This document shows, in pieces, positions 1 to 64,000 of a DNA stretch of 64,000 nucleotides; position 1 is the first letter of the stretch; every line of letters begins with the position of its first letter. Source of the stretch: Oscillospiraceae bacterium (GTDB lineage Bacteria; Bacillota; Clostridia; Oscillospirales; SIG627); contig SVTC01000003.1 of assembly GCA_015063985.1 (NCBI GenBank), positions 69,162-133,161 on the forward strand, read 5' to 3'. The notes under the pieces are model-generated. The model ran no database searches, was not told the origin of the DNA, and worked only from the letters and a program-made list of their open reading frames with translations. The position numbers and the translations under genes were made by a program.

Positions 1-2
1 CC

Positions 3-368
3 GGCATTTACAGTAAGCTTTATCCCTTGACACAGGTTGATGAAGCGGTGAAGGATCAGCACATAAAGAATATAAAGCATAATCTCAACACGGATCCTCA
101 GCCTTCCCACTCTGTACCGAGCAAAGCGTTTTCATCCACCGAGCAAGGCACTGTTCACGAAGAAAAAGCGTCGGAAGACTCCGCCGTTGACATTGCCGCC
201 CACTCGGAGCAAAGCACTACAGAACAAAGTGCGTTAAAATGCCCCAGATGCTCCGGAGATCTCATACTGAGAACCGCAACAAAGGGAGCAAACGCAGGAA
301 ACCGTTTTTACGGATGCAGTAATTATCCCAAATGCAAATATCTCCAAAGCTTTACGGATAAAGAATAA
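3..368 (+). CDS. C-terminal end of a topoisomerase-type zinc-finger protein (partial)
   Basis: The frame is open from the window edge with no start, so only the last ~121 residues are seen. A segment reading GIYSKLYPLTQVDEAVKDQH is followed by a Ser/Glu-rich linker and a C-terminal C4 zinc ribbon (CPRC...FYGCSNYPKCKY) of the topoisomerase I C-terminal type. This arrangement is common at the end of NERD-domain (nuclease-related) proteins, and the first segment resembles the end of that domain, but the NERD core lies outside the window. The zinc ribbon is clear; the NERD assignment is inference. Confidence 0.6.
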   Translation, partial: GIYSKLYPLTQVDEAVKDQHIKNIKHNLNTDPQPSHSVPSKAFSSTEQGTVHEEKASEDSAVDIAAHSEQSTTEQSALKCPRCSGDLILRTATKGANAGNRFYGCSNYPKCKYLQSFTDKE

Positions 369-399
369 CCACTTTAGCAGTACCAAAAGGAGTACCGAT

Positions 400-900
400 A
401 TGACCACGGCAGGACAGATAATCGGCTGGATAGCCGCATTGCTGACTTTTATCTCCTACCAGTGCAAGGAGCACAAAGCACTGTTAACGGTACAGACTCT
501 TTCATCCCTGAGTATATGCATCAGCTATCTTTTGCTTGACGCCCAATCGGGAATGCTTTTAAACGTTATATGCATCATACGTAACTTTATAATCTACAAA
601 AAGGATCTTAAAATATTCTCATACCCCTTTTGGCCCTACCTTCTTGCGGTGGTAATGGCTGTCACCGGTGCCCTTTCCTGGCAGGGCCCGATATCTCTGC
701 TGATCATCGCGGCTTTGACCGTAAACACCTTGTTTTTATATTTTCCCAACGTACAGAATCTGAGAAAAAGCATTCTTTTCACATCGACTCTCGTTCTGAT
801 ATACAACGTTTTCTACAGTGTATGGGGCGGAGTGGTCAACGAGGCTATAGCCATATCCTCCTCCGTAATAGGTATTTACAGATATAAAAAACAAAATTAA
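400..900 (+). CDS. YgjV family inner-membrane protein
   Basis: 166 residues made almost entirely of hydrophobic segments (about five to six membrane spans). It opens with IGWIAALLTFISYQCKEHK and has a central NVICIIRNFIIYKK segment, both typical of the YgjV family of small membrane proteins of unknown function. The start follows an AAAGGAG ribosome site. It lies 31 bases after the zinc-finger gene and just before the methyltransferase reading frame, all on the same strand. The family role is not established, so no function is claimed. Confidence 0.7.
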   Translation: MTTAGQIIGWIAALLTFISYQCKEHKALLTVQTLSSLSICISYLLLDAQSGMLLNVICIIRNFIIYKKDLKIFSYPFWPYLLAVVMAVTGALSWQGPISLLIIAALTVNTLFLYFPNVQNLRKSILFTSTLVLIYNVFYSVWGGVVNEAIAISSSVIGIYRYKKQN

Positions 901-912
901 ACCGAGGTAAAA

Positions 913-1577
913 ATGAAATTAGCAGTAAATGCCCTGACAAAAGCACTGTGCGGTCTTGTTCTTATAGGCCTTACACTCTTTTGCCCGCGGGCACTCTTTT
1001 CTATCCCAACGCCTGGCTTTTCATAGGGCTTTTATTTATCCCCATGACCCTTATCGCCGTGTTCCTTCTTTTCAGATCTCCCGAGCTCTTGAAAAAAAGA
1101 CTGAGCACAAAGGAAAAGGAAGGCACCCAAAAGGCAGTTGTCGCCATCTCGGCGCTGATTTTCCCCGCAGGCTTTATCATATCAGCATTGGATCACCGAT
1201 TTTGTCTTTCGTCCGTCCCCCTTTGGCTCACCGTGACCGCATCGGTGCTGTTTTTGTTGGGCTACGCCGCATACGGCGAGGTAATGAGAGAAAATGCATA
1301 TCTCTCCCGCACTGTGGAGGTCAGGGATGGCCAAAAGCTTATAAGCTCCGGACTTTATTCCCTTGTCCGCCACCCGATGTATCTGGCAACGCTTTTTATG
1401 TTTCTTCCCATCCCCCTTATATTGGGCTCCTTTTGGGGTCTTATCCCCTTTAGTCTATATCCCGTTGTTATAGCTTTTCGCATCATCAACGAGGAAAAGG
1501 TGCTTGACCGCGGACTCAGCGGCTACGGTGATTACAAGAAAAAGGTCAAATACAGACTTATCCCATTTATATGGTAA
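913..1577 (+). pseudogene. isoprenylcysteine carboxyl methyltransferase (ICMT/PEMT) family protein, frameshifted
   Basis: The main frame from about 948 encodes a membrane methyltransferase with the family hallmarks RHPMYLATLFMF and, at the C terminus, NEEKVLDRGL...GYGDYKKKVKYRLIPFIW. The natural N terminus (MKLAVNALTKALCGLVLIGL, ATG at 913 after GAGGT) is in another frame and stops near 1024. The frames join if one T is added to the TTTT run at 979-982, giving ...LTLF-LPAGTLFYPNAW as in relatives. Either a true one-base deletion inactivated the gene or the base call is wrong. The membrane anchor would be lost without correction. Confidence 0.75.
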
Positions 1578-1599
1578 GATCAAAAAAGGATAAAATAAA

Positions 1600-2241
1600 A
1601 TGAAAAAAGAGGTATATATATTCGATTTCGACGGCACCTTGGTGGACTCTATGCCCACCTATGCCTCGGTAATGCTCCGCATTCTGGACGAAAACAACGT
1701 AAGCTACGAAAATGACATCGTGAAGATAATCACTCCCCTGGGATATCTCGGCACGGCAAAATACTACCGCAAGCTGGGAATAGATATCCCCGCCGAAGAG
1801 CTTGTCAAAACAATGAAGGAATATGCAAGAGACGAATATTCCAAAAACGTCTTCGCAAAAAACGGAGTTATGTCAACCCTAAAGGAATTAAAAAAGCGCG
1901 GAGCAAGCCTAAACGTTCTCACCGCAAGCCCTCATCCAATACTCGATCCCTGCCTTGAAAACAACTCGCTCACCGAGTTTTTTGACAATATATGGTCCTG
2001 CGACGATTTCAGCACCACCAAGGCAGACCCGCAGATATACATATCTGCGGCAGAAAGGCTGGGCTGCCGTCCCGAGGACGTGATATTCGTGGACGACAAC
2101 CCCAATGCGGTCATAACCGCCAAGACCGCGGGAATGATATCCTACGGCATTTTCGACGAATCCTCCGCAGAATACAAGGAACAGATGAAAAAAGAGGCTC
2201 ACAGATACATCGAGGAATTTTCTCAGCTTCTTGAAAAATAA
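1600..2241 (+). CDS. HAD-superfamily hydrolase (phosphoglycolate phosphatase-like)
   Basis: 213 residues with the HAD motifs: motif I DFDGTLVDS near residue 9 (nucleophile Asp), motif II Thr/Ser in LTASPHP, a downstream Lys region and motif IV FVDDNPNAV. An alpha-helical cap lies between motifs I and II, so it belongs to the small-molecule phosphatase subfamily rather than to P-type ATPases. The substrate cannot be read from sequence. It is followed within 20 bases by the metallo-beta-lactamase-fold gene and probably shares its transcript. Confidence 0.8.
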   Translation: MKKEVYIFDFDGTLVDSMPTYASVMLRILDENNVSYENDIVKIITPLGYLGTAKYYRKLGIDIPAEELVKTMKEYARDEYSKNVFAKNGVMSTLKELKKRGASLNVLTASPHPILDPCLENNSLTEFFDNIWSCDDFSTTKADPQIYISAAERLGCRPEDVIFVDDNPNAVITAKTAGMISYGIFDESSAEYKEQMKKEAHRYIEEFSQLLEK

Positions 2242-2259
2242 ATTATGGGGAAAAAAGCA

Positions 2260-3645
2260 ATGAAAATGATAAAGGATTACGTTATAGTCATTCCCGAAAA
2301 GGCGGATGTAAACGAGCTTCGTGCCGCCGCATTTATAAGAGACAACGTTAAGCTGGTTTGCGGCAAGAAGCTGCCCATAGTCAGGGACAGCCACGCCCCC
2401 GTGCCCTGTGAGATAGTTGTGGGAGCCACCGCAAGAGAAGCCCTTGACGGACTTGATATTCCCAGATACATTGATCCCGACCGCGTGAACAACTGGGAAT
2501 ATATTATGAAAAAGGTCGGCGATCGCCTTTATCTCAGCGGCTTGGGTATGCCCCCCGCAGAGCCCCGTCCCTTCACCTCCTCCTACCGTGCGCTTGACGA
2601 CGGAAAAATAGGAACGGTTATGGCGGCATACAGATTTACCGAGGATATTCTGGGCTATGATTTTCTCTATGCCCCCTACGTCGATATTCCGGAAAATGAA
2701 GAGCTTCTTATGCCGGAAGACTACAGCTATCACTTCACCCGTGAAGAGCTTGGCAAAAAGGATCCCGTTCTTTACGCTTCCGCGGCATTTTACACCCTTC
2801 ACTGCGCAGATATGCTGAATTGGAATATGGGATGTATGATCTTCAAGAGCAGAGCGGGAAAAATTGTTGTCATAGACGGAGGTCACGCCTCGGAAACAGA
2901 TCGCTTTATGCGTATTCTGAGAAAGATATCGGGAAAAGAGGTCCCCCACGTCAGTGCTTGGCTGTTCTCCCACCTTCACAGCGATCATTACGGAGTTTAT
3001 CAGACACTCTGCAGCGATGAGAAATACCGCGGCGCTCTGACAGTGGACGGCTTTTACTGCGATCTGGTCACGGAGGAGTTTTATACTACCCTCTCCCCCG
3101 AAAGGTGGGCGGGCTATGCGGAGGTCAGAAAAACACTTCTGAATTCCGAAAATACCGTGGGAGCCAAGGTACACACCGTCAAAGCGGGGGACGTCATCAC
3201 CGTGGACGAGCTTGAATTCAAGGTCATACACGTGCCTCAGCAAGAGTATTTTACCAAAATGAACACCAACGATTCCAGCGTGGTATATAAATTCACCTAC
3301 GACGGCAAGCAGACTATGATGCTCCTGGGCGATGCGGAATACGTTTGCAGTAACGATCTTACAAATAACTGCGCCGAGCTTTTAAAGAGCGATGTAGTCC
3401 AGGTGGGTCACCACGGCTGCGGAAACGTATCGGGGGAATGCTACAAGCTTATAGGAGCGGACGCCTATATATGGCAGGTAGGCGAAAAGTTCTGGTACAG
3501 TGACAACGGCGAGGGCTTGAACACCCACAATACGGGAGTAATAAGGACAAGAGCTTATATGATGGAGCTCTCCCCCAAGCCGGAAAACGTCCACGTGGTT
3601 ATGGATGATATTCTTTCCTCGCCGCTTCCGATGAAGATACACTGA
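2260..3645 (+). CDS. metallo-beta-lactamase-fold hydrolase with long N-terminal extension
   Basis: 461 residues from the chosen start. The first ~170 residues (IVIPEKAD...VVGATAREALDG) resemble the non-catalytic N-terminal domain found on some glycan-active enzymes. The C-terminal half is an MBL domain with the metal motif HLHSDH, a downstream GDAE and GHHGCG. An ATG at 2245 is also in frame, but the GGGGAA at 2247-2252 is correctly spaced for the ATG at 2260 (MKMIKDYVIV), so that start is preferred. The substrate is unknown; the extension and neighbouring PHP and SGNH hydrolases suggest ester or phosphoester cleavage on a glycan or small molecule. Confidence 0.75.
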   Translation: MKMIKDYVIVIPEKADVNELRAAAFIRDNVKLVCGKKLPIVRDSHAPVPCEIVVGATAREALDGLDIPRYIDPDRVNNWEYIMKKVGDRLYLSGLGMPPAEPRPFTSSYRALDDGKIGTVMAAYRFTEDILGYDFLYAPYVDIPENEELLMPEDYSYHFTREELGKKDPVLYASAAFYTLHCADMLNWNMGCMIFKSRAGKIVVIDGGHASETDRFMRILRKISGKEVPHVSAWLFSHLHSDHYGVYQTLCSDEKYRGALTVDGFYCDLVTEEFYTTLSPERWAGYAEVRKTLLNSENTVGAKVHTVKAGDVITVDELEFKVIHVPQQEYFTKMNTNDSSVVYKFTYDGKQTMMLLGDAEYVCSNDLTNNCAELLKSDVVQVGHHGCGNVSGECYKLIGADAYIWQVGEKFWYSDNGEGLNTHNTGVIRTRAYMMELSPKPENVHVVMDDILSSPLPMKIH

Positions 3646-3658
3646 CAAAGGAGACGAT

Positions 3659-4462
3659 ATGATTTTTAAATACGATCACGATTACCACATCCACAGTCTG
3701 CTTTCCTCCTGCTCGAGAAAGCCCGAGCAGACCGCAGAGAACATCTTAAAATACGCCCTCGACAATAAGCTTAACTCCATTTGCATCACCGACCACTATT
3801 GGGACAGAGCCGTGCCCGATCCCTCCGGATGGTATGCAGAGCAGGATTTTGACCATATAAGCCAAATCAAGCCTCTCCCCCAAGCCGACAGCTGCAGATT
3901 TATGTTCGGCTGCGAGGGTGAAATGGGTAAGAATTTTGAATTAAGCGTGCCTTCTTCAAGATACGACGAATTTGATTTTATCATCATCCCCACCACCCAT
4001 CTTCATATGACCAAATACACCATCACTCCCGAGGACGCCGCCTCCAACGAAAGAAGAGCCGAGCTTTGGGTGCAGCGCTTCGATGCGCTTATGGCAAAGG
4101 ATCTGCCTTGGGGTAAGGTGGGAATTGCCCATCTTGCGACGGGGCTTATAAACCACGCCTCCAGGGAAGAGTTTTTCAAGACCATAGCTCTTATATCCGA
4201 CGACGAGATTCACAGGCTTTTTGCCAAGGCAAAGGATATAGGTCTTGCAATTGAATTAAATCTGGACGATATGAAGTTTTCCGACTCCGAGCAGGACGAT
4301 ATCCTCAGATTCTTCAGGATAGCAAAGCATCAGGGCTGCAAGTTCTACTTGGGAAGCGATTCACACAGTCCCGAGGGCTTTAAAAACGCAAAGGAAATAT
4401 TTGACAGAGCAATAAAGCTCCTCGATCTTCAAGAAAGCGACAAATTCACCATATCCAAGTAA
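3659..4462 (+). CDS. PHP-domain phosphoesterase (histidinol-phosphatase-like)
   Basis: 267 residues with the four PHP metal motifs: HDYHIHS near the N terminus, CITDHYWD, the GCEGEMG strand and GSDSHSP near the C terminus. The PHP fold is a trinuclear-metal phosphoesterase barrel. Histidinol phosphatase is the best-known relative, but no other his genes are present, so this name would be over-specific. It starts after AAAGGAG, 13 bases downstream of the MBL gene, and is the first of two PHP genes in this run. Confidence 0.75.
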   Translation: MIFKYDHDYHIHSLLSSCSRKPEQTAENILKYALDNKLNSICITDHYWDRAVPDPSGWYAEQDFDHISQIKPLPQADSCRFMFGCEGEMGKNFELSVPSSRYDEFDFIIIPTTHLHMTKYTITPEDAASNERRAELWVQRFDALMAKDLPWGKVGIAHLATGLINHASREEFFKTIALISDDEIHRLFAKAKDIGLAIELNLDDMKFSDSEQDDILRFFRIAKHQGCKFYLGSDSHSPEGFKNAKEIFDRAIKLLDLQESDKFTISK

Positions 4463-4475
4463 AAGAGGTATAAAA

Positions 4476-5093
4476 ATGAGCCAAGACACCTATCAATTTG
4501 ATAAAAAAACCTCCAAGCTCGAAACCTTTGAGTGGGACGATATCTGGTTTGAAAAAACCTCCGCAACTCCCGAAATGAGAATAGCCTATATAGGCGACTC
4601 CATCTCCAGAGGCACACGCCGCCTTATCACCGCCTTATCCGACGGTAAGATACTTTGCGACGGCTATGCCACCAGCAAAGCACTTGATAACCCCTGCCTC
4701 TTTCCGCAGCTCTCCCTTTTCGCAAAGCAGCAGGGACACTGTGACGCCGTGCTTTTCAACAACGGTCTGCACGGCTGGCATTTAGACGACGAAAAGGATT
4801 ATTCCGAGCTTCTTGAAAAAACACTCCGCTTTTTAAAGGAAGAATTCCCGTCTTCAAGGCTTATACTTGTGCTGACCACCTTCCTTGCCAACGAAAAGCA
4901 AACTAGCAGAGTAAAATCAAGAAATGCCGCTGCTTTGGCCATAGCCGAAGGGCTTGGTATCGAGGTGCTCGATCTTTATAGCCTTACAGAGGCCAACAAG
5001 GAGCTTCTCATAGAGGACGGAGTCCACTTCAAAAAGGAGGGCTATGAAAAAATAGCCGCCGCGGCAATCAGAAAGCTGGTAGAAAAAAGATGA
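4476..5093 (+). CDS. SGNH/GDSL-family hydrolase
   Basis: 205 residues with the SGNH blocks: block I IAYIGDSIS (nucleophile Ser), block III-like NNGLHGWH (in place of GxND) and block V EDGVHFKKEGYEKIA carrying the catalytic Asp-x-x-His pair. The family comprises lipases, acetylesterases and carbohydrate esterases. There is no signal peptide, so the enzyme is predicted cytoplasmic. Its stop overlaps the start of the next PHP gene, implying translational coupling. Confidence 0.75.
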   Translation: MSQDTYQFDKKTSKLETFEWDDIWFEKTSATPEMRIAYIGDSISRGTRRLITALSDGKILCDGYATSKALDNPCLFPQLSLFAKQQGHCDAVLFNNGLHGWHLDDEKDYSELLEKTLRFLKEEFPSSRLILVLTTFLANEKQTSRVKSRNAAALAIAEGLGIEVLDLYSLTEANKELLIEDGVHFKKEGYEKIAAAAIRKLVEKR

Positions 5094-5842
5094 TCCAGGA
5101 TCTGCACTGCCACAGCTACTACTCCTTTTGCGGAAAGGACAGCCCCGAAACGATAGTCAAGGCTGCTATTGAGGGAGGAATAGAGCTCTTGGGCATTACC
5201 GATCATAATTACGGTATCGGCTTTTTGAGAAAGGATGCCTTTAAGGCGCCCGCGGATTCGGTCAAGCAAAGCTACGAGCCCCGTATATTTGAAAGATACT
5301 GCGACCACATTGGCCTTATAAGAGAAAAATACGCCGATAGGATAAAGCTCCTTTGCGGCATTGAGATCGCCACCCAAACAAGCTACCCCAAAATGGCCTT
5401 GCCCGAGGATGCCGATATATCCTTTTTCGACTACTGCCTTATCGAGCACCTTGACGACTGCAGCAGTATGACCGAGGGCGACCTTTTCTCCTTTGCCAAA
5501 AGATGCGGCTGCAAGTGGGTGGGAGTGGCACATACGGATATGTTTAAGTTTATCCGCGCCCGCGGTGACGATCCCCTTGAATATTTTACGAAGATGGCAG
5601 AAAGCAATATATTCTGGGAAATGAACGTTTCTTATGACAGTATCCACAAATATATCGAGCATCAATATATGCTGGACTTTTTCTCCGACAAAGCTCAGCA
5701 GGATATAGTCAGACGCTCGGGAGTAAAGCTTTCCGTAGGCTTTGACGGTCACAGGATAGAGGACTATCTGCCCCAAAGAGTAAAGGAATATTGCAAAAAA
5801 ATAAAGGATCTTGATATACCGCTGGTGTTCCAAGATCTCTAA
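5090..5842 (+). CDS. PHP-domain phosphoesterase
   Basis: 250 residues. PHP motifs are visible as DLHCHSYYS at the N terminus, GITDHNYG, the CGIEIATQ strand, VAHTDMF and GFDGHRIEDY. The ATGA overlap with the SGNH gene fixes the start and indicates coupled translation. It differs from the PHP gene at 3659 in its motifs and spacing, so it is not a recent duplicate. The substrate is not identifiable. Confidence 0.75.
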   Translation: MIQDLHCHSYYSFCGKDSPETIVKAAIEGGIELLGITDHNYGIGFLRKDAFKAPADSVKQSYEPRIFERYCDHIGLIREKYADRIKLLCGIEIATQTSYPKMALPEDADISFFDYCLIEHLDDCSSMTEGDLFSFAKRCGCKWVGVAHTDMFKFIRARGDDPLEYFTKMAESNIFWEMNVSYDSIHKYIEHQYMLDFFSDKAQQDIVRRSGVKLSVGFDGHRIEDYLPQRVKEYCKKIKDLDIPLVFQDL

Positions 5843-5857
5843 AAAGGAATAATAATA

Positions 5858-6331
5858 ATGGAAAAAACAAACGTAATGCGAATCTTGGATCAGAAAAAGA
5901 TCCCCTACACTCCCTATGAATACTCCGAGGACACCACCGACGGCGAAAGCATTGCCGCAATACTGAACAAGGATCCCAACGCCACCTTCAAAACCCTTGT
6001 AACCGTAGGCGCAAGCGGCAAAAACTACGTTTTCGTGGTGCCGGTCAATATGGCACTGGATCTCAAGAAGGCGGCAAAAACGGTAAGGGAAAAATCTATT
6101 GCGATGATAAAGCAAAAGGAGCTTTTACCCTTGACCGGATACATCCACGGCGGTTGCTCGCCGATAGGAATGAAAAAGCCCTTTTGCACGGTGCTTCACG
6201 AAAGCAGTCTTAAATTTGAAACTATAACCTTCAGTGCAGGCAGAGTGGGCAAGCAGGTAGAGCTCGATCCCAAGGAGCTTATAAGGCTCATCGGCTGCAG
6301 CACCGCAGATATATGCGAGGAAAAGCAATGA
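5858..6331 (+). CDS. ybaK: Cys-tRNA(Pro) deacylase, YbaK/EbsC family
   Basis: 157 residues, the full length of the YbaK editing domain. It has the family segment GYIHGGCSPIGMKK, including the GCSPIG active-site loop, and the conserved KTL(V)T strand. YbaK acts in trans to hydrolyse Cys mischarged onto tRNA-Pro by ProRS. This fits the type-3 ProRS encoded at 29312, which lacks an internal editing domain. The final codons overlap the start of the CDF gene. Confidence 0.85.
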   Translation: MEKTNVMRILDQKKIPYTPYEYSEDTTDGESIAAILNKDPNATFKTLVTVGASGKNYVFVVPVNMALDLKKAAKTVREKSIAMIKQKELLPLTGYIHGGCSPIGMKKPFCTVLHESSLKFETITFSAGRVGKQVELDPKELIRLIGCSTADICEEKQ

Positions 6332-7500
6332 TCGGTCTTCTTGCTAAGCTTTTTATCAAGGATCATAATAACACCGACGATCCCAAGGTACGCCTGGCTT
6401 ACGGTACATTGGCAGGTGTTTTGGGCATAGTATTAAACGCTGTGCTTTTCGGTGTAAAGTATCTCGCGGGAGTGCTCACGGGCTCTATTGCCGTAATGGC
6501 AGACGCCTTTAACAACCTTTCCGACTCCGGCTCCTCGGTAATTACCCTATTGGGCTTCAGGCTCTCTGCAAAAAAGCCCGACCCCGATCACCCCTACGGC
6601 CACGGAAGATACGAATATCTTGCGGGGCTTGCCGTTTCGCTTATGATAATGCTTATGGGCTTCGAGCTCTTTTCCTCCTCTGTGGAAAAGCTTTTCGCCC
6701 CCTCTATGCTGAAAAGCGATATATTAAGCTTTATCATCCTCGGCGTAAGCATTGCAGTCAAGCTATATATGGCGCTATATTCCGCAACTCTTTCCAAAAA
6801 GCTTGATTCTGCGGCAATGAAAGCCACCGCCAAGGATAGCCTTTGCGACGTGATAGTGACCTCGGCGGTGCTTTTGTGTATGCTGATAGCGAAGCTTTTC
6901 GGTATAGATCTTGACGCATATTTCGGAATAGCCCTTTCTGTTTTTGTGTTCTGCGGCGGAATAAAGGCGGCAAAGGAGACCCTCGATCCTCTTTTGGGTC
7001 AAAAGCCCGACGTTGATTTTGTGAAAAGCATAGAAAGTATCGTTAAATCCTGCGACGAGGTTATAGGCATACACGATCTTTTGATACACGACTACGGTCC
7101 CGGGAGAAAAATGATCTCTCTGCACGCGGAGGTATCATCCAAAAGCGATCTTTTAAAGCTTCACGATGCCATAGACACCCTCGAAAAGGAGCTTCAGGAG
7201 ACCCTTGGATGCGAGGCGGTAATACATATGGATCCGGTTGCCGATGACGACGAAAAGACCGCCCGCCTTAAGGCTCTTATGCTTCAAGGCTTGAGAGACA
7301 AGCTCTCCGCAGAGGTCTCCCTCCACGATTTTCGTATAGTGGACGGCCCCACACATACAAATATGGTCTTTGATATCCTCATCCCCTCAAGCTGCACAGT
7401 AAGCGATAAGCAGGTCATTATCACCGCAAAGCACGTAGCGGCAAGCCTCGATGGCACCTGCTACGCCGTGGTAAACGTGGATAGAGATTACGTCCACTGA
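6328..7500 (+). CDS. cation diffusion facilitator (CDF) family metal efflux transporter
   Basis: 390 residues. The N-terminal half has about six membrane spans with the CDF signature SIAVMADAFNNLSDSGSS (metal-binding Asp residues) and HPYGHGRYEY. The cytoplasmic C-terminal half is a dimerisation domain plus extra residues. The exporter would use the proton gradient to remove a divalent cation; Zn, Mn or Fe cannot be told apart here. The ATG at 6328 overlaps the ybaK stop as ATGA and follows GAGGAA, so it is preferred over the upstream in-frame ATG at 6313. Confidence 0.85.
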   Translation: MIGLLAKLFIKDHNNTDDPKVRLAYGTLAGVLGIVLNAVLFGVKYLAGVLTGSIAVMADAFNNLSDSGSSVITLLGFRLSAKKPDPDHPYGHGRYEYLAGLAVSLMIMLMGFELFSSSVEKLFAPSMLKSDILSFIILGVSIAVKLYMALYSATLSKKLDSAAMKATAKDSLCDVIVTSAVLLCMLIAKLFGIDLDAYFGIALSVFVFCGGIKAAKETLDPLLGQKPDVDFVKSIESIVKSCDEVIGIHDLLIHDYGPGRKMISLHAEVSSKSDLLKLHDAIDTLEKELQETLGCEAVIHMDPVADDDEKTARLKALMLQGLRDKLSAEVSLHDFRIVDGPTHTNMVFDILIPSSCTVSDKQVIITAKHVAASLDGTCYAVVNVDRDYVH

Positions 7501-7528
7501 AATAATAGAAAAAACTTTTAAAAACCTC

Positions 7529-7557
7529 TTGATTTTTTACTTTCTCTGTGATATAAT
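7529..7557 (+). promoter_or_regulatory. promoter of tRNA-Trp
   Basis: TTGATT at 7529-7534, a 17-base spacer and a perfect TATAAT at 7552-7557, placed 18 bases before the mature tRNA 5' end. Confidence 0.8.
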
Positions 7558-7575
7558 ACCCCTTGTTCAGAATAT

Positions 7576-7651
7576 AGGGGTATAGCTCAGTTGGTAGAGC
7601 AGCGGTCTCCAAAACCGCGTGTCCAGAGTTCGAGTCTTTGTGCCCCTGCCA
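7576..7651 (+). tRNA. tRNA-Trp (CCA anticodon)
   Basis: A 76-base cloverleaf. The acceptor AGGGGTA pairs with TGCCCCT, the D arm is GCTCAGTTGGTAGAGC, the anticodon stem GCGGT/ACCGC closes the loop CTCCAAA (anticodon CCA), and the T arm contains GTTCGAGT. The discriminator is G and CCA is encoded. A terminator hairpin starts directly at the 3' end. Confidence 0.95.
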
Positions 7652-7682
7652 AAAAATCCAAGTCGAAAGACTTGGATTTTTT
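7651..7682 (+). terminator. terminator after tRNA-Trp, also first hairpin of array 1
   Basis: A-rich arm plus stem TCCAAGTC-GAAA-GACTTGGA followed by a T run. The symmetric A/T flanks allow it to work in both directions. The same kind of hairpin heads arrays 2 and 3. Confidence 0.85.
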
Positions 7683-7860
7683 CATTTGTGTCCTGCGGAC
7701 ACAACATCGTTTGACCGAAGGTCAACATCATTTCGAGCAAAGCGAGAACATCATTGTCCGCTTGCGGACACAAATGAACGATGTTGCACTGCGTGCAAAT
7801 GATGTGCTTCGCAATGATGTGGGCTTTGCCCAATGATGTTGCGCTTCGCGCAAACGGAAT
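7683..7860 (+). repeat. hairpin array 1 (eight small hairpins joined by complementary linkers)
   Basis: Eight short palindromes follow each other: TTGTGTCC-TGC-GGACACAA (7686-7704), TTGACC-GAA-GGTCAA (7711-7725), an imperfect TTCGAGC hairpin (7732-7748), TGTCCGC-TT-GCGGACA (7755-7770), TTGCAC-TGC-GTGCAA (7784-7798), TGC-TTC-GCA (7805-7813), TGGGC-TTT-GCCCA (7820-7832) and TTGCGC-TTC-GCGCAA (7839-7853). Linkers in the left half read ACATCATT or ACATCGTT; those in the right half read the reverse complement AATGATGT or ACGATGT. The whole block can therefore fold into one long stem with side hairpins. It ends in CAAACGGAATTG, as array 2 does (CAAACGGACTTG). There is no convincing coding frame. 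Confidence 0.85.
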
Positions 7861-7890
7861 TGTAACTGTCGCTTGTGTGCTGAAATACGG

Positions 7891-7919
7891 TTGATTTTAA
7901 ACCGAAAGTATGTTAAACT
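7891..7919 (+). promoter_or_regulatory. promoter of the truncated four-helix-bundle gene
   Basis: TTGATT at 7891-7896, 17-base spacer, TAAACT at 7914-7919, located between array 1 and the gene. Confidence 0.5.
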
Positions 7920-7943
7920 ATATCTAAGAAAGGCGGTGGTATC

Positions 7944-8156
7944 GTGAGAGAATATAAACTCGGTAATCTTTCAATGGAATTATCCGTTGAGGTTTTGCAG
8001 TTGACAAAAGAGTTACGAGCGAAGCACGAGAACGTGATCTCCAATCAGATCAGTAGAAGTGCGACGAGTATTTGCGCCAATATTGCCGAAAGCAAATACG
8101 CCCACGGTTGCGCCGATTTTATCGCCAAGCTTGAAATCTCGCTCAAAACGCTTTAG
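7944..8156 (+). pseudogene. four-helix-bundle protein (23S rRNA intervening-sequence family), truncated
   Basis: A 70-residue frame starting at GTG after AAAGGCGGTG. The core ISNQISRSATSICANIAES, followed by FIAKLEISLKTL, matches the first half of the four-helix-bundle family known from 23S rRNA intervening sequences and structurally related to retroelement Avd proteins. Full members run to about 115-120 residues (compare 27368-27721); here a TAG cuts off the last helices just before the convergent phosphoesterase gene. It is probably a decayed copy. Hairpin array 1 lies immediately upstream. Confidence 0.7.
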
Positions 8157-8174
8157 CGTGTATTTATAATCTCG

Positions 8175-9083
8175 TTAAAGCTCGTATTCGTCCTCAACGG
8201 CTTCTTTTATTTCAAATATGCCATTATCGGCAATATATTTATTATCCGTTGTCACGTGGTAGGTCCTGATCTTATCGTCATAGATCTCAAGTATCTGGTA
8301 TCCCCACGCCCAAGCGGGATCGAAAACGTTGAAGCTGTATTTACCGTCCACAAGCTGAGCGCTGTAGCCGTAGCCGCCGATATCAAAAAGCTTAAGGTCC
8401 CCCATATCCTTACCCATATCTATAACACTGCTGATATGAACGTGACCGCGGTACATACAAACAAGGTCTCGGCTTTCTCTTATCAGCCTCTTTCCCTTAT
8501 CGCTGAAAAGGAAAGCATCAAGGTGATGGGCGCATAAAAATATTTTTTTGCCCTTGTGCTTTTCGAGATTCACGCGCAAAAACTCATCATCCACCAAAGC
8601 CAACTCAGAGCCTGAGCCCGGATCCCTTTCCATTGCGGGAGTACCGGGGAAGGTATCCGCCATAATAAACACAGTATCCCCAAATTCAAGAACGTACTGT
8701 CTGTCGCAGCCCATCATATCCTTCCAAAGCTCGTTGGGCCAGCTGTCGTGATTGCCGGGTATGGCGTAGGAGGGCACGGGTAGGCGATCCATACAATCCT
8801 CCTTGAACTTCTCACAGTAGCTTTTGGGAAGCTTACGGTAATCATAATCATCTATGGAGAGATCTCCCAGAACCAGCACTGCGTCAAGGGGAGATCTTTC
8901 GTGCTCTTTTATTATGTCACGGTACACCTTTTCTACCTTTTCCCTTTGGGACATTCCGAAGGCATTGCCCGATGCCAACGATGCCTTTGCCTCGGGGTAA
9001 AGCTTTTTCAGCTCGCTGTAGCTTTCTTCGCAGGTGTAGTGCATATCGGAAACCAGAAGAAATCTCTTTTTTATTTCTGACAT
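8175..9083 (-). CDS. calcineurin-like metallophosphoesterase
   Basis: 302 residues with the full phosphoesterase signature: DMHYT (D-x-H), VLGDLSIDDYD, PGNHDSWP, FLCAHH and RGHVH. This fold uses two metals to cleave phosphomono- or diesters. There is no signal peptide, so it is predicted cytoplasmic. It is the last gene of a minus-strand run with nitroreductase, flavin reductase and NTPase genes, three bases after the nitroreductase stop. The substrate is unknown. Confidence 0.85.
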   Translation of the reverse strand: MSEIKKRFLLVSDMHYTCEESYSELKKLYPEAKASLASGNAFGMSQREKVEKVYRDIIKEHERSPLDAVLVLGDLSIDDYDYRKLPKSYCEKFKEDCMDRLPVPSYAIPGNHDSWPNELWKDMMGCDRQYVLEFGDTVFIMADTFPGTPAMERDPGSGSELALVDDEFLRVNLEKHKGKKIFLCAHHLDAFLFSDKGKRLIRESRDLVCMYRGHVHISSVIDMGKDMGDLKLFDIGGYGYSAQLVDGKYSFNVFDPAWAWGYQILEIYDDKIRTYHVTTDNKYIADNGIFEIKEAVEDEYEL

Positions 9084-9086
9084 TTT

Positions 9087-9620
9087 TTACTCCTTTACAA
9101 AGCTTATAAGCTCATCCTGACCCTTGCGCTTTTTCTTGCGCAAAACCTCGCCATCCTTGGCATAGCCAAGGGTGATAACAAGCCTGACTGCTCCGTCGAG
9201 ATTGCAGATCTTTGATATTTTTTCACTGTCAAACCAGCCCAGAATGCAAGTCCCCAAGCCTTGGGCTGTGGCTTCGGCGGTGAGATATGCCGCCAGAATA
9301 CCTATATCTATGGAACGGTAATCATTATTTTTAAGCCTTGCTCCCAGCGCCGCCGTTGCAACGTAGGGCTTTTCCGATATCACAAGCATAACGGGAGCAT
9401 CAAGGGCAAATTTATTCATTCCCATTCCTTGAGCTGCCCTTGCCACCTTTTTTGCGGCTTCACCGCTGCATACGGATATCATATAGGGCTGACCGTTGCA
9501 AGCCGAGGGAGCAAGCACGCCGCTTGCCAGAACGGCATCAAGCTTTTCCCTCTCCACCTCCCTCGAGGGGTCGTAATTACGACAGGATTGTCTTGACAGT
9601 GCGATCTTTGAAAAATCCAT
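9087..9620 (-). CDS. nitroreductase-family FMN oxidoreductase
   Basis: 177 residues, typical of the short nitroreductases. It has the N-terminal SRQSCRNYDPSREVEREKL with the FMN-binding Arg-x-x-Arg region, SGVLAPSACNGQPY, and the C-terminal LVITLGYAKDG near GTCILGWFD. Such enzymes use FMN and NAD(P)H to reduce nitro compounds, quinones or enones. It follows the flavin reductase gene with one intervening base, so the two are likely co-translated. Confidence 0.85.
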   Translation of the reverse strand: MDFSKIALSRQSCRNYDPSREVEREKLDAVLASGVLAPSACNGQPYMISVCSGEAAKKVARAAQGMGMNKFALDAPVMLVISEKPYVATAALGARLKNNDYRSIDIGILAAYLTAEATAQGLGTCILGWFDSEKISKICNLDGAVRLVITLGYAKDGEVLRKKKRKGQDELISFVKE

Positions 9621-9621
9621 A

Positions 9622-10188
9622 TCAGCCCTCTTTTATCAGCTTTTTGCCGTCGGAGAAGGCCTTACCCACCCTTTCGCCAAGGCTCCAATAATCGTGGGTA
9701 ACGCTGTCGTACATAATGGGATCAAGCTTCTTTGCATCGATAGCTCCCTTTTCGTCCAGGATGCTTTCATCTGCACTGACGTTGACTATCTCACCTATGC
9801 AAATGCCGTCCTCGTTAAATTTTATAAGCTTACATTCCAGGCACATCGGCAGCTCCTTAATGACGGGAGCGTTAACGTATTCACTCTTGATTGCGGAAAA
9901 CCCCGCCTTTTTAAACTTGTCGGGCACTTTATTTGCGGATACGATACCCACGTAGTCGCAGGGAGCACAGCTTGCGGAGGTGGCAAAGCTGACGGTAAAG
10001 GCTCCCGTCTTTTTTATATTCTCGGTGGTCTTGTGGGAATCGTCGAGGCAGAGCATCACCGTATCGGTGTCGTATATTCCGCCCCACGCCGCATTCATTG
10101 CGTTTGCCTCTCCGTTTTCGTCATAGCTTCCCACGATAAGAACGGGCATGGGATAAAGCCAGGTCTTTGCTCCGAAATTTTTACGCAT
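9622..10188 (-). CDS. flavin reductase family protein (FMN-binding split barrel)
   Basis: 188 residues. The N-terminal KTWLYPMPVLIVGSYDENG, the NAMNAAWGG segment and FTVSFATS show the FMN-binding split barrel of the flavin reductase/FlaRed family. In anaerobes such proteins are often stand-alone flavoproteins. The start overlaps the end of the upstream NTPase gene by eight bases. Confidence 0.8.
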   Translation of the reverse strand: MRKNFGAKTWLYPMPVLIVGSYDENGEANAMNAAWGGIYDTDTVMLCLDDSHKTTENIKKTGAFTVSFATSASCAPCDYVGIVSANKVPDKFKKAGFSAIKSEYVNAPVIKELPMCLECKLIKFNEDGICIGEIVNVSADESILDEKGAIDAKKLDPIMYDSVTHDYWSLGERVGKAFSDGKKLIKEG

Positions 10189-10735
10189 TGTTTTCTCCTT
10201 TCAAATCCAAGGGGCTGATGCCCTTTAAAATATCAGCCTCATAATCTCCGTCGATAAGAATATAATTCACTCCGTGCTTTTTTGCCGACTCAAGAAGCTC
10301 TTCGTTATCGCGGATAAAATCTTCCGCAGTGCACAAATCATCGTCCAACCGCTCCTCAATAACGCAGGAAAATGCTTTTATATCGTCAAAATGCTCCCGT
10401 ATATAGCCTTTACTCATAATAAGACAGTAATATCTTATGCTTTCAAGATATTCCGAGCTAAAGTCCTTTTTCCAATCAAAGGGAATATAACAGCCCTCCA
10501 CGATAAGGTTTTGCTTATTTTCGATGGCGGTTTTTATTATTTCACGAAGGATCGGCCAAAGGTAGTCGGTAAGAGCCTCATCGTCGCTAAGTGGGGTAAG
10601 AGTTGTATTTTGGCTTCTTATAAGCCCCATCTTAAGATGATCTATGGAAAGATAGGGATAATTATACCTTTCAAGCAGCCGCTGGCTTAAAAGCGTCTTT
10701 CCCGTGTGAGATGCGCCAGTTATCAGTATTATCAT
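10181..10735 (-). CDS. P-loop NTPase, small kinase-like (AAA_33 type)
   Basis: 184 residues. It has a Walker A motif GASHTGKT at the N terminus, a LIVEGCYIPFDW strand and an LDDDLCTAEDFI helix. This is the layout of small-molecule or nucleoside kinase-like P-loop proteins; the phosphate acceptor is unknown. The start at 10735 follows GGGGGAAGGGCT; a longer frame upstream has no ribosome site. It heads the four-gene minus-strand operon. Confidence 0.65.
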   Translation of the reverse strand: MIILITGASHTGKTLLSQRLLERYNYPYLSIDHLKMGLIRSQNTTLTPLSDDEALTDYLWPILREIIKTAIENKQNLIVEGCYIPFDWKKDFSSEYLESIRYYCLIMSKGYIREHFDDIKAFSCVIEERLDDDLCTAEDFIRDNEELLESAKKHGVNYILIDGDYEADILKGISPLDLKGENNA

Positions 10736-10769
10736 AGCCCTTCCCCCTAAGCTTTCTCTTTTTCCTTTG

Positions 10770-10798
10770 ATTATAGCATATACGAAAGCATTTTTCAA
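10770..10798 (-). promoter_or_regulatory. promoter of the 10735-8175 operon
   Basis: On the minus strand, TTGAAA (10798-10793), 17-base spacer, TATAAT (10775-10770). Confidence 0.75.
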
Positions 10799-10817
10799 TC
10801 AAAAACTTTAAATGATA

Positions 10818-10846
10818 TTGATTTTTAAAGCCGCGGATGATAAAAT
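10818..10846 (+). promoter_or_regulatory. promoter of the GH29-like gene
   Basis: TTGATT at 10818-10823, 17-base spacer, TAAAAT at 10841-10846. The -10 lies in TGATAAAATATCCTCA, a 16-base block repeated exactly at 31772-31787 before the sugar-kinase gene. Confidence 0.65.
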
Positions 10847-10889
10847 ATCCTCAATACCTCCATCACAAAAACAAAAAAGGAATGCTGCC

Positions 10890-12563
10890 ATGAATAATAA
10901 AGCCTTTGACTTTCATAAATACAAATACGGGCTTTTCGTTCACTACGTCCACGGGCTTTCCTTCTTCTCCGACGGAAGACGCCCCAAGGATATAAACGAG
11001 ACCCTCGACTCCTTTGATGCCCGCGGCTTTGCCGATGACGTAGCCTCTATGGGAGTACAGTACGTAGTCCTCACCGCCTGGCACTATAATATGATCACGC
11101 TCTACCCCAGCAAGGTCAACGAAAAATACAGAGGCAAGCCCTTAGCACGCAGGGATCTTCTGGGCGAGATAATAGACGGACTCAATTCCAAAGGCATAAA
11201 GGTCATACTCTACACCCATCCCAGAGACGGACACGATTTTGACTCCGCCGACCGCGAGGCTACGGGCTGGGGCGAGGGCTACAATACCGCCTCAAGCGCA
11301 AAGGACAAGCCCGATCCCAATAAATTCAACGGCGCAAGGTGGAATGAATATATAAAAGAGCTTTACACAGAGCTTGCCGACAAATACGCAAAAAAGCTCT
11401 ACGGCTTCTATACCGACGGAGTAGGTCCATATGACGGCAGAGATCCCGCCATGGAGAAGAATCTTCAGGTGGTGGATTATCTTATGCTGAGACGCATAAT
11501 GAAATCCAAAAACCCCGAGCTTTGTATGATACAAAACTATTTCGGATACATCTTTTCCAACGACTACGCCATGCCCGAGGGATATTTCGGCTTTGAGGGA
11601 AAGGCGCTGAAAAGCAACGTGGAAGCTCTTCCCGCCGCAGAAAAGTCGCTGGCGATGAGCCCCTTTGACGGAGGCTGGATGCCCGGTCTTCCTTTGGACA
11701 ACAAGGACAGCGATCCTCACTCTGCGCCGATCGAAAACGCAGTCAAGTTCGTTTTATTCAACGCATCCTGCACGGTGGGAGGCGGCACTGTCTATGCCAC
11801 CGGCCCCTACTGTGAGGGTAATATTTGGCAGAGCGGCGCTTTGGATTATCTTAAGGCGATCGGAGAAAAGCTCAGGGAATATAAAAAAAGCGCCCTTGAT
11901 GCAAAGGTCAGCTTAAGCTTTCCCACCATATCGGGCGACACCTTAAGCTCCCTGGGTAACAAATTCTTCTTCACCTCGGAGGATGAAAAATACGAATACC
12001 TACACCTTACAAAAGAAACCGAGCAGGTAATTCTCAAAGAAAGCCTTGACGGCGCCGAGCTCCATTCTCCCCTTTCCCTCACCGAGGGCTTAAGGATAGA
12101 AGGCTTCGACGGAAAGCTCTTGAGGCTTTCGGGAGATTTTGACCCCATCGACAGCGTTATCCGCTTTGAAAGAAGGGGCACCGCCCTTTCTCCCCGCATC
12201 CAATGGATAAACGACACCGATAAGCGCATAAGATACTCGGCGGATTGGAAATACCACCATCTCGATCAAAGCCCCCTGCGCCAAGAGATAACCAAGGGCT
12301 GCTTTGAAAGCGATCTGCACCGCAGTCTTGCCAAGGGCGCCAATGCATTTTTGGCCTTCGAGGGCTCGGTGGCAGAGATCTACGGCAGAGGAGAGGTATC
12401 GGTATTCATAGACGGAGTCAAGCTTTGCGACGTCAAAAGCACCGCCGCACAAGTCTCAAGAAGCCCCGTATTCACCTCACCCGAGCTCTACGGCGGCTGG
12501 CACACTCTATATTTGGTCACCGAAACAGAATTTGATCTTGATGCCGTGAGAATAATAAACTAA
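10890..12563 (+). CDS. alpha-L-fucosidase-like glycoside hydrolase (GH29-like)
   Basis: 557 residues from the ATG at 10890, which follows AAAAAAGGAA; an upstream in-frame ATG at 10812 lies inside the promoter and is rejected. The N-terminal ~340 residues form a GH29-type barrel: YVVLTAWHYNMITLYPSK matches the family's His-rich substrate loop, KGIKVILYTHPRD follows, and FYTDGVGPYD probably carries the nucleophile Asp. The C-terminal part looks like beta-sandwich domains. No signal peptide is seen, so it would act on imported oligosaccharides. Sugar specificity is inferred from family only. Confidence 0.65.
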   Translation: MNNKAFDFHKYKYGLFVHYVHGLSFFSDGRRPKDINETLDSFDARGFADDVASMGVQYVVLTAWHYNMITLYPSKVNEKYRGKPLARRDLLGEIIDGLNSKGIKVILYTHPRDGHDFDSADREATGWGEGYNTASSAKDKPDPNKFNGARWNEYIKELYTELADKYAKKLYGFYTDGVGPYDGRDPAMEKNLQVVDYLMLRRIMKSKNPELCMIQNYFGYIFSNDYAMPEGYFGFEGKALKSNVEALPAAEKSLAMSPFDGGWMPGLPLDNKDSDPHSAPIENAVKFVLFNASCTVGGGTVYATGPYCEGNIWQSGALDYLKAIGEKLREYKKSALDAKVSLSFPTISGDTLSSLGNKFFFTSEDEKYEYLHLTKETEQVILKESLDGAELHSPLSLTEGLRIEGFDGKLLRLSGDFDPIDSVIRFERRGTALSPRIQWINDTDKRIRYSADWKYHHLDQSPLRQEITKGCFESDLHRSLAKGANAFLAFEGSVAEIYGRGEVSVFIDGVKLCDVKSTAAQVSRSPVFTSPELYGGWHTLYLVTETEFDLDAVRIIN

Positions 12564-12581
12564 AGGGCTCAAAGCCCAAAG

Positions 12582-12617
12582 GAGCCGTCCGCAAAAAATG
12601 CGGACGGCTCGGTTTTT
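12582..12617. terminator. terminator between convergent genes
   Basis: Stem GAGCCGTCCGCA-AAAAA-TGCGGACGGCTC (12582-12610) followed by GGTTTTTT. It sits between the GH29-like gene and the convergent unknown gene, directly at the latter's stop. Confidence 0.85.
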
Positions 12618-14296
12618 TATTTTCTTGATGCCAGTGCCTCGGTTACCGCCATAGCTATTCCAAAGCCGAAAAAGCAAATTGCAAAAAGAAGTCCCCATGG
12701 CATTATACCTATCATTTCTCCTATGTGCTCAACTCCCAGGACCACAGAGGTGACACTGCAGCAGATCAAAAACATCGCCGCCAGAAAAAGCACCGCAAAA
12801 AGTCCCCCGCATACAAGAGAAACAAGAATAAAGCTTTTCCAATCAAAGGGAATATTTCCCGATAAAAGCCCTTTTTCCTTTTTCGTGATCGGCTCGCACA
12901 TAGCCTTTTTTGCGGCTATCTGGGTCATCTCTCCGAGAGCATCAAGCTCACCGTCGGAAAGGATAAAGGACTTAAAAAGCCTTTTTCCTTCCGCATCAAA
13001 GGTGCAGGAAAAAACATCTGCGTCCTCCCCTTCGCCCTTTTTCAAAAAAGCCGTGGCACAGTTAAACTGCAGATCAAAGCTTGAGTTACTGCTGTCCTCA
13101 ACACAGAAGACCGTGTACTTTACCCTTTTCTCTCTTCCTACAAAATAGGACATCCCGTAGCTTTGTTCAAGACGGATCTTCTTCATTGGTCCGATCATTG
13201 TAAACAAGGGATAGGAGCCGCTAAAGCCCAGAGAATGAAGCTTTTCTTCAATGAGCCCTCTCATTTTTTCAAGCTCGTCGGCATCCTTAAGCTGTACCTG
13301 AGACTCATAGCCCTCCTGGCTTTGGACGATAAGACCGTAAAGCTCTCTGAAAAGCGGCTCGTTTTCACTTTTGCAGAGCAGAGCCTTCAGCCTTCCGAAG
13401 CTTCTGCGGGAAGCCTCATCCTTGAATCTGAAGGGGGAGAGCTTTTTTAACCTTGCCAAAACCTTTTTGGCATTATGCTTTTCTGCATACTCGGCAAGAA
13501 GCTCAAAGGAATATTCTTTATCACCGTCAACCAATCCCCAAAATACCTCGAGTTCCCGCAAGAGAGGGAGCAGGGCGAGCTCCCTTTGGTTAAAATACTC
13601 ATCCCCAAGCTCATTTTTCGAAAGGATGGCGGCAGCTACTGTTCCGATATGCTCCCAGGGGTCATCCAACATAAACCTTTCGTGGGCGCGAAACACCTTT
13701 ACTTCTACCTCGGCTCGTGTAAAATAAAGCTTTACGGGAACGCTTCTTTCCCTTTCGTAATCCTCTGCCTTGAATTCAAGGCAGTATCCCCCGTTGAGCT
13801 TTGTGATCCTCATATCGGAAAAATCAAGCTCGTTATATTCCTTAAAGGAATACTCCTCATCTGTATACAGTATCAAGACTTTGGAAAAGGAGCATCTGCT
13901 ATTGAGAATAAAGCCCAATCCGTCATTTCTTTTTTCGGGGCAGGGGCTTGTCCACATATTCTCGGCAAGGTACAAAAACGCCTTTTTCACGTCCTCGGAA
14001 AACTCCTCCAAGGCCTCTCTGACAGAAGCAAGCCTTATCTTTTCCTCCTCTTCGACGGCCTTCTTACATTCAAGGCAAAAACCAATAAGCTCACCGGCAC
14101 TGCAACGGGAGAAAAAGCTCACAAGCTGCTCTTCAAGATCACCGTCGGAAATATAGGTCTTTTTCAGCCATTTGCATATTTTTTTCTGCTTTTTCTCATC
14201 GGCTGATGCAGGCTCGCAATCAAATACGGTCGCGGCGATCTCGTACGCGGAGCCAAATAGGCTCTTTGATTCTTTATCTATTTTCGATATATCCAT
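12617..14296 (-). CDS. unknown protein with C-terminal membrane segments
   Basis: 559 residues; no family recognised. The first ~480 residues are soluble, rich in Glu, Lys and Leu, with helical stretches such as KKAVEEEEKIRLASVREALE. Two hydrophobic segments near the C terminus (SFILVSLVCGGLFAVLFLAA and MPWGLLFAICFFGFGIAMAV) would anchor it in the membrane with the large N-terminal part probably cytoplasmic. It follows a small membrane-anchored gene with two bases between them, so the two may form a pair. No catalytic motif is evident. Confidence 0.6.
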   Translation of the reverse strand: MDISKIDKESKSLFGSAYEIAATVFDCEPASADEKKQKKICKWLKKTYISDGDLEEQLVSFFSRCSAGELIGFCLECKKAVEEEEKIRLASVREALEEFSEDVKKAFLYLAENMWTSPCPEKRNDGLGFILNSRCSFSKVLILYTDEEYSFKEYNELDFSDMRITKLNGGYCLEFKAEDYERERSVPVKLYFTRAEVEVKVFRAHERFMLDDPWEHIGTVAAAILSKNELGDEYFNQRELALLPLLRELEVFWGLVDGDKEYSFELLAEYAEKHNAKKVLARLKKLSPFRFKDEASRRSFGRLKALLCKSENEPLFRELYGLIVQSQEGYESQVQLKDADELEKMRGLIEEKLHSLGFSGSYPLFTMIGPMKKIRLEQSYGMSYFVGREKRVKYTVFCVEDSSNSSFDLQFNCATAFLKKGEGEDADVFSCTFDAEGKRLFKSFILSDGELDALGEMTQIAAKKAMCEPITKKEKGLLSGNIPFDWKSFILVSLVCGGLFAVLFLAAMFLICCSVTSVVLGVEHIGEMIGIMPWGLLFAICFFGFGIAMAVTEALASRK

Positions 14297-14298
14297 AT

Positions 14299-14853
14299 TT
14301 ACTCTCCCACGATCAGTCTTAAGGCATCCAAATAGTTTGAATATACAAGCGGTATGAGCTCAAAGCCCTCGTAGCTTATTTCGGGATTTTCCTCCAAAAG
14401 ATCTCTGTCCACCAAAACAGCCGCAGTCTTTATACGATCCTCTCCCAAAAGCTCGTTTACCTCCTTGATATCCGCCTCCACCTCGGAGGCAATATCCACG
14501 TATTCATCATCTGTCTCTGTGGTAAATATCTTCCTTTCCTCATCGACCGAAAGGTTCAAAAGATCTCCCACGATCAAAACGTCCTTATATACAAAAAAGC
14601 CGTAGCCCGTAAAATCTTCCGCCTCCCCCTTGTAAAAGCTTATGGGAAGACCGTGCTTTTTTATTACCTCGTAGATTCCCAAATAACTCGCCGAGGCACA
14701 AAGCCAGTTGTATTTTTCTCCTCTGTCCTTGTAATAGGCGCTTCTTTTATACTTTATATAATCTATGGGAGTGTACAAAGCCAGCCCCAATAAAAACAAT
14801 ATTGCCAAGGGGAACACCAATACAGTCAATATTCCGTTTAAGATCTTTTTCAT
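14299..14853 (-). CDS. unknown membrane-anchored protein
   Basis: 184 residues with a single strong N-terminal membrane span (LTVLVFPLAILFLLGLALYT) and a soluble, acidic remainder. No family recognised. It sits between the GH36-like gene (14 bases upstream) and the 559-residue unknown membrane protein (two bases downstream), so all three are probably co-transcribed. The residue pattern FELIPLVYSNYLDALRLIVGE at the C terminus gives no functional clue. Confidence 0.55.
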   Translation of the reverse strand: MKKILNGILTVLVFPLAILFLLGLALYTPIDYIKYKRSAYYKDRGEKYNWLCASASYLGIYEVIKKHGLPISFYKGEAEDFTGYGFFVYKDVLIVGDLLNLSVDEERKIFTTETDDEYVDIASEVEADIKEVNELLGEDRIKTAAVLVDRDLLEENPEISYEGFELIPLVYSNYLDALRLIVGE

Positions 14854-14867
14854 GTTTCTCCTTTTTG

Positions 14868-16679
14868 TTAAAGCCTTGCCAAAAAGCTCTCGTGAGGCAA
14901 GAGAGTCACCTCCAGCACTCCGTTATGATATTTAAACTCACCGTCACCTTCGGGGCTGCGCTTAAGTCCCTCTATCCTTTTTACGGCGGGAACGTCCTCC
15001 CAATTTATAACAAGGATCTCATCCTCAGCCATCCACACCGAGGGTAAACGTATATCATCGGGAAGGAAAACGGGGCGCGCACTGTCTCTTGCCGCTTCAA
15101 GAGCCTCGTTTATTATGCCTATTCCCTTTTCGTTAAGAGCCGAGATACGGTCGGAGAGAAATATATTTCCGCCGCAAACAGCCACCAAACGGGCCCAGGT
15201 ACGTGCCTCAAGCTCGTTGAACTGATCCCCGTTTCTCCAACGGCTTTTGAAGAAATCACCGTCGGTCATTTCGCTTCTGCGCTTGGGAAGCAGATATTTG
15301 GGCTCTCCCGCCCATTTGAGCTCCTCGTCGGAGGTGTCCTTGCCCCTCACCACCAAAAAATCGGGATCTATCCTGGTTACTATGCCGTTATACATCCAGG
15401 TCCAGGTCAACGCCTCGGCTATCCATTTAACGTGAGGAAACTGATTATGGATATCCACGGCGATCCTCATCGAGGGAGCCACGTTTGCTCCGCACTGTAC
15501 GGGAAGAGAGCATCCCAAAATAACAACGTCCTCTCCCGTGGCATTTTTTATATCCCCTATAAGCTCACTCAAGGCCGAATATGCCGTTGCCTTGGGATCG
15601 AAAAAGCTTTTTGCCTTGCTCAGAGGAGAAAGATAGTCTATTTTAAAAAGGCGGTATCCCTTTTGATAAAGCCTCTTATAGCTTTCCAGAATAAAGCTTT
15701 TTGCATCGGGTACCGTAGGGTCTATAAGGTAGGTGTCGCCTATATCCCTTATATACTCCCCCTTTGCATCGCGGCAGAACCAATCCATTCTGTCTTCAAA
15801 GCCCGTAACGCTTTTCTTCATAAGAAGCGGCGCCATCCAGATGCCGGGCTTAAAGCCATAGGCTATTATTTCCCTCGCCACGGCTTCCAGACCGCAGGAG
15901 AATTTTTCGTTTTCACACCAATCTCCCCAATCCTTCTGCCAGCCGTCATCTATGACTATATATTCAAGCTCGTCGGACAATCCCGCCTCCTTCAAAGCTC
16001 TGACGTTTTCAAATATATCCTCGGGGCAGACCGAGTCAAGATAATAATCCCAGCTGTTCCAGCCGCAAAGCTTCGGCATGGGAAAATCGCTTTGGGGCAA
16101 AAGCTCACGGTATACGTCAAAAAGCTCGGATACAGTCACGCTTTCAAAGCAGAGTACCCTCTCTGTGCAAAGCCGCCTTTGATTTTTCATCCCCTCGGTG
16201 AATTCGGTCTTTGCAAAAAGATAATACCCTCCGTCCCTGAGCACCGCGCCGGCACCTGCGATATTGTTAAGCGGCACGGTAAAGGCAAGCGCCGTACCTT
16301 CACTTACGGGAGAGGCAAAAAGCCCCGCCCCGTCGGAAAAATACTCCGCACCCTCTCTTAATTCGCAGGGGAATCTGTTCTCGCTGTGATAAAGACTGTT
16401 CCCGAAAAGCATAAATCTGTCAGTCTTTTCGGGCGGCTCCAAGGCTATGATCGGGCAGTCTATTCTGCTTATTCCCAAGGGCTTATCGCCACTGACCTCA
16501 AGCTCTGCAAGCTCCGCTCCCTGGCAAGGTGTAAGGCTCAATTTCACCCTTGCGCCTTTGATATGTGTCTCATATACGGTCTTGTTGCCGTGGCTTACGG
16601 GCGTCAATTCATCGATATCTACCTCTACGGTGTCGTTTTCAAAATATATTCTGAAGCTTTCTTTTTTTATTCTTTTCAT
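14868..16679 (-). CDS. alpha-galactosidase-like glycoside hydrolase (GH36/melibiase type)
   Basis: 603 residues. An N-terminal beta-sandwich (~170 residues) is followed by the GH36 barrel: WNSWDYYLDSVCPEDI, YIVIDDGWQKDWGDW, GFKPGIWMAPLL, LFKIDYLSPL with the expected nucleophile Asp, and the GCSLPVQCG...R segment that normally holds the acid/base region. A short C-terminal beta domain follows. The start at 16679 (MKRIKKESF) follows GGAGGG and is preferred over the in-frame start at 16712. No signal peptide is present, suggesting intracellular processing of imported oligosaccharides. Confidence 0.75.
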   Translation of the reverse strand: MKRIKKESFRIYFENDTVEVDIDELTPVSHGNKTVYETHIKGARVKLSLTPCQGAELAELEVSGDKPLGISRIDCPIIALEPPEKTDRFMLFGNSLYHSENRFPCELREGAEYFSDGAGLFASPVSEGTALAFTVPLNNIAGAGAVLRDGGYYLFAKTEFTEGMKNQRRLCTERVLCFESVTVSELFDVYRELLPQSDFPMPKLCGWNSWDYYLDSVCPEDIFENVRALKEAGLSDELEYIVIDDGWQKDWGDWCENEKFSCGLEAVAREIIAYGFKPGIWMAPLLMKKSVTGFEDRMDWFCRDAKGEYIRDIGDTYLIDPTVPDAKSFILESYKRLYQKGYRLFKIDYLSPLSKAKSFFDPKATAYSALSELIGDIKNATGEDVVILGCSLPVQCGANVAPSMRIAVDIHNQFPHVKWIAEALTWTWMYNGIVTRIDPDFLVVRGKDTSDEELKWAGEPKYLLPKRRSEMTDGDFFKSRWRNGDQFNELEARTWARLVAVCGGNIFLSDRISALNEKGIGIINEALEAARDSARPVFLPDDIRLPSVWMAEDEILVINWEDVPAVKRIEGLKRSPEGDGEFKYHNGVLEVTLLPHESFLARL

Positions 16680-16724
16680 ACTGTCCCTCCGAGCTATTAT
16701 CATTAAGGCCACATTCTGCCAATC

Positions 16725-16753
16725 ATTTTAACACATAGCATCTCAAAATGCAA
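16725..16753 (-). promoter_or_regulatory. promoter of the GH36-like operon
   Basis: On the minus strand, TTGCAT (16753-16748), 17-base spacer, TAAAAT (16730-16725). Confidence 0.6.
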
Positions 16754-16757
16754 TAAA

Positions 16758-16787
16758 AAGATCCGTTCCATCATAAGAACGGATCTT
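16758..16787. terminator. terminator downstream of the deacetylase pair
   Basis: AAGATCCGTTC-loop-GAACGGATCTT with an A run on the left and a T run on the right. It terminates the minus-strand transcript ending at 16795. Confidence 0.8.
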
Positions 16788-16794
16788 GATTTTT

Positions 16795-17274
16795 TCAGTC
16801 CTCCTCGGGAAAGACTCTGCGGCAGCCGCCCTTTGGGAGACGGTAGGTCCAGGACTGCAGACGCAAGCGCTTGGAAAGATACTTATCCTCAAGCTTATCC
16901 CAATGGAGCCACACACCCTTGTAGCTGCGATCCCTGACTATGGGAAACTGGTCCATATCTATCTGCCAGGCTTCGGGCAAAACAGTGACACTGTCAGCGT
17001 CGCCGCAAAGAAGCTCAAGGGCTCCGCGAAGCCAATCGGCAGTGCCCAAAAGCTTTCCTCCCACCTTGACCGAGGTTGGAAGCCAGCCCTCCGAGGGCAT
17101 TTCCGTTGCGGATTTCGTCATTTCCTTTCTTGTCACGGTAACGGGCTCAGTTATGGCATAAGGCTCCTCCAAAAAGCCATGCACCCAGCCGCATTTATGT
17201 TCCTCGGCACCCTTAAGCATTTCTCTGCAGGCACAAAAAACGTCGCTGATGCAATAGGAATCTGGAAGTGTCAC
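16795..17274 (-). CDS. unknown protein translated with the deacetylase
   Basis: 159 residues starting at a GTG that overlaps the deacetylase stop (GTGA). No family recognised. It is rich in Trp, Cys and charged residues (CISDVFCACREML, GKLLGTADWLRGALELLCGD, SKRLRLQSWTYRLPKGGCRR). The overlap implies the two products are made together; a partner subunit or a domain split off the deacetylase are both possible. There is no signal peptide. Confidence 0.55.
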   Translation of the reverse strand: MTLPDSYCISDVFCACREMLKGAEEHKCGWVHGFLEEPYAITEPVTVTRKEMTKSATEMPSEGWLPTSVKVGGKLLGTADWLRGALELLCGDADSVTVLPEAWQIDMDQFPIVRDRSYKGVWLHWDKLEDKYLSKRLRLQSWTYRLPKGGCRRVFPEED

Positions 17275-18149
17275 GGGGAAAAATATTCACAAAGCTGCGG
17301 CCTTATATGTAAAAGATCCTCCTTTGTTATCACGCGCTCCCTTGGCTCAAGCTCACGGGCAAGCTCGCCGTAGGTCACTATGCGAAACCTCGGATCGTTT
17401 TTAACAAGCCTCACCAAAAAGCGAAATCTTCGGAATATCAGCTCTGTTTCCTCGGATCTTCTGGGGGTCGACGGTACCCATCCGTCCTCGTGAAGATTGC
17501 CGCCCCAATAATTGACCTCATCCCAGGACTCCTCAAAGGATACCATATTGGGATGGCTGTAGCAGATATACAGATCCTTTGATCTTGCCACCTCGTCAAA
17601 ATGAGCTTTTATCGCCGCCTCGTCGTTTTCGCGGAATTGGCATCCCATAAGATAGTGATAATCAGTAGTCCATATATTGCAGGCGTTGATGGGACGGCCT
17701 CGGTTCTGCTCTCTTAAGGTATCTCCGTCGTATATCGGTATTCCCATCCTTGCATAGCCGTAGTGGGCAACGTAGGAAGTGTTGGAGCCGGGCGGGCAAG
17801 CCGCATATACTCTGTCTACGCCAAAGGTCTTTTTGATAAGGTTAAGACACTCTGTCTCCTGCCTTAAAAACTCCGCCTCGGCGGCATCGTAATCATCAAT
17901 ATCGGTGTATTCGTTAATGGTCGGATGCAGGGAATGAGTAAGAGAATGAGTCTCTATCTCGTGATACCTCAAAGCCTCTATCACGTCCTGCCTGCCCCAT
18001 TCCTCAAGCTTCAGAGCGTATTTCCCCACCACGTTAAAGCACCCTCTTACGTGCTCGGATCTTAATATCTCGGCATATCTGAGAACCGAATCCGCGCCTT
18101 GAGGATTTATATAATCCTCCACGTCAAAGCTGAATACTATATTTGTCAT
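17271..18149 (-). CDS. polysaccharide deacetylase (NodB-homology) family protein
   Basis: 292 residues from the ATG at 18149 (MTNIVFSFDVEDY) after GGAGATAGGT. NodB motifs are recognisable: SFDVED (catalytic and metal Asp), ETHSLTHSLHP (metal-binding His pair) and ACPPGSNTSY in place of RxPxG. Members remove N- or O-acetyl groups from glycans, or act on related amide bonds. No signal peptide is seen. It lies 5' of the GTG-overlapping unknown gene. Confidence 0.75.
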   Translation of the reverse strand: MTNIVFSFDVEDYINPQGADSVLRYAEILRSEHVRGCFNVVGKYALKLEEWGRQDVIEALRYHEIETHSLTHSLHPTINEYTDIDDYDAAEAEFLRQETECLNLIKKTFGVDRVYAACPPGSNTSYVAHYGYARMGIPIYDGDTLREQNRGRPINACNIWTTDYHYLMGCQFRENDEAAIKAHFDEVARSKDLYICYSHPNMVSFEESWDEVNYWGGNLHEDGWVPSTPRRSEETELIFRRFRFLVRLVKNDPRFRIVTYGELARELEPRERVITKEDLLHIRPQLCEYFSP

Positions 18150-18177
18150 ACCTATCTCCGTTTTTTCTTTTAGATAG

Positions 18178-18206
18178 ATTCTACCACAGCCCCCCCGTAA
18201 TGTCAA
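18178..18206 (-). promoter_or_regulatory. promoter of the deacetylase operon
   Basis: On the minus strand, TTGACA (18206-18201), 17-base spacer containing a G7 run, TAGAAT (18183-18178). Confidence 0.65.
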
Positions 18207-18240
18207 CAGCTGTCAAAAGCATTCTTTTTTCATACGGCTA

Positions 18241-18269
18241 TTGTTATTATCAAAAAAATGTGTTATAAT
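18241..18269 (+). promoter_or_regulatory. promoter of the MFS transporter
   Basis: TTGTTA at 18241-18246, 17-base spacer, TATAAT at 18264-18269. Confidence 0.7.
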
Positions 18270-18306
18270 CAAACCGTTGCAATACGTTTTTAGGAAAGCT
18301 ACTTTT

Positions 18307-19512
18307 ATGACAATCAAAAACAAAAAGCTCTGCTCTCAGAACACCCTCATCTGGCTGTGCTGCTTTGTATATACCCTGGCGTATATCGGAAGGTACAGCT
18401 ACAACGCAAACATCAATCTGATAATGAACGAATACTCCACCAGCCACGCCGATGCCGGCCTGGTCACCACCTTCTTTTTCTTTGCCTACGGCATTGGTCA
18501 GGTGGTAAACGGCATACTCTGCAAGCGCTACAACAAAAAGCTTTTGTTCCCGCTGGTGCTATTCGGCTCCTCAGTGCTTAATCTTCTCATTCTCTGGCTG
18601 CCCTTTTCCTTCTTTAAGTACCTTTGGGTAATAAACGGATTTTTGCAGTCCTGTCTCTGGTCATCCATCATCCACGTTCTGGGCACGAATCTGGATGCCG
18701 ACCATATGGACAGAGCCTTGGCACTCACCAGCGTCACCTCTACAGTCGGCACCTTTATCGCATACGGCGGCAGTGCTTTTTTCGTATGGCTTGGCAATTA
18801 CCGCATCACCTTTATCTTCGCCGCGGTGATGATGTCTCTTATCGGCGTGCTGTGGCTTTGGCTCTTCAGCGACGCTCCCATTTACAAGCCTATGGAAAAA
18901 CGGGAACAAAAGGAAAGCAAAAAGCTTGGCGGTGTAATGATCGTGCTTATCACTCTCGCATTCTTTGCGGTGATAGATAACCTTGTAAAGGACGGGGTCA
19001 ACACCTGGATGCCCACGCTCCTTGCGGAAAACTACGGAATGAAGGACGAGACCTCAATCCTCTCCTCCGTTGTGCTCCCCATTCTCGGCACCTTCGGCGC
19101 ACTGCTCTCCTTAAAGCTGAACCGTCTGATCAAGGATTTCGTTGCACTTATCGTGACAATGCTGGCAGTCTCCTCACTGTTCCTTTGTATAGTACTGTTT
19201 TTCGAGGTCAGCAGTGCCGTGATCGCAGTAATGTGCTTTGGAATACTTGCCTGTATGATGAGCGGCATAAACAACGTGATAACCTCCATTGCTCCCCTAA
19301 AAATGAGAGACAAGGTGGATTCGGGAAGGATGGCGGGCATCCTGAACGGCTTTTGCTATATGGGAAGCACCGTCAGCGCATACGGCTTGGGCGCAATAGC
19401 CGATAGGGGCGGATGGGATGCCGCATTCTATCTTTTGCTTGGAGCCTGCGCAGTGGGAATCGTCATCGGTGCGGTTTACATAATATGCGCCAAAATCAAA
19501 AAAACGGCTTAA
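18307..19512 (+). CDS. major facilitator superfamily transporter (organophosphate/sugar-type)
   Basis: 401 residues with about twelve membrane spans; RYSYNANINLIMNEY and the central cytoplasmic loop KPMEKREQKESKK are typical of MFS carriers resembling the organophosphate:phosphate antiporter group. The start at 18307 (MTIKNKKLC) follows AGGAAAG; the longer in-frame start at 18241 lies inside the promoter. Its substrate is unknown. Bases 19364-19484, encoding the last membrane segment, are repeated at 21603-21723 after an insert with two lipoprotein genes. Confidence 0.85.
   Translation: MTIKNKKLCSQNTLIWLCCFVYTLAYIGRYSYNANINLIMNEYSTSHADAGLVTTFFFFAYGIGQVVNGILCKRYNKKLLFPLVLFGSSVLNLLILWLPFSFFKYLWVINGFLQSCLWSSIIHVLGTNLDADHMDRALALTSVTSTVGTFIAYGGSAFFVWLGNYRITFIFAAVMMSLIGVLWLWLFSDAPIYKPMEKREQKESKKLGGVMIVLITLAFFAVIDNLVKDGVNTWMPTLLAENYGMKDETSILSSVVLPILGTFGALLSLKLNRLIKDFVALIVTMLAVSSLFLCIVLFFEVSSAVIAVMCFGILACMMSGINNVITSIAPLKMRDKVDSGRMAGILNGFCYMGSTVSAYGLGAIADRGGWDAAFYLLLGACAVGIVIGAVYIICAKIKKTA
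19364..19484 (+). repeat. direct repeat, left copy (3' end of the MFS gene)
   Basis: 121 bases starting GAAGCACCGTCAGCGC and ending GTTTACATAAT, repeated with scattered, mostly third-position changes at 21603-21723. The two copies are the same length and flank about 2.1 kb of extra DNA. Confidence 0.85.
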
Positions 19513-19560
19513 ATAATCAAAAAAGGATCAATTCTTTGCACAATGATTTAGGAGTTTATC

Positions 19561-20463
19561 ATGAATAATTTCAAGTGTTTTTTTCTTTTATTCGTATTAT
19601 CCGCCATTTTATTGACATCATGTTCAACTGCTGTCAACCATTCAACCGAGCCAACATATCCCACAAAAGAATCTCTCAGTAGCGAAATTCCGGAAAAACA
19701 ACCCGTCTCCTTTTTGCTGGAAAGCACTGAAATGGAAATGCCCTTTGGCAAGACCAAAAGCGAGTTTACCTATGATCAAAGCGGCAGGTTGACAAAAACA
19801 GTTGCCTCCACAAACGACAAGGTATATATGTCCGAAGAATTATTTTACGATGACAACGGCTACGTTATTAAAAAGAAACAAACGTCGTTGGATGCTTCGG
19901 GCAAGGAAAGCTCTGTTACAACGGAAAGTTTTATTTTCTCCGAAAAAGGGCTTATCCAAAGCAGCACCATCATCACCGATACAATCACCACGTTTACTTC
20001 CTATGAGTATGACGCTAAAAACCGTTTGGTTTTATACACCCGAAAGGACGCTTTGGATAACATAATTGAAAAAGAGCAGTACGAGTATCTGGATGACTTC
20101 GGTAGCTACCGACTGACCTCTTTGGATAATCAAGTTACCCAACTGATCTTAGACGCTACCGGAAACGAGCTTGAAAGGACACTCTTCAATACGGACGGAT
20201 CCATTGTCTTCAGCATCAAAAACGAATATGACAGTAAAAACAACGTTGTAAAATCCACCGACAAAGACCGGGTAATTACGGAGTTTACAAACGTGTATGA
20301 AGGAGATCTATTGATTTCCGTTGAGAAATATGTTGACAGCGAGCTCGCAGGAAAAACCGTAAACGAATATGATGAATACGGCAATTTATGCACAAAGAAA
20401 GAAACCAATGCCGCAGGAACCGTTGTGTCCTCAACAGTAAACGTATGGCTCCCCGTATATTAA
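19561..20463 (+). CDS. lipoprotein with YD-like repeats
   Basis: 300 residues with a lipoprotein signal peptide (FFLLFVLSAILLTSC, lipobox Cys near residue 21), so it is predicted to be anchored outside the cell. The mature part carries repeated YD-type units, for example YDQSGRLTKTV, YDDNGYVIKKK, YDAKNRLVLYT, YDSKNNVVKST and YDEYGNLCTKK, as in RHS/YD-repeat beta-structured proteins. Base composition is more A+T-rich than the flanking genes. It overlaps the next lipoprotein gene by 19 bases, and both lie within the insert bounded by the MFS 3'-end repeats. Confidence 0.7.
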   Translation: MNNFKCFFLLFVLSAILLTSCSTAVNHSTEPTYPTKESLSSEIPEKQPVSFLLESTEMEMPFGKTKSEFTYDQSGRLTKTVASTNDKVYMSEELFYDDNGYVIKKKQTSLDASGKESSVTTESFIFSEKGLIQSSTIITDTITTFTSYEYDAKNRLVLYTRKDALDNIIEKEQYEYLDDFGSYRLTSLDNQVTQLILDATGNELERTLFNTDGSIVFSIKNEYDSKNNVVKSTDKDRVITEFTNVYEGDLLISVEKYVDSELAGKTVNEYDEYGNLCTKKETNAAGTVVSSTVNVWLPVY

Positions 20464-21572
20464 TTTTTCTCCTTAGCTCACTTCTGTTGTTAACTTCTTC
20501 TTGCAATTACAATGCAGATTATACCACGAAGGATTTCACAAAAGAAGAATACACAGAGGAAAGCTCACACGAGGTCATTGAAATAAGCTCTCCCTATACG
20601 GGATTAAACGGAAATGCCGTCTGGGATATGAAAATATACAACGGCCATCTGTATATCGGCGCGGGAAACTATGATAAAAACACCTCCGTAGACACTGCGT
20701 ACCGATACGATCTTTCCCGCAAAGTATGGGAAGCCTGCGGTCAAATTCCCGATGAACAAATCGGACGATTCGTAGTATTGAACGATCAACTTGTTCTTCC
20801 CGGTATTGATCCTGTCGGAGATTGGAGCTTGGGGAATTATTATGTTTTGCAAAATGATAGCTTTGCAACCATAAGAACCATTCCAAATGCCATTCATAAT
20901 TTCGATATTGTTGAATATGATAACAAGCTCTTTTTTGGACTCGGGGTATCAAGCGGCAATTATCCGGTCGCATTCCAAAACGGGGACAAATACAAAGAAA
21001 TATCATTCGTTGATAAAAACGGCAATCCGCTCTCAACGAAGGAATACAAAGAAATCCGCGCCTATGACCTTGTGGTTTTAAATTCTTCTTTATACGCTCT
21101 TGTTCAATTGGACTCTTCGCGTTATATTTATAAGTACAACGGTATCAATTTTGAGTACTATTGTGACTACAATCACAGGATAATTGTTGGCGGTTATTCC
21201 TTAGTTCCGCTTCTTGAGAAACAGATTCTGAAAGATACTTTGTTTTTCACTACAGGACTGCTGTATAAAACCGAAAATATGAAAGATCTGCAAGATATTA
21301 CCCCATCGGGAGTCGATTACGTGGCCGATCTTTTGAACTATAACGGGCGTCTTTTTATTCTTGCTAACCAACTCAACGAAACCCAAAAGCATAAAGCGAT
21401 AATATTTGAGTTGCTTTTGGATGGTTCGTTTTCCCAATTGACAGAAATCGAAGTTCCTTATCCTGCAATGGCATTTGAATGTGACGGCAATGCTTTTTAT
21501 ATCGGAACAGGAACAAAAGACTCAACTACGAAAGTTGCTAACAAAATACTGATCATCAATTATAAAGTATGA
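20445..21572 (+). CDS. lipoprotein, beta-propeller-like
   Basis: 375 residues starting at the ATG at 20445 inside the end of the preceding gene. The lipoprotein signal is RILIFLLSSLLLLTSSC. The mature part shows recurring strands of the kind MKIYNGHLYIGAGN, NKLFFGLG, NSSLYALVQLD, LFFTTGLLYKTE and NGRLFILANQL, consistent with a seven-bladed propeller (Kelch- or NHL-like) sensor or binding domain. No catalytic motif is seen. It is A+T-rich like its partner, suggesting joint acquisition. Confidence 0.6.
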   Translation: MAPRILIFLLSSLLLLTSSCNYNADYTTKDFTKEEYTEESSHEVIEISSPYTGLNGNAVWDMKIYNGHLYIGAGNYDKNTSVDTAYRYDLSRKVWEACGQIPDEQIGRFVVLNDQLVLPGIDPVGDWSLGNYYVLQNDSFATIRTIPNAIHNFDIVEYDNKLFFGLGVSSGNYPVAFQNGDKYKEISFVDKNGNPLSTKEYKEIRAYDLVVLNSSLYALVQLDSSRYIYKYNGINFEYYCDYNHRIIVGGYSLVPLLEKQILKDTLFFTTGLLYKTENMKDLQDITPSGVDYVADLLNYNGRLFILANQLNETQKHKAIIFELLLDGSFSQLTEIEVPYPAMAFECDGNAFYIGTGTKDSTTKVANKILIINYKV

Positions 21573-21602
21573 TGGGTGACTATTGTTCGGGCTTACTCAT
21601 TA

Positions 21603-21751
21603 GAAGCACCGTCAGCGCCTACGGTCTGGGAGCCATAGCGGATAACGGCGGTTGGGATGCCGCATTCTATCTTTTGCTGGGCGCTTGCGGAGTGGGAATC
21701 GTCATCGGTGCGGTTTACATAATTTTTTCAAGGGCAAAAAAGAACAGCTGA
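21603..21751 (+). pseudogene. duplicated C-terminal fragment of the MFS transporter
   Basis: The frame reads STVSAYGLGAIADNGG...FYLLLGACGVGIVIGAVYII, the same as the end of the MFS protein, followed by a different but equivalent Lys-rich tail (SRAKKNS against AKIKKTA). Bases 21603-21723 are the right copy of the 121-base repeat. Only one membrane segment is encoded and there is no ribosome site, so it is a remnant and not a working gene. Confidence 0.85.
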
Positions 21752-21761
21752 AATAATTAAA

Positions 21762-21789
21762 GCGGCAGATGATCTCTGCCGCCTTTTTT
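21762..21789. terminator. terminator downstream of the duplicated MFS tail
   Basis: GCGGCAGA-TGATC-TCTGCCGC followed by CTTTTTT; it also abuts the stop of the convergent CarD-like gene. Confidence 0.85.
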
Positions 21790-22279
21790 ATTCCTTGAAC
21801 AAATATGAAATAAGCTCATCCTTACCGATCTTCAGAACGTACTGAAACTCATCGTACAAGAGCTGCTCCGCCTCCTTGAATAAGCGCTCGTCTGCCATAT
21901 GAAGCTTCTTTCCCTCCGCCTCGCGCTTTTGCTTGTTGAGGCGGATAGATCTTATCATCAATAGCAACGATCGGTGGTCGCCGCTGTCAAGTATGGCTCT
22001 GAAGCGCTCCTTGCGCTGAATGTTATCCTCTATCCAAACGCTCTCGCCGTCCCTTGCGGAAGCAATGACCGCACCGATCTCCTCCTCGGACAATATCCTT
22101 CTGATCTTGGATAAAACAGCCTCGTTATCCGTAGGTACAAACAAGGTGGTGTTCTTATCACTTATGGGCTTAAGAACGTAATACTCCTTCTTTTTGTCCA
22201 TGAAATCCCTTTCGGTTATTTCAACGATCCTGCAAACTCCCTGGGTGCCGTAGACGATGGTATCATTCACCTTATACAT
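21788..22279 (-). CDS. CarD-family transcriptional regulator
   Basis: 163 residues. The N-terminal CarD/TRCF RNA-polymerase-interacting domain is clear (MYKVNDTIVYGTQGVCRIVEI), followed by a helical C-terminal domain of the CdnL/CarD type (LSEEEIGAVIASARDGESVWIEDN). CarD proteins bind the RNA polymerase beta subunit and stabilise open complexes. The start at 22279 follows AAGGATGAG. It is transcribed divergently from the LacI-type regulator. Confidence 0.85.
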   Translation of the reverse strand: MYKVNDTIVYGTQGVCRIVEITERDFMDKKKEYYVLKPISDKNTTLFVPTDNEAVLSKIRRILSEEEIGAVIASARDGESVWIEDNIQRKERFRAILDSGDHRSLLLMIRSIRLNKQKREAEGKKLHMADERLFKEAEQLLYDEFQYVLKIGKDELISYLFKE

Positions 22280-22315
22280 TTCGGTCTCATCCTTAATTCC
22301 TCTTGTGTTAAAGAT

Positions 22316-22344
22316 ATTATAGCACAAAAGAATAAAAAATTCAC
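22316..22344 (-). promoter_or_regulatory. probable promoter of the CarD-like gene
   Basis: TATAAT on the minus strand (22321-22316), with a weak -35 GTGAAT 17 bases upstream. Confidence 0.45.
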
Positions 22345-22453
22345 GTAGGCATTTTGACCAAATTTGCCCGAAAAAACGCACGGAAAAGCCATCAAAAGTC
22401 CGCATTTCCCCTTCCCTCGGCACGGTCTGCGGCAAACAAAGCTCACAAAATCA

Positions 22454-22482
22454 TTGACAAATCCCCTCGGGTATTGTATAAT
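22454..22482 (+). promoter_or_regulatory. promoter of the LacI-type regulator
   Basis: TTGACA at 22454-22459, 17-base spacer, TATAAT at 22477-22482. Confidence 0.85.
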
Positions 22483-22496
22483 AAATTCAAAGCACA

Positions 22497-22512
22497 TTTA
22501 AAACGTTTTAAA
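22497..22512. promoter_or_regulatory. LacI-family operator
   Basis: A perfect 16-base palindrome TTTAAAACGTTTTAAA with the central CG typical of LacI-family operators. It is 15 bases downstream of the -10 and 21 bases before the start codon, which suits autorepression. Confidence 0.7.
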
Positions 22513-22533
22513 TTCGTCAAAAAGGGGGAAGAA

Positions 22534-23529
22534 ATGTCAACAAGAGTAAAGCTTTCGGATATAGCAAAAGAATGCAAGGTGTCAAACGGCACGGTATCGC
22601 TGGCATTGAATAACAGTCCCCTTGTCAACAATGACACAAAAAGGCTTATCAAAAAAACCGCCGACAGGATGGGGTATATCCCAAACGAAATGGCGCGCTC
22701 CCTTGTAAAAAAGCATTCGGGCAAGATCGGGGTGGTGGTCCCCGATATTATAAACAGCTTCTACGCCACCTTTGTCAGCGAGCTCAGCCGAGAGATCCGC
22801 TCCCAAGGCTACACTCTTGCGATATACATATCGGATAACGACACCGAGGCGGAAGGCTCGGCGGTGGACGAGATGCTGGCGAACAACGTGGAGGGCATAA
22901 TAATAGTCCCCGTAAATAAGGGCAATGCCTCCCCGGCATACTTTGAGCGTCTGTCGCAGCATAAGGTCCCGTATATCTTTGCGGTAGACCGCTATTCGGG
23001 AATCGATGGGATCTGCGTAAGCTCCGACTGCAAAGCGGGAATGTACGCTATGGTAAAGCATCTTATAGAGAAGGGCTACAAGGATATAGCCTATCTCAGC
23101 GGCGATCTGTCCGTGCCCACGCTGAGCTCCCGACACGAGGGATACCTAAAGGCGATAAAAGAGAGTGATATCGAAGAAAGGCTTATTTTAGTCAGCTCCA
23201 TAGACTACGACGGCGCAAGAAAGGCCTGCCTTGACTGCATCAGCACCCTGCCCCGAGCCTTCGTGTGCCCCAATGATATGATGGCTCTGGGAGTTATAAA
23301 CACCCTCAGAGAGCAGGGCATCGCCGTCCCCGAGATGTGTGCGGTCACAGGCTTTGACGGAACCATCTTTTCGCAGATCTCGTCGGTGGAGATCACCACG
23401 GTCAGACAGGATATAAAGCAGATCGCGCAAAAAAGCTCAAGGCTTATCACAGATCTTATAAACGGAGCCGAGCTTAAGAAAACAGACGAGCTGATAAGCA
23501 CAGAGCTTTTAATAAAAAAATCATGTTAA
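22534..23529 (+). CDS. LacI-family transcriptional regulator
   Basis: 331 residues. The N-terminal LacI helix-turn-helix is VKLSDIAKECKVSNGTVSLA with the hinge helix region NEMARSLVKKHSGKIGVVVP, followed by a periplasmic-binding-protein-like sugar domain ending in VTGFDGTIFSQ...TTVRQD. The start at 22534 follows AAAGGGGGAA. The stop overlaps the next gene's leader, so the RpiB-like isomerase and this regulator probably form one autoregulated operon. The effector is probably a sugar or sugar phosphate. Confidence 0.9.
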   Translation: MSTRVKLSDIAKECKVSNGTVSLALNNSPLVNNDTKRLIKKTADRMGYIPNEMARSLVKKHSGKIGVVVPDIINSFYATFVSELSREIRSQGYTLAIYISDNDTEAEGSAVDEMLANNVEGIIIVPVNKGNASPAYFERLSQHKVPYIFAVDRYSGIDGICVSSDCKAGMYAMVKHLIEKGYKDIAYLSGDLSVPTLSSRHEGYLKAIKESDIEERLILVSSIDYDGARKACLDCISTLPRAFVCPNDMMALGVINTLREQGIAVPEMCAVTGFDGTIFSQISSVEITTVRQDIKQIAQKSSRLITDLINGAELKKTDELISTELLIKKSC

Positions 23530-23540
23530 GAGGAGAAAAA

Positions 23541-24113
23541 ATGAAAACGGTAAAGGAAAAGAAATTGGTAGTTGGTGCGGATTTTGCAGGCTACCCTCTC
23601 AAGGAAGCGGTCGTTGCCCACCTTAAAGCAAAGGGCTGGGAAATAACCGATATGGGCGTGAAGGCGGACTCCGACCCCAACGATACCGACCTTATGTTCC
23701 ACAGAGTGGGACTTCGCGTCGGCGCGATGATCTCAGAAGGTGAATTTGAAAGAGCGCTTCTTTTCTGCGGAACGGGTATGGGAATACATATTGCGGCAAG
23801 CAAGTGTCCTCACGTGCATTCGGGAGTTGTGGAAAGCGTTCCCGCGGCTCTTCGCGCCATCACGGGCAACGGTGTAAACGTTCTTGCTATGGGCGCCTTC
23901 TACGTCGCTCCCGCAATGGGCTGCGACATTGCCGATGCATATCTTAATGCAGAGCTGGGAAGCGGTTACGAGTGGTGGAAAAATTTCTACGAATTCCATA
24001 AGCTTGCCATCGATGAGCTTGAAGCCTTCGACTATGAGGAATATAAGAAAAACGGCTACAAGGTAAATAAGCTGGGAGACTTTCCTCTTAAGCTCGAAAC
24101 CAAGCCCGATTAA
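23541..24113 (+). CDS. RpiB/LacA/LacB-family sugar-phosphate isomerase
   Basis: 190 residues. It has VVGADFAGYPLKEAVVAHLK at the N terminus and the family signature CGTGMGIHIAASK with the active-site Cys. RpiB-type enzymes interconvert aldose and ketose phosphates (ribose-, allose- or erythrulose-type). The start at 23541 follows AGGAGA. The last 63 codons plus 3' flank (23923-24276) are duplicated at 25611-25964, on the far side of a foreign glycosidase gene. Confidence 0.85.
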   Translation: MKTVKEKKLVVGADFAGYPLKEAVVAHLKAKGWEITDMGVKADSDPNDTDLMFHRVGLRVGAMISEGEFERALLFCGTGMGIHIAASKCPHVHSGVVESVPAALRAITGNGVNVLAMGAFYVAPAMGCDIADAYLNAELGSGYEWWKNFYEFHKLAIDELEAFDYEEYKKNGYKVNKLGDFPLKLETKPD

Positions 24114-24276
24114 AAAACCGCCGTTGAAGCCTTGGACGCAGTACCCATAACACAAACGAAAAAAACGAATATAAAAAGTCCATCTAATATGTAACGCAAA
24201 AAATCAAGCGACCTTTCAAGGTCGCTTGATTTTTGTGATTCGTGTCCGAAAAGAACCGAGTAAAAACCGAGGATTT
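23923..24276 (+). repeat. 354-base direct repeat, left copy
   Basis: It runs from GCGACATTGCC inside the isomerase gene through its stop and terminator to ACCGAGGATTT. It matches 25611-25964 at about 95% by eye, at equal length. The two copies flank 1.3 kb with a glycosidase-like gene. Confidence 0.9.
24201..24235 (+). terminator. terminator of the LacI-isomerase operon
   Basis: AAATCAAGCGACCTT-TC-AAGGTCGCTTGATTT followed by T residues. The hairpin is carried inside the 354-base repeat, so a second copy exists at 25892. Confidence 0.85.
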
Positions 24277-24299
24277 GAACGAGTTGACAAAAAAGATAC

Positions 24300-24328
24300 T
24301 TGTAATTCTCGCCCTTGCATGATATAAT
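24300..24328 (+). promoter_or_regulatory. promoter of the inserted glycosidase gene
   Basis: TTGTAA at 24300-24305, 17-base spacer, TATAAT at 24323-24328, just inside the left edge of the insert. Confidence 0.65.
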
Positions 24329-24362
24329 GAAGATACTTTAGAAGCCGCCAAGGAGATTCAAA

Positions 24363-25562
24363 ATGAAACAGTTTGACATCACTTATTTCCACGGTCCATT
24401 TGCCAATTATGTTGTACGAGAGGACGTCATCGCCGAGATCGCCTCAAGCGGTATGACCCTGGTACCACTTCACTACGGAACGGAAACCAACAAGCAGGCG
24501 CTTCCGATCCTTCGCCGCTTCGGTCTGCGCGCCATCGTCTCCGATCCGCGTATCCGCCGCATCTACGGCGCGGATGACATCGCCGGTGCAGATGCCATGG
24601 CAAAGGAAGTCGTCGCCGATTACGCAGAATTTGACAACATCATCGGCTGGGACATTGTGGACGAGCCGCATGCAAAGAAGTTCCCGATTCTCAGTGCGAT
24701 CGTTAATGCATTCCGCCGCTACTCTCCCGACATGGAGACCGTCATCAACCTGTTTCCCAACTATGCATCCGCCGAGCAACTGGGCAATCCCGACTATATT
24801 TCCCATCTGGAAGCCTTTGTCAACATTGTCCGCCCGCACCTACTCTCCTATGACCACTATCACTTCCTCGGTCGTCAGAGTCGCAACGAGATTTTCGACC
24901 CGGAGGTTGACGAGCGCGAGCGCCTGATCCGCCTGTCCGCGGAAACAACCGAAAACCGCGGTGGCTTCTTTGAAAACATCGAGGTCTTCCGTTCTGTTGC
25001 ACTCAAGTATAATATTGACCAGATGCTCATCGTCCTTCTGACCGAGCATGGTCCGTACCGCAATCTGACCATCGGTGAGCTGTATTGGGAAGTCAACATG
25101 TGTCTGGCATACGGCATGAAGCGCATTTCGTACTTCACGTATTGGGAGCCCTCTCACGACGATCATTGGCAGTGGACCAATGCCATGTGCGATACCGAAG
25201 GCAAAAAGATGCAGCATTGGTATGACGTCAGGGAAATCAATGCGGCGATTTCTCCCGCAGGCCGCCGCCTGTTCAACACCACCTCCAAGGCTGTCTTCCA
25301 CATCGGCGTACCAGAGAAGGGTGCAAAGAAGTTTGAAGGCTACGGCGCGATTTCCTCCATTGACGGTAAGAACGGCGTTATTGGCTTCTTCGAAGATGGC
25401 TCAATCTACCTTGTCAACCGCGACTTTATTGGGGATAACACCTTTACCATCCATGCAAACAAGCCGCTATCCGTTCTCTCCGACGACAGATTCATTGCCG
25501 TTGACGACCTTGATATTACCGTCAAGCTGGGTGCAGGTGAAGCAGTACTTTTGAAGATATAA
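24363..25562 (+). CDS. glycoside-hydrolase-like TIM-barrel protein, probably acquired
   Basis: 399 residues. It has a barrel with two plausible catalytic Glu residues, in IIGWDIVDEPHAKK (acid/base position) and LIVLLTEHGPYRN (nucleophile position), then ISYFTYWEPS and a C-terminal beta domain (GVIGFFEDGSIYLVNRD). This fits clan GH-A enzymes, but no specific family can be named. Codon use stands out: Arg is mostly CGC/CGT and Ile mostly ATC/ATT, whereas neighbours favour AGA and ATA. It has its own promoter and is flanked by 354-base direct repeats, all pointing to transfer. Confidence 0.65.
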   Translation: MKQFDITYFHGPFANYVVREDVIAEIASSGMTLVPLHYGTETNKQALPILRRFGLRAIVSDPRIRRIYGADDIAGADAMAKEVVADYAEFDNIIGWDIVDEPHAKKFPILSAIVNAFRRYSPDMETVINLFPNYASAEQLGNPDYISHLEAFVNIVRPHLLSYDHYHFLGRQSRNEIFDPEVDERERLIRLSAETTENRGGFFENIEVFRSVALKYNIDQMLIVLLTEHGPYRNLTIGELYWEVNMCLAYGMKRISYFTYWEPSHDDHWQWTNAMCDTEGKKMQHWYDVREINAAISPAGRRLFNTTSKAVFHIGVPEKGAKKFEGYGAISSIDGKNGVIGFFEDGSIYLVNRDFIGDNTFTIHANKPLSVLSDDRFIAVDDLDITVKLGAGEAVLLKI

Positions 25563-25610
25563 TTTTCAGTCCGTTTCCCGGAATCGTGACCGATCGCGTC
25601 GCGGTGTGCC

Positions 25611-25964
25611 GCGACATTGCCGATGCATACCTTAATGCAGAGCTGGGAAGCGGCTACGAGTGGTGGGAAAATTTCTACGAATTCCATAAGCTTGCCATCG
25701 ACGAGCTTGAAGCCTTCGACTATGAGGAATATAAGAAAAACGGCTACAAGGTAAATAAGCCGGGAGACTTTCCTCTTAAACTCGAAACCAAGCCCGATTA
25801 AAAAACCGCCGTTGAAGCCTTGGATGCAGTACCCATAACACAAACGGGAAAAAACGAATGAAAAAGTCCATCTAATATGTAACGCAAAAAAACAAGCGAC
25901 CTTGAAAGATCGCTTGATTTTTGTGATTTGTGTCCGAAAAGAACCGAGTAAAAACCGAGGATTT
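25611..25964 (+). repeat. 354-base direct repeat, right copy, with isomerase C-terminal remnant
   Basis: It begins at GCGACATTGCCGATGC and carries the final 63 codons of the RpiB-like gene (25611-25801), its stop, and its terminator hairpin at 25892-25920 (one stem position no longer pairs). Two of the six coding differences change residues (Lys to Glu, Leu to Pro). Without the active-site half it cannot be functional. Confidence 0.9.
25892..25925 (+). terminator. duplicated terminator within the right repeat
   Basis: CAAGCGACCTT-GAA-AGATCGCTTG followed by ATTTTTG. It would terminate the glycosidase transcript. Confidence 0.75.
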
Positions 25965-25970
25965 TCTTTT

Positions 25971-26360
25971 TTATATGAAATATTGCTTATATTCAGGTTG
26001 GGATTTTATATCCTTCATTAAATCCTCTTCATTTATAAATAAAGAATGCCCGCAAATTCCTAAATACGGCTCCCACATAGCCGGAAGTGCATCATCATTT
26101 GAACAAATATATTTCCACTCATCTTCATCAAATTGATAAATTGCTTCCAATTCGTATGTAAAAATACCTTTTTCGTCTTTAAGAACTACGTAACGCATCG
26201 ATTTGTCCTTGGAATAAAAAACACTTATTACCTCATCGCAAAAAGCATCCAAATATTTATCATATAGCAATTCAACTATCTTATCCCAAGAAGGCATTGG
26301 CGGTACAGGTTCAATTTTTAATTGTCTGTTTTTCTTAAATAAACTTCTAAGCCACTTCAT
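25971..26360 (-). CDS. unknown small protein downstream of hairpin array 2
   Basis: 129 residues starting at the ATG at 26360 after AAAGGTCGGTG; longer in-frame starts lie inside the hairpin array and are rejected. It begins with a basic segment (MKWLRSLFKKNRQLK) and continues with an acidic, aromatic-rich body (YVVLKDEKGIFTYELEAIYQFDEDEWKYI). This resembles small SMI1/immunity-like proteins in composition, but no family is claimed. It has a clear promoter at the edge of array 2. Confidence 0.6.
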   Translation of the reverse strand: MKWLRSLFKKNRQLKIEPVPPMPSWDKIVELLYDKYLDAFCDEVISVFYSKDKSMRYVVLKDEKGIFTYELEAIYQFDEDEWKYICSNDDALPAMWEPYLGICGHSLFINEEDLMKDIKSQPEYKQYFI

Positions 26361-26382
26361 ACAATCACCGACCTTTAAGTGC

Positions 26383-26411
26383 ATTATAGCAGAAAAGCGG
26401 TGGAGAATCAA
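26383..26411 (-). promoter_or_regulatory. promoter of the 25971-26360 gene
   Basis: On the minus strand, TTGATT (26411-26406), 17-base spacer, TATAAT (26388-26383). The -35 touches the end of array 2. Confidence 0.75.
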
Positions 26412-26593
26412 GTCCGTTTGCACGAAGTGCAACATCGTTGGGCATAAGCCCACATCATTGATGCGGAGCATCACATCATTTGTGCGAAGCACAACCTCGT
26501 TTTGTGTCCGCAAGCGGAATGATGTTGACCTACGGTCAAATGATGTTTGCAACTGCGTTGCAAAACGATGTTGTGTCCTGCGGACACAAACAC
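26412..26593 (-). repeat. hairpin array 2 (eight hairpins, same plan as array 1)
   Basis: Read on the minus strand, the hairpins in order are TTGTGTCC-GCA-GGACACAA (26589-26571), TTTGCAAC-GCA-GTTGCAAA, TTGACC-GTA-GGTCAA, TCCGC-TT-GCGGA, TTGTGC-TTC-GCACAA, TGATGC-TCC-GCATCA, TGGGC-TTAT-GCCCA and TTGCAC-TTC-GTGCAA (26432-26418). Linkers read ACATCGTT/ACATCATT in the first half and ATGATG/ACGATG in the second. First, fourth, seventh and eighth hairpins correspond by position to those of array 1 although bases differ. The end CAAACGGACTTG matches array 1. Confidence 0.85.
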
Positions 26594-26631
26594 AAAAAAC
26601 AAAGCACTTCCGAAGAAGTGCTTTGTTTTTT
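26594..26631 (-). terminator. A/T-flanked hairpin heading array 2
   Basis: AAAAAACAAAGCACTTC-CGAA-GAAGTGCTTTGTTTTTT, symmetric and so potentially bidirectional; it also lies just past the end of the 26676-27242 gene. Confidence 0.8.
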
Positions 26632-26655
26632 GGAAAGAGGGCCCAAAAAAGATGC
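26632..26655 (-). repeat. conserved outer boundary of arrays 2 and 3 (copy in array 2)
   Basis: GGAAAGAGGGCCCAAAAAAGATGC follows the heading hairpin; nearly the same sequence follows the heading hairpin of array 3 at 27992-28015. Array 1 has tRNA-Trp at this position instead. Confidence 0.7.
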
Positions 26656-26675
26656 CAGCCCAAATATGTTAAAAT

Positions 26676-27242
26676 TTAGTTTTCGACAACGATTTGTTCA
26701 ACAAGCTCCGCAATTTTATCGGTTACATAACCGAGGGCTGCAAACTTGTCTTGGGTTTCCATATCGGAATCATTTATCATTGCCATATTGTTATCAAATG
26801 CCGATTTCACCAAATTAACCTTTTTGGTTTCCGCGTTTTGAACGTCCTCGTACATCTTTTCATACATTTCCAGCATTTTAAGAAGCGTTATCTCTCTCGT
26901 CTTAAAAACGCCGCAAATTTCGGGAATTTGCTCAAAACGATCCTCGCAATCTTCTCCCTCGAGTGATGAAAGCGCATCTCCAAGACGATGCAAGGATGTC
27001 TGACTGTTTTCGGTAAGCTGCTTTTGTAATATTGTAAGTTGTACGAATATTTCTTTTGCGGTTAATTTATTTTCTTCCATTTTTTCTTCCTCCAAAATTT
27101 TATCCGGAGGACACGCAAGGCATATTTTATTTTCATCTACGAAGCGTGCCCTGCCGTTCTTTACAAGACCTTTCGCCCGTTTTGGGTAGGTCGCCTCATA
27201 TTCATTTCCTTGCTCATCAACTACAATTACGTTTTTTTCGAT
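26676..27242 (-). CDS. unknown protein with no standard start codon (AUC start proposed)
   Basis: The frame is open from 27314 but contains no ATG, GTG or TTG before the TTG at 27095. It nevertheless reads as protein from IEKNVIVVDEQGNEYEATYP through RAKGLVKNGRARFVDENKIC. An AAGGGGGG ribosome site lies eight bases before an ATC at 27242, where an ATG would be expected, giving 188 residues. The C-terminal part is helical (KEIFVQLTILQKQLTEN). No family is claimed. Either AUC serves as start, ATG has mutated, or translation begins at the internal TTG. A strong promoter lies upstream. Confidence 0.6.
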   Translation of the reverse strand: MEKNVIVVDEQGNEYEATYPKRAKGLVKNGRARFVDENKICLACPPDKILEEEKMEENKLTAKEIFVQLTILQKQLTENSQTSLHRLGDALSSLEGEDCEDRFEQIPEICGVFKTREITLLKMLEMYEKMYEDVQNAETKKVNLVKSAFDNNMAMINDSDMETQDKFAALGYVTDKIAELVEQIVVEN

Positions 27243-27325
27243 GGGTGTCGCCCCCCCTTGTATTGATTTGCGTTTTTCGCTAATGTCGTTTTTTGTTATG
27301 GGTACCGTCCCCGATTAGCAAATTT

Positions 27326-27354
27326 ATTATAACATATATGGTATTATATTTCAA
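27326..27354 (-). promoter_or_regulatory. promoter of the 26676-27242 gene
   Basis: On the minus strand, TTGAAA (27354-27349), 17-base spacer, TATAAT (27331-27326). Confidence 0.75.
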
Positions 27355-27367
27355 TACGTTTTGAAAA

Positions 27368-27721
27368 TTATTTGTTATCAATTTTCTTTTCAATCGTAAT
27401 ACACGACGAGGTGAGTATTCTTTGTATTCTGCCGCAGAGGTTACGATAGGTTTTGAAGGTTTCTTCATCTATTGTTTTTGTGTTATAAAGTAATTTGAGC
27501 CAGCTTTCCGTTTCGGCACACTCTTTTCTTGCAATCTTGAATTTGGAAAGCATGTCTGCAAGGCTTTGGGGATATTGCGCTTCGGTAATATTAGCAAACA
27601 CACTCGATGAGGATTTGCGAAGCTGAAAAACAGTGTTGGAATTACCGCTGATAGATTTACAAAGCAGTTCACATTTTGTGGCAAGTTCTTCGGAATATTC
27701 GAGCAATAAATTCTTTGCCAT
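27368..27721 (-). CDS. four-helix-bundle protein (23S rRNA intervening-sequence / Avd-like family)
   Basis: 117 residues, full length for the family. Core segments are NTVFQLRKSSSSVFANITEA, then MLSKFKIARKECAETESWLK and a final helix. Relatives occur inside 23S rRNA intervening sequences and resemble the Avd accessory proteins of diversity-generating retroelements; they form positively charged oligomers that bind nucleic acid. The start at 27721 follows AAAGGAGA. Array 3 lies directly upstream with no separate promoter seen, so the array may form the 5' untranslated region. No rRNA or reverse transcriptase is nearby. Confidence 0.8.
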   Translation of the reverse strand: MAKNLLLEYSEELATKCELLCKSISGNSNTVFQLRKSSSSVFANITEAQYPQSLADMLSKFKIARKECAETESWLKLLYNTKTIDEETFKTYRNLCGRIQRILTSSCITIEKKIDNK

Positions 27722-27751
27722 TAGGTTCTCCTTTCGCGTCCTTCGCATCCA

Positions 27752-27957
27752 AATCACGGCGTAGCCGTGGATGAAATCCGCCGCAGGCGGTATGTCCTCA
27801 GCCCGTAAGGGCTGTATGGAATCAACACGAAGTGTTGTATGTTATCAAGCCGACGAATATGCACGCCCCGGCGTGATGCCATACGCGACTCCGTCGCAAT
27901 TACATACAATGCGCAAGCGCATTGATTCCATGCCAAGCCTCCTTCGTCGGCTTGGAT
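27752..27957 (-). repeat. hairpin array 3 (divergent subtype)
   Basis: Small hairpins include CACGGC-GTA-GCCGTG, CCGCC-GCA-GGCGG, CAGCCC-GTAA-GGGCTG, AACAC-GAA-GTGTT, GCGAC-TCC-GTCGC and AATGCGC-AA-GCGCATT. Linkers again pair at a distance: ATGGAATCAA (27816-27825) with TTGATTCCAT (27922-27931), and TTGTATGT (27835-27842) with ACATACAA (27902-27909). An 11-base segment AAGCCGACGAA (27847-27857) complements TTCGTCGGCTT (27943-27953), crossing those pairs, or the latter forms a local CCAAGCC/GGCTTGG hairpin. Linker bases differ from arrays 1 and 2 but the plan is the same. Confidence 0.75.
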
Positions 27958-27991
27958 AAAAAAGAACGAAGCGATTGCTTCGTTCTTTTTT
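27958..27991 (-). terminator. A/T-flanked hairpin heading array 3
   Basis: AAAAAAGAACGAAGC-GATT-GCTTCGTTCTTTTTT, a symmetric and potentially bidirectional terminator. Confidence 0.8.
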
Positions 27992-28015
27992 GGGAAGAGG
28001 GCCCAAAAAAGATGC
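27992..28015 (-). repeat. conserved outer boundary (copy in array 3)
   Basis: GGGAAGAGGGCCCAAAAAAGATGC, matching 26632-26655 except at one or two bases. It contains a GGGCCC palindrome between purine runs. Confidence 0.7.
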
Positions 28016-28036
28016 ACACGATTTTATAATAAAAAT

Positions 28037-28155
28037 GCTTTTCGCCACAGCGAAAAGCTACCTTTTCTTTTCTCTCTTCTCTCTTATCTCTTCTCTGGAA
28101 AAGTCGCGCGGGGGATTTAGTGAAAAGTGAAGAGTGAAAAGAGAAGAGTGAAGAG
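28037..28155. repeat. hairpin and polypyrimidine/polypurine inverted repeat beside tRNA-Cys
   Basis: GCTTTTCGC-CACA-GCGAAAAGC (28037-28058), then a pyrimidine tract (28061-28095, CTTTTCTTTTCTCTCTTCTC...) and a purine tract (28120-28155, GTGAAAAGTGAAGAGTGAAA...) that are largely complementary. GAAAAGTCGCG near 28098 also complements CGCGACTTTTC near 28178. No coding frame or RNA family is recognised. Confidence 0.6.
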
Positions 28156-28165
28156 TACAAAAAGA

Positions 28166-28188
28166 AAAAGCCGCTTACGCGACTTTTC
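28166..28188 (-). terminator. terminator of tRNA-Cys
   Basis: AAAAGCCGC-TTAC-GCGACTTTT, giving a stem with a T run on the minus strand just past the tRNA 3' end. Confidence 0.65.
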
Positions 28189-28192
28189 TTTT

Positions 28193-28267
28193 TGGAGGCG
28201 TCACCCGGATTTGAACCGGGGAATAACGGTTTTGCAGACCGTGGCCTTACCACTTGGCTATGACGCC
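28193..28267 (-). tRNA. tRNA-Cys (GCA anticodon)
   Basis: A 75-base cloverleaf on the minus strand. The acceptor GGCGTCA pairs with TGACGCC, the anticodon stem ACGGT/ACCGT encloses CTGCAAA (anticodon GCA), and the T arm contains GGTTCAAATCC. The discriminator is T and CCA is encoded. Confidence 0.95.
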
Positions 28268-28291
28268 GTATTCATTTTTGAGGGCTTTGCT

Positions 28292-28320
28292 ATTATAGCA
28301 TCTAAACCGAGCTTTGTCAA
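28292..28320 (-). promoter_or_regulatory. promoter of tRNA-Cys
   Basis: On the minus strand, TTGACA (28320-28315), 17-base spacer, TATAAT (28297-28292). Confidence 0.9.
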
Positions 28321-28360
28321 TATAAATTTCAAAAAATGTAAAGCTTTTTTTACTTTAATC

Positions 28361-28388
28361 TTGAAAATCGGTGTTTTTATGGTAAAAT
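28361..28388 (+). promoter_or_regulatory. promoter of the PHP phosphatase gene
   Basis: TTGAAA at 28361-28366, 16-base spacer, TAAAAT at 28383-28388. Confidence 0.6.
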
Positions 28389-28418
28389 ATAAGGACAAAG
28401 CAAAAAAAGGACAAAAAT

Positions 28419-29264
28419 ATGGAAAAGCTTATAGACCTACACACCCATTCATCCTGCTCGGACGGCTCCATGACTCCGTCGGAGCTTATAACTCACGCAA
28501 AAAACGAGGGACTGAGTGCGGTCGCACTGACCGACCACGACTGCACCACCGGCTTAAAGGAAGCCGCGGCAAAAGCGCTATCCCTGGGCATTGAATTTGT
28601 ACCGGGCGTGGAATTCTCGGTAAATTCCGATGCGGAATCCCATATAGTCGGACTTTTTATCGATCCCGACTGCCTCGATATAGCCTCGGCACTTGAAAAG
28701 GCAAGAGAGGAACGGCTTGAAAAGAATTTTGAGGTAAGCCAAAACCTGAAAAAGGCAGGTATGGACGTAAGCCTTGATGAAGCCCGAAAATTTGCGGGCG
28801 GTGCACTTCTTTGCAGAGCTCATTTTGCAAAGGCAATGGTAGAAAAGGGCTACGCAGCCTCGGTTAAGGAAGCCTTTGATCTTTACCTTGCGCCCGGCAA
28901 ATGCGGCTACTCCCCTACCGTGGCAATGTCAGCCCAAAAAGCAATATCCGTAATCAAAAAAAGCGGCGGAGCGGCATTCCTCGCCCACGTTCACCACACT
29001 AAAAAAGAGGGAGCCGAGCTTGAAGCTTATCTTAAGGAGCTGAAGTCCTACGGTCTCGACGGAATTGAGGGCTACTACTCGGAATATACACCGTCTCAGG
29101 GTGAAAGCTACCGCACTCTTGCAAAAAAGCTCGGACTCGAGCTATCGGGCGGAAGCGATTTTCACGGAAGGATGAAGCCCCACATCAAGATTGGCAGAGG
29201 CTTCGGTGAAATGAGAATACCTTATTTCCTGCTTGAAAAAATAAAGATATTGACAAACAGATAA
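28419..29264 (+). CDS. PHP-domain phosphatase, YciV/TrpH (RNase AM) type
   Basis: 281 residues. Motifs are IDLHTHSSCSDGSMTPSELI, ALTDHDCTTG, VPGVEFSV, AFLAHVHHTK and SGGSDFHGRMKPHIKIG. This set is diagnostic of the YciV/TrpH branch, whose members hydrolyse 3',5'-nucleoside bisphosphates and in some species trim RNA 5' ends. It is distinct from the two PHP proteins encoded at 3659 and 5090. It precedes proS but each has its own promoter. Confidence 0.85.
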   Translation: MEKLIDLHTHSSCSDGSMTPSELITHAKNEGLSAVALTDHDCTTGLKEAAAKALSLGIEFVPGVEFSVNSDAESHIVGLFIDPDCLDIASALEKAREERLEKNFEVSQNLKKAGMDVSLDEARKFAGGALLCRAHFAKAMVEKGYAASVKEAFDLYLAPGKCGYSPTVAMSAQKAISVIKKSGGAAFLAHVHHTKKEGAELEAYLKELKSYGLDGIEGYYSEYTPSQGESYRTLAKKLGLELSGGSDFHGRMKPHIKIGRGFGEMRIPYFLLEKIKILTNR

Positions 29265-29278
29265 AATAGATATACAAT
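29250..29278 (+). promoter_or_regulatory. promoter of proS
   Basis: TTGACA at 29250-29255, 17-base spacer, TACAAT at 29273-29278. Confidence 0.65.
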
Positions 29279-29311
29279 ATAATGGTAACGATTTGAAAGG
29301 AATATATCAAT

Positions 29312-30751
29312 ATGGCAGATAACAAAAAGACCGTAAGCGAGATCACCTCCATGGACGAGGATTTTGCTCAATGGTATACAGACATTGTTAAAAAAGCAGA
29401 GCTTATCGAGTACACCAGCGTTAAGGGCTGTATGGTCATCAGACCCTACGGCTATGCGATCTGGGAAAACATACAGCGCATTTTGGACTCTATGTTCAAA
29501 AAGACGGGGCACGAAAACGTATGTATGCCCATGTTCATCCCCGAAAGCCTTCTCCAGAAGGAGAAGGATCACGTTGAGGGCTTTGCTCCCGAGGTTGCCT
29601 GGGTAACTATGGGCGGCAACGAAAAGCTGGAGGAGCGTCTGTGCGTTCGTCCCACCAGCGAAACTCTTTTCTGTGAGCACTTCTCCAACGTCGTACATTC
29701 ATACAGAGATCTCCCCAAGCTCTACAACCAGTGGGTAAGCGTTGTACGTTGGGAAAAGACCACCCGTCCCTTCCTCAGATCCAGAGAGTTTCTCTGGCAG
29801 GAGGGTCACACTCTCCACGCCACCGCAGAGGAGGCTATCGCAGAGACCGAGCAGATGCTCAACATCTACGCACAATTCTGTGAGGAGTACCTTGCTATCC
29901 CCGTCGTAAAGGGCAGAAAGACCGACAGCGACAAGTTTGCGGGCGCGGAAGCCACCTATGCAATAGAAGCACTTATGCACGACGGAAAGGCACTTCAGGC
30001 AGGAACCTCCCACTATTTCGGCGACGGCTTTGCCAAGGCCTTCGACATCACCTACACCAGCAAGGATAACGTTAAGACCTACCCCCACCAGACCTCCTGG
30101 GGAATGACCACCCGTCTTATCGGTGCTATCATTATGACCCACGGCGACAATAACGGTCTTGTGCTGCCTCCCGCAGTAGCGCCCGTTCAGGCGGTCATTA
30201 TTCCCATCGCTCAGCACAAGCCCGGTGTTCTGGACAAGGCAAACGAGCTTAAGACAAGGCTGGAGGAGAAATTCAGGATCAAGCTGGACGACACCAACAA
30301 CTCCCCCGGATGGAAGTTCGCCGAATACGAGATGAAGGGTGTTCCCGTAAGAATCGAGATCGGTCCCAAGGATATGGAAGCAAATCAGTGCGTGCTTGTG
30401 ACCCGTCACAACAACCAAAAGACGGTCGTCTCCCTGGACGAGCTGGAAAGCGCTCTTGAGGAGAAGCTTCGCGAGGTCAGAGACGGTCTGTACGCTATGG
30501 CTCTGGAGAACAGAGAAAAGAAGACCTACGCCTGCAAGACCACGGACGAGATCAAGGCTGCCCTTGCCGAAAAGGGCGACGGCTTTGTCAAGGCAATGTG
30601 GTGCGGCGACGAGGAATGCGAGGACAAGGTCAAGGAGCTCACCGGAGTGGGCAGCCGTTGTATGCCTCTGGAGCAGGAGCACATCAGCGATACCTGCGTA
30701 TGCTGCGGAAAGCCCGCTAAGAAGCTGGTTTACTGGGGCATCGCATACTAA
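29312..30751 (+). CDS. proS: prolyl-tRNA synthetase, type 3 (eukaryote/archaeon-like)
   Basis: 479 residues, the short form without the INS editing domain of bacterial-type ProRS. Class II motifs are visible: [20 protein letters not shown] (motif 1 region), [20 protein letters not shown] and [20 protein letters not shown] (motif 2), and motif 3 near [19 protein letters not shown]-terminal anticodon-binding domain and zinc-like domain end in WGIAY. It charges tRNA-Pro; since it lacks editing, the YbaK protein at 5858 could clear Cys-tRNA(Pro). No T-box is visible in its short leader. Confidence 0.95.
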
Positions 30752-30762
30752 AATAAATTTAA

Positions 30763-30806
30763 AGGACTCGATCTTCCCATTGGGGCTTGATCGAGTCCTG
30801 TTTTTT
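30763..30806. terminator. terminator between proS and the AraC-type gene
   Basis: AGGACTCGATC-loop-GATCGAGTCCT followed by GTTTTTT; it serves the convergent gene pair. Confidence 0.85.
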
Positions 30807-31653
30807 ACGCCTTTTTGTTTCTCAGCTTGCCGGGAGTAACGCCGTATCGTTCCTTAAAGCGCCTGCAAAGATAGCTTACGTCGTCAAAGCCCGATTCCCA
30901 TGCGATCTCCGATACGCTTTTTTCGGTGGTCTTCAATAGCTTTGCCACCCTCACGAGCCTCAGCTCCAGAAAATACTGCATGGGACTTCTGCCGCAAAGC
31001 TCCTTGAATATCCTGCAAAAATGGGCTTGGGAAACGTTACAGCTTGATGCCAGTTCCTTTAAGCCGATGTGCTCCGATACCCTGCTTTTCATAAGCTCCA
31101 TTGCGGGCTTTATTCTGGAATACCCTTCACCTCCCTCGGAAAAAATGGAGCCGTCGCCATTAAGATAATTTCTGAAAAGCAGGGAAAACACCTTTAAAAC
31201 CATAGCCTTTACAACCAATTCATAACCTACGTCTTTGTCTCTCAGCTCATCGCAAAGCTCATCCAGCATCAAGTTGAGCTTTTCATCGCCCCTTATATGA
31301 TTTTCAAAATACAGATGCCCCTCGTTATAGGGCTCAAAGTATCTTCCGATGCTTAAAAGCTCGCAGCTGCCGTACAGCGCCTTATCTATCATAATGCAGT
31401 GATAAAGAGTGCCGCTGCAAGCCTCCACTCTGTGTACCTGGCAGGGATTTATAAAAACCACGTCGCCCTTTTTTGCCTCAAGCTCCAATTTGTCGCAATA
31501 CACCCTCGCGGAGCCGTTTATAAAATACAAGAGCTCCGTTTGCTCGTGCCAGGAATATCTCTCCTTTAACTGTCCTTCGGGAATTGGTGCGGCAAAATTT
31601 ATCCTTATCGGAAGAGCATCATCCTCAAAGGGAATACGCTCGTATCTATTCAT
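30805..31653 (-). CDS. AraC-family transcriptional regulator with cupin sensor domain
   Basis: 282 residues. The N-terminal cupin-like sensor is recognisable (SWHEQTELLYFINGSARVYC, GDVVFINPCQVHRVEA), and the C-terminal pair of helix-turn-helix motifs is LKELASSCNVSQAHFCRIFK and SEIAWESGFDDVSYLCRRFK. It is transcribed divergently from the sugar-kinase/SIS/DegT operon and probably controls it, responding to a sugar. The start at 31653 (MNRYERIPFED) is chosen; an in-frame ATG at 31683 is possible. Confidence 0.85.
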   Translation of the reverse strand: MNRYERIPFEDDALPIRINFAAPIPEGQLKERYSWHEQTELLYFINGSARVYCDKLELEAKKGDVVFINPCQVHRVEACSGTLYHCIMIDKALYGSCELLSIGRYFEPYNEGHLYFENHIRGDEKLNLMLDELCDELRDKDVGYELVVKAMVLKVFSLLFRNYLNGDGSIFSEGGEGYSRIKPAMELMKSRVSEHIGLKELASSCNVSQAHFCRIFKELCGRSPMQYFLELRLVRVAKLLKTTEKSVSEIAWESGFDDVSYLCRRFKERYGVTPGKLRNKKA

Positions 31654-31771
31654 TTGCAATAAAATCACCTGCCTTTTTTTCATTGTAACACAAATCCACG
31701 ACAAAAGCAAATAAATGCAAATATATTTTTAAAAAATGCAAAAATAATCCTATCAAAACAGGAAATAACTG

Positions 31772-31787
31772 TGATAAAATATCCTCA
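31772..31787 (+). promoter_or_regulatory. conserved -10 block before the sugar-kinase operon
   Basis: TGATAAAATATCCTCA, identical over 16 bases to 10838-10853 before the GH29-like gene. TAAAAT at 31775-31780 is the likely -10; no good -35 is seen, as expected of an activated promoter. Confidence 0.5.
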
Positions 31788-31810
31788 GATATCAAAAAAG
31801 GAGCATTTAT

Positions 31811-32746
31811 ATGAAAAGGATCGTTATCGGTGCCGACGGAGGCGGAACAAAGACCGCACTGTGCGCCGTTGATATTGATTCAAAAAGCATATTGACTCAA
31901 TGCGTATGCGAGGGGATCAATCTTTTCTCCGTCGGCCTGGACGGAGCACTGAACACCCTTTGCCAAGGAATAAAAAAGCTTGGGATCGCTACTCCCTATG
32001 CCATAAGCCTCGGAGATCCCTCCCTTGACGACAGCTGTGACAACAGCAAGGCGCCTCTTATGTCAGCACTGCAGGAAAGTTTCCCAAATACTCTTGTGTT
32101 TTCCAAGAGCGACGTTTTTATGGCGCTTTACGCCCATACTCAAGGCAAGGAAGGAGCGATGCTGGTATCGGGGACAGGCTCTATGGGTATAGCCTTCACA
32201 AGCCCCGAGACTCCCGACAAGGACCCCGAGGTCATCACCGTAGGCGGAAGAGGCTTTCCCACCAACGATCCGGGCAGCGCCTACAGTATAGCAATAAACG
32301 GCATAAGCCTTGCGCTTATGGCATTTGACGGTATGGCAAGCTCCACCGAGCTTTGCCAAAGGCTGCTTAATTACTTTTCCCTTTCGGACCATAAAATGCT
32401 TACCGAGCTCTTTAACTCCAATCCCCCCTCCCACAAGGAGCTTTCAGGCTTTGCAAGGGAGGTCGCCTATGCCGCAGAGTCACAAGACCGAGGAGCAATG
32501 TCCGTTCTGGAAAGGGCAACGGAGGATCTGAGGCTCCACGCAGTGAGCCTTCTCAGAGCACTGCCCGGGGATAAAAGAGACCTTGCTCTTTCCGGCAGTG
32601 TCTTGAAAAACAACACCTTCGTACGGCAGGGTCTGCTGAAAGCCCTGCAAAAGGATTTTCCCGAGGCCAAGCTTTCCCTTCCGGACAAAAGCCCGCAGTG
32701 GGGAGCCGCAATCTACGCAATTAATAAGATAGGAGAAGCAAAATGA
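31811..32746 (+). CDS. BadF/BadG/NAGK-family sugar kinase
   Basis: 311 residues of the ASKHA ATPase fold. The phosphate-1 motif is VIGADGGGTKTALCAVD, the phosphate-2 region GAMLVSGTGSMGIAF, and the adenosine region LALSGSVLKNN. The family includes N-acetylglucosamine kinase and BcrAD-type ATPases; with an SIS isomerase gene overlapping at the 3' end, an amino-sugar kinase is most likely. It is first in an operon reaching 36799. Confidence 0.8.
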   Translation: MKRIVIGADGGGTKTALCAVDIDSKSILTQCVCEGINLFSVGLDGALNTLCQGIKKLGIATPYAISLGDPSLDDSCDNSKAPLMSALQESFPNTLVFSKSDVFMALYAHTQGKEGAMLVSGTGSMGIAFTSPETPDKDPEVITVGGRGFPTNDPGSAYSIAINGISLALMAFDGMASSTELCQRLLNYFSLSDHKMLTELFNSNPPSHKELSGFAREVAYAAESQDRGAMSVLERATEDLRLHAVSLLRALPGDKRDLALSGSVLKNNTFVRQGLLKALQKDFPEAKLSLPDKSPQWGAAIYAINKIGEAK

Positions 32747-33468
32747 TAGAAGCTTACTTTTCTCACTTAAGCGCCCTGCTTGACAGAGTGCTGAAAACCC
32801 AAAAGGAAAGCATAAAAAAAGCCTCGTTGCTTTTAGAGGAAGCTTTGGAGGCATCAAACACGGTCTTTGCCTTCGGCACAGGACATTCCCATATGCTCAG
32901 CGAGGAGCTCTTCTACCGCGCAGGCGGACTTGTTAAGGTATATCCCATTTTCGACGAACCGCTGATGCTCCACGTAAGCGCATCGAGATCCTCCGAAATA
33001 GAGCGACGTGAGGGATACGCGGCGGCACTTCTTGATAAAACGCCGCTGAAGGAAAATGATCTTATCTTCATTTTCTCCAACTCCGGCAGAAACGCCGTCC
33101 CCGTTGAAATGGCACTGGAGGCAAAAAAACGGGGAGCAAAAACGGTGTGCATAACCAATCTTACTCACTCCACCGCATCCGCATCCCGACACAGCTCGGG
33201 CAAAAAGCTTTATGAAATATGCGACGTGGTGATCGACAACTGCGGATGCAAGGGAGATGCCGCCATGGATATAGACGGCCTTAAGTGCGGCCCCACCTCC
33301 ACGGCAGTCGGAGCGGCAATACTTTGGGCAGCGGTCTGCGAGGCGGTGAGATCGCTGAAAAAGCGAGGCTCTCTCTGCGAGGTATTCTTAAGCAGCAATC
33401 TTGACGGCTCGGACGAAGTAAATCAAGCCTATATAGATAAATATAACCCAAGCATTCCAATGCTTTAA
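32743..33468 (+). CDS. SIS-domain sugar isomerase (UPF0309 type)
   Basis: 241 residues. The SIS phosphosugar-binding fold shows FAFGTGHSHMLSEELFYRAG, LIFIFSNSGRNAVPVEMALE and KTVCITNLTHS. UPF0309-type SIS proteins typically sit beside N-acetylglucosamine kinases. Its ATG overlaps the kinase stop (ATGA), so the two are translationally coupled. The substrate is probably an amino-sugar phosphate. Confidence 0.8.
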   Translation: MIEAYFSHLSALLDRVLKTQKESIKKASLLLEEALEASNTVFAFGTGHSHMLSEELFYRAGGLVKVYPIFDEPLMLHVSASRSSEIERREGYAAALLDKTPLKENDLIFIFSNSGRNAVPVEMALEAKKRGAKTVCITNLTHSTASASRHSSGKKLYEICDVVIDNCGCKGDAAMDIDGLKCGPTSTAVGAAILWAAVCEAVRSLKKRGSLCEVFLSSNLDGSDEVNQAYIDKYNPSIPML

Positions 33469-33480
33469 AGGAGGATAATC

Positions 33481-34668
33481 ATGTCAAAGCTTGCAATTAA
33501 CGGCGGCACTCCCGTCCTTGAAAAAAATTCTCTCCCCTGGCCCATTGCCTCCGAGACGGACAAAAAGGCACTTTTGGAGGTATACAATGCCCCCTCGGGC
33601 TCACGAAAGCAAAATAAAGCCTTTTGCGAGAGCTTTGCAGCTTATTCCGATGCGAAATACTGCCACACGGTAGCCAACGGAACGGTATCCATAGAGCTTA
33701 TCTTAAGAGCCTTGGGTATTGGCAGAGGAGACGAGGTAATAGTACCTCCCTACACCTTTGTGGCAAGCGTATCCGCAATAATCTACGTAGGCGCAACTCC
33801 CGTATTTGCGGATATAGATCCCGAGACCTTAAACCTCGATCCTGCCTGCGCCGAAAAGGCTATAACAGAAAAAACAAAGGCGATAATGCCCGTATTCGTG
33901 GGCGGCAGACCTGCGGACGTTGATGCCTTTGAAAAGCTTTGTCAAAAAAGAGGCTTATACCTTATCATAGACGCCGCTCAGGCAGTGGGGAGCGAGTTTG
34001 CGTCAAAAAAGCTGGGAAAAATGGGTGTAGCGGCTTCAATAAGCTGCCAGAACACCAAAAACCTGTCCTCGGGCGAGGGCGGAATCATCCTCACAAGCGA
34101 CGATGGGCTCAATGAAAGGCTTTCGGCAATGCTGAACAGCTCTCCCACGCTTTCCCCATCCTGTATACGCCTTGCCTCGGGAATGAGTGAGTACCAAGCG
34201 GCCATATTAAATTCTCAGCTTCCCAATCTGGATGCACAAATCCAAAAGCGTATGGAAAACAGTGAGTATCTCACGTCCCTTATTTCGGGGCTTGACTGCG
34301 TAAGGGCATTGAAGCAGGACGGCAGGATCACAAAAAACAGCCGCCACCTTTACATTATGAGATTTTTCACTAAGGAGCTTTACGGAGTCGATCGAGACAG
34401 ATTCCTAAAGGCGGTAAGAGCAGAGGGCGCCCCCATAACTCCGGGATATAATCCACTGTACACCTTCCCCTGCATGAAGGGAGCATACACAAACAGCTGT
34501 CTGGAAGCCCCCATAAACTGCGAGCCCGACACCCCCGTATGCCATAAGATAGCCACAGAGGAATCCGGTTGGATATATCACTCCCACCTGCTGAAGAGCA
34601 AAAGGGAGATGGAGCTCTTTGCCGAAGCCATCCGTAAGGTCAGCGAAAATATTGACGAGCTCAGATGA
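33481..34668 (+). CDS. DegT/DnrJ/EryC1/StrS-family PLP aminotransferase
   Basis: 395 residues with the family landmarks: HTVANGTVSIELILRALGI, DEVIVPPYTFVASVSAI, LIIDAAQAVGSEF, and the PLP-binding Lys in SCQNTKNLSSGEGG. Members transaminate keto-sugars, usually for cell-envelope glycans. It lies 12 bases after the SIS gene. The next gene encodes a shortened relative without the Lys. Confidence 0.85.
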   Translation: MSKLAINGGTPVLEKNSLPWPIASETDKKALLEVYNAPSGSRKQNKAFCESFAAYSDAKYCHTVANGTVSIELILRALGIGRGDEVIVPPYTFVASVSAIIYVGATPVFADIDPETLNLDPACAEKAITEKTKAIMPVFVGGRPADVDAFEKLCQKRGLYLIIDAAQAVGSEFASKKLGKMGVAASISCQNTKNLSSGEGGIILTSDDGLNERLSAMLNSSPTLSPSCIRLASGMSEYQAAILNSQLPNLDAQIQKRMENSEYLTSLISGLDCVRALKQDGRITKNSRHLYIMRFFTKELYGVDRDRFLKAVRAEGAPITPGYNPLYTFPCMKGAYTNSCLEAPINCEPDTPVCHKIATEESGWIYHSHLLKSKREMELFAEAIRKVSENIDELR

Positions 34669-34682
34669 AAGGAGAATTGAAA

Positions 34683-35498
34683 ATGACACCCTTTGAAAAA
34701 GTTCTTTTAGAGGTTGCCGATACCGAGGTATGGGGAACCATAGGCGATAAATTTCTCCTGGCAAACCAAGTGCTTTGCCAAAGAAGCGGCGCAAAGCACG
34801 CTATTGTGACCTTCAGCCAAAGCGCCGCATTGGAAAGCGTGCTCAGAGGCTTTAACGTGGGCTACGGCGATTCCGTAGTGATATGCGCAAAAAGCGAGGA
34901 ATACGATACCTCCGTTACCCTTGCGGTGGGAGCCTCTCCCATATACTGCGACTGCTGCGGCGAGGATCGCGCCATGGACCCCCAAAAGGCAGAGCAGGCA
35001 ATAAAGGAAAACACCAGGGCTATTATTGCAGATATTCCCTGCGACGTAAAGGCACTTAGCGCCATAGCAAAAAAGGCGAATATCAAGCTTATAATCAACT
35101 TGACCGACCGCATCGACGGCGCCGATCCCTCCCTTTACGATGCGGCAGTTGTTGATATGTCCTCGGGCTGTGCCATCGATGCCGATCTGGCAGGAGCGGT
35201 GCTTTGCAACTCCGACGATGATTTTGACTGCTTCTACGCCCACCATAACTGCGGACGTCCCCTGGGCGACGGTGCCACCCTTGATTTTGACGATATGATA
35301 GGCGGCGATCTTAGAGTTGCCGAATGGCAGGCGGCTATTATCAGCCTTATGCCCGATCCCCTGCCCCCGTCGAAAAACCGACCCGAAAAAAGACCTCTTA
35401 TGGCTTATGCCCCCCTTCACGGCAGTGAATACGTTAAAAAGCTCACCGGAGGCTATCCGTTGAACAAAAAAGGCGATTTCCCCAATGCGGAAAAGTAA
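34683..35498 (+). CDS. DegT-like protein lacking the PLP lysine
   Basis: 271 residues from the ATG at 34683, which follows AAAGGAGA. It keeps the DegT-type large-domain pattern (HAIVTFSQSAALESVLRGFN, GDSVVICAKSEEYDTSVTLA, VGASPIYCDCC, RAIIADIPCDVKAL), but the strand that should carry the PLP Lys reads VVDMSSGCAIDADLAGAVL with no Lys. It is also over 100 residues shorter at the C terminus. It is therefore probably catalytically dead, or a partner of the aminotransferase encoded just upstream. Confidence 0.65.
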   Translation: MTPFEKVLLEVADTEVWGTIGDKFLLANQVLCQRSGAKHAIVTFSQSAALESVLRGFNVGYGDSVVICAKSEEYDTSVTLAVGASPIYCDCCGEDRAMDPQKAEQAIKENTRAIIADIPCDVKALSAIAKKANIKLIINLTDRIDGADPSLYDAAVVDMSSGCAIDADLAGAVLCNSDDDFDCFYAHHNCGRPLGDGATLDFDDMIGGDLRVAEWQAAIISLMPDPLPPSKNRPEKRPLMAYAPLHGSEYVKKLTGGYPLNKKGDFPNAEK

Positions 35499-35509
35499 AG
35501 GAGTACAAA

Positions 35510-36799
35510 ATGAGTAATATGAAATGCGCATTTTCGCAGGTTGACATAACTCCGCCGACAGACCTCGGGATCTTTCAGGACGGCTACGGCTCAAGAACAA
35601 AGCCCGCCGCCGGTGTAAGAGATCCCATCTATGCCAAGATCTGCATTTTCAAAACCTCTGAAGGAAGGCTTGTGCTTGTCAGCGTGGATTGCTGCGGCTT
35701 CAATCACAAAATGGCACAGCGCATAAGAGACTCCCTTTGCGGTCTTTGCCGGCTTGAGGAAAAGGAGCTGGCTCTCTGCGCCACCCACACCCACGCGGGC
35801 CCCGTTGGCGGTGTATTGGGACTTCTTCCCATAAACGGCTATTATTGGAACGACGTCATCTATAAAATATCTGAAGCTATCCTTGCCTCCCAAAAGGAGC
35901 TGAAGCCCTGCACACTGCGCTTCGGCTTTGGAAAGGAGCTTGAAGGGATATACAACAGACGGGGAAAGCAGGATATAGACCGCAGAGTAAAGGTTGGAGC
36001 CTTCTTTGATGAAAATAACAAGCTTTTGGGAGCTATCACCACCGCCTCCTGCCACGCGGTGTGCATCGGAGATATGGGCTTCTCCGCAGATTATCCCGCC
36101 ATCCTCACAAAAAAAGCCGCCGAGCTTTATCCCGATGCTCCCTTCTTGTTCCTCCAGGGCAGAAGCGGCGACGTGGATCCTTTGGATATCGGCAAAACAG
36201 ACAGCGTGGAGCTTTATAACAAGCTGGGCGAGGAATTTGGCGCAAGCGTTTTGGGTGCGGTAGAAGAGCTAAAAAATAAAAAAAGCCCACTTTCCGGCTC
36301 AAGGCTTAAGGCAAGCTTTAAGATCTGCAGACTTCCCATGCGCCGCCTCGACGACCAATACCATAAGGAGCGCCTTGAGTATAGCTACCGCAGGCTCGCC
36401 GTAGCCGATACCCCCGACAAAAAGCGCTTCAAGCAGGTAGACCTTGTATGGCACTCCGCAGAGCTTATAAGAAACAAGCGCGATCCCGAGCCATCAATTG
36501 AGGTCAACCTGCAGACCCTTCTTTTGGGCGACGACGCAGCCTTTGTGTTCGTCCCCTTTGAAATGCTGACAAAGACCGGCAACGCCCTTGAAAAAACACT
36601 TTGCTCAATGGGCATAGCTCCGGAAAAGGCAATGGTTCTTGCCCACTCCAACGGAACCAACGGCTACCTTGCCCCCTCAGATGAAGTGTCGGAAAACACC
36701 TACGAGACCCAAAGCTCCTCCATTTGGTATGACCTGCCCTGCTGCAGCGAAAAAACCGAAAGGGAAATGATCGCTCAGCTTGAGAAAATGCTGAAGTGA
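35510..36799 (+). CDS. neutral/alkaline ceramidase-like hydrolase
   Basis: 429 residues matching the N-terminal catalytic domain of neutral/alkaline ceramidases: AFSQVDITPPTDLGIFQDGY, ALCATHTHAGPVGGVLG (zinc-binding His pair), ASCHAVCIGDMGFSADYP and FLQGRSGDVDPL. Bacterial stand-alone forms without signal peptide are common next to sugar genes and may cleave an amide other than ceramide. It ends the kinase/SIS/DegT operon before a terminator. Confidence 0.75.
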   Translation: MSNMKCAFSQVDITPPTDLGIFQDGYGSRTKPAAGVRDPIYAKICIFKTSEGRLVLVSVDCCGFNHKMAQRIRDSLCGLCRLEEKELALCATHTHAGPVGGVLGLLPINGYYWNDVIYKISEAILASQKELKPCTLRFGFGKELEGIYNRRGKQDIDRRVKVGAFFDENNKLLGAITTASCHAVCIGDMGFSADYPAILTKKAAELYPDAPFLFLQGRSGDVDPLDIGKTDSVELYNKLGEEFGASVLGAVEELKNKKSPLSGSRLKASFKICRLPMRRLDDQYHKERLEYSYRRLAVADTPDKKRFKQVDLVWHSAELIRNKRDPEPSIEVNLQTLLLGDDAAFVFVPFEMLTKTGNALEKTLCSMGIAPEKAMVLAHSNGTNGYLAPSDEVSENTYETQSSSIWYDLPCCSEKTEREMIAQLEKMLK

Positions 36800-36825
36800 T
36801 TTAAAACCTTCCCCCAAAAAAAGTA

Positions 36826-36855
36826 CGCCTCCCGTAAAAACGGGAGGCGCTTTAT
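36826..36855 (+). terminator. terminator of the 31811-36799 operon
   Basis: CGCCTCCCG-TAAAAA-CGGGAGGCG followed by CTTTATTA. The ~190 bases from here to the next promoter hold no recognisable gene. Confidence 0.75.
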
Positions 36856-37044
36856 TATCCCTTGTAATCCTCGATGCTAAATTGCATTAACGTTAGCTGT
36901 TGATTTCTATATGCACAAAACGCTGTAGTTCAAAGAAGTTTAGCAGATGGCTTTTTTGTGCGGGGTGATGAAAAAAGAGAGGCGGAAAAATGAGCAAAAA
37001 ACAACAAAAAATTGCCTCAAAGTGCGATTTTTTTTAAAAATATC

Positions 37045-37072
37045 TTGACATCGTCAAAAAAAAGTTTATAAT
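37045..37072 (+). promoter_or_regulatory. promoter of the aromatic operon
   Basis: TTGACA at 37045-37050, 16-base spacer, TATAAT at 37067-37072. Confidence 0.85.
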
Positions 37073-37093
37073 GATAGTCAGTGAAGTTTTTCA

Positions 37094-37378
37094 CCGTATA
37101 AAGGCTATAACCGAAGGAAAGTAGGAACGGTCGGATTTTCAGAGAGTTGTCGGTAGCTGCGAGACAACATGAGGGCCGCAACGAATACGCTTCGCGAGCT
37201 GTGCACCCAAAGGGATACCGAGTAGGCTGCAACGGAAGTGCCCGTTATCGCACAGGGTATAAGCATAACTTGCCGTACCCGTGAGGCCGCTGCTGTGAGG
37301 TGGCGGTAAAATGAGGTGGTAACACGGATATCTTATTCGTCCTCTGTATTGATTAATTTGATACAGAGGGCTTTTTTT
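37094..37378 (+). promoter_or_regulatory. T-box leader, tyrosine (UAC) specifier
   Basis: Stem I has the AGAGAG motif (37141-37146) and a distal hairpin GTTGTC...GACAAC. Its lower stem CGAAG/CTTCG closes a specifier loop with AGTA on the 5' side (37120-37123) and GAA-TAC-G on the 3' side, so the specifier is TAC at 37186-37188 (Tyr). The T-box sequence AGGTGGTAACACGG is at 37314-37327; its TGGT bulge matches an A discriminator. The terminator is CCTCTGTAT...ATACAGAGG plus T7 (37341-37378). Uncharged tRNA-Tyr would favour read-through into the SSS/ior/paaK operon. Confidence 0.85.
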
Positions 37379-37419
37379 AACCGACCCTCTGTACCCGACA
37401 CGAAAGGAGAGGTTAAAAA

Positions 37420-38961
37420 ATGAATGATCTTCAGATCATAACGGTTGCGGCATTGATCCTCTTTGCCGCGGCAATGGCAGGAATCGGACTCTTCTCCGCA
37501 CGAAGAGTCAACAATATGGAAGGCTTTTTGCTGGGCGGAAGAAAAATGGGCGCTTGGGTCAGTGCCTTTGCTTACGGCACAAGCTATTTTTCCGCGGTCA
37601 TCTTCGTAGGATACGCGGGAAAGCACGGCTGGGATATAGGCCTTGGCAGTATCTGGATCGGTGTGGGAAACGCCGTTGTGGGCTGTCTTATTGCTTGGCT
37701 CCTTTTGGCAAAGCGCACCCGCAGTATGACAAGAAAGCTTCAAAGCAAAACGCTTCCGGAATTTCTTCAGGCTCGCTACGACTCCAAGAATCTTAAAATA
37801 GTTGCCGCTCTTTTGATATTTATTTTTCTCGTTCCCTACTCCGCGGCGGTCTACAAGGGCTTGGGAAGTATGTTCAACACCATCTTCCCCGACGTAAGCG
37901 TGAACCTTTGTATGGCGATAATCGCAGTTCTCACCGCTGTATATCTTGTTCTCGGTGGCTACCTTGCCACTGCCTACACCGATTTTATCCAGGGCATAAT
38001 TATGCTGGGCGGAATAGTCTGTATGATAATTGCAGTGGTCAATTCCCCCTCGGTTGGCGGCTTTGGCGGATTTTTATCCAATCTTGCCGCAGTGCCCAAC
38101 AACGGAGACGGCATAGACGGCAATCAGCTCACCTCACTTTTCGGCGGAAGCTCCTTTAGCTTTTTGTGCGTTAACATTCTGCTCACCAGCCTGGGAACCT
38201 GGGGTCTGCCGCAGATGATAACCAAGTTCTACACTATAAAGGACACCAAAAGCGTAAAGCACGCAACGGTCATCTCCACGTTGTTCTGTGCAGTCATCGG
38301 CTGCGGAGCGTATTTTGTGGGAAGCCTTTCCAGATTGGTCCTTAATAACACCCTTCCCGAGGGCGGCCACGATGCGGTCATTCCCCAAATGCTGCTTGCG
38401 GCACTGGGCAACGGCAAGCTGACGATGATAATCTTAGCGGTTATCCTTATCCTTCTTCTCAGCGCATCCATGTCCACTCTGGCAAGCATAGTTCTTTCCA
38501 GCAGCTCTGCTATAAGCGTCGATCTTCTCCCCGAGTTTACAAGGAAGCTTGAAGGCAAAAAGCAGATAAGCGTTACAAGACTGCTTTGTCTTTTGTTCGT
38601 GGCACTGTCCTTTGTTTTTGCCACCGCAAACATTTCGGTTATAGTTAATATAATGAGCTTTTCCTGGGGTGTTGTGGCAGGCTGCTTTATAGGCCCCTAC
38701 ATTTGGGGACTCTTTTCAAAAAAGATCACCCGCGCCGCAGTTTGGACAGCAATGATAGCATCTATGGCAACCGTTGCCGTTCCCACCGTTATAATGACTG
38801 CAACCTCGGGCTTTTCCTCCGCTGTTGCAAAGGCTCCCGAGATGGGTGTATTTGCAATGATAGTAAGCCTTATAACGGTCCCCGTTGTAAGCTTGTTCAC
38901 CAAGAAATATCCCAATGAGCACATAAATAAAGTATTCGAATTCGAAAAAGAGGAAAATTAA
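37420..38961 (+). CDS. sodium:solute symporter (SSS) family transporter
   Basis: 513 residues with about thirteen membrane spans. Typical SSS segments include NNMEGFLLGGRKMGAWVSAF near the N terminus, LPEFLQARYDSKNLKIVAAL and VLGGYLATAYTDFIQGIIML. It is the first gene behind the Tyr T-box and abuts the AMP-forming ligase gene. In this context an aryl acid such as 4-hydroxyphenylacetate or phenylacetate is a reasonable substrate, but this is inferred from position only; amino acids or other carboxylates are also possible. Confidence 0.85.
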   Translation: MNDLQIITVAALILFAAAMAGIGLFSARRVNNMEGFLLGGRKMGAWVSAFAYGTSYFSAVIFVGYAGKHGWDIGLGSIWIGVGNAVVGCLIAWLLLAKRTRSMTRKLQSKTLPEFLQARYDSKNLKIVAALLIFIFLVPYSAAVYKGLGSMFNTIFPDVSVNLCMAIIAVLTAVYLVLGGYLATAYTDFIQGIIMLGGIVCMIIAVVNSPSVGGFGGFLSNLAAVPNNGDGIDGNQLTSLFGGSSFSFLCVNILLTSLGTWGLPQMITKFYTIKDTKSVKHATVISTLFCAVIGCGAYFVGSLSRLVLNNTLPEGGHDAVIPQMLLAALGNGKLTMIILAVILILLLSASMSTLASIVLSSSSAISVDLLPEFTRKLEGKKQISVTRLLCLLFVALSFVFATANISVIVNIMSFSWGVVAGCFIGPYIWGLFSKKITRAAVWTAMIASMATVAVPTVIMTATSGFSSAVAKAPEMGVFAMIVSLITVPVVSLFTKKYPNEHINKVFEFEKEEN

Positions 38962-40605
38962 ATGCCTATTACATCCATTCTTGAACAAAATTCCCGTCTG
39001 TATCCCAACGATATAGCATTGACGGAGATCAACCCCAAGGTAGAGAGCAAGCCCCAGCTTACCTGGAGAGAGTATTCTCTCATCGAAAGCTCTCCCGGAG
39101 ACTCCTACAGAAGAGAGCTGACCTGGTCCGCCTTCGACAAGAAGGCAAACCGTCTGGCAAACCTTCTTCTGGCAAGAGGAGTAAAGAAGGGCGAGAAAAT
39201 AGCCATTCTTCTTATGAACTGCCTTGAGTGGCTCCCCATCTATTTCGGAATACTCAAAGCAGGCGCAATGGCGGTGCCCTTAAACTACCGCTATACCTCC
39301 GACGAAATAAAATACTGTCTTGATCTTGCCGATGCCGACGGACTTTTATTCGGTCCCGAATTCTGCGACAGAGTGGGTGCGATAGTGGGAGACATACCCA
39401 AGGTAAAGCACCTTATGTACGTGGGCAAGGATTGCCCCGCCTTCTGTGAAAGCTATGACAGGCTGGTGGGATACTGCTCGGGAAAATCCCCCAACGTTCC
39501 CATTTGCGACGAGGACGATGCCGCCATATATTTTTCATCGGGCACAACGGGCTTTCCCAAGGCGATAGTACATACTCACACAAGCCTTATGCACTCTGCC
39601 CGCACCGAGCAGGCACATCACTCCCAGACCAGAGACGACGTTTTTTTGTGCATTCCTCCCCTTTACCACACGGGCGCGAAGATGCACTGGTTCGGAAGCT
39701 TTCTCGTAGGCTCCAAGGCAGTTATCCTCAAGGGTATCAAGCCACAGTGGATACTCAAGGCGGTCAGCGAGGAAAAATGCAGTATAGTCTGGCTTCTTGT
39801 GCCCTGGGCGCAGGATATTCTGGATGCCATCGACAGAGGCGAGATAGACTTAAACGATTATCAGCTCAGCCAATGGAGGCTTATGCATATCGGTGCGCAG
39901 CCCGTTCCTCCCAGCCTTATCAAGCGTTGGAAGGAGCGCTTCCCCGATCATCAGTACGACACCAACTACGGTCTCAGCGAATCCATAGGCCCCGGCTGCG
40001 TGCATCTGGGTGTGGAAAACATCCACAAGGTGGGCGCCATCGGCAAGGCAGGCTTTGGATGGCAGGTAAAAATAGTAGATCCCGCAGGGAACTCCGTCAA
40101 GCAGGGGGACGTGGGCGAGCTGGCGGTTAAGGGCCCCGGCGTAATGAAGGAATATTACAAGGATCAGAAGGCCACCGAGGAGGTCCTGAAGGACGGCTGG
40201 CTCTACACCGGCGATATGGCAACTCAGGACGAGGACGGCTTTATCTACCTTGTTGACAGAAAAAAGGACGTCATCATCTCCGGCGGTGAGAATCTTTATC
40301 CCGTACAGATCGAGGACTTTCTCAGAAAGCACGATAAGATCAGCGACGTTGCGGTCATCGGACTTGCAGATGCAAGACTCGGCGAGATAGCCGCCGCCAT
40401 AATCCAGGTCAAGGAGGGCTATGATCTTACCGTTGAGGAAATAGCTCAGTTCTGTATGGAGCTGCCCCGTTACAAGCGTCCTCACAAATTTATCTTTGCC
40501 GAGGTTCCGAGAAATCCCACCGGCAAGATAGAAAAGCCCAAGCTCAGAAAGCTCTACGGAGCCGATAAAGTTGTAGCAATGCAAAACGAGATCAAGGAGA
40601 AATAA
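38962..40605 (+). CDS. AMP-forming acyl-CoA ligase
   Basis: 547 residues of the ANL superfamily. The phosphate loop is YFSSGTTGFPKAIVHTH (about 188-204), followed by LMHIGAQPVPPS, GLSESIGPG, WLYTGDMATQDEDGFIYLVD and the C-terminal lysine motif NPTGKIEKPKLRK. It makes an acyl-CoA from a free acid through an acyl-adenylate. Its place between the symporter and iorA suggests an aryl-acid substrate. The start codon follows the symporter stop directly. Confidence 0.85.
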   Translation: MPITSILEQNSRLYPNDIALTEINPKVESKPQLTWREYSLIESSPGDSYRRELTWSAFDKKANRLANLLLARGVKKGEKIAILLMNCLEWLPIYFGILKAGAMAVPLNYRYTSDEIKYCLDLADADGLLFGPEFCDRVGAIVGDIPKVKHLMYVGKDCPAFCESYDRLVGYCSGKSPNVPICDEDDAAIYFSSGTTGFPKAIVHTHTSLMHSARTEQAHHSQTRDDVFLCIPPLYHTGAKMHWFGSFLVGSKAVILKGIKPQWILKAVSEEKCSIVWLLVPWAQDILDAIDRGEIDLNDYQLSQWRLMHIGAQPVPPSLIKRWKERFPDHQYDTNYGLSESIGPGCVHLGVENIHKVGAIGKAGFGWQVKIVDPAGNSVKQGDVGELAVKGPGVMKEYYKDQKATEEVLKDGWLYTGDMATQDEDGFIYLVDRKKDVIISGGENLYPVQIEDFLRKHDKISDVAVIGLADARLGEIAAAIIQVKEGYDLTVEEIAQFCMELPRYKRPHKFIFAEVPRNPTGKIEKPKLRKLYGADKVVAMQNEIKEK

Positions 40606-40609
40606 ATTA

Positions 40610-42355
40610 ATGAAAAAACTACTTTTGGGTAATGCCGCGATTGCGCAGGGCGCCTATGAAGCGGGAGTAAGAGTGGTATCATCCTACCCCGGAACTCCCA
40701 GCACCGAAATCACCGAAAGCATAGTTAAATACGATGCAGACATTTTTGCGGAATGGGCTCCCAACGAAAAGGTAGCCGCAGAAACTGCCATCGGTGCATC
40801 CATTGCGGGCGCAAGAGCGATGAGCTGTATGAAGCACGTCGGTCTCAACGTTATGGCTGATCCCGTGTTCACCGCAAGCTATACGGGCGTAAACGCAGGT
40901 CTTGTGCTGTGCGTGGCAGATGATCCCGGTATGCACTCCTCTCAGAACGAGCAGGATTCCCGCCACTATGCCCGCGCAAGCAAGATCCCTATGCTCGAGC
41001 CCTCCGACAGCAGTGAGTGCCTCAGCTTCACAAAGCTGGCATTTGAGCTTTCTGAGGAATACGATACACCCTTTTTCGTCCGTCTTTCCACAAGGGTAAG
41101 CCACTCCCAAAGCCTTTGCGACCTGGGCGAAAGAAAAGATACAGAGCTTAAGCCCTACGAAAAGAACATAGCAAAATACGTTATGATGCCCGGAAACGCC
41201 ATCAAGCGTCACGTCGTGGTGGAGGAGCGCACGAAAAAGCTCATCGAGCTTGCTGAGTCCGACAGACTGAACACCGTTATAGACAACGGCTCGGATATCG
41301 GCGTTATTACCTCCGGTATCTCCTATCAGTACGCCTGCGAGGCACTGGGCGACAGAGTCAACTATTACAAGCTCGGTATGGTATGGCCTCTGGGCGAAAA
41401 GGCTATAAAGGACTTCTGCTCCAAGTGCAAGAAGGTATTTGTCATCGAGGAGCTTGACAGCTTCATCGAGGAGCATTGCCGCGCACTGGGCATAGAGGTC
41501 ATCGGCAAGGAGCGCTTTACCCTTTTGGGCGAATACACCGCACAAATGATCAAGAAGGCAGTATTCAACGAGGATGCCCCCGAGTTTTCTCCCCTCACGG
41601 AGGCTTTGCCCGCAAGACCTCCCGTTTTGTGTGCAGGCTGTCCCCACAGAGCCACCTTCTACGTTCTTAAGAAGCTCGGTCTTACGGTATCCGGCGATAT
41701 CGGCTGCTACACCCTTGGTGCGGTGGCTCCCCTTCAGAGCGTTGATACCACAATTTGTATGGGTGCATCAGTCAGTGCGGCTCACGGTATGGCAAAGGCA
41801 AGAGGCAAGGATTTTGCCAAGAAGCTTGTCAGTGTTATCGGAGACAGCACCTTTATCCATTCGGGAATCACGGGCCTCATAGATATGGTGGCAAACAAGG
41901 GAAGCGGAACCGTGATCATTCTGGACAACTCCATCACCGGTATGACGGGTCATCAGGAAAATCCCCTTACCGGCTTTGATATCCGCGGAGAGAAGGCTCC
42001 TCAGGTGGATCTGCTCGCTCTGGTAAAGGCGATAGGCGTAAAGGATCCCGTTGTATGCGATCCCTTTAACATAAAGGAATTCGAGCGCGTAGTCAAGGAA
42101 GAGACCGCAAAGGATGAGCCCAGCGTTATCATAGCTCAGCGTCCCTGCGCCCTTCTCAAGAGAGCTGTCAAATATAGCGGCAGCTGCTACGTAAACAAGG
42201 ATAAATGCAAGAACTGCAAGCTTTGTATGAAGCTCGGCTGTCCCGCTATAGTCAGCGACGAAAAGGGCGTTCATATAGATGCGACCCAATGCAACGGCTG
42301 CGGACTTTGCACCTCCGTATGCCCCTTCGGTGCAATAGAAAAAAGGGAGGGCTGA
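40610..42355 (+). CDS. iorA: indolepyruvate ferredoxin oxidoreductase, alpha subunit
   Basis: 581 residues with the IorA order: a pyrimidine-binding domain (SSYPGTPSTEITESIVKYDA), a middle domain, a TPP-binding domain (GDIGCYTLGA, IGDSTFIHSGITGLIDMV) and a C-terminal pair of 4Fe-4S clusters (CKNCKLCMKLGCPAI and CNGCGLCTSVCPFGAI). IorAB interconverts aryl-pyruvates and aryl-acetyl-CoA plus CO2 using ferredoxin. Under a Tyr T-box and next to acyl-CoA ligases, the reductive carboxylation direction is inferred. iorB follows within five bases. Confidence 0.95.
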   Translation: MKKLLLGNAAIAQGAYEAGVRVVSSYPGTPSTEITESIVKYDADIFAEWAPNEKVAAETAIGASIAGARAMSCMKHVGLNVMADPVFTASYTGVNAGLVLCVADDPGMHSSQNEQDSRHYARASKIPMLEPSDSSECLSFTKLAFELSEEYDTPFFVRLSTRVSHSQSLCDLGERKDTELKPYEKNIAKYVMMPGNAIKRHVVVEERTKKLIELAESDRLNTVIDNGSDIGVITSGISYQYACEALGDRVNYYKLGMVWPLGEKAIKDFCSKCKKVFVIEELDSFIEEHCRALGIEVIGKERFTLLGEYTAQMIKKAVFNEDAPEFSPLTEALPARPPVLCAGCPHRATFYVLKKLGLTVSGDIGCYTLGAVAPLQSVDTTICMGASVSAAHGMAKARGKDFAKKLVSVIGDSTFIHSGITGLIDMVANKGSGTVIILDNSITGMTGHQENPLTGFDIRGEKAPQVDLLALVKAIGVKDPVVCDPFNIKEFERVVKEETAKDEPSVIIAQRPCALLKRAVKYSGSCYVNKDKCKNCKLCMKLGCPAIVSDEKGVHIDATQCNGCGLCTSVCPFGAIEKREG

Positions 42356-42359
42356 AAAA

Positions 42360-42929
42360 ATGTCTAAGAATATAATGATAGTCGGCGTCGGCGGTCAGGG
42401 AACTCTGCTTGCCAGCCGAATCCTGGGAAATACCCTTATCGCCCAGGGCTATGACGTTAAGGTCAGCGAGGTACACGGAATGAGCCAGAGAGGCGGAAGC
42501 GTCGTGACCTACGTTAAATATGCGGATAAGGTATCCTCCCCCATAATCGACAAGGGCGAGGCCGACGTGATACTTGCCTTTGAGCTTCTGGAGGCATACA
42601 GAGCACTGCCCTACCTGAAAAAGGGCGGTAAGCTTATAGTCAACAAGCAGAGCATTTCGCCTATGCCCGTAATAATCGGCGCGGCGCAGTATCCCGAAAG
42701 CATTGAAGAAAAGCTTGGTAAGCTCTGCGACCTCACAGCTCTTGACGCTTTGGAGCTTGCTACCGAGGCGGGAAGCTTCAAGGCGGTAAACGTGGTCCTT
42801 ATCGGCGTTCTGGCAAGCTCCTCCGAAATATCCAAGGAGGCTTGGCTGGAGGCATTGAGAGCCACCGTGCCCGCAAAGCTCCTGGACGTAAACCTTAAGG
42901 CTTTTGAATTAGGCTACAATTTAAAATAA
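42360..42929 (+). CDS. iorB: indolepyruvate ferredoxin oxidoreductase, beta subunit
   Basis: 189 residues of the 2-oxoacid:acceptor oxidoreductase gamma-type domain: MIVGVGGQGTLLASRILGNT at the N terminus and VHGMSQRGGSVVTYVKY, both hallmarks of IorB. It pairs with IorA; two of each form the active enzyme. A ribosome site precedes the start, and only 35 bases separate it from paaK. Confidence 0.9.
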   Translation: MSKNIMIVGVGGQGTLLASRILGNTLIAQGYDVKVSEVHGMSQRGGSVVTYVKYADKVSSPIIDKGEADVILAFELLEAYRALPYLKKGGKLIVNKQSISPMPVIIGAAQYPESIEEKLGKLCDLTALDALELATEAGSFKAVNVVLIGVLASSSEISKEAWLEALRATVPAKLLDVNLKAFELGYNLK

Positions 42930-42964
42930 AAAAACACTCTAAAACCGAAAGAAGGAATCAAAAA

Positions 42965-44272
42965 ATGGCAATGTGGCAACCGGAAATTGAAACCATGTCA
43001 CGAGAAGAGCTTACAAAGCTTCAAAGCGAAAGACTTGTTTGGCAGGTAAAAAGAGTCTACGAGAGAGTTGAATGCTTCCGCAAGAGAATGGATGAAAAGG
43101 GCTTGAAGCCCGAGGACATCCACGGAATCGAGGATCTTCACAAGCTCCCCTTTTCCTACAAGCAGGATCTTAGAGACTATTACCCCTACGGACTTTTCGC
43201 AGAGCCCTTGAAAAACATTGCCAGAGTTCATGCATCCAGCGGAACCACCGGCAAGAAGATAGTCGTAGGCTATACAAAAAAGGACCTTGACGACTGGGCA
43301 AACTGTATGGCAAGACAGTTCTATGCCGTTGGAGCCGACAGTGAATCCATCATCCAGGTCGCATACGGCTACGGTCTTTTCACCGGCGGCTTAGGCGCTC
43401 ACGGCGGTGCGGAGAAGATCAATGCTACGGTCGTTCCCATCTCTGCGGGCAACACCCAGAATCAGCTCCAGACAATGGTAGATTTCGAATCCACAGTGCT
43501 TTGCTGTACACCCAGCTATGCGTTGTATCTGGGAGAATCGGTACAGGAGGCGGGCTTGAAGGATAAACTCAAGCTCAAGGCGGGCGTTTTCGGCGCAGAG
43601 CCCTGGACCGAGGAAATGAGAAACAGCATCGAGGAAAAGCTGGGGATCAAGGCATACGACGTATACGGACTCAGTGAGATCATGGGTCCCGGCGTCAGCT
43701 ACGAGTGTGAATGCCAGAGCGGTATGCACGTCTGTGAGGATATGTTCATACCCGAGATCATCGATCCCGATACCCTTGAGGTACTTCCCTGGGGCAGCAC
43801 AGGTGAGCTGGTATTTACCACCATCACCAAGGAGGGCTTCCCCATCATCCGTTACCGCACAAGAGATATCTGCAGCCTCAATCCCGAGCCCTGCAAGTGC
43901 GGAAGGACCCACATCCGTATGAACAAGCCCCACGGAAGAAGCGACGATATGCTTATCATCCGCGGAGTAAACGTGTTCCCCTCTCAGATCGAGGAGGTGC
44001 TTTTGAAGGTCAACGACGGAACCATCACACCCAACTATCAGATCGTCGTAGACAGAGTCAACAACAACGATACCTTTGACGTAAACGTCGAAATGAGCGA
44101 GGAGATGTTCGCAGACGACGTAAAGAGCATAGAAAAGGTTGAAAAATTCATCACCGATGAATTAAGAAGTCTTCTCGGAATCGGCGCCAAGGTCCACCTC
44201 GTCAACCCCAAATCCATCACAAGAAGTGAAGGAAAGGCAAAGCGCGTTATCGACAAGCGCAAGCTTTTCTGA
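42965..44272 (+). CDS. paaK: phenylacetate-CoA ligase
   Basis: 435 residues, the usual PaaK length. Motifs are HASSGTTGKKIVVGYTKKDL, YGLSEIMGPGVSYECE, RTRDICSLNPEPCKCGRTH and the C-terminal GRSDDMLIIRGVNVFPSQIE, which is typical of PaaK and its AMP-binding C-terminal domain 2. It activates phenylacetate or a related aryl acid to the CoA ester. It is the second acyl-CoA ligase in this operon, so the two may serve different aryl acids. Confidence 0.9.
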   Translation: MAMWQPEIETMSREELTKLQSERLVWQVKRVYERVECFRKRMDEKGLKPEDIHGIEDLHKLPFSYKQDLRDYYPYGLFAEPLKNIARVHASSGTTGKKIVVGYTKKDLDDWANCMARQFYAVGADSESIIQVAYGYGLFTGGLGAHGGAEKINATVVPISAGNTQNQLQTMVDFESTVLCCTPSYALYLGESVQEAGLKDKLKLKAGVFGAEPWTEEMRNSIEEKLGIKAYDVYGLSEIMGPGVSYECECQSGMHVCEDMFIPEIIDPDTLEVLPWGSTGELVFTTITKEGFPIIRYRTRDICSLNPEPCKCGRTHIRMNKPHGRSDDMLIIRGVNVFPSQIEEVLLKVNDGTITPNYQIVVDRVNNNDTFDVNVEMSEEMFADDVKSIEKVEKFITDELRSLLGIGAKVHLVNPKSITRSEGKAKRVIDKRKLF

Positions 44273-44285
44273 AAAGGAGTACGTT

Positions 44286-44717
44286 ATGCAGATCAATCAG
44301 CTTTCCATATTCGTTGAAAATAAATCCGGAAGACTTATGGAGATAATGGCCGTTCTGGAAAAGGCGGGCATCAACGTAAGCGCCCTCAGCCTTGCAGACA
44401 CCACAGACTTCGGAATCCTCAGAACCATCGTGGACGATCCCGAAAAGGCAAAGCTTGCCCTGAGAGAAAGCGGTGTTATAGTTAAGACTGCACCCGTTAT
44501 CGCCCTTCCCATAGACGATACCCCCGGCGGTCTTGCAAAAATGCTCGCAGTTCTCAGCAACGAGAATGTTGCCGTAGAATATATGTACGCCTTCTGCACC
44601 AGAACTCACGGCAAGGCTATGATGGTCCTCAAGGTGGATGATTCCGCAAAGGCACAGGCGGTCCTTACCCAAAAGGGCTACGGCGACGTGGATCCAAAAG
44701 AATTTTTCAAGCACTGA
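44286..44717 (+). CDS. tandem ACT-domain regulatory protein
   Basis: 143 residues made of two ACT domains: INQLSIFVENKSGRLMEIMA...ALSLADTTDFGILR and IALPIDDTPGGLAKMLAVLS...YMYAFCTR. ACT domains bind amino acids and adjust enzyme activity; stand-alone copies usually lie beside paaK/ior genes. The start at 44286 follows AAAAGGAGT. In this operon it may sense an aromatic amino acid and act on the neighbouring enzymes. Confidence 0.85.
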   Translation: MQINQLSIFVENKSGRLMEIMAVLEKAGINVSALSLADTTDFGILRTIVDDPEKAKLALRESGVIVKTAPVIALPIDDTPGGLAKMLAVLSNENVAVEYMYAFCTRTHGKAMMVLKVDDSAKAQAVLTQKGYGDVDPKEFFKH

Positions 44718-44729
44718 AAGGGAAAAGAA

Positions 44730-45923
44730 ATGGACTTTGTATTTTCTGACAAAATGGCGAAAATGAAGGGCTCTGCCATAAGAGAGATCTTCAAGCTGGC
44801 GGGCGATCCCAACGTTATAAGCCTTGCGGGCGGAAACCCTGCGCCCGAGCTTTTCCCCAACAAGGAGCTGGCCAAGATCGCCTCCGAGCTTCTCGTTAAC
44901 GAGCCCGTTTTGAGCCTTCAGTACGGCGTAACCGAGGGCTATGCCCCATTAAGAGAGCTTACTAAGGAGCGCCTTGCCAAAAAGGAAGGCATTTCAAGCC
45001 CCGACGATGATATCCTCATCACCACCGGCGGTCAGCAGGGCATCGAGCTTATTGCAAAATGTATCCTCAACGAGGGCGACACCGTTATCGTGGAGGAGCC
45101 CAGCTTTATCGGTGCGCTGAACGCATTCAGATCCTTTAACGCTCATCTGGCGGGAATCCCTCTTGAAGACGACGGCATTGATCCCCAAATTCTGGAAAAG
45201 ACCATTCTGGAAAACAAAAACGCCAAGATACTCTACATTATCCCTACCTTCCAGAATCCCGCGGGAACCACCACGAGCCTTGAAAAGAGAATGGCTATCT
45301 ATGATATCTGTGCAAAGCACGGCGTTCTTATAATAGAGGACAATCCCTACGGCGAGCTCCGCTTTGACGGTGAGCACGTTGCCACGATAAAATCCATGGA
45401 TAAGGAAGGCATAGTTGCTTATTGCGGAAGCTTTTCCAAGATAATCGCACCCGGCCTTCGCGTGGGCTTCTGCTGTGCCCCCAAGGCGCTGATCGGAAAA
45501 ATGACAGTCGCAAAGCAGATAGGCGACGTTCACACCTCTATGCTTCCTCAGCTTTTGGTGTACGAATTCCAGAAGCGCTACGATCTTGACAGCTACATTC
45601 AGAAAAACCGCGATCTTTACAGACATAAGTGCCATCTTATGCTGGACACTATCGACAGCTGCTTCCCTGAAAGCGTAAGCCATACCCGTCCTCAAGGCGG
45701 TCTTTTCGTATGGTGCGATATGGGAGAAGGCTACGATACCTCTCTGATCGCCAAGGAATGCGTCAAGAAAAACGTGGTATTCGTTCCCGGAAGCACCTTT
45801 ATGGTGGATATGGATAAGCCCTGTCATTACTTCCGTCTGAACTACTCCACAATGTCCGACGAGAAAATCATCAAGGGCGTGGAGATCCTGGGAAGCACGT
45901 TGAAGGAAATCGTAAAAAAATAA
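44730..45923 (+). CDS. PLP-dependent class I/II aminotransferase (aromatic/2-aminoadipate type)
   Basis: 397 residues. The N-terminal IREIFKLAGDPNVISLAGGN, ITTGGQQGIELIAKCILNEG, IPTFQNPAGTTTSLEKR and the PLP Lys in YCGSFSKIIAPGLRVGF identify the fold-type I AraT/LysN-like group. It would interconvert aryl-pyruvates and aromatic amino acids, completing the set ligase, IOR, aminotransferase. It is the last gene behind the Tyr T-box. Confidence 0.85.
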   Translation: MDFVFSDKMAKMKGSAIREIFKLAGDPNVISLAGGNPAPELFPNKELAKIASELLVNEPVLSLQYGVTEGYAPLRELTKERLAKKEGISSPDDDILITTGGQQGIELIAKCILNEGDTVIVEEPSFIGALNAFRSFNAHLAGIPLEDDGIDPQILEKTILENKNAKILYIIPTFQNPAGTTTSLEKRMAIYDICAKHGVLIIEDNPYGELRFDGEHVATIKSMDKEGIVAYCGSFSKIIAPGLRVGFCCAPKALIGKMTVAKQIGDVHTSMLPQLLVYEFQKRYDLDSYIQKNRDLYRHKCHLMLDTIDSCFPESVSHTRPQGGLFVWCDMGEGYDTSLIAKECVKKNVVFVPGSTFMVDMDKPCHYFRLNYSTMSDEKIIKGVEILGSTLKEIVKK

Positions 45924-45942
45924 CTTTTTATTAAAAAAACTA

Positions 45943-45971
45943 TTGACAAGCGGCACAGTGAGTGCTATACT
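45943..45971 (+). promoter_or_regulatory. promoter of the leucine-attenuator operon
   Basis: TTGACA at 45943-45948, 17-base spacer, TATACT at 45966-45971. Confidence 0.85.
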
Positions 45972-46004
45972 TTCACTATCATCCGTACGAAAAGGGGAAC
46001 AGCA

Positions 46005-46076
46005 ATGAAGGCTCTTTCTAACAATTTCGCCCTCCTGCTATCCGCTATCGGCCTACTTACTCTTTCAAGTTGCTGA
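46005..46076 (+). CDS. leucine-rich leader peptide
   Basis: A 23-residue open frame after AAAAGGGGAAC. Seven of the 23 residues are Leu, including CTC-CTG-CTA in a row and two CTA codons, and the last Leu codons lie inside the loop of the first hairpin. The stop falls in that hairpin's right arm. It matches the design of leader peptides in ribosome-mediated attenuation. The end LTLSSC imitates a lipobox, but the stop follows at once, so it is not a lipoprotein. Confidence 0.75.
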   Translation: MKALSNNFALLLSAIGLLTLSSC

Positions 46077-46178
46077 TAGCGTCCTTTGGTCGTGCAAGCA
46101 TTTTCTGCGGATAACCTTAATCAGGGAATTTTGTCAGTTTTAAGGGCTTGCGGCGTGGACGCCGCAAGCCCTATTTTT
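46043..46178 (+). promoter_or_regulatory. transcription attenuator (leucine type)
   Basis: Three alternative stems can be drawn. 1:2 is CGCTATCGGC (46043-46052) with GCTGATAGCG (46072-46081). The antiterminator joins GCGTCC (46079-46084) with GGACGC (46157-46162) and GCAAGC (46094-46099) with GCTTGC (46146-46151). The terminator is GGGCTTGCGGCG-TGGA-CGCCGCAAGCCC plus T run (46144-46178). A ribosome stalled at Leu codons would block 1:2, permit the antiterminator and allow transcription of the downstream genes. Confidence 0.75.
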
Positions 46179-46209
46179 ATATTCAATCCATCCCAAGGAG
46201 GAAAAAACA

Positions 46210-47604
46210 ATGAAAAAAGTCAAGATATGCGACCTCACTCTCAGAGAAGCTGCCAAGACCGCCCGTGCAGAGCTATCCTTTAAGGAAAAGCTTGAAGTGG
46301 CTAAGCTTATCGACGGAGTCGGTGCCGATATTATAGAAACGGAAGAGTTCTCCGGAAGCAAGGCTGACGTTTTGTTTTTGCATACCATCTCCACGATAAT
46401 AAAAAGTTCCACCGTTTCCTGCCCCGTAAAGCTCAACGTCAACTCGGTCGAGCAGGCTTGGGAGGCGATCAAAAAGGCCCGCTATCCCAGACTTCACGTT
46501 ATGATCCCCACCTCCACGGTACAAATGGAGTATATAGCGCATAAAAAGCCCGCCGCAGTGCTGGACCTCATCACCGAGCTGGTATCAAAGGCAAAGAGCC
46601 TCTGCTCCGACGTTGAATTTTCCGCCATGGACGCCACAAGAAGCGAAAAGGACTTTCTTGTAAAGGCAGTAAAGGCAGCAGTGGATGCAGGCGCTACCAC
46701 AGTCACTCTCTGCGACAGCGTCGGAACCATGCTTCCCGGAGAGGTATCCGCTTTTATCAAGGACAGCTTTGAAAGTGTGGATATGACACAGTTCACCGCC
46801 GGAGTTGAGTTTTCCAACACCACGGGTCTGGGTGCCGCTTGTGCCATCAGTGCATTGGATGCGGGAGTCAGCCAGATCAAGGTAGCCGTGGGCATCGACA
46901 ACATTCCCTCTCTCGATGCCGCCGCAGAGGTATTCCGCCTCAGAGGCGAGGCTCTCGGCTACGAAAGCTCTCTCAACCACACCAGACTTTCCTGCGCCTG
47001 CTCTCAGATCCGCGCAATGATCCATCCCGAGAAAAAGCAAAGCACCGTTACAAGAGAAATGGATGCCGATTTCGTCCTCAATAAGGAGGATGACATCCAG
47101 ACCGTTGCCGGCTATGTTGAAAAGCTCGGCTACGAGCCCGACGGAGACGAAATGGCTCAGATCTTCGAAAACTTCCAACGTCTCAGCCAGAAAAAGCCCA
47201 TCGGAGCAAGAGAGCTTGATGCGATCATCGCCGGAGCCTCACTGCAATCCGCACCGGTATACAGACTTAAGAGCTACGTTATAAACACCGCAAACCTCTT
47301 CTCCTCCAGCGCTCAGATCACCCTCTCAAAGGACAACAGCGAGCTTTGCGGAATAAGCATGGGCGACGGCCCCATAGACGCGGCATTCGTTGCCATAGAA
47401 TCAATAATCGGACATCACTACGAATTGGATGACTTCCAGATCCGCTCGGTAACCGAGGGAAGAGAAGCAATGGGCGAGGCGATAGTCAAGCTCAGACACA
47501 GCGGAAAGCTTTATTCCGGCAGAGGTCTCTCCACCGACATAGTGGGCTCCAGCATTCACGCATACATCAACGCACTGAACAAGATCTGCTCAGAGGAGGC
47601 ATAA
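46210..47604 (+). CDS. 2-isopropylmalate-synthase-like protein without the metal-binding site
   Basis: 464 residues with the LeuA layout: DRE-TIM barrel beginning CDLTLREAAK, conserved DVEFSAMDATRSEKDFLVKA, and a C-terminal LeuA dimer/leucine-binding domain (GDGPIDAAFVAIESIIGHHY, SVTEGREAMGEAIVKLRHSG). The essential HxHND metal motif is replaced by VEFSNTTGLG and the GxGERAGN loop by GIDNIPSLD. Classic isopropylmalate synthesis is therefore doubtful. It is the first gene behind the leucine attenuator. It may be a regulator, or an enzyme with changed chemistry. Confidence 0.75.
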   Translation: MKKVKICDLTLREAAKTARAELSFKEKLEVAKLIDGVGADIIETEEFSGSKADVLFLHTISTIIKSSTVSCPVKLNVNSVEQAWEAIKKARYPRLHVMIPTSTVQMEYIAHKKPAAVLDLITELVSKAKSLCSDVEFSAMDATRSEKDFLVKAVKAAVDAGATTVTLCDSVGTMLPGEVSAFIKDSFESVDMTQFTAGVEFSNTTGLGAACAISALDAGVSQIKVAVGIDNIPSLDAAAEVFRLRGEALGYESSLNHTRLSCACSQIRAMIHPEKKQSTVTREMDADFVLNKEDDIQTVAGYVEKLGYEPDGDEMAQIFENFQRLSQKKPIGARELDAIIAGASLQSAPVYRLKSYVINTANLFSSSAQITLSKDNSELCGISMGDGPIDAAFVAIESIIGHHYELDDFQIRSVTEGREAMGEAIVKLRHSGKLYSGRGLSTDIVGSSIHAYINALNKICSEEA

Positions 47605-47605
47605 A

Positions 47606-50077
47606 ATGAAATTAGCTTTTTCCACAAACCGATGGCAAGGCTATACTACAGATGAATTTTTTGCCATTGCCGAAGAATACCGTTTTAAGGGTGTCGAGAT
47701 CCACTCCGTAGAGGAGCTGGGCGATCTTAACCTGGTCTACAGAAAGCTTACCGAATACCGACTCTCGGTTCCCTGCATCGACCTTGTGGGAAACGTGGGC
47801 GACAAGGAAAAGCTAAGCAGCTGCATAAGCGAATTCAGTGAATGCCTCAAGGCGTCAAGAAAGCTTCGCATCCCCTACGTACGTATCAGAGCAATGGAAG
47901 GCGATAACGCCGACGGAGCAGTGCGCGAATTTTTGACGGCGATCCTGCCCGATGCTCTCAAGGACAACGTGACGGTTCTGGTGGAAACGGTCGGTCTTTA
48001 CGCAGACACCGCCCACCTCAGAGAGCTGCTTAACGAATTTGCCAGCGATGCCCTGGGCGCTCTTTGGGATCTTTGCTACCCCTACACACAAAAGAACGAA
48101 ACTCCTCAGCAGACTATCACAAACCTCGGTGCATACGTAAAGCACGTACACATCAAGGACGCCGACAAGGAAGGCTTTTCTTTGGTCGGCGAGGGCGAGC
48201 TTCCCATTAAGGAATTCCTCGGCGCTCTCAGATCGGTAAACTACGACGGATTTATCTGCCTGGAATGGGACCCCAATTGGCTCAGCGAGCTTGACGATAT
48301 CCACATCATTTTCCCCCACTTTGTAACCTATATGTCTGCGGTAGACGATACCAAGCGCGCCGCCGCACCCTTATACGATAACAACGCCGGCACGGGAAAG
48401 AGAGTCTGGAAGAAGGAGATCCTCATTGAAAAGACCTTCTCTCAGGTGCTTGATACGATGGTGGAGAACTTCCCCGATCAGTACGCCTTCAAGTACACGA
48501 CTCTCAACTACACAAGGACCTATGCTCAATTCAGGGACGACGTTGACGATTTCGCAAGAAGCCTCATCGCTATGGGAGTTAAGCCGGGAAGCCACGTTGC
48601 CGTATGGGCATCCAACGTTCCCCAGTGGTACGTCGCCTTCTGGGCTACCACTAAAATCGGCGCGGTGCTCGTTACGGTGAACACTGCCTACAAGATCCAC
48701 GAGGCGGAGTATCTCTTAAAGCAATCCGATACCCATACCCTTATTATGGAAAAGGGCAGCAGAGACTCCCACTACGACGAGATCATTGCCGAGCTCTGTC
48801 CCGAGCTGGAGAACAAAAAGTCATCCGATCCCCTTCATGCAAAACGCCTTCCCTTTTTAAGAAACGTCATTACGGTGGGCTACCGCCAGAAGGGCTGTAT
48901 GACCTGGGACGAGGCAGTAAGCCTTTCCCACAAGGTACCCGTTGAGGAGGTATACAGAAGAGCTGCGGCGGTAAACGTTCACGACGTTGCCAATATGCAA
49001 TACACCTCGGGAACAACGGGCTTCCCCAAGGGCGTTATGCTTACCCACTACAACATAGTCAACAACGGAAAGTGCATCGGCGACAGAATGGATCTTTCCA
49101 CCGCCGACAGAATGATGATCCAGGTGCCTATGTTCCATTGCTTCGGAATGGTACTCGCAATGACCGCCTCCATGACTCACGGCGCAACGCTTCATCCCAT
49201 TCCCTACTTCAGCGCAAAATCCTCCTTGGCTTGCATCCATAACGAGCACATCACTGCCTTCCACGGTGTTCCCACGATGTTCATCGCACTGCTGGAGCAT
49301 CCGGATTTTGAAAAGACCGACTTCTCCTATATGAGAACGGGTATTATGGCGGGAAGCCCCTGCCCCATCTCCGTTATGCAGGACGTTGTAAACAAGATGA
49401 ATATGAAGGAGATCACCATAGTTTACGGTCAGACCGAGGCATCCCCCGGATGCACTATGTCCTCCACCGACGATCCGCTGGAGGTCAGGGTAGGAACCGT
49501 AGGCAGAGCACTGCCCGAGATCGAGTGCAAAATAGTGGACCCCGAAACCGGCGAGGAGCTCCCCGACAACGTCACCGGAGAATTCGTGGCAAGAGGCTAC
49601 AACATTATGAAGGGCTACTACAAGATGCCCCAAGCCACCGCGGCAGCCATCGACAGCGAGGGCTGGCTCCACACGGGCGACCTTGCCTGCAGAACCCCCG
49701 AGGGCAATTTCAGGATCACGGGAAGACTTAAGGATATGATCATCCGCGGAGGAGAGAACATCTACCCCAAGGAGATCGAGGAATTTATCTATACCCATCC
49801 CAAGGTAAGCGACGTTCAGGTCATCGGCGTGCCCGACGAGCAGTACGGCGAGGAGATATTTGCCGCAGTTATTCTCAAGGATGGCGAATCCCTCACCGAA
49901 GCCGAGCTCAAGGACTACGTACTCAGCCATATGGCTAAGCACAAGGTACCCAAGTACGTTGATTTTGTTGACAGCTTCCCCATGAACGTAGCGGGAAAGA
50001 TACTGAAATACAAAATGCGCGAGGACGCCGTTAAAAAGCTTGGCCTTCAGAAAGCAAGCAGTATCGTAACTGCATAA
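47606..50077 (+). CDS. fusion: sugar-phosphate-isomerase-like TIM barrel plus acyl-CoA ligase
   Basis: 823 residues. Residues ~1-255 form a xylose-isomerase-like TIM barrel (MKLAFSTNRWQGYTTDEFFA, VLVETVGLYADT, VKHVHIKDADKEGFSLVGEG). Residues ~275-823 are an AMP-forming acyl-CoA synthetase with MQYTSGTTGFPKGVMLTHYN (~465), VYGQTEASPGCTMSS, GWLHTGDLACRTPEGNFRIT and NVAGKILKYKMRE. The ligase half resembles medium/long-chain acyl-CoA synthetases. Under leucine attenuation, isovalerate is a candidate substrate, by inference. Such a fusion is unusual; the frame is continuous. Confidence 0.8.
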   Translation: MKLAFSTNRWQGYTTDEFFAIAEEYRFKGVEIHSVEELGDLNLVYRKLTEYRLSVPCIDLVGNVGDKEKLSSCISEFSECLKASRKLRIPYVRIRAMEGDNADGAVREFLTAILPDALKDNVTVLVETVGLYADTAHLRELLNEFASDALGALWDLCYPYTQKNETPQQTITNLGAYVKHVHIKDADKEGFSLVGEGELPIKEFLGALRSVNYDGFICLEWDPNWLSELDDIHIIFPHFVTYMSAVDDTKRAAAPLYDNNAGTGKRVWKKEILIEKTFSQVLDTMVENFPDQYAFKYTTLNYTRTYAQFRDDVDDFARSLIAMGVKPGSHVAVWASNVPQWYVAFWATTKIGAVLVTVNTAYKIHEAEYLLKQSDTHTLIMEKGSRDSHYDEIIAELCPELENKKSSDPLHAKRLPFLRNVITVGYRQKGCMTWDEAVSLSHKVPVEEVYRRAAAVNVHDVANMQYTSGTTGFPKGVMLTHYNIVNNGKCIGDRMDLSTADRMMIQVPMFHCFGMVLAMTASMTHGATLHPIPYFSAKSSLACIHNEHITAFHGVPTMFIALLEHPDFEKTDFSYMRTGIMAGSPCPISVMQDVVNKMNMKEITIVYGQTEASPGCTMSSTDDPLEVRVGTVGRALPEIECKIVDPETGEELPDNVTGEFVARGYNIMKGYYKMPQATAAAIDSEGWLHTGDLACRTPEGNFRITGRLKDMIIRGGENIYPKEIEEFIYTHPKVSDVQVIGVPDEQYGEEIFAAVILKDGESLTEAELKDYVLSHMAKHKVPKYVDFVDSFPMNVAGKILKYKMREDAVKKLGLQKASSIVTA

Positions 50078-50088
50078 AAGGAGCAAAA

Positions 50089-50898
50089 ATGACACCTATT
50101 ATCGATTGCCACTGCCACGTTTACCCCGAAAAGATAGCCGCAAAGGCAGTGGAAGGAATCGGAAGCTTTTACAGTATCCCAATGTGTATGGACGGTACTC
50201 TCGCCACCTTGAAAAAGGAGGCGGCTCTTGCGGGAATAAAGCACCACATAGTGTTTTCCGTAGCCACAAAGCCCTCTCAGACCCGTTCCATAAACAGCTT
50301 TATCGCCCAAACGGTCAGCGAAAATCCTCAGATGATGACGGGACTGGGTACCCTCCACCCCGAAAGCGAGGATCTTAACGGTGACGTAGAGCACCTTTTA
50401 AGCCTCGGCTTAAAGGGTGTGAAGCTCCACCCCGATATCCAGGGCTTTAAGATAGACGATTACCGTTGTCTGAAGATCTACGAGCTTTGCGAGGGAAGGC
50501 TTCCCATACTGATGCACACAGGCGATAAGCGCTACGATCTTTCCAACCCCAACAGACTCTGCCCCGTGCTTGACACCTTTACCGAGCTTGTGGTGATAGG
50601 TGCCCATTTCGGAGGCTGGAGTATCTGGGAGGAAGCCACGGAAAAGCTTTGCGGATATAAAAACCTATACGTGGACACATCCTCCTCCCTTTATTCCATC
50701 AGCCCCGATACCGCCAAAAGGCTTGTGAGAGCCTACGGCGCCGAGAAGGTGCTCTTTGCCGTGGACTATCCAATGTGGAAGCCCTCGGAGGAGGTAGAGC
50801 GCTTCAAGGCGATAGGTCTTGAGCCTTGGGAGGAAGAGCTGATACTGTGGAAAAACGCCGTCAAATTTTTTTCATTGGATGAGAAAAAAATCCTTTAA
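50089..50898 (+). CDS. amidohydrolase-family (amidohydrolase_2) protein
   Basis: 269 residues of the metal-dependent TIM-barrel hydrolase fold: N-terminal IDCHCHVYPEK, GLGTLHPE, GVKLHPDIQGFKID, MHTGDKR, VVIGAHFGGWS and the catalytic Asp in LFAVDYPMWKP. Members are decarboxylases or amide/lactone hydrolases. It ends the leucine-attenuated operon and is separated from the next gene by a promoter and a T-box. Its substrate is unknown. Confidence 0.8.
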   Translation: MTPIIDCHCHVYPEKIAAKAVEGIGSFYSIPMCMDGTLATLKKEAALAGIKHHIVFSVATKPSQTRSINSFIAQTVSENPQMMTGLGTLHPESEDLNGDVEHLLSLGLKGVKLHPDIQGFKIDDYRCLKIYELCEGRLPILMHTGDKRYDLSNPNRLCPVLDTFTELVVIGAHFGGWSIWEEATEKLCGYKNLYVDTSSSLYSISPDTAKRLVRAYGAEKVLFAVDYPMWKPSEEVERFKAIGLEPWEEELILWKNAVKFFSLDEKKIL

Positions 50899-50904
50899 AA
50901 GCTA

Positions 50905-50933
50905 TTGACAAACCAAAAACACGGTGATATAAT
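50905..50933 (+). promoter_or_regulatory. promoter of T-box 2
   Basis: TTGACA at 50905-50910, exactly 17 bases, TATAAT at 50928-50933: a perfect consensus promoter. Confidence 0.9.
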
Positions 50934-50949
50934 AAGTAAAAATTTAATC

Positions 50950-51208
50950 AAAGGCTATGACGAAGACAAACGGGTCTGTCATCCTCACAGAGAGTCGGCG
51001 GTGCTGCGATGCCGACAGGATCGTTTTCCCAATGTTTTATCCCTTCCGAGCCGAAGGTCCCAAAGCATTTTGCAAGTAGGCGCCTTCCGTGATTGCTGCG
51101 TTAAGGCATAGAGCTTGTCAGAGCTCGAGAGTGGCGTATTTATACGCAATTTGAGTGGTACCGCGGATATACTATCCGTCTCAAAGGAAACTTTGAGACG
51201 GATTTTTT
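50950..51208 (+). promoter_or_regulatory. T-box leader 2 (specifier tentatively AUC, Ile)
   Basis: Stem I has GGCT/AGCC at the base, AGAGAG (50989-50994) and a distal hairpin GTCGGC...GCCGAC. The T-box sequence AGTGGTACCGCGG is at 51154-51166 and the terminator ATCCGTCTCAAAG-GAAA-CTTTGAGACGGAT plus T run at 51174-51208. Placing the specifier as in the Tyr leader (one base before the CTTC stem) gives ATC (Ile), but the usual GAA before it is missing and TAT or TTT cannot be excluded. The TGGT bulge fits an A discriminator. Bases 51085-51166 are nearly identical to T-box 3. Confidence 0.8.
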
Positions 51209-51240
51209 TATTACTTTGACTAAAAAAGGAGAAAAACAAA

Positions 51241-53511
51241 ATGGAACATTTAAACCTTTCAAATCCTTTGGCGGAGATGGCAGCAAGAATCAGAGAAATG
51301 CGTTCGATTCTTGGTTTCGGTATTGAAGAGATCGCCGAAAAGACCGGAGTATCTGTTTCCGATTACGAAAAATATGAAAACGGCTTGGCAGATATGCCCT
51401 TCTCCTTCATTCATAAGTGTGCATTGGCATTCGGTATCGAGCTTACCGATCTTCTGGAGGGAAGCAGCGCAAAGCTCAGCTCCTACACCGTAACAAGAAA
51501 GGGCGAGGGTCAGCTGACAGTCAAGGAAAACGGCATAGAGATCCAAAACCTTGCGCCCCTTTTCAGAAACAAGATCGCCGAGCCCCATTGGGTACGTTAT
51601 GCATACGACGAAAAGCAGCAAAACCTCCCTATCCACCTGGCAACTCACAGCGGTCAGGAATTTGATATAGTCTTCAGCGGCAGCTTAAAGGTGCAGGTCG
51701 GCGGCCACACCGAGATCCTTCACGAGGGAGACAGCATCTATTACAACAGCTCCACTCCCCACGGAATGATCGCCGTAGACGGCAAGGACTGTGTATTCTG
51801 TGCGGTGGTACTGCCCGGAGATGACAAGGCAAGCCCCGAGGAGGTCAGAAATAACATAGTCGCCGCAGCCAAGACCGAGAATCTGCTTATCGAGAAGTTT
51901 ATAAAGTGCACCGAGAACGAAAACGGCGTTCTGGAAAAGATCGATTTCGAAAACGAAAACAGCTACAACTTCGCCTTCGATACCGTCGACGCCCTTGCAG
52001 ACGCTTATCCCGAAAAGCTGGCTATGATCCACGTGTCCAACGATATGACCGAGCGCCGCTTTACCTTTAAGGATCTGAAAAAGCAGTCCAATCAGTGTGC
52101 AAACTACTTTAAGTCCCTTGGCATCAAAAAGGGCGACAAGGTAATGCTTGTATTGAAGAGACACTATCAGTTCTGGCTCTCCATCCTTGCCCTGCACAAG
52201 CTGGGAGCTATAGCGATCCCCGCCACTAACCAGCTCCTCGAGCACGATTTTGAATACCGCTTCACCTCTGCCGGAGTCAGCGCTATAATCTGCACCTCCG
52301 ACGGCGAGACCTCAAGCCACGCCGAAAGAGCGGCAAATAAGTGCCCCGAGCTTGTAAACAGACTCATCGTAGGCGCGCCCAAGGAGGGCTGGAGAAACTT
52401 CAACGAGGAGTACAAGCTCTTCTCCTCCAAGTTTGAAAGGACTGCCGACAGCCCCTGCGGAGACGATCCTATGATCATGTTCTTCACCTCGGGAACCACA
52501 GGCTACCCCAAGATCGCCTGCCATAGCTACAAATACGCTCTCGGCCACTTCATCACCGCAAGATACTGGCACTGCGTAAAGCCCGACGGCTTGCATCTTA
52601 CCATATCCGACACCGGCTGGGGCAAGGCTCTCTGGGGCAAGCTTTACGGTCAGTGGATGAGCGAGGGCGCGGTATTTGCCTACGACTTCGACCGCTTCGA
52701 CGCCGCAAAGATCCTTCCCATGTTCGCAAAATACAAAATAACCACCTTCTGCGCACCTCCCACAATGTACAGAATGCTTATCAAGGAGGATCTTTCAAAG
52801 TACGATCTTTCCAGCATAGTATACGCCACCACAGCAGGCGAAGCGCTTAACCCCGAGGTTATGGTTCAGTTCAAGAAGGCCACCGGTCTTACCATAATGG
52901 AAGGCTTCGGCCAGACGGAAACAACTCTGGTCATCGCAAATCTTGTGGGAACCACTCCCAAGCCCGGCGCAATGGGCAAGCCCGTTCCTCTCTACGACGT
53001 TGACATAGTCGATCCCGACGGAAAGAGTGTGGGGATCGGCGAAAACGGCGAGATCGTTATCCACACCGAAAGCTCTGTTCCCTGCGGACTCTTCAAGGGC
53101 TATTACAGAGGCGAGGACAAGACCCGCGAGGCTTGGCACGACGGTCTCTATCACACCGGCGACGTTGCCTGGAGAGATGAGGACGGCTACTATTGGTACG
53201 TTTCCCGTATCGACGACGTTATCAAATCCTCCGGCTACCGCATCGGACCCTTCGAGATCGAGAACGTCATCATGGAGCTTCCCTACGTTCTTGAGTGCGG
53301 TGTATCCGCCGCTCCCGACGAGATCAGAGGTCAGGTAGTCAAGGCAAGCATCGTGCTTACCAAGGGCACCGAGCCCACCGAGGAGCTGAAAAAGGAGATC
53401 CAGAACTACGTTAAGAAAAACACCGCACCTTATAAATATCCGCGTATTGTAGAATTCAAGACCGAGCTTCCCAAAACGATAAGCGGAAAGATCCAAAGAA
53501 ACAAGCTGTAA
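51241..53511 (+). CDS. HTH-cupin-acyl-CoA ligase fusion protein (copy 1)
   Basis: 756 residues. An XRE-type helix-turn-helix (~11-66: ARIREMRSILGFGIEEIAEK) is followed by a cupin domain (~108-195: FDIVFSGSLKVQVGGHTEIL, DSIYYNSSTPHGMIAV) and a medium-chain-type AMP-forming acyl-CoA synthetase (FFTSGTTGYPKIACHS ~414; MEGFGQTETTLV; GLYHTGDVAWRDEDGYYWY; KTISGKIQRNKL). HTH plus cupin is normally a small-ligand repressor; here it is joined to the enzyme. It is directly behind T-box 2. Branched short-chain acids are the likely substrates of this ligase group, by inference. Confidence 0.85.
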   Translation: MEHLNLSNPLAEMAARIREMRSILGFGIEEIAEKTGVSVSDYEKYENGLADMPFSFIHKCALAFGIELTDLLEGSSAKLSSYTVTRKGEGQLTVKENGIEIQNLAPLFRNKIAEPHWVRYAYDEKQQNLPIHLATHSGQEFDIVFSGSLKVQVGGHTEILHEGDSIYYNSSTPHGMIAVDGKDCVFCAVVLPGDDKASPEEVRNNIVAAAKTENLLIEKFIKCTENENGVLEKIDFENENSYNFAFDTVDALADAYPEKLAMIHVSNDMTERRFTFKDLKKQSNQCANYFKSLGIKKGDKVMLVLKRHYQFWLSILALHKLGAIAIPATNQLLEHDFEYRFTSAGVSAIICTSDGETSSHAERAANKCPELVNRLIVGAPKEGWRNFNEEYKLFSSKFERTADSPCGDDPMIMFFTSGTTGYPKIACHSYKYALGHFITARYWHCVKPDGLHLTISDTGWGKALWGKLYGQWMSEGAVFAYDFDRFDAAKILPMFAKYKITTFCAPPTMYRMLIKEDLSKYDLSSIVYATTAGEALNPEVMVQFKKATGLTIMEGFGQTETTLVIANLVGTTPKPGAMGKPVPLYDVDIVDPDGKSVGIGENGEIVIHTESSVPCGLFKGYYRGEDKTREAWHDGLYHTGDVAWRDEDGYYWYVSRIDDVIKSSGYRIGPFEIENVIMELPYVLECGVSAAPDEIRGQVVKASIVLTKGTEPTEELKKEIQNYVKKNTAPYKYPRIVEFKTELPKTISGKIQRNKL

Positions 53512-53535
53512 TACGGGATTTAAGACAATAAACTA

Positions 53536-53564
53536 TTGACAAAATCCAAAAGATATGATATACT
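53536..53564 (+). promoter_or_regulatory. promoter of T-box 3
   Basis: TTGACA at 53536-53541, 17-base spacer, TATACT at 53559-53564. Confidence 0.85.
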
Positions 53565-53579
53565 CTCAGTATATTTATA

Positions 53580-53847
53580 AGAGGCATTGATGGGGAGTGA
53601 AGGGACACCGCACCCACAGAGAGACGGCGCTTGCTGAAAAGCCGTTGTTGCAGGATCCTGTTCTGTAGCCCTTGAGCCGAAAGGAAGAAAGCGAATTTTC
53701 GCCGTAGAACCTTTCCGTGATTGCTGCGTTAATGCATAGAGCTTGTCAGAGCTTGAGAGTGGCGTATTTATACGCAATTTGAGTGGTACCGCGGGTAATT
53801 TTATTGCTCGTCTCAAAGGATAATATCTTTTGGGACGGGCATTTTTT
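53580..53847 (+). promoter_or_regulatory. T-box leader 3 (specifier tentatively GUA, Val)
   Basis: Stem I has AGAGAG (about 53618-53623) and a distal hairpin ACGGC...GCCGT. The T-box sequence AGTGGTACCGCGG is at 53782-53794 and the terminator GCTCGTCTCAAAG...CTTTTGGGACGGGC plus T run at 53806-53847. Using the geometry of the Tyr leader, the triplet one base before the GGGG/CCCT lower stem is GTA (Val); TTC (Phe) is a weaker alternative. Bases 53713-53794 match T-box 2 at 80 of 82 positions while Stem I differs almost throughout. Confidence 0.8.
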
Positions 53848-53878
53848 GTCTAACGTCCCGCGAAATCAGGAGGAAGAA

Positions 53879-56167
53879 ATGAAACCTATAAGCGGCTTGG
53901 ACTATAAGATCCGCCTTATGGCACTGAGAATCAAGGAGCTAAGAGAAATAGAAGGGCTCACTCAGGAGCAAATGGCAAAAAAGACAGGCACAGATCTTGA
54001 TGAATATCTCGCCTGCGAAAAGGGCGACAAGGACCTGAACTTTGCCTTCTTGTACCGTTGTGCTATGGCACTGAACGTTGACGTAACCGACATAATCCAG
54101 GGCTCCAGCCCTACCCTTGCGGGCTATACCCTCACCAGAAAGGGCGAGGGCCAGAAGATCGAAAAAGCCCATTCAATGACCTATTACAATCTGGCGGCAT
54201 CCTTTAAAAACAGGATCGCAGAGCCCCTGATGGTCGTAGCGGCCTACGAGCCCGATCAGAATGACCTTCAGCTCACCAGCCATGACGGTCAGGAGTGCGA
54301 TATCGTTATATCGGGCTCCCTTAAGGTTCAGGTGGGAAGCCACGTTGAGATCCTTAACGAGGGCGACAGCATCTACTATGACAGCTCCGTTCCTCACGGA
54401 CTTGCTGCAGTGGGTGGAAAGGACTGTCTTTTCTACGCAATGGTGCTTAATCCCACGGGAGAGCCGATCCCCGAGCTTTCCGGCGAAAAGAGTGAGACCA
54501 CAAGCACACCCAAGCATCTCAGCAACGAGTCCACTCAGCGCATCTACAAGAAATGGGCAAGCATCAAAAAGGATGAAAACGGAACTCCCGTGGACGTCAG
54601 CTTTGAAAACACCGACGACTTCAACTTCGCCTTTGACGTTGTGGACGAGCTGGGCAGAACAAAGCCCCAAAAGCTCTGTATGCTGCATCTTGACGTTAAT
54701 AAGACTGAGAGACGCTTCACCTTCAAGGATATAAGCGTAGCCAGCGCAAAATGTGCAAACTACTTTAAGTCCCTGGGCATCAAAAAGGGCGACAGAGTTA
54801 TGCTGGTATTAAAGCGCCATTACCAATTCTGGTTCAGTATGCTCGCTCTCAACAAGCTGGGCGCGATTGCGATCCCCGCAACAAACCAGCTTAAGGAGCA
54901 CGATTTTGAATACCGCTTCAAGGCGGCGGGAATAAGCGCCATAGTATGTACCTCCGACGGCGACACCGCCGCTCAGGTAGACATAGCCGCAGCAAGCTGT
55001 CCGGAGCTTACCACCAAGATAATCGTCGGCGCTCAGCGCGAGGGCTGGAGAAGCTTCGACGATGAATATCCCTCCTTCAGCGATGAGTTCCCCAGGACCG
55101 CAGATTCTCCAAAGGGCAACGATCTTATGCTTATGTTCTTCTCTTCGGGAACGACAGGCTATCCCAAGATCGCCGCCCACGATCACAAATATCCCCTCGG
55201 CCATCTTGTCACCGCAAAATATTGGCACTGCGTAGATCCCGACGGCTTGCATCTTACCATATCCGATACAGGCTGGGCGAAGGCTATGTGGGGCAAGCTT
55301 TACGGCCAGTGGCTCTGCGAGGCGGCAACCTTTGTATATGACTTTGACCGCTTCAGCGCAAGCGATATACTGCCCCTCTTCAGTCAGTATCACATAACCA
55401 CCTTCTGTGCACCTCCCACAATGTACAGAATGATGATAAAGGAAGACCTTACAAAATACGATCTTTCCAGCGTTTCTCACGCCACCATCGCAGGAGAGGC
55501 ACTCAATCCCGAGGTATTCAAGCAGCTTGAGAAGCTCACCGGTCTGCAGGTCATGGAGGGCTTCGGCCAAAGCGAAAGCACTCTGATGATAGGTAACCTT
55601 GCGGGAGCATCCCACAAGCTGGGATCTATGGGTAAGCCCGTACCCGGCTACAATATCGATATTGTGGATCCCGACGGCAAGAGTGTCGACGCCGGCGAGA
55701 CCGGTGAAATAGTAGTACGCACCGAAAACGGCAAGCCCTGCGGACTTTTCGTGGAGTACTTCAACGATGCCGCCAAGACCCGCGAGGCTTGGCACGACGG
55801 TCTCTACCACACCGGCGACGTTGCCTGGAAGGACGAGGACGGCTTCTATTGGTACGTTTCCCGTATTGATGACGTTATCAAATCCTCGGGCTACCGCATC
55901 GGCCCCTTCGAGATCGAAAGCGTTATTATGGAGCTTCCCTACGTTTTGGAATGCGGAGTTTCAGCCGCACCCGATGATATCAGAGGCCAGGTAGTCAAGG
56001 CAAGCATAGTTCTTACCAAGGGCACCCAACCTACCGAAGAATTGAAAAAAGAGATACAGGAATACGTCAAGAAGAAGACCGCGCCTTACAAATACCCCCG
56101 TATCGTAGAATTTAAGACCGAGCTTCCCAAGACGACCAGCGGTAAGATAATCCGCAGCAAATTATGA
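53879..56167 (+). CDS. HTH-cupin-acyl-CoA ligase fusion protein (copy 2)
   Basis: 762 residues from the ATG at 53879, after AGGAGGAAG; a longer frame runs back into the T-box terminator and is rejected. Domain order equals copy 1: XRE HTH (ALRIKELREIEGLTQEQMAK), cupin (CDIVISGSLKVQVGSHVEIL, YYDSSVPHGLAAV) and AMP-forming ligase (FFSSGTTGYPKIAAHD ~419; MEGFGQSESTLM; GLYHTGDVAWKDEDGFYWY; KTTSGKIIRSKL). The ligase halves are closely similar, the N-terminal halves less so. It leads into the P-loop, ferredoxin and VOR genes with overlaps or short gaps. Confidence 0.85.
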   Translation: MKPISGLDYKIRLMALRIKELREIEGLTQEQMAKKTGTDLDEYLACEKGDKDLNFAFLYRCAMALNVDVTDIIQGSSPTLAGYTLTRKGEGQKIEKAHSMTYYNLAASFKNRIAEPLMVVAAYEPDQNDLQLTSHDGQECDIVISGSLKVQVGSHVEILNEGDSIYYDSSVPHGLAAVGGKDCLFYAMVLNPTGEPIPELSGEKSETTSTPKHLSNESTQRIYKKWASIKKDENGTPVDVSFENTDDFNFAFDVVDELGRTKPQKLCMLHLDVNKTERRFTFKDISVASAKCANYFKSLGIKKGDRVMLVLKRHYQFWFSMLALNKLGAIAIPATNQLKEHDFEYRFKAAGISAIVCTSDGDTAAQVDIAAASCPELTTKIIVGAQREGWRSFDDEYPSFSDEFPRTADSPKGNDLMLMFFSSGTTGYPKIAAHDHKYPLGHLVTAKYWHCVDPDGLHLTISDTGWAKAMWGKLYGQWLCEAATFVYDFDRFSASDILPLFSQYHITTFCAPPTMYRMMIKEDLTKYDLSSVSHATIAGEALNPEVFKQLEKLTGLQVMEGFGQSESTLMIGNLAGASHKLGSMGKPVPGYNIDIVDPDGKSVDAGETGEIVVRTENGKPCGLFVEYFNDAAKTREAWHDGLYHTGDVAWKDEDGFYWYVSRIDDVIKSSGYRIGPFEIESVIMELPYVLECGVSAAPDDIRGQVVKASIVLTKGTQPTEELKKEIQEYVKKKTAPYKYPRIVEFKTELPKTTSGKIIRSKL

Positions 56168-56844
56168 TTTCAGCAAAAAGAGTCACCCTTTTCTGCGGTC
56201 ACTACGGAAGCGGCAAGACTAACCTTGCGGTAAATTATGCCTTTTGGCTGAGATCCCAAGGACTGCCCACCGTTATCGCAGATCTTGACATAGTCAATCC
56301 CTATTTCAGAACAAAGGACAGCCGCGAGGAGCTGGAGGCGGCCGGAATAGAGCTTATCTCTCCCCAATTCGCCAACTCCAACGTGGATCTTCCCGCATTG
56401 CCGCAGCAGGTCTACGGCGCGCTGCAGGTAAGATCCAGATACGCAGTGCTTGACGTAGGCGGAGATGACAGAGGCGCCTTGGCAATGGGCAGATATACCC
56501 CATTTCTGAAGGAAGAAAACGACTATGAAATGCTTTTTGCGGTAAATTTCTTCAGACCCCTTACCCCCGGAGCCGAGGAAGCCCTTGAGGTAATGGCAGA
56601 GGTGGAGCAGGCCGCGGGCTTAAAGTGCACCGCTATAGTCAATAACTCCAATCTTGCAGGACATACCTCCCCCGAGGACGTAATAAGATCGGCGGAAAAA
56701 GCAAAAGAGCTGTCCCGTATTTCGGGACTCCCAATAAAAATGACGGGCATTGAAAAAGGCCTTCTCCCTCTTTTGGAGGGAAAGCTGGAGGATCTTTTCC
56801 CAATGACGCTTCAAAAGAAATATTTTGACGTAAAGGAGATATAA
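56164..56844 (+). CDS. MinD/CobQ-like P-loop ATPase
   Basis: 226 residues. Walker A is CGHYGSGKTNLAVNYAFWLR and switch-like segments are VIADLDIVNPYFRTKDSREE and AVLDVGGDDRGALAMGRYTP; SIMIBI-class ATPases have this order. Its start overlaps the ligase stop (ATGA) and its stop is two bases before the ferredoxin gene, placing it firmly in the VOR operon. A role in assembling or regulating the iron-sulfur oxidoreductase is possible, but no such function is established here. Confidence 0.7.
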   Translation: MISAKRVTLFCGHYGSGKTNLAVNYAFWLRSQGLPTVIADLDIVNPYFRTKDSREELEAAGIELISPQFANSNVDLPALPQQVYGALQVRSRYAVLDVGGDDRGALAMGRYTPFLKEENDYEMLFAVNFFRPLTPGAEEALEVMAEVEQAAGLKCTAIVNNSNLAGHTSPEDVIRSAEKAKELSRISGLPIKMTGIEKGLLPLLEGKLEDLFPMTLQKKYFDVKEI

Positions 56845-56846
56845 AA

Positions 56847-57053
56847 ATGGCAAAAGTCACGTTTTTAACAGATGTTTGCAAGGGTTGCGGACTTTGCGTT
56901 ACCGCTTGCCCCAAGAAGATCATCAGGATCGCCACAGAAAAGCTCAATAAAAAAGGACATTCCCCCGCAGAGATCACCGATCAGGAAAAGTGCATAGCTT
57001 GTGCATTCTGCGCAACCATGTGCCCCGACTGCGTAATCACAGTGGAGAAATAA
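56847..57053 (+). CDS. vorD: 2-oxoacid:ferredoxin oxidoreductase, ferredoxin (delta) subunit
   Basis: 68 residues with two 4Fe-4S motifs, CKGCGLCVTACPKKII and CIACAFCATMCPDCVI. It is the ferredoxin-like subunit that relays electrons between the TPP subunits and free ferredoxin. It precedes the alpha, beta and gamma subunit genes. The kor and vor families share this subunit type; vor is preferred because of the adjacent ilvE. Confidence 0.85.
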   Translation: MAKVTFLTDVCKGCGLCVTACPKKIIRIATEKLNKKGHSPAEITDQEKCIACAFCATMCPDCVITVEK

Positions 57054-57068
57054 GAAAGGAAGAAAAAA

Positions 57069-58130
57069 ATGGCTGAAAAAGTATTAATGAAGGGTAACGA
57101 AGCTATTGCCGAGGCGGCTATTATTGCCGGCTGCAGACATTATTTCGGATACCCCATCACTCCTCAGACAGAGATAGCCGCTTATATGGCAAAGCGTATG
57201 CCCAAGATCGGCGGCTGCTTTCTCCAGGCAGAAAGCGAGATCGCGGCAATAAATATGGTATACGGTGTTGCGGGAACAGGTAAGCGAGTAATGACAAGCT
57301 CCTCTTCTCCCGGAATCGCCCTTAAGAGCGAGGGTCTGAGCTACCTTGCAGGAAGCGATCTTCCCGCTCTCGTTGTAAACGTTCAGCGCGGAGGTCCCGG
57401 ATTGGGCGGTATCCAGCCCAGCCAAAGCGACTATTTCCAGGCCACAAAGGCAGGCGGCCACGGCGATTTCAGAATGATCGTTCTCGCTCCCGCTTCCGCT
57501 CAGGAAATGGCAGATCTTACAATAAAGGGCTTTGATCTTGCAGACAAATACCGTATGACCAGTATGCTCCTTGCTGACGGAACCATGGGCCAGATGATGG
57601 AGCCCGTTGCCCTTCCCGAGGCAAGCTACGTATTGGAGGAAAAGCCCTGGGCGGTTACCGGAACCAAGCTTGCAAGACCTCACAACATCATCAACTCCCT
57701 CTCTCTCGTGCCCGAGGAGCTTGAAATGCTCAACTTCAAGCGCTTTGAAAAATATGCCGAGATCGAAAAGACCGAGGCTATGTGCGAGGAATTTATGACA
57801 GAGGATTGCGACATTGCAGTGGTCGCCTTCGGTATCGCAGCAAGAGTCAGCAAGAACGCGGTGATCGCAGCAAGAAGCCGCGGTATCAAGGTCGGACTTA
57901 TCCGTCCCATCACCCTTTGGCCCTTCCCCACTGACGTGTTCAAAAAAGTGGCAAAGACCGCAAAGCACTTTATCAGCGTTGAGCTGAATATGGGTCAGAT
58001 GATCGACGACGTGCGCTTGGCTATAGATTGCTCCAGACCCGTAAGCCTTTGCAACCGCGCGGGCGGTATGATCCCCACCCCCGAGGACGTATTGGCAAAG
58101 ATCGAAATCGCAGCAGGAGGTAACAACTGA
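57069..58130 (+). CDS. vorB: 2-oxoisovalerate-type:ferredoxin oxidoreductase, alpha subunit
   Basis: 353 residues. It begins EKVLMKGNEAIAEAAIIAGC, then FGYPITPQTEIAAYMAKRMP, QAESEIAAINMVYGVAGTGK, TSSSSPGIALKSEGLSYLAG and NVQRGGPGLGGIQPSQSDYF, matching the VorB/KorA pyrimidine-binding subunit. The enzyme converts branched 2-oxoacids and acyl-CoA plus CO2 reversibly using ferredoxin. Substrate class is inferred from ilvE and the ligase genes. Confidence 0.9.
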   Translation: MAEKVLMKGNEAIAEAAIIAGCRHYFGYPITPQTEIAAYMAKRMPKIGGCFLQAESEIAAINMVYGVAGTGKRVMTSSSSPGIALKSEGLSYLAGSDLPALVVNVQRGGPGLGGIQPSQSDYFQATKAGGHGDFRMIVLAPASAQEMADLTIKGFDLADKYRMTSMLLADGTMGQMMEPVALPEASYVLEEKPWAVTGTKLARPHNIINSLSLVPEELEMLNFKRFEKYAEIEKTEAMCEEFMTEDCDIAVVAFGIAARVSKNAVIAARSRGIKVGLIRPITLWPFPTDVFKKVAKTAKHFISVELNMGQMIDDVRLAIDCSRPVSLCNRAGGMIPTPEDVLAKIEIAAGGNN

Positions 58131-58885
58131 TGGTAGTATTCAAGAAACCCCACGCATTGACAGACGCACCCTTACACTACTGTCCCGGCTGCACCCACGG
58201 CATCATCCACAGATTGGTGGCTGAATGTATAGACGAGCTGGGTGTTGAAGGCAAGACTATCGGTGTTGCACCCGTCGGATGCTCCGTTATGGCATACAAT
58301 TATTTCAACTGTGATATGGTAGAGGCGGCTCACGGAAGAGCTCCCGCCGTAGCTACAGGTCTCAAGAGATCCCTGCCCGATAACGTTATATTTACCTATC
58401 AGGGCGACGGAGACCTGGCAAGCATCGGTATGGCAGAGACGGTTCACAGCGCAACCAGAAACGAAAACATCACCATTATTTTCGTAAACAACGCCATCTA
58501 CGGAATGACAGGCGGTCAGATGGCTCCCACCTCCCTTCCCGGTCAGGTAACACAGACCTCTCCCTACGGCAGAGACGTTGCAACCGTGGGATATCCCATC
58601 AAGGTATGCGAAATGCTCAGCCAGCTTGACGGTCCCGAGTATCTGGAAAGAGTTGCGGTAAACAACGTCAAGAACGTAAGAAACGCAAAGAAGGCGATCA
58701 AAAAGGCTTTTGAAAACCAGATCAACAATAAAGGCTTTTCCTTGGTCGAGGTAGTCTCCACCTGCCCCACAAACTGGGGTATGACTCCCGAAAAGGCTCT
58801 TAGCTGGGTAGACGAAAAGATGATCCCCTACTATCCCTTGGGAGTTTATAAGGACAGAAGCGCCGCAAAGGAGGAGAACAAATGA
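58130..58885 (+). CDS. vorA: 2-oxoacid:ferredoxin oxidoreductase, TPP-binding beta subunit
   Basis: 251 residues. YCPGCTHGIIHRLVAECIDE carries the TPP-site Cys-Pro-Gly-Cys, and FTYQGDGDLASIGMAETVHS with NNAIYGMTGGQMAPTSLPGQ is the TPP/Mg motif. It overlaps the alpha gene stop (TGATG) after AGGAGGT and overlaps the gamma gene start (ATGA), so subunits are made in step. Confidence 0.9.
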   Translation: MVVFKKPHALTDAPLHYCPGCTHGIIHRLVAECIDELGVEGKTIGVAPVGCSVMAYNYFNCDMVEAAHGRAPAVATGLKRSLPDNVIFTYQGDGDLASIGMAETVHSATRNENITIIFVNNAIYGMTGGQMAPTSLPGQVTQTSPYGRDVATVGYPIKVCEMLSQLDGPEYLERVAVNNVKNVRNAKKAIKKAFENQINNKGFSLVEVVSTCPTNWGMTPEKALSWVDEKMIPYYPLGVYKDRSAAKEENK

Positions 58886-59424
58886 AAAACACAACTCAGA
58901 TCCTTATCGCAGGCTTTGGCGGTCAGGGCGTACTCTTTGCAGGAAAATTCATTGCATATAAGGGCTTGCTTGAAGGAAAGCAGGTATCCTGGCTTCCCAG
59001 CTACGGCCCCGAAATGAGAGGCGGCACCGCAAACTGCTCGGTTATCATTTCCGAGGATCCCGTCGGCTCTCCCATCGTATCCACCCCCGACGTGCTTACC
59101 GTTATGAACCTCCCCAGCCTTGATAAATACGAAGCCAAGGCGGCTGAGGGCGCAAAGATATTTGTGGATTCCACCCTCATTTCAAGAAAGCTTGAAAGGA
59201 CCGACGTTGAAGCATTCTACGTTCCCTCCACAAAGATGGCGGCAGATGCAGGCATTCCCACCCTTGCAAATATGATCCTGGTGGGAAAAATGCTCAAGGA
59301 ATGCGAAATGCTCTCCTTCGACGAGGTTGAAGCAGCCTTGAGAAAGGTAGTCAGCGCAAAGAGAATAGAGCTTTTGGACTACAACCTCAAGGCACTTGAG
59401 GCAGGATATAACTTTAAAGACTGA
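58882..59424 (+). CDS. vorC: 2-oxoacid:ferredoxin oxidoreductase, gamma subunit
   Basis: 180 residues: ILIAGFGGQGVLFAGKFIAY at the N terminus and PSYGPEMRGGTANCSVIISE, typical of the gamma subunit. It completes the four-subunit enzyme encoded at 56847-59424. The ilvE gene follows after 17 bases and probably shares the transcript. Confidence 0.9.
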   Translation: MKNTTQILIAGFGGQGVLFAGKFIAYKGLLEGKQVSWLPSYGPEMRGGTANCSVIISEDPVGSPIVSTPDVLTVMNLPSLDKYEAKAAEGAKIFVDSTLISRKLERTDVEAFYVPSTKMAADAGIPTLANMILVGKMLKECEMLSFDEVEAALRKVVSAKRIELLDYNLKALEAGYNFKD

Positions 59425-59441
59425 TTAAGGAGTCGAAAACA

Positions 59442-60509
59442 ATGCTTGATATCAGAATAGAAAAAACCGCAACTCCCAAACAAAAGCCCGCTCCGGGCGA
59501 AAAGCTGGGCTTCGGACACGTTTTCACCGATCATATGTTCGTGATGAACTACACCGAGGGCAAGGGCTGGCACGACGCAAGAATAGTCCCCTTTGAAAGG
59601 ATCAGCCTTTCTCCTGCCGCAATGGTATTTCACTACGGTCAGGAAATGTTCGAGGGTATGAAGGCATACAAGGATGAAAAGGGCAACGCGTATCTTTTCC
59701 GTCCCGATATGAACGCCAAGCGCGCTAACGACAGCAACGACAGACTCTGCATTCCCCGAATCCCCGAGGAGGACTTCGTTCAGGCTGTTGAAGAGGTCGT
59801 AAAGGTTGAAAAGGACTGGATCCCCACCGATCCCGGCACCAGCCTCTACATCCGTCCCTTTATTATTGCCACCGACGAATTTTTGGGCGTCGCTCCCAGT
59901 AAGACCTACCTTTTCATCATCATCCTTTCCCCCAGCGGAGCATATTATGCCAGCGGTCTGGCGCCCGTGGGAATCTGGATCGAGGATGAATACGTGCGCG
60001 CCGTAAAGGGCGGCATCGGCTATGCCAAGACCGGCGGTAACTACGCCGCATCTCTCAAGGCACAGGTCAAGGCTCACGACGGCGGCTTCTCTCAGGTGCT
60101 TTGGCTTGACGGTGTCGAAAGAAAGTACATTGAAGAGGTTGGCGCCATGAACATCTTCTTCAAGATCAACGGCAAGATAGTTACCCCCATGCTCAACGGA
60201 AGCATCCTCCCCGGAGTTACAAGAAACTCCGTTCTTCAGGTATGCCGTCATTGGGGCTACGAGGTCGAGGAAAGAAGGATCAGCGTGGATGAGCTGGTTG
60301 CCGCCGCTCACGACGGAAGCCTTGAGGAGGTATTCGGAACCGGTACCGCGGCAGTTATCTCTCCCGTCGGCAAGCTCCGCTTCAAGGACGAGGTCATGAC
60401 CATCGGAAACGGCGACATCGGCACTCTCACCCAAAAGCTCTACGACTTTATCACCGGCATTCAGTGGGGTAAGGTCGAGGATCCCTTCGGCTGGAGAGTT
60501 ACACTTTAA
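59442..60509 (+). CDS. ilvE: branched-chain amino-acid aminotransferase
   Basis: 355 residues of fold-type IV PLP enzymes. Segments include AMVFHYGQEMFEGMKAYKDE, RPFIIATDEFLGVAPSKTYL, the PLP-Lys region GIGYAKTGGNYAASLKAQ, and GTGTAAVISPVG. It interconverts Val, Leu, Ile and their 2-oxoacids. Directly downstream of vorC, it supplies the transamination step of the branched-chain route proposed for this region. Confidence 0.95.
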   Translation: MLDIRIEKTATPKQKPAPGEKLGFGHVFTDHMFVMNYTEGKGWHDARIVPFERISLSPAAMVFHYGQEMFEGMKAYKDEKGNAYLFRPDMNAKRANDSNDRLCIPRIPEEDFVQAVEEVVKVEKDWIPTDPGTSLYIRPFIIATDEFLGVAPSKTYLFIIILSPSGAYYASGLAPVGIWIEDEYVRAVKGGIGYAKTGGNYAASLKAQVKAHDGGFSQVLWLDGVERKYIEEVGAMNIFFKINGKIVTPMLNGSILPGVTRNSVLQVCRHWGYEVEERRISVDELVAAAHDGSLEEVFGTGTAAVISPVGKLRFKDEVMTIGNGDIGTLTQKLYDFITGIQWGKVEDPFGWRVTL

Positions 60510-60514
60510 ACTGT

Positions 60515-60553
60515 TTTGGGGCAGTGGCGGAGGATTTCGTCACCGCCCTTTTA
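60515..60553 (+). terminator. weak terminator after ilvE
   Basis: GGGCAGTG...CACCGCCC with one A-C mismatch followed by TTTT; it separates the branched-chain and methionine genes only partly. Confidence 0.45.
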
Positions 60554-60576
60554 CACCATAATAAGGGAGATCAATT

Positions 60577-61860
60577 ATGAAACAAAGAATAGAAACCAAA
60601 TGCGTCCAAGCAGGATACACACCCAAAAACGGCGAGCCCAGACAGATACCGATAATCCAAAGCACCACCTTTAAGTACGACACCGGCGAGGATATGGGCA
60701 AGCTCTTCGATCTTGAAGCAAGCGGATATTTTTACTCCCGCCTGCAAAATCCCACCTGCGATATGGTGGCTGCAAAGATCTGCGCACTGGAGGGCGGTAC
60801 AGCCGCAATGCTTACAAGCTCAGGCCAGGCTGCAAACTTCTTTTCCGTGTTCAATATCGCCAACGCGGGAGATCACGTCATAAGCAGTACCTCCATTTAC
60901 GGCGGCACCTTCAATCTTTTCAACGTAACCATGAGAAAAATGGGCATCGACTTTACCTTCGTCGATCCCGATTGCAGCGAGGAAGAGCTTAACGCCGCCT
61001 TCCGTCCCAATACAAAGGCGGTATTCGGCGAGACCATTGCCAATCCCGCACTGACAGTATTGGATATAGAAAAGTTTGCCAAGGCAGCCCACGCTCACGG
61101 CGTTCCCCTTATAATCGACAACACCTTCCCCACTCCCATCAACTGCCGTCCCATTGAATGGGGCGCAGATATCGTGACCCACTCCACCACAAAATATATG
61201 GACGGACACGGCTCTGCAGTAGGCGGATGCATAGTTGACGGAGGTAATTTCGACTGGATGGCAAATGCAGAGCGCTTCCCCGGTCTTTGCACACCCGACG
61301 ACAGCTATCACGGAATCACCTATGCTGAAAAGTTCGGAAAGGAAGGCGCCTTCATCTACAAGGCAACCGCTCAGCTTATGAGAGACTTCGGATGCACCCC
61401 CGCACCTCAGAGCGCATATCTTCTCAATCTCGGTCTGGAGAGTCTTCACGTGAGAATGGAGCGCCACTGCGCCAATGCTCTGGCAGTCGCAAGGGCTTTG
61501 GAAGCTCATCCTAAGGTATCCTGGGTCAACTTCCCCGAGCTTGAGTCTAACAAATACAACGCCCTCCAGAAGAAATACCTTCCCAAAGGAACCTGCGGTG
61601 TTGTAAGCTTTGGAGTCAAGGGCGGTAAGGACGCAGCGGAGACCTTTATGAAGAATCTGCGCCTGGCGGCGATAGAGACTCACGTTGCCGATGCGAGGAC
61701 CTGCTGTTTGCATCCCGCTACCACCACACACCGTCAGCTTACAGAGGAAGAGCTGGCAGCCGCAGGAGTGCCCGGAGATCTTGTCAGAATGTCTTGCGGT
61801 ATTGAAAACGCTCAAGACCTTATCGACGATATCCTTCAGGCGCTGGATAAGGCACAGTAA
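60577..61860 (+). CDS. metY: O-acetylhomoserine aminocarboxypropyltransferase (sulfhydrylase)
   Basis: 427 residues of the Cys/Met-metabolism PLP family. Motifs: [60 protein letters not shown] and the PLP Lys in [12 protein letters not shown]. MetY-type length and the [12 protein letters not shown] segment favour direct sulfhydrylation of O-acetylhomoserine with sulfide. metA follows with a 20-base gap. Confidence 0.9.
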
Positions 61861-61880
61861 TAAAAGAAAGGGGAATAAGA

Positions 61881-62825
61881 ATGCCCATTAAGATTCCCAA
61901 CGAGCTTCCCGCAACCAAGATCCTGCAGGATGAGAACATCTTTGTTATGACGCAAACCCGTGCCATGACTCAGGACATCCGCCCCTTGAAGATACTTCTT
62001 TTAAATCTTATGCCCACAAAGATCGACACCGAGACCCAGCTGTCCAGACTTTTGGGCAATACTCCCCTGCAGATAGAGCTGACTCTGCTGCATACCAAGA
62101 GCCATAAGTCCAAAAACACACCCGAGGAGCATTTATTGGCATTCTACAAGGTGTTTGACGACGTAAAGAACGAGAAGTTCGACGGTCTTATTATCACGGG
62201 AGCCCCCGTGGAGCTCCTCCCCTTTGAAGAGGTGGAGTATTGGAAAGAGCTTTGCGAGATAATGGAGTGGAGCAAAACTCACGTCCACAGCACATTTCAC
62301 ATTTGCTGGGGCGCTCAGGCAGGTCTGTACTACCATTTCGGAATCGACAAGACCCCATTACCAAAAAAGATGTTCGGTATCTTCCCTCACACCGCCGACT
62401 ACAAGCGCTCCATTCTTCTGCGCGGCTTCGACGATGTGTTTCCCGTCCCCCACTCCCGTCACACAACCATAGATCGGGAAGCCATTGAGGCGGTTAAGGA
62501 ATTAAAGATTCTGGCATCCTCCGAGGAGGCGGGAGTATACGCCATATCTACCAAGAACGGCAGACAGATCTTCATCACGGGTCACTCGGAGTACGATGCT
62601 CTTACACTCCACAAGGAATACGTAAGAGACGTGAACGCAGGCAAGCCCATTGAGGTTCCGAAGAACTATTATCCCAACGACGATCCCTCTCAGCCGCCTA
62701 TGGTAACCTGGCGTTCTCACGCCAACCTTCTCTATTCCAACTGGCTGAACTATTACGTCTATCAAACCACACCGTATGATATCACCTCCCTTGACGGCAA
62801 GCCTTGCTCTCAGGAAGATGAATGA
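61881..62825 (+). CDS. metA: homoserine O-acetyltransferase, MetA type
   Basis: 314 residues. The catalytic Cys is in [14 protein letters not shown], the His in [10 protein letters not shown] and the Glu in [12 protein letters not shown]. The acyl-selectivity position reads [15 protein letters not shown], with Glu where succinyl-specific enzymes such as the E. coli one have Gly, so acetyl-CoA is the expected donor. This matches metY next door. Confidence 0.9.
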
Positions 62826-62834
62826 ACCACGTCA

Positions 62835-62863
62835 AAGCCCCGACCTATTTTAGGTCGGGGCTT
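62835..62863. terminator. terminator between metA and the convergent peptidase
   Basis: AAGCCCCGACCTA-TTT-TAGGTCGGGGCTT, a strong symmetric hairpin. Confidence 0.85.
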
Positions 62864-62876
62864 ATGCTTTTAGTGC

Positions 62877-64000
62877 TTATTTTTCTTTCAGAAAGCTTTC
62901 CTCAATAAGCTTTTTTATCTCCAAAACACTTTCCTTTTTAAAGGGCTCTCTTAAGCCCGCTGTACCAAGGACCTCCATAAAATCGCCTTCAAGACCCAGC
63001 ATATCGCAATACAAGTCCTGGGGATCGTCTATGGTGTAGAACTGCATTGCAACGTCTGCAGAAAGACTGTAGCTGACCGTATAGAAGGGACTTACAAAGA
63101 AATGAGTTATCCTTATCCAGCTCAGCCCCACAAGCTCTCTCAGCTCGTCGGGAAAATAATAGGCACTGCTTGAAAAGCACTCCTCTGCAATGGCATTAAT
63201 ATCATCTATCGTGGGATCCTCCAATGCGTATACCGCAGACTCAAAGCTGTAGTAGCTGCACTGAGTAATAATAGCTTCAAAAAGCTCCAGCATCTTCAGG
63301 TCGTGAAGATAGCTTGCATCATCTTGGGAAACGGCACTCTCAAGATTGGAGGTCACAAGCACCTCCATTATCTGCGACGCACACTCCGCAAGCTCAAGAT
63401 CGCTCATATCGCCCCAGGTCTTGTAAAGATCGAAAAAGTGACCGAACTCGTGGCTGAAGGTGGCAAGATCGGTGCTGTCGCCCATGGGAGACATAACTAT
63501 AAAGGGGGCGTTGTAATCATAAATATAGGTGGTAAAGGCGCCGGGTAGCTTGTTATCTCCGGGAGCTACGTGGTAGAGCTCAAATTCCTTCATATACGAA
63601 TATGCCTCTTTTATCTCGCTGCCAAGCTTTTTGGTGACCTTATCCATAATATCCCAAAGCTCCTCCTCGGTAAAGGAGTACAGCTGAGAGTATTCGCCGT
63701 ATACCCCGTCGTTGCAAAGCCTTTCGTAGAGAGGAACCAGCTCCTCCTTTACCCAAAGGCAATACGACTCAGCATCCTCAACGGAATAATTGCGGTTAAA
63801 GCCGCCAAAGCAATATTGGGCATAGCTGTCGTAGCCCAGCCTTTGAGAGATCTGCTTTCTTATCTTCAAAAGCTCCAGATACGTCTCTCCCGCCTTTTGA
63901 TTGGCGCTTTTATAATACTCGGTCACAAGCTCCTTGTAGGTATCGGGGTCCTGCACAGATATACTAAGCTCGAAGAGATCCATTTTTTTGCCGTTATATT
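62877..64000 (-). CDS. M3-family oligoendopeptidase (PepF type), N terminus outside the window
   Basis: At least 373 residues. The zinc motif is HEFGH in ATFSHEFGHFFDLYKT, with the downstream Glu in LELAECASQ; GAFTTYIYDYNAPFIVMSPM and a C-terminal helix are typical of PepF/M3B peptidases. The frame stays open through the window edge (YNGKK-MDLFELSISVQ), so the apparent ATG at 63983 is probably internal. Intact family members run to about 550-600 residues. It would cleave short peptides in the cytoplasm. Confidence 0.85.
   Translation of the reverse strand, partial: YNGKKMDLFELSISVQDPDTYKELVTEYYKSANQKAGETYLELLKIRKQISQRLGYDSYAQYCFGGFNRNYSVEDAESYCLWVKEELVPLYERLCNDGVYGEYSQLYSFTEEELWDIMDKVTKKLGSEIKEAYSYMKEFELYHVAPGDNKLPGAFTTYIYDYNAPFIVMSPMGDSTDLATFSHEFGHFFDLYKTWGDMSDLELAECASQIMEVLVTSNLESAVSQDDASYLHDLKMLELFEAIITQCSYYSFESAVYALEDPTIDDINAIAEECFSSSAYYFPDELRELVGLSWIRITHFFVSPFYTVSYSLSADVAMQFYTIDDPQDLYCDMLGLEGDFMEVLGTAGLREPFKKESVLEIKKLIEESFLKEK

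Follow-up and report, generated by a model that had tools for sequence, protein, structure and literature searches.

A mirror-hairpin array in an Oscillospiraceae genome is a derivative of a tRNA-associated array module linked to PF05635 genes in gut Clostridia

PF05635/S23 proteins are widespread, and we know of no function for them. The family occurs in the IVS elements of 23S rRNA, which are regarded as selfish and are excised from rRNA by RNase III. The S23 protein of X. campestris is a toroidal homopentamer, and the Coxiella IVS carries short repeats, GACAGAT heptamers, upstream of its ORF (PMC4990558). The family also resembles Avd (PMC10053308), of the diversity-generating retroelements (DGRs). 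Here, we describe an array of eight hairpins (array 2) in the window, by which we mean the whole 64-kb stretch of DNA that was analyzed, and we compare it and its relatives with these and other described systems. The relatives have a common plan, in which a terminator is followed by an arm A, a run of hairpins each followed by a linker X, an arm A', a second run of hairpins each preceded by the complementary linker X', a promoter, and a small gene.

This module fails a tested defining feature of each of the IVS, REP, and DGR elements. Like the Coxiella IVS it has short repeats upstream of its ORF, and like the IVSs that encode S23 it involves the PF05635 family; it does not lie within 23S rRNA, however, but after tRNA genes, and it has its own terminator and promoter and a mirror hairpin array where the IVS has a single terminal stem. 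An IVS is inserted within a helix of the 23S rRNA gene, but Rfam detected no rRNA in the 64-kb window, and the modules follow tRNA or small genes. Intergenic palindromes in opposite orientations, a partner gene, and a frequent location downstream of genes recall the REPIN/BIME-RAYT systems (PMC3733652), but the modules have 6 to 8 hairpins in a fixed mirror plan, and their partner is a nonenzymatic four-helix bundle (the gene adjoining the arrays is PF05635) whereas RAYT is a Y1 transposase. Neither a GTAG nor a CGTC tag was found at the foot of the palindromes, and the linkers (AATGATGT, GTGAAGT, GTGATAT, and others) form no fixed tag. Small genes in one orientation between folded sites, the tested cargo mostly lacking a family, resemble integron cassettes with their attC sites, from which the module differs in its promoter and terminator for every cassette, its far larger site, and its tRNA anchoring. 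DGRs share a homologous four-helix bundle family with the module, but reverse transcriptase (RT) is lacking in 21 of 22 host-family genomes, and template and variable repeats were unseen; RVT_1 was detected in one genome (G018), which has no match to the array pattern, and RT-dependent mobility of the DGR or retron kind was rejected on the absence of RVT_1 from the other 21. A known RNA family as the identity of the arrays was also rejected, as Rfam 15 gave no match above the gathering score at them. By analogy, the module may work somewhat like REPIN-RAYT, with palindromes and a partner gene, and somewhat like integron cassettes. Because no description of a tRNA-PF05635 array arrangement was found in Rfam or in the literature, searched among open-access and not subscription papers, we rate the system as new.

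Array 2 itself occupies positions 26412 to 26593 of the minus strand, as judged from sequence and folding. A sequence-only reading had proposed that it repeats the eight-hairpin plan of a second array in the window (array 1), headed by an A/T hairpin and closed by TTG. The minus-strand sequence and the folds of both arrays bear out the common plan. The heading hairpin is present as well, but it is a bidirectional intrinsic terminator directly 5' of the array (26594 to 26631; minus-strand 26631 to 26594, AAAAAACAAAGCACTTC-TTCG-GAAGTGCTTTGTTTTTT), and the closing TTG is likewise real but is the start of the −35 box of a promoter (TTGATT-17-TATAAT, 26411 to 26383, minus strand) that adjoins the array end and is placed alike in relatives. 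Between terminator and promoter, the minus strand reads through hairpin 1 (hp1), TTGTGTCC(GCA)GGACACAA, and linker ACATCGTT; hp2, TTGCAAC(GCA)GTTGCAA, and hp3, TGACC(GTA)GGTCA, each followed by ACATCATT; hp4, CCGC(TT)GCGG, and AACGAGGT; hp5, TTGTGC(TTC)GCACAA, and hp6, GATGC(TCC)GCATC, each followed by AATGATGT; hp7, GGGC(TTAT)GCCC, and AACGATGT; and hp8, TTGCAC(TTC)GTGCAA, followed by ACGGA. The linkers of the left half are thus three copies of ACATCRTT, and those of the right half are one copy of AACGAGGT, which has no partner, and three of the complementary AAYGATGT. The exact complementarity claimed earlier for the first and last linkers was confirmed, and the inner linkers ACATCATT and AATGATGT are also complementary. 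Arm A (TTTGTGTCCGC, 26580 to 26590, minus strand) can pair with the right arm of hp1 or with arm A' (GCGGACACAAA, 26501 to 26511, minus strand), which lies between the halves; A:A' complementarity occurs in 41 of 45 arrays of the family. Folded as RNA, a 241-nt stretch reaches −99 kcal/mol against −61.9 ± 4.6 for shuffled sequences (z = −8.07); folded as DNA, the same stretch has a z score of −9.87 against shuffles. Comparison with 50,697 phage and 72,556 plasmid records yielded no match, and we rejected an origin in these records.

Array 2 thus has four features of the module, namely, the terminator, the mirror linkers X and X', the arms A and A', and the abutting promoter. The gene directly downstream, however, is not PF05635 but encodes a 129-aa protein (25971 to 26360, minus strand) with no match in Pfam, NCBIfam, PADLOC, or PHROGs. 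Because this no-family gene comes next, array 2 is a derivative of the tRNA-PF05635 array module and not a full member. It stands within a minus-strand chain headed by tRNA-Cys (28193 to 28267; ARAGORN and Rfam), which continues with a polypyrimidine stretch, an array of a second class with its terminator (27751 to 27991; linker GTATG and then CATAC; arms A AAGCCGACGAA and A' TTCGTCGGCTT; fold z = −7.2), a gene for a PF05635 four-helix bundle (27368 to 27721; PF05635 E = 2.1e-18; TIGR02436), and an ORF of unknown family listed at 139 aa (26676 to 27095) and ends with array 2 and the 129-aa gene; this position in the chain leaves array 2 without a PF05635 gene of its own. The polypyrimidine stretch is part of a polypyrimidine/polypurine inverted stretch (CTTTTCTCTTTTCGTTC.. 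/ AGAGAAGAGAAAAGG, approximately 28060 to 28160, minus strand) that follows tRNA-Cys, tRNA-Leu, and tRNA-Gln in this genome; at L307 and L308 such a stretch lies ahead of PF05635 genes whose subclade lacks mirror linkers. Next to the array 2 chain are the two copies of a 300-nt direct repeat (23912 to 24211 and 25600 to 25899), which are 93% identical. The sequence GCATCTTTTTTGGGCCCTCTTYCC occurs at 26623 to 26655 and 27983 to 28015, immediately ahead of the terminator of arrays that have no tRNA before them; comparable tails, ATATCTTTTTCGTAGCC and GCATCTATTAAGKYCAGAACACAC, stand ahead of arrays in L087, L132, L034, and L312, and this element may be a conserved 3' tail of the cassette.

Array 1, on the plus strand, directly follows tRNA-Trp (7576 to 7651) and together with its terminator (7651 to 7682) spans 7651 to 7853, the array proper being 7683 to 7853 (fold z = −6.4). 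It is followed by a PF05635 gene (7944 to 8156) that ends after 70 aa and is the only PF05635 gene of the GATG class that we found in the genome. The genome-wide copy number called for by the sequence-only reading came to three full copies, at window positions 7683 to 7853 and 26412 to 26593 and on another contig at C29:97021-97214, where the array directly follows tRNA-Leu with the same plan as arrays 1 and 2, plus one rearranged relative (C20:92715-92884), whose twin at C31:26-92 is probably the same DNA. Since the sole same-class PF05635 gene found is truncated, array 2, which would rely on such a protein in trans, is probably an orphan in this genome; the genome is approximately 91% complete, so a further GATG-class gene may be missing from it.

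The module comes in 11 or more linker classes, of which array 2 and its like make up one, and it usually sits directly 3' of a tRNA gene. A search with the linker pattern located arrays in 11 of 22 host-family genomes (the reversed-pattern control gave no match), and many metagenome-assembled genomes of gut Clostridia were also among the matches listed; the matches inspected outside the Clostridia were set aside as mostly simple tandem repeats without hairpins. The frame around the arrays recurs as a tRNA or small gene, a two-way terminator, the array, a promoter, a ribosome site, and a small gene, most commonly of the PF05635 family (23S_rRNA_IVP; TIGR02436 four helix bundle). We sampled 76 PF05635 genes from the host family and from across the order, chosen regardless of arrays, and scored a mirror plan where at least five linker copies lay within 620 nt upstream. 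The plan was present upstream of 45 of the 76 genes, compared with none of 760 dinucleotide shuffles and 1 of 72 other window ORFs; the detector demands a complementary second half, and the shuffles exclude an origin by chance. A few of the 31 genes without a detected mirror array still adjoin tRNAs. The linker words differ by class (AATGATGT, GTGAAGT, GTGATAT, ATGAAG, TGAAAT, TGAATT, AGTTATAT, AGCTAAAT, ATTATTCA, and others), and because the tRNA-Cys class of the window has a five-base linker, GTATG/CATAC, a six-base detector undercounts. Arm A opens the array and can pair either with the neighboring hp1 or with A' between the halves (TTCATTTGTGTCC/GGACACAAATGAA in array 1; other arrays have TAAGTGTGCC, TTATATTCGCCT, and further sequences). 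In 41 of the 45 arrays, A' complements A over at least 8 nt, and in 37 the match exceeds every shuffle. Given the order A, X, A', X', the A:A' and X:X' pairings cross, giving either a pseudoknot or two alternative folds. Most triloops have the form TNC on one side of the array and GNA on the opposite side. A −10 box (at least 5 of 6 positions) was found in 32 of 45 arrays at a median of 29 nt past the last linker, which sets the promoter directly against the array end.

Outside the host order, none of 16 assessable PF05635 genes had an array or a tRNA just upstream, and we rejected the array as a general property of PF05635. Plasmid-borne relatives of PF05635 lie in ordinary operons. On a plasmid of Monoglobus pectinilyticus (NZ_OY725736.1, L513), an unannotated PF05635 frame is flanked by hsdS and hsdR in a type I restriction operon. 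Among IMG/VR contigs, L212 has a true mirror array near the contig end and L223 a partial one; the remaining matching stretches failed the hairpin filter. Terminators ahead of several array classes (L059, L060, L048, L104, L317, L306, and L322) share an inner core, TTTGTCTACC..GACAAA, and their outer stem varies with its pairing kept.

Comparisons among loci indicate that the array and its PF05635 gene move horizontally as a unit, because homology between modules can end at the PF05635 stop codon and because PF05635 proteins are 92 to 96% identical across genera or families in which ProRS is only 67 to 71% identical. Within one genus, by contrast, PF05635 proteins of different classes are as little as 55% alike while ProRS is 91% alike. 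Such block ends are seen in L312 and L393, which are 92% identical over 603 bp from the T-tract of the terminator to the first base after the PF05635 stop, and in L394 and L395 (83% similarity), which likewise end at the stop; in several other pairs the match fades 10 to 20 bases before the stop codon. Different loci share little similarity beyond the module itself, and L393 and L394 both lie between tRNA-Gln and the same downstream gene, yet their modules are of different classes. A same-strand tRNA lies within 420 nt upstream of 35 of the 76 PF05635 genes, and 14 isotypes are represented. On a quick PF05635 tree of 116 columns, in which many forks are open, linker class requires 12 changes against a shuffled mean of 29.9 (minimum, 24), whereas tRNA isotype (25 changes against 26.0) and host family (35 against 36.0) look random. 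Cassettes can stack: L087 holds a chain of small genes, each with its own terminator, array, and promoter, and L212 a shorter one. No empty site was found by comparing ProRS/tRNA-Cys loci, which are not syntenic, and the gene downstream of tRNA-Gln had only two clear carriers among relatives, both occupied. At L445 and L446, the PF05635 stop overlaps the start of a downstream nucleotidyltransferase-like gene (ATGA and GTGA); since relatives elsewhere carry this gene without a module, it is a gene of general occurrence that lies after some of the modules.

The earlier reading held that stems that differ in bases yet remain paired are evidence for selection on structure. The compensatory-change count that it proposed for arrays 1 and 2 gave 5 stem pairs in which both bases had changed and pairing was kept, where approximately 0.3 would be estimated if the sides changed independently at the observed rate; a further 40 to 43 pairs are unchanged, 0 to 1 are changed on one side, and 3 to 4 are broken. 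When 13 pairs of related arrays were compared, double changes that keep the pairing numbered 67, against approximately 10 expected from the change rate, and 192 stem pairs were broken, some of which probably belong to stems of flanking, unmasked tRNA. The upkeep of pairing was thereby upheld, but RNA structure was not specifically supported. RNA under selection is expected to favor G.U on its own strand. In arrays at least 80% alike, one-sided stem changes gave 123 G.T and 148 A.C pairs (with 303 two-sided Watson-Crick changes), counts that are not independent because arrays recur in many pairs, and neither strand has a bias of G.T over A.C. DNA hairpins, or copying from arm to arm, fit the stem changes better than RNA does, and arm copying at replication could maintain the pairing even in stems that are not under selection. 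The alternative that the same reading had named, recombination of a small pool of standard hairpins, holds in part, because some inner hairpins have changed places; TGACC..GGTCA, for example, stands second (hp2) in array 1 and third (hp3) in array 2. Inner hairpins can be exchanged to some extent, while hp1, hp8, and the left and right halves keep their position. Evidence for constraint is strongest in the linkers, where across at least 11 classes the word differs and the halves stay complementary.

We consider it about an even chance that array 2 forms the upstream module of a cassette with horizontal mobility, one of a large family within a single order of gut Clostridia, and that the array acts as DNA with PF05635 as its partner. 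The unit consists of a bidirectional terminator, a mirror hairpin array, a promoter, and a small gene, and units are sometimes stacked head to tail after tRNAs; in many members the small gene encodes a PF05635 four-helix bundle (Avd/S23-like; related proteins form pentameric rings), the presumed partner of the array. The analysis shows the anatomy of the module, its recurrence, its anchoring at tRNAs, the congruence of linker and protein, its movement as a unit, and the block ends. We infer that PF05635 binds the array, that the working form is DNA, and that the array has a role in mobility: hairpins extruded from the duplex or formed in single strands would be spaced by linker words, and a PF05635 ring would read the class-specific linkers and mark or handle the cassette end in transfer or recombination. 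The module itself encodes no enzyme, and a separate enzyme would do the cutting and joining. The solved structure nearest to the PF05635 protein is 2rld, which has five chains. Linker recognition is suggested by the congruence of linker class with the protein tree, by the uniform linkers of each array, and by the lack of class mixing within a genome; we put it forward as a hypothesis because congruence alone could stem from linkage. More tentatively, and we would not bet on it, this may be a new mobile cassette system, anchored at tRNA 3' ends, with multihairpin DNA ends and a class-specific PF05635 ring that reads the linker; the element would carry no transposase and involve no RNA intermediate. 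For PF05635/S23, a candidate nucleic acid site that changes together with the protein gives a direct, testable hypothesis of what a ring protein recognizes, and the array classes offer a natural set of matched protein-site pairs. If true, the proposal would uncover one way in which gut Clostridia come to stack small genes of unknown function at their tRNA genes.

The main rival, which we judge rather unlikely, is that PF05635 binds the repeated linkers as an operator upstream of the promoter and controls the expression of its own and neighboring genes, the linkers being iteron-like at a spacing of approximately 20 nt and the mobility being ordinary recombination between repeated flanks. Such an operator would account for a promoter whose −10 lies a median of 29 nt past the last linker and for the uniformity of the linkers in each array and their congruence with the PF05635 protein, but it would need neither perfect variable hairpins nor A:A' arms nor a mirror plan, and arrays also precede genes other than PF05635, as array 2 does. 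An array that instead acts as a structured RNA to which PF05635 binds, in the manner of Avd and its RNA in DGRs, would suit the resemblance of PF05635 to Avd (PMC10053308), the strong RNA folds, and a bidirectional terminator that could stop a transcript from either side. The stems have no G.U preference on either strand, though, the array lies between terminator and promoter and so outside the gene transcript, RT is absent in 21 of 22 genomes, and no Rfam family was found at the arrays, all of which make this improbable.

Passive repeats of the REP/BIME kind, in which arm copying keeps the pairing and the arrays are tolerated after terminators and hitchhike with linked genes, seem improbable to a like degree: the shared hairpin vocabulary, the swaps between positions, the whole-array tandem copies in L316, and the neutrality of sites after terminators would all be explained, but a fixed plan, linkers that are specific to each class and change together with their complement, conserved A:A' arms, and a persistent partner gene would be unexpected. 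Most doubtful of all, and in our estimate very improbable, is an integron-like reading in which a tyrosine integrase acting in trans would use the array as a folded single-strand site similar to attC. Cassette chains in a single orientation, with small genes of which several are of unknown family, would fit it, and tRNA anchoring recalls integrase targeting; every cassette has its own promoter and terminator, however, the sites are approximately 200 nt with 6 to 8 hairpins, insertions occur at many tRNA isotypes and at non-tRNA sites, and no integrase gene was noticed directly beside the arrays.

At L316 (G007:C1), approximately three tandem copies of a whole array (approximately 200 bp each) stand before one PF05635 gene, after tRNA-Pro. 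In the window, at 51067 to 55393, long ORFs are duplicated in tandem (51241 to 53511 and 53783 to 56167), with matching stretches 74 to 89% identical, and a 37-nt motif is common to these ORFs and to an AMP-binding gene at 38962 to 40605.
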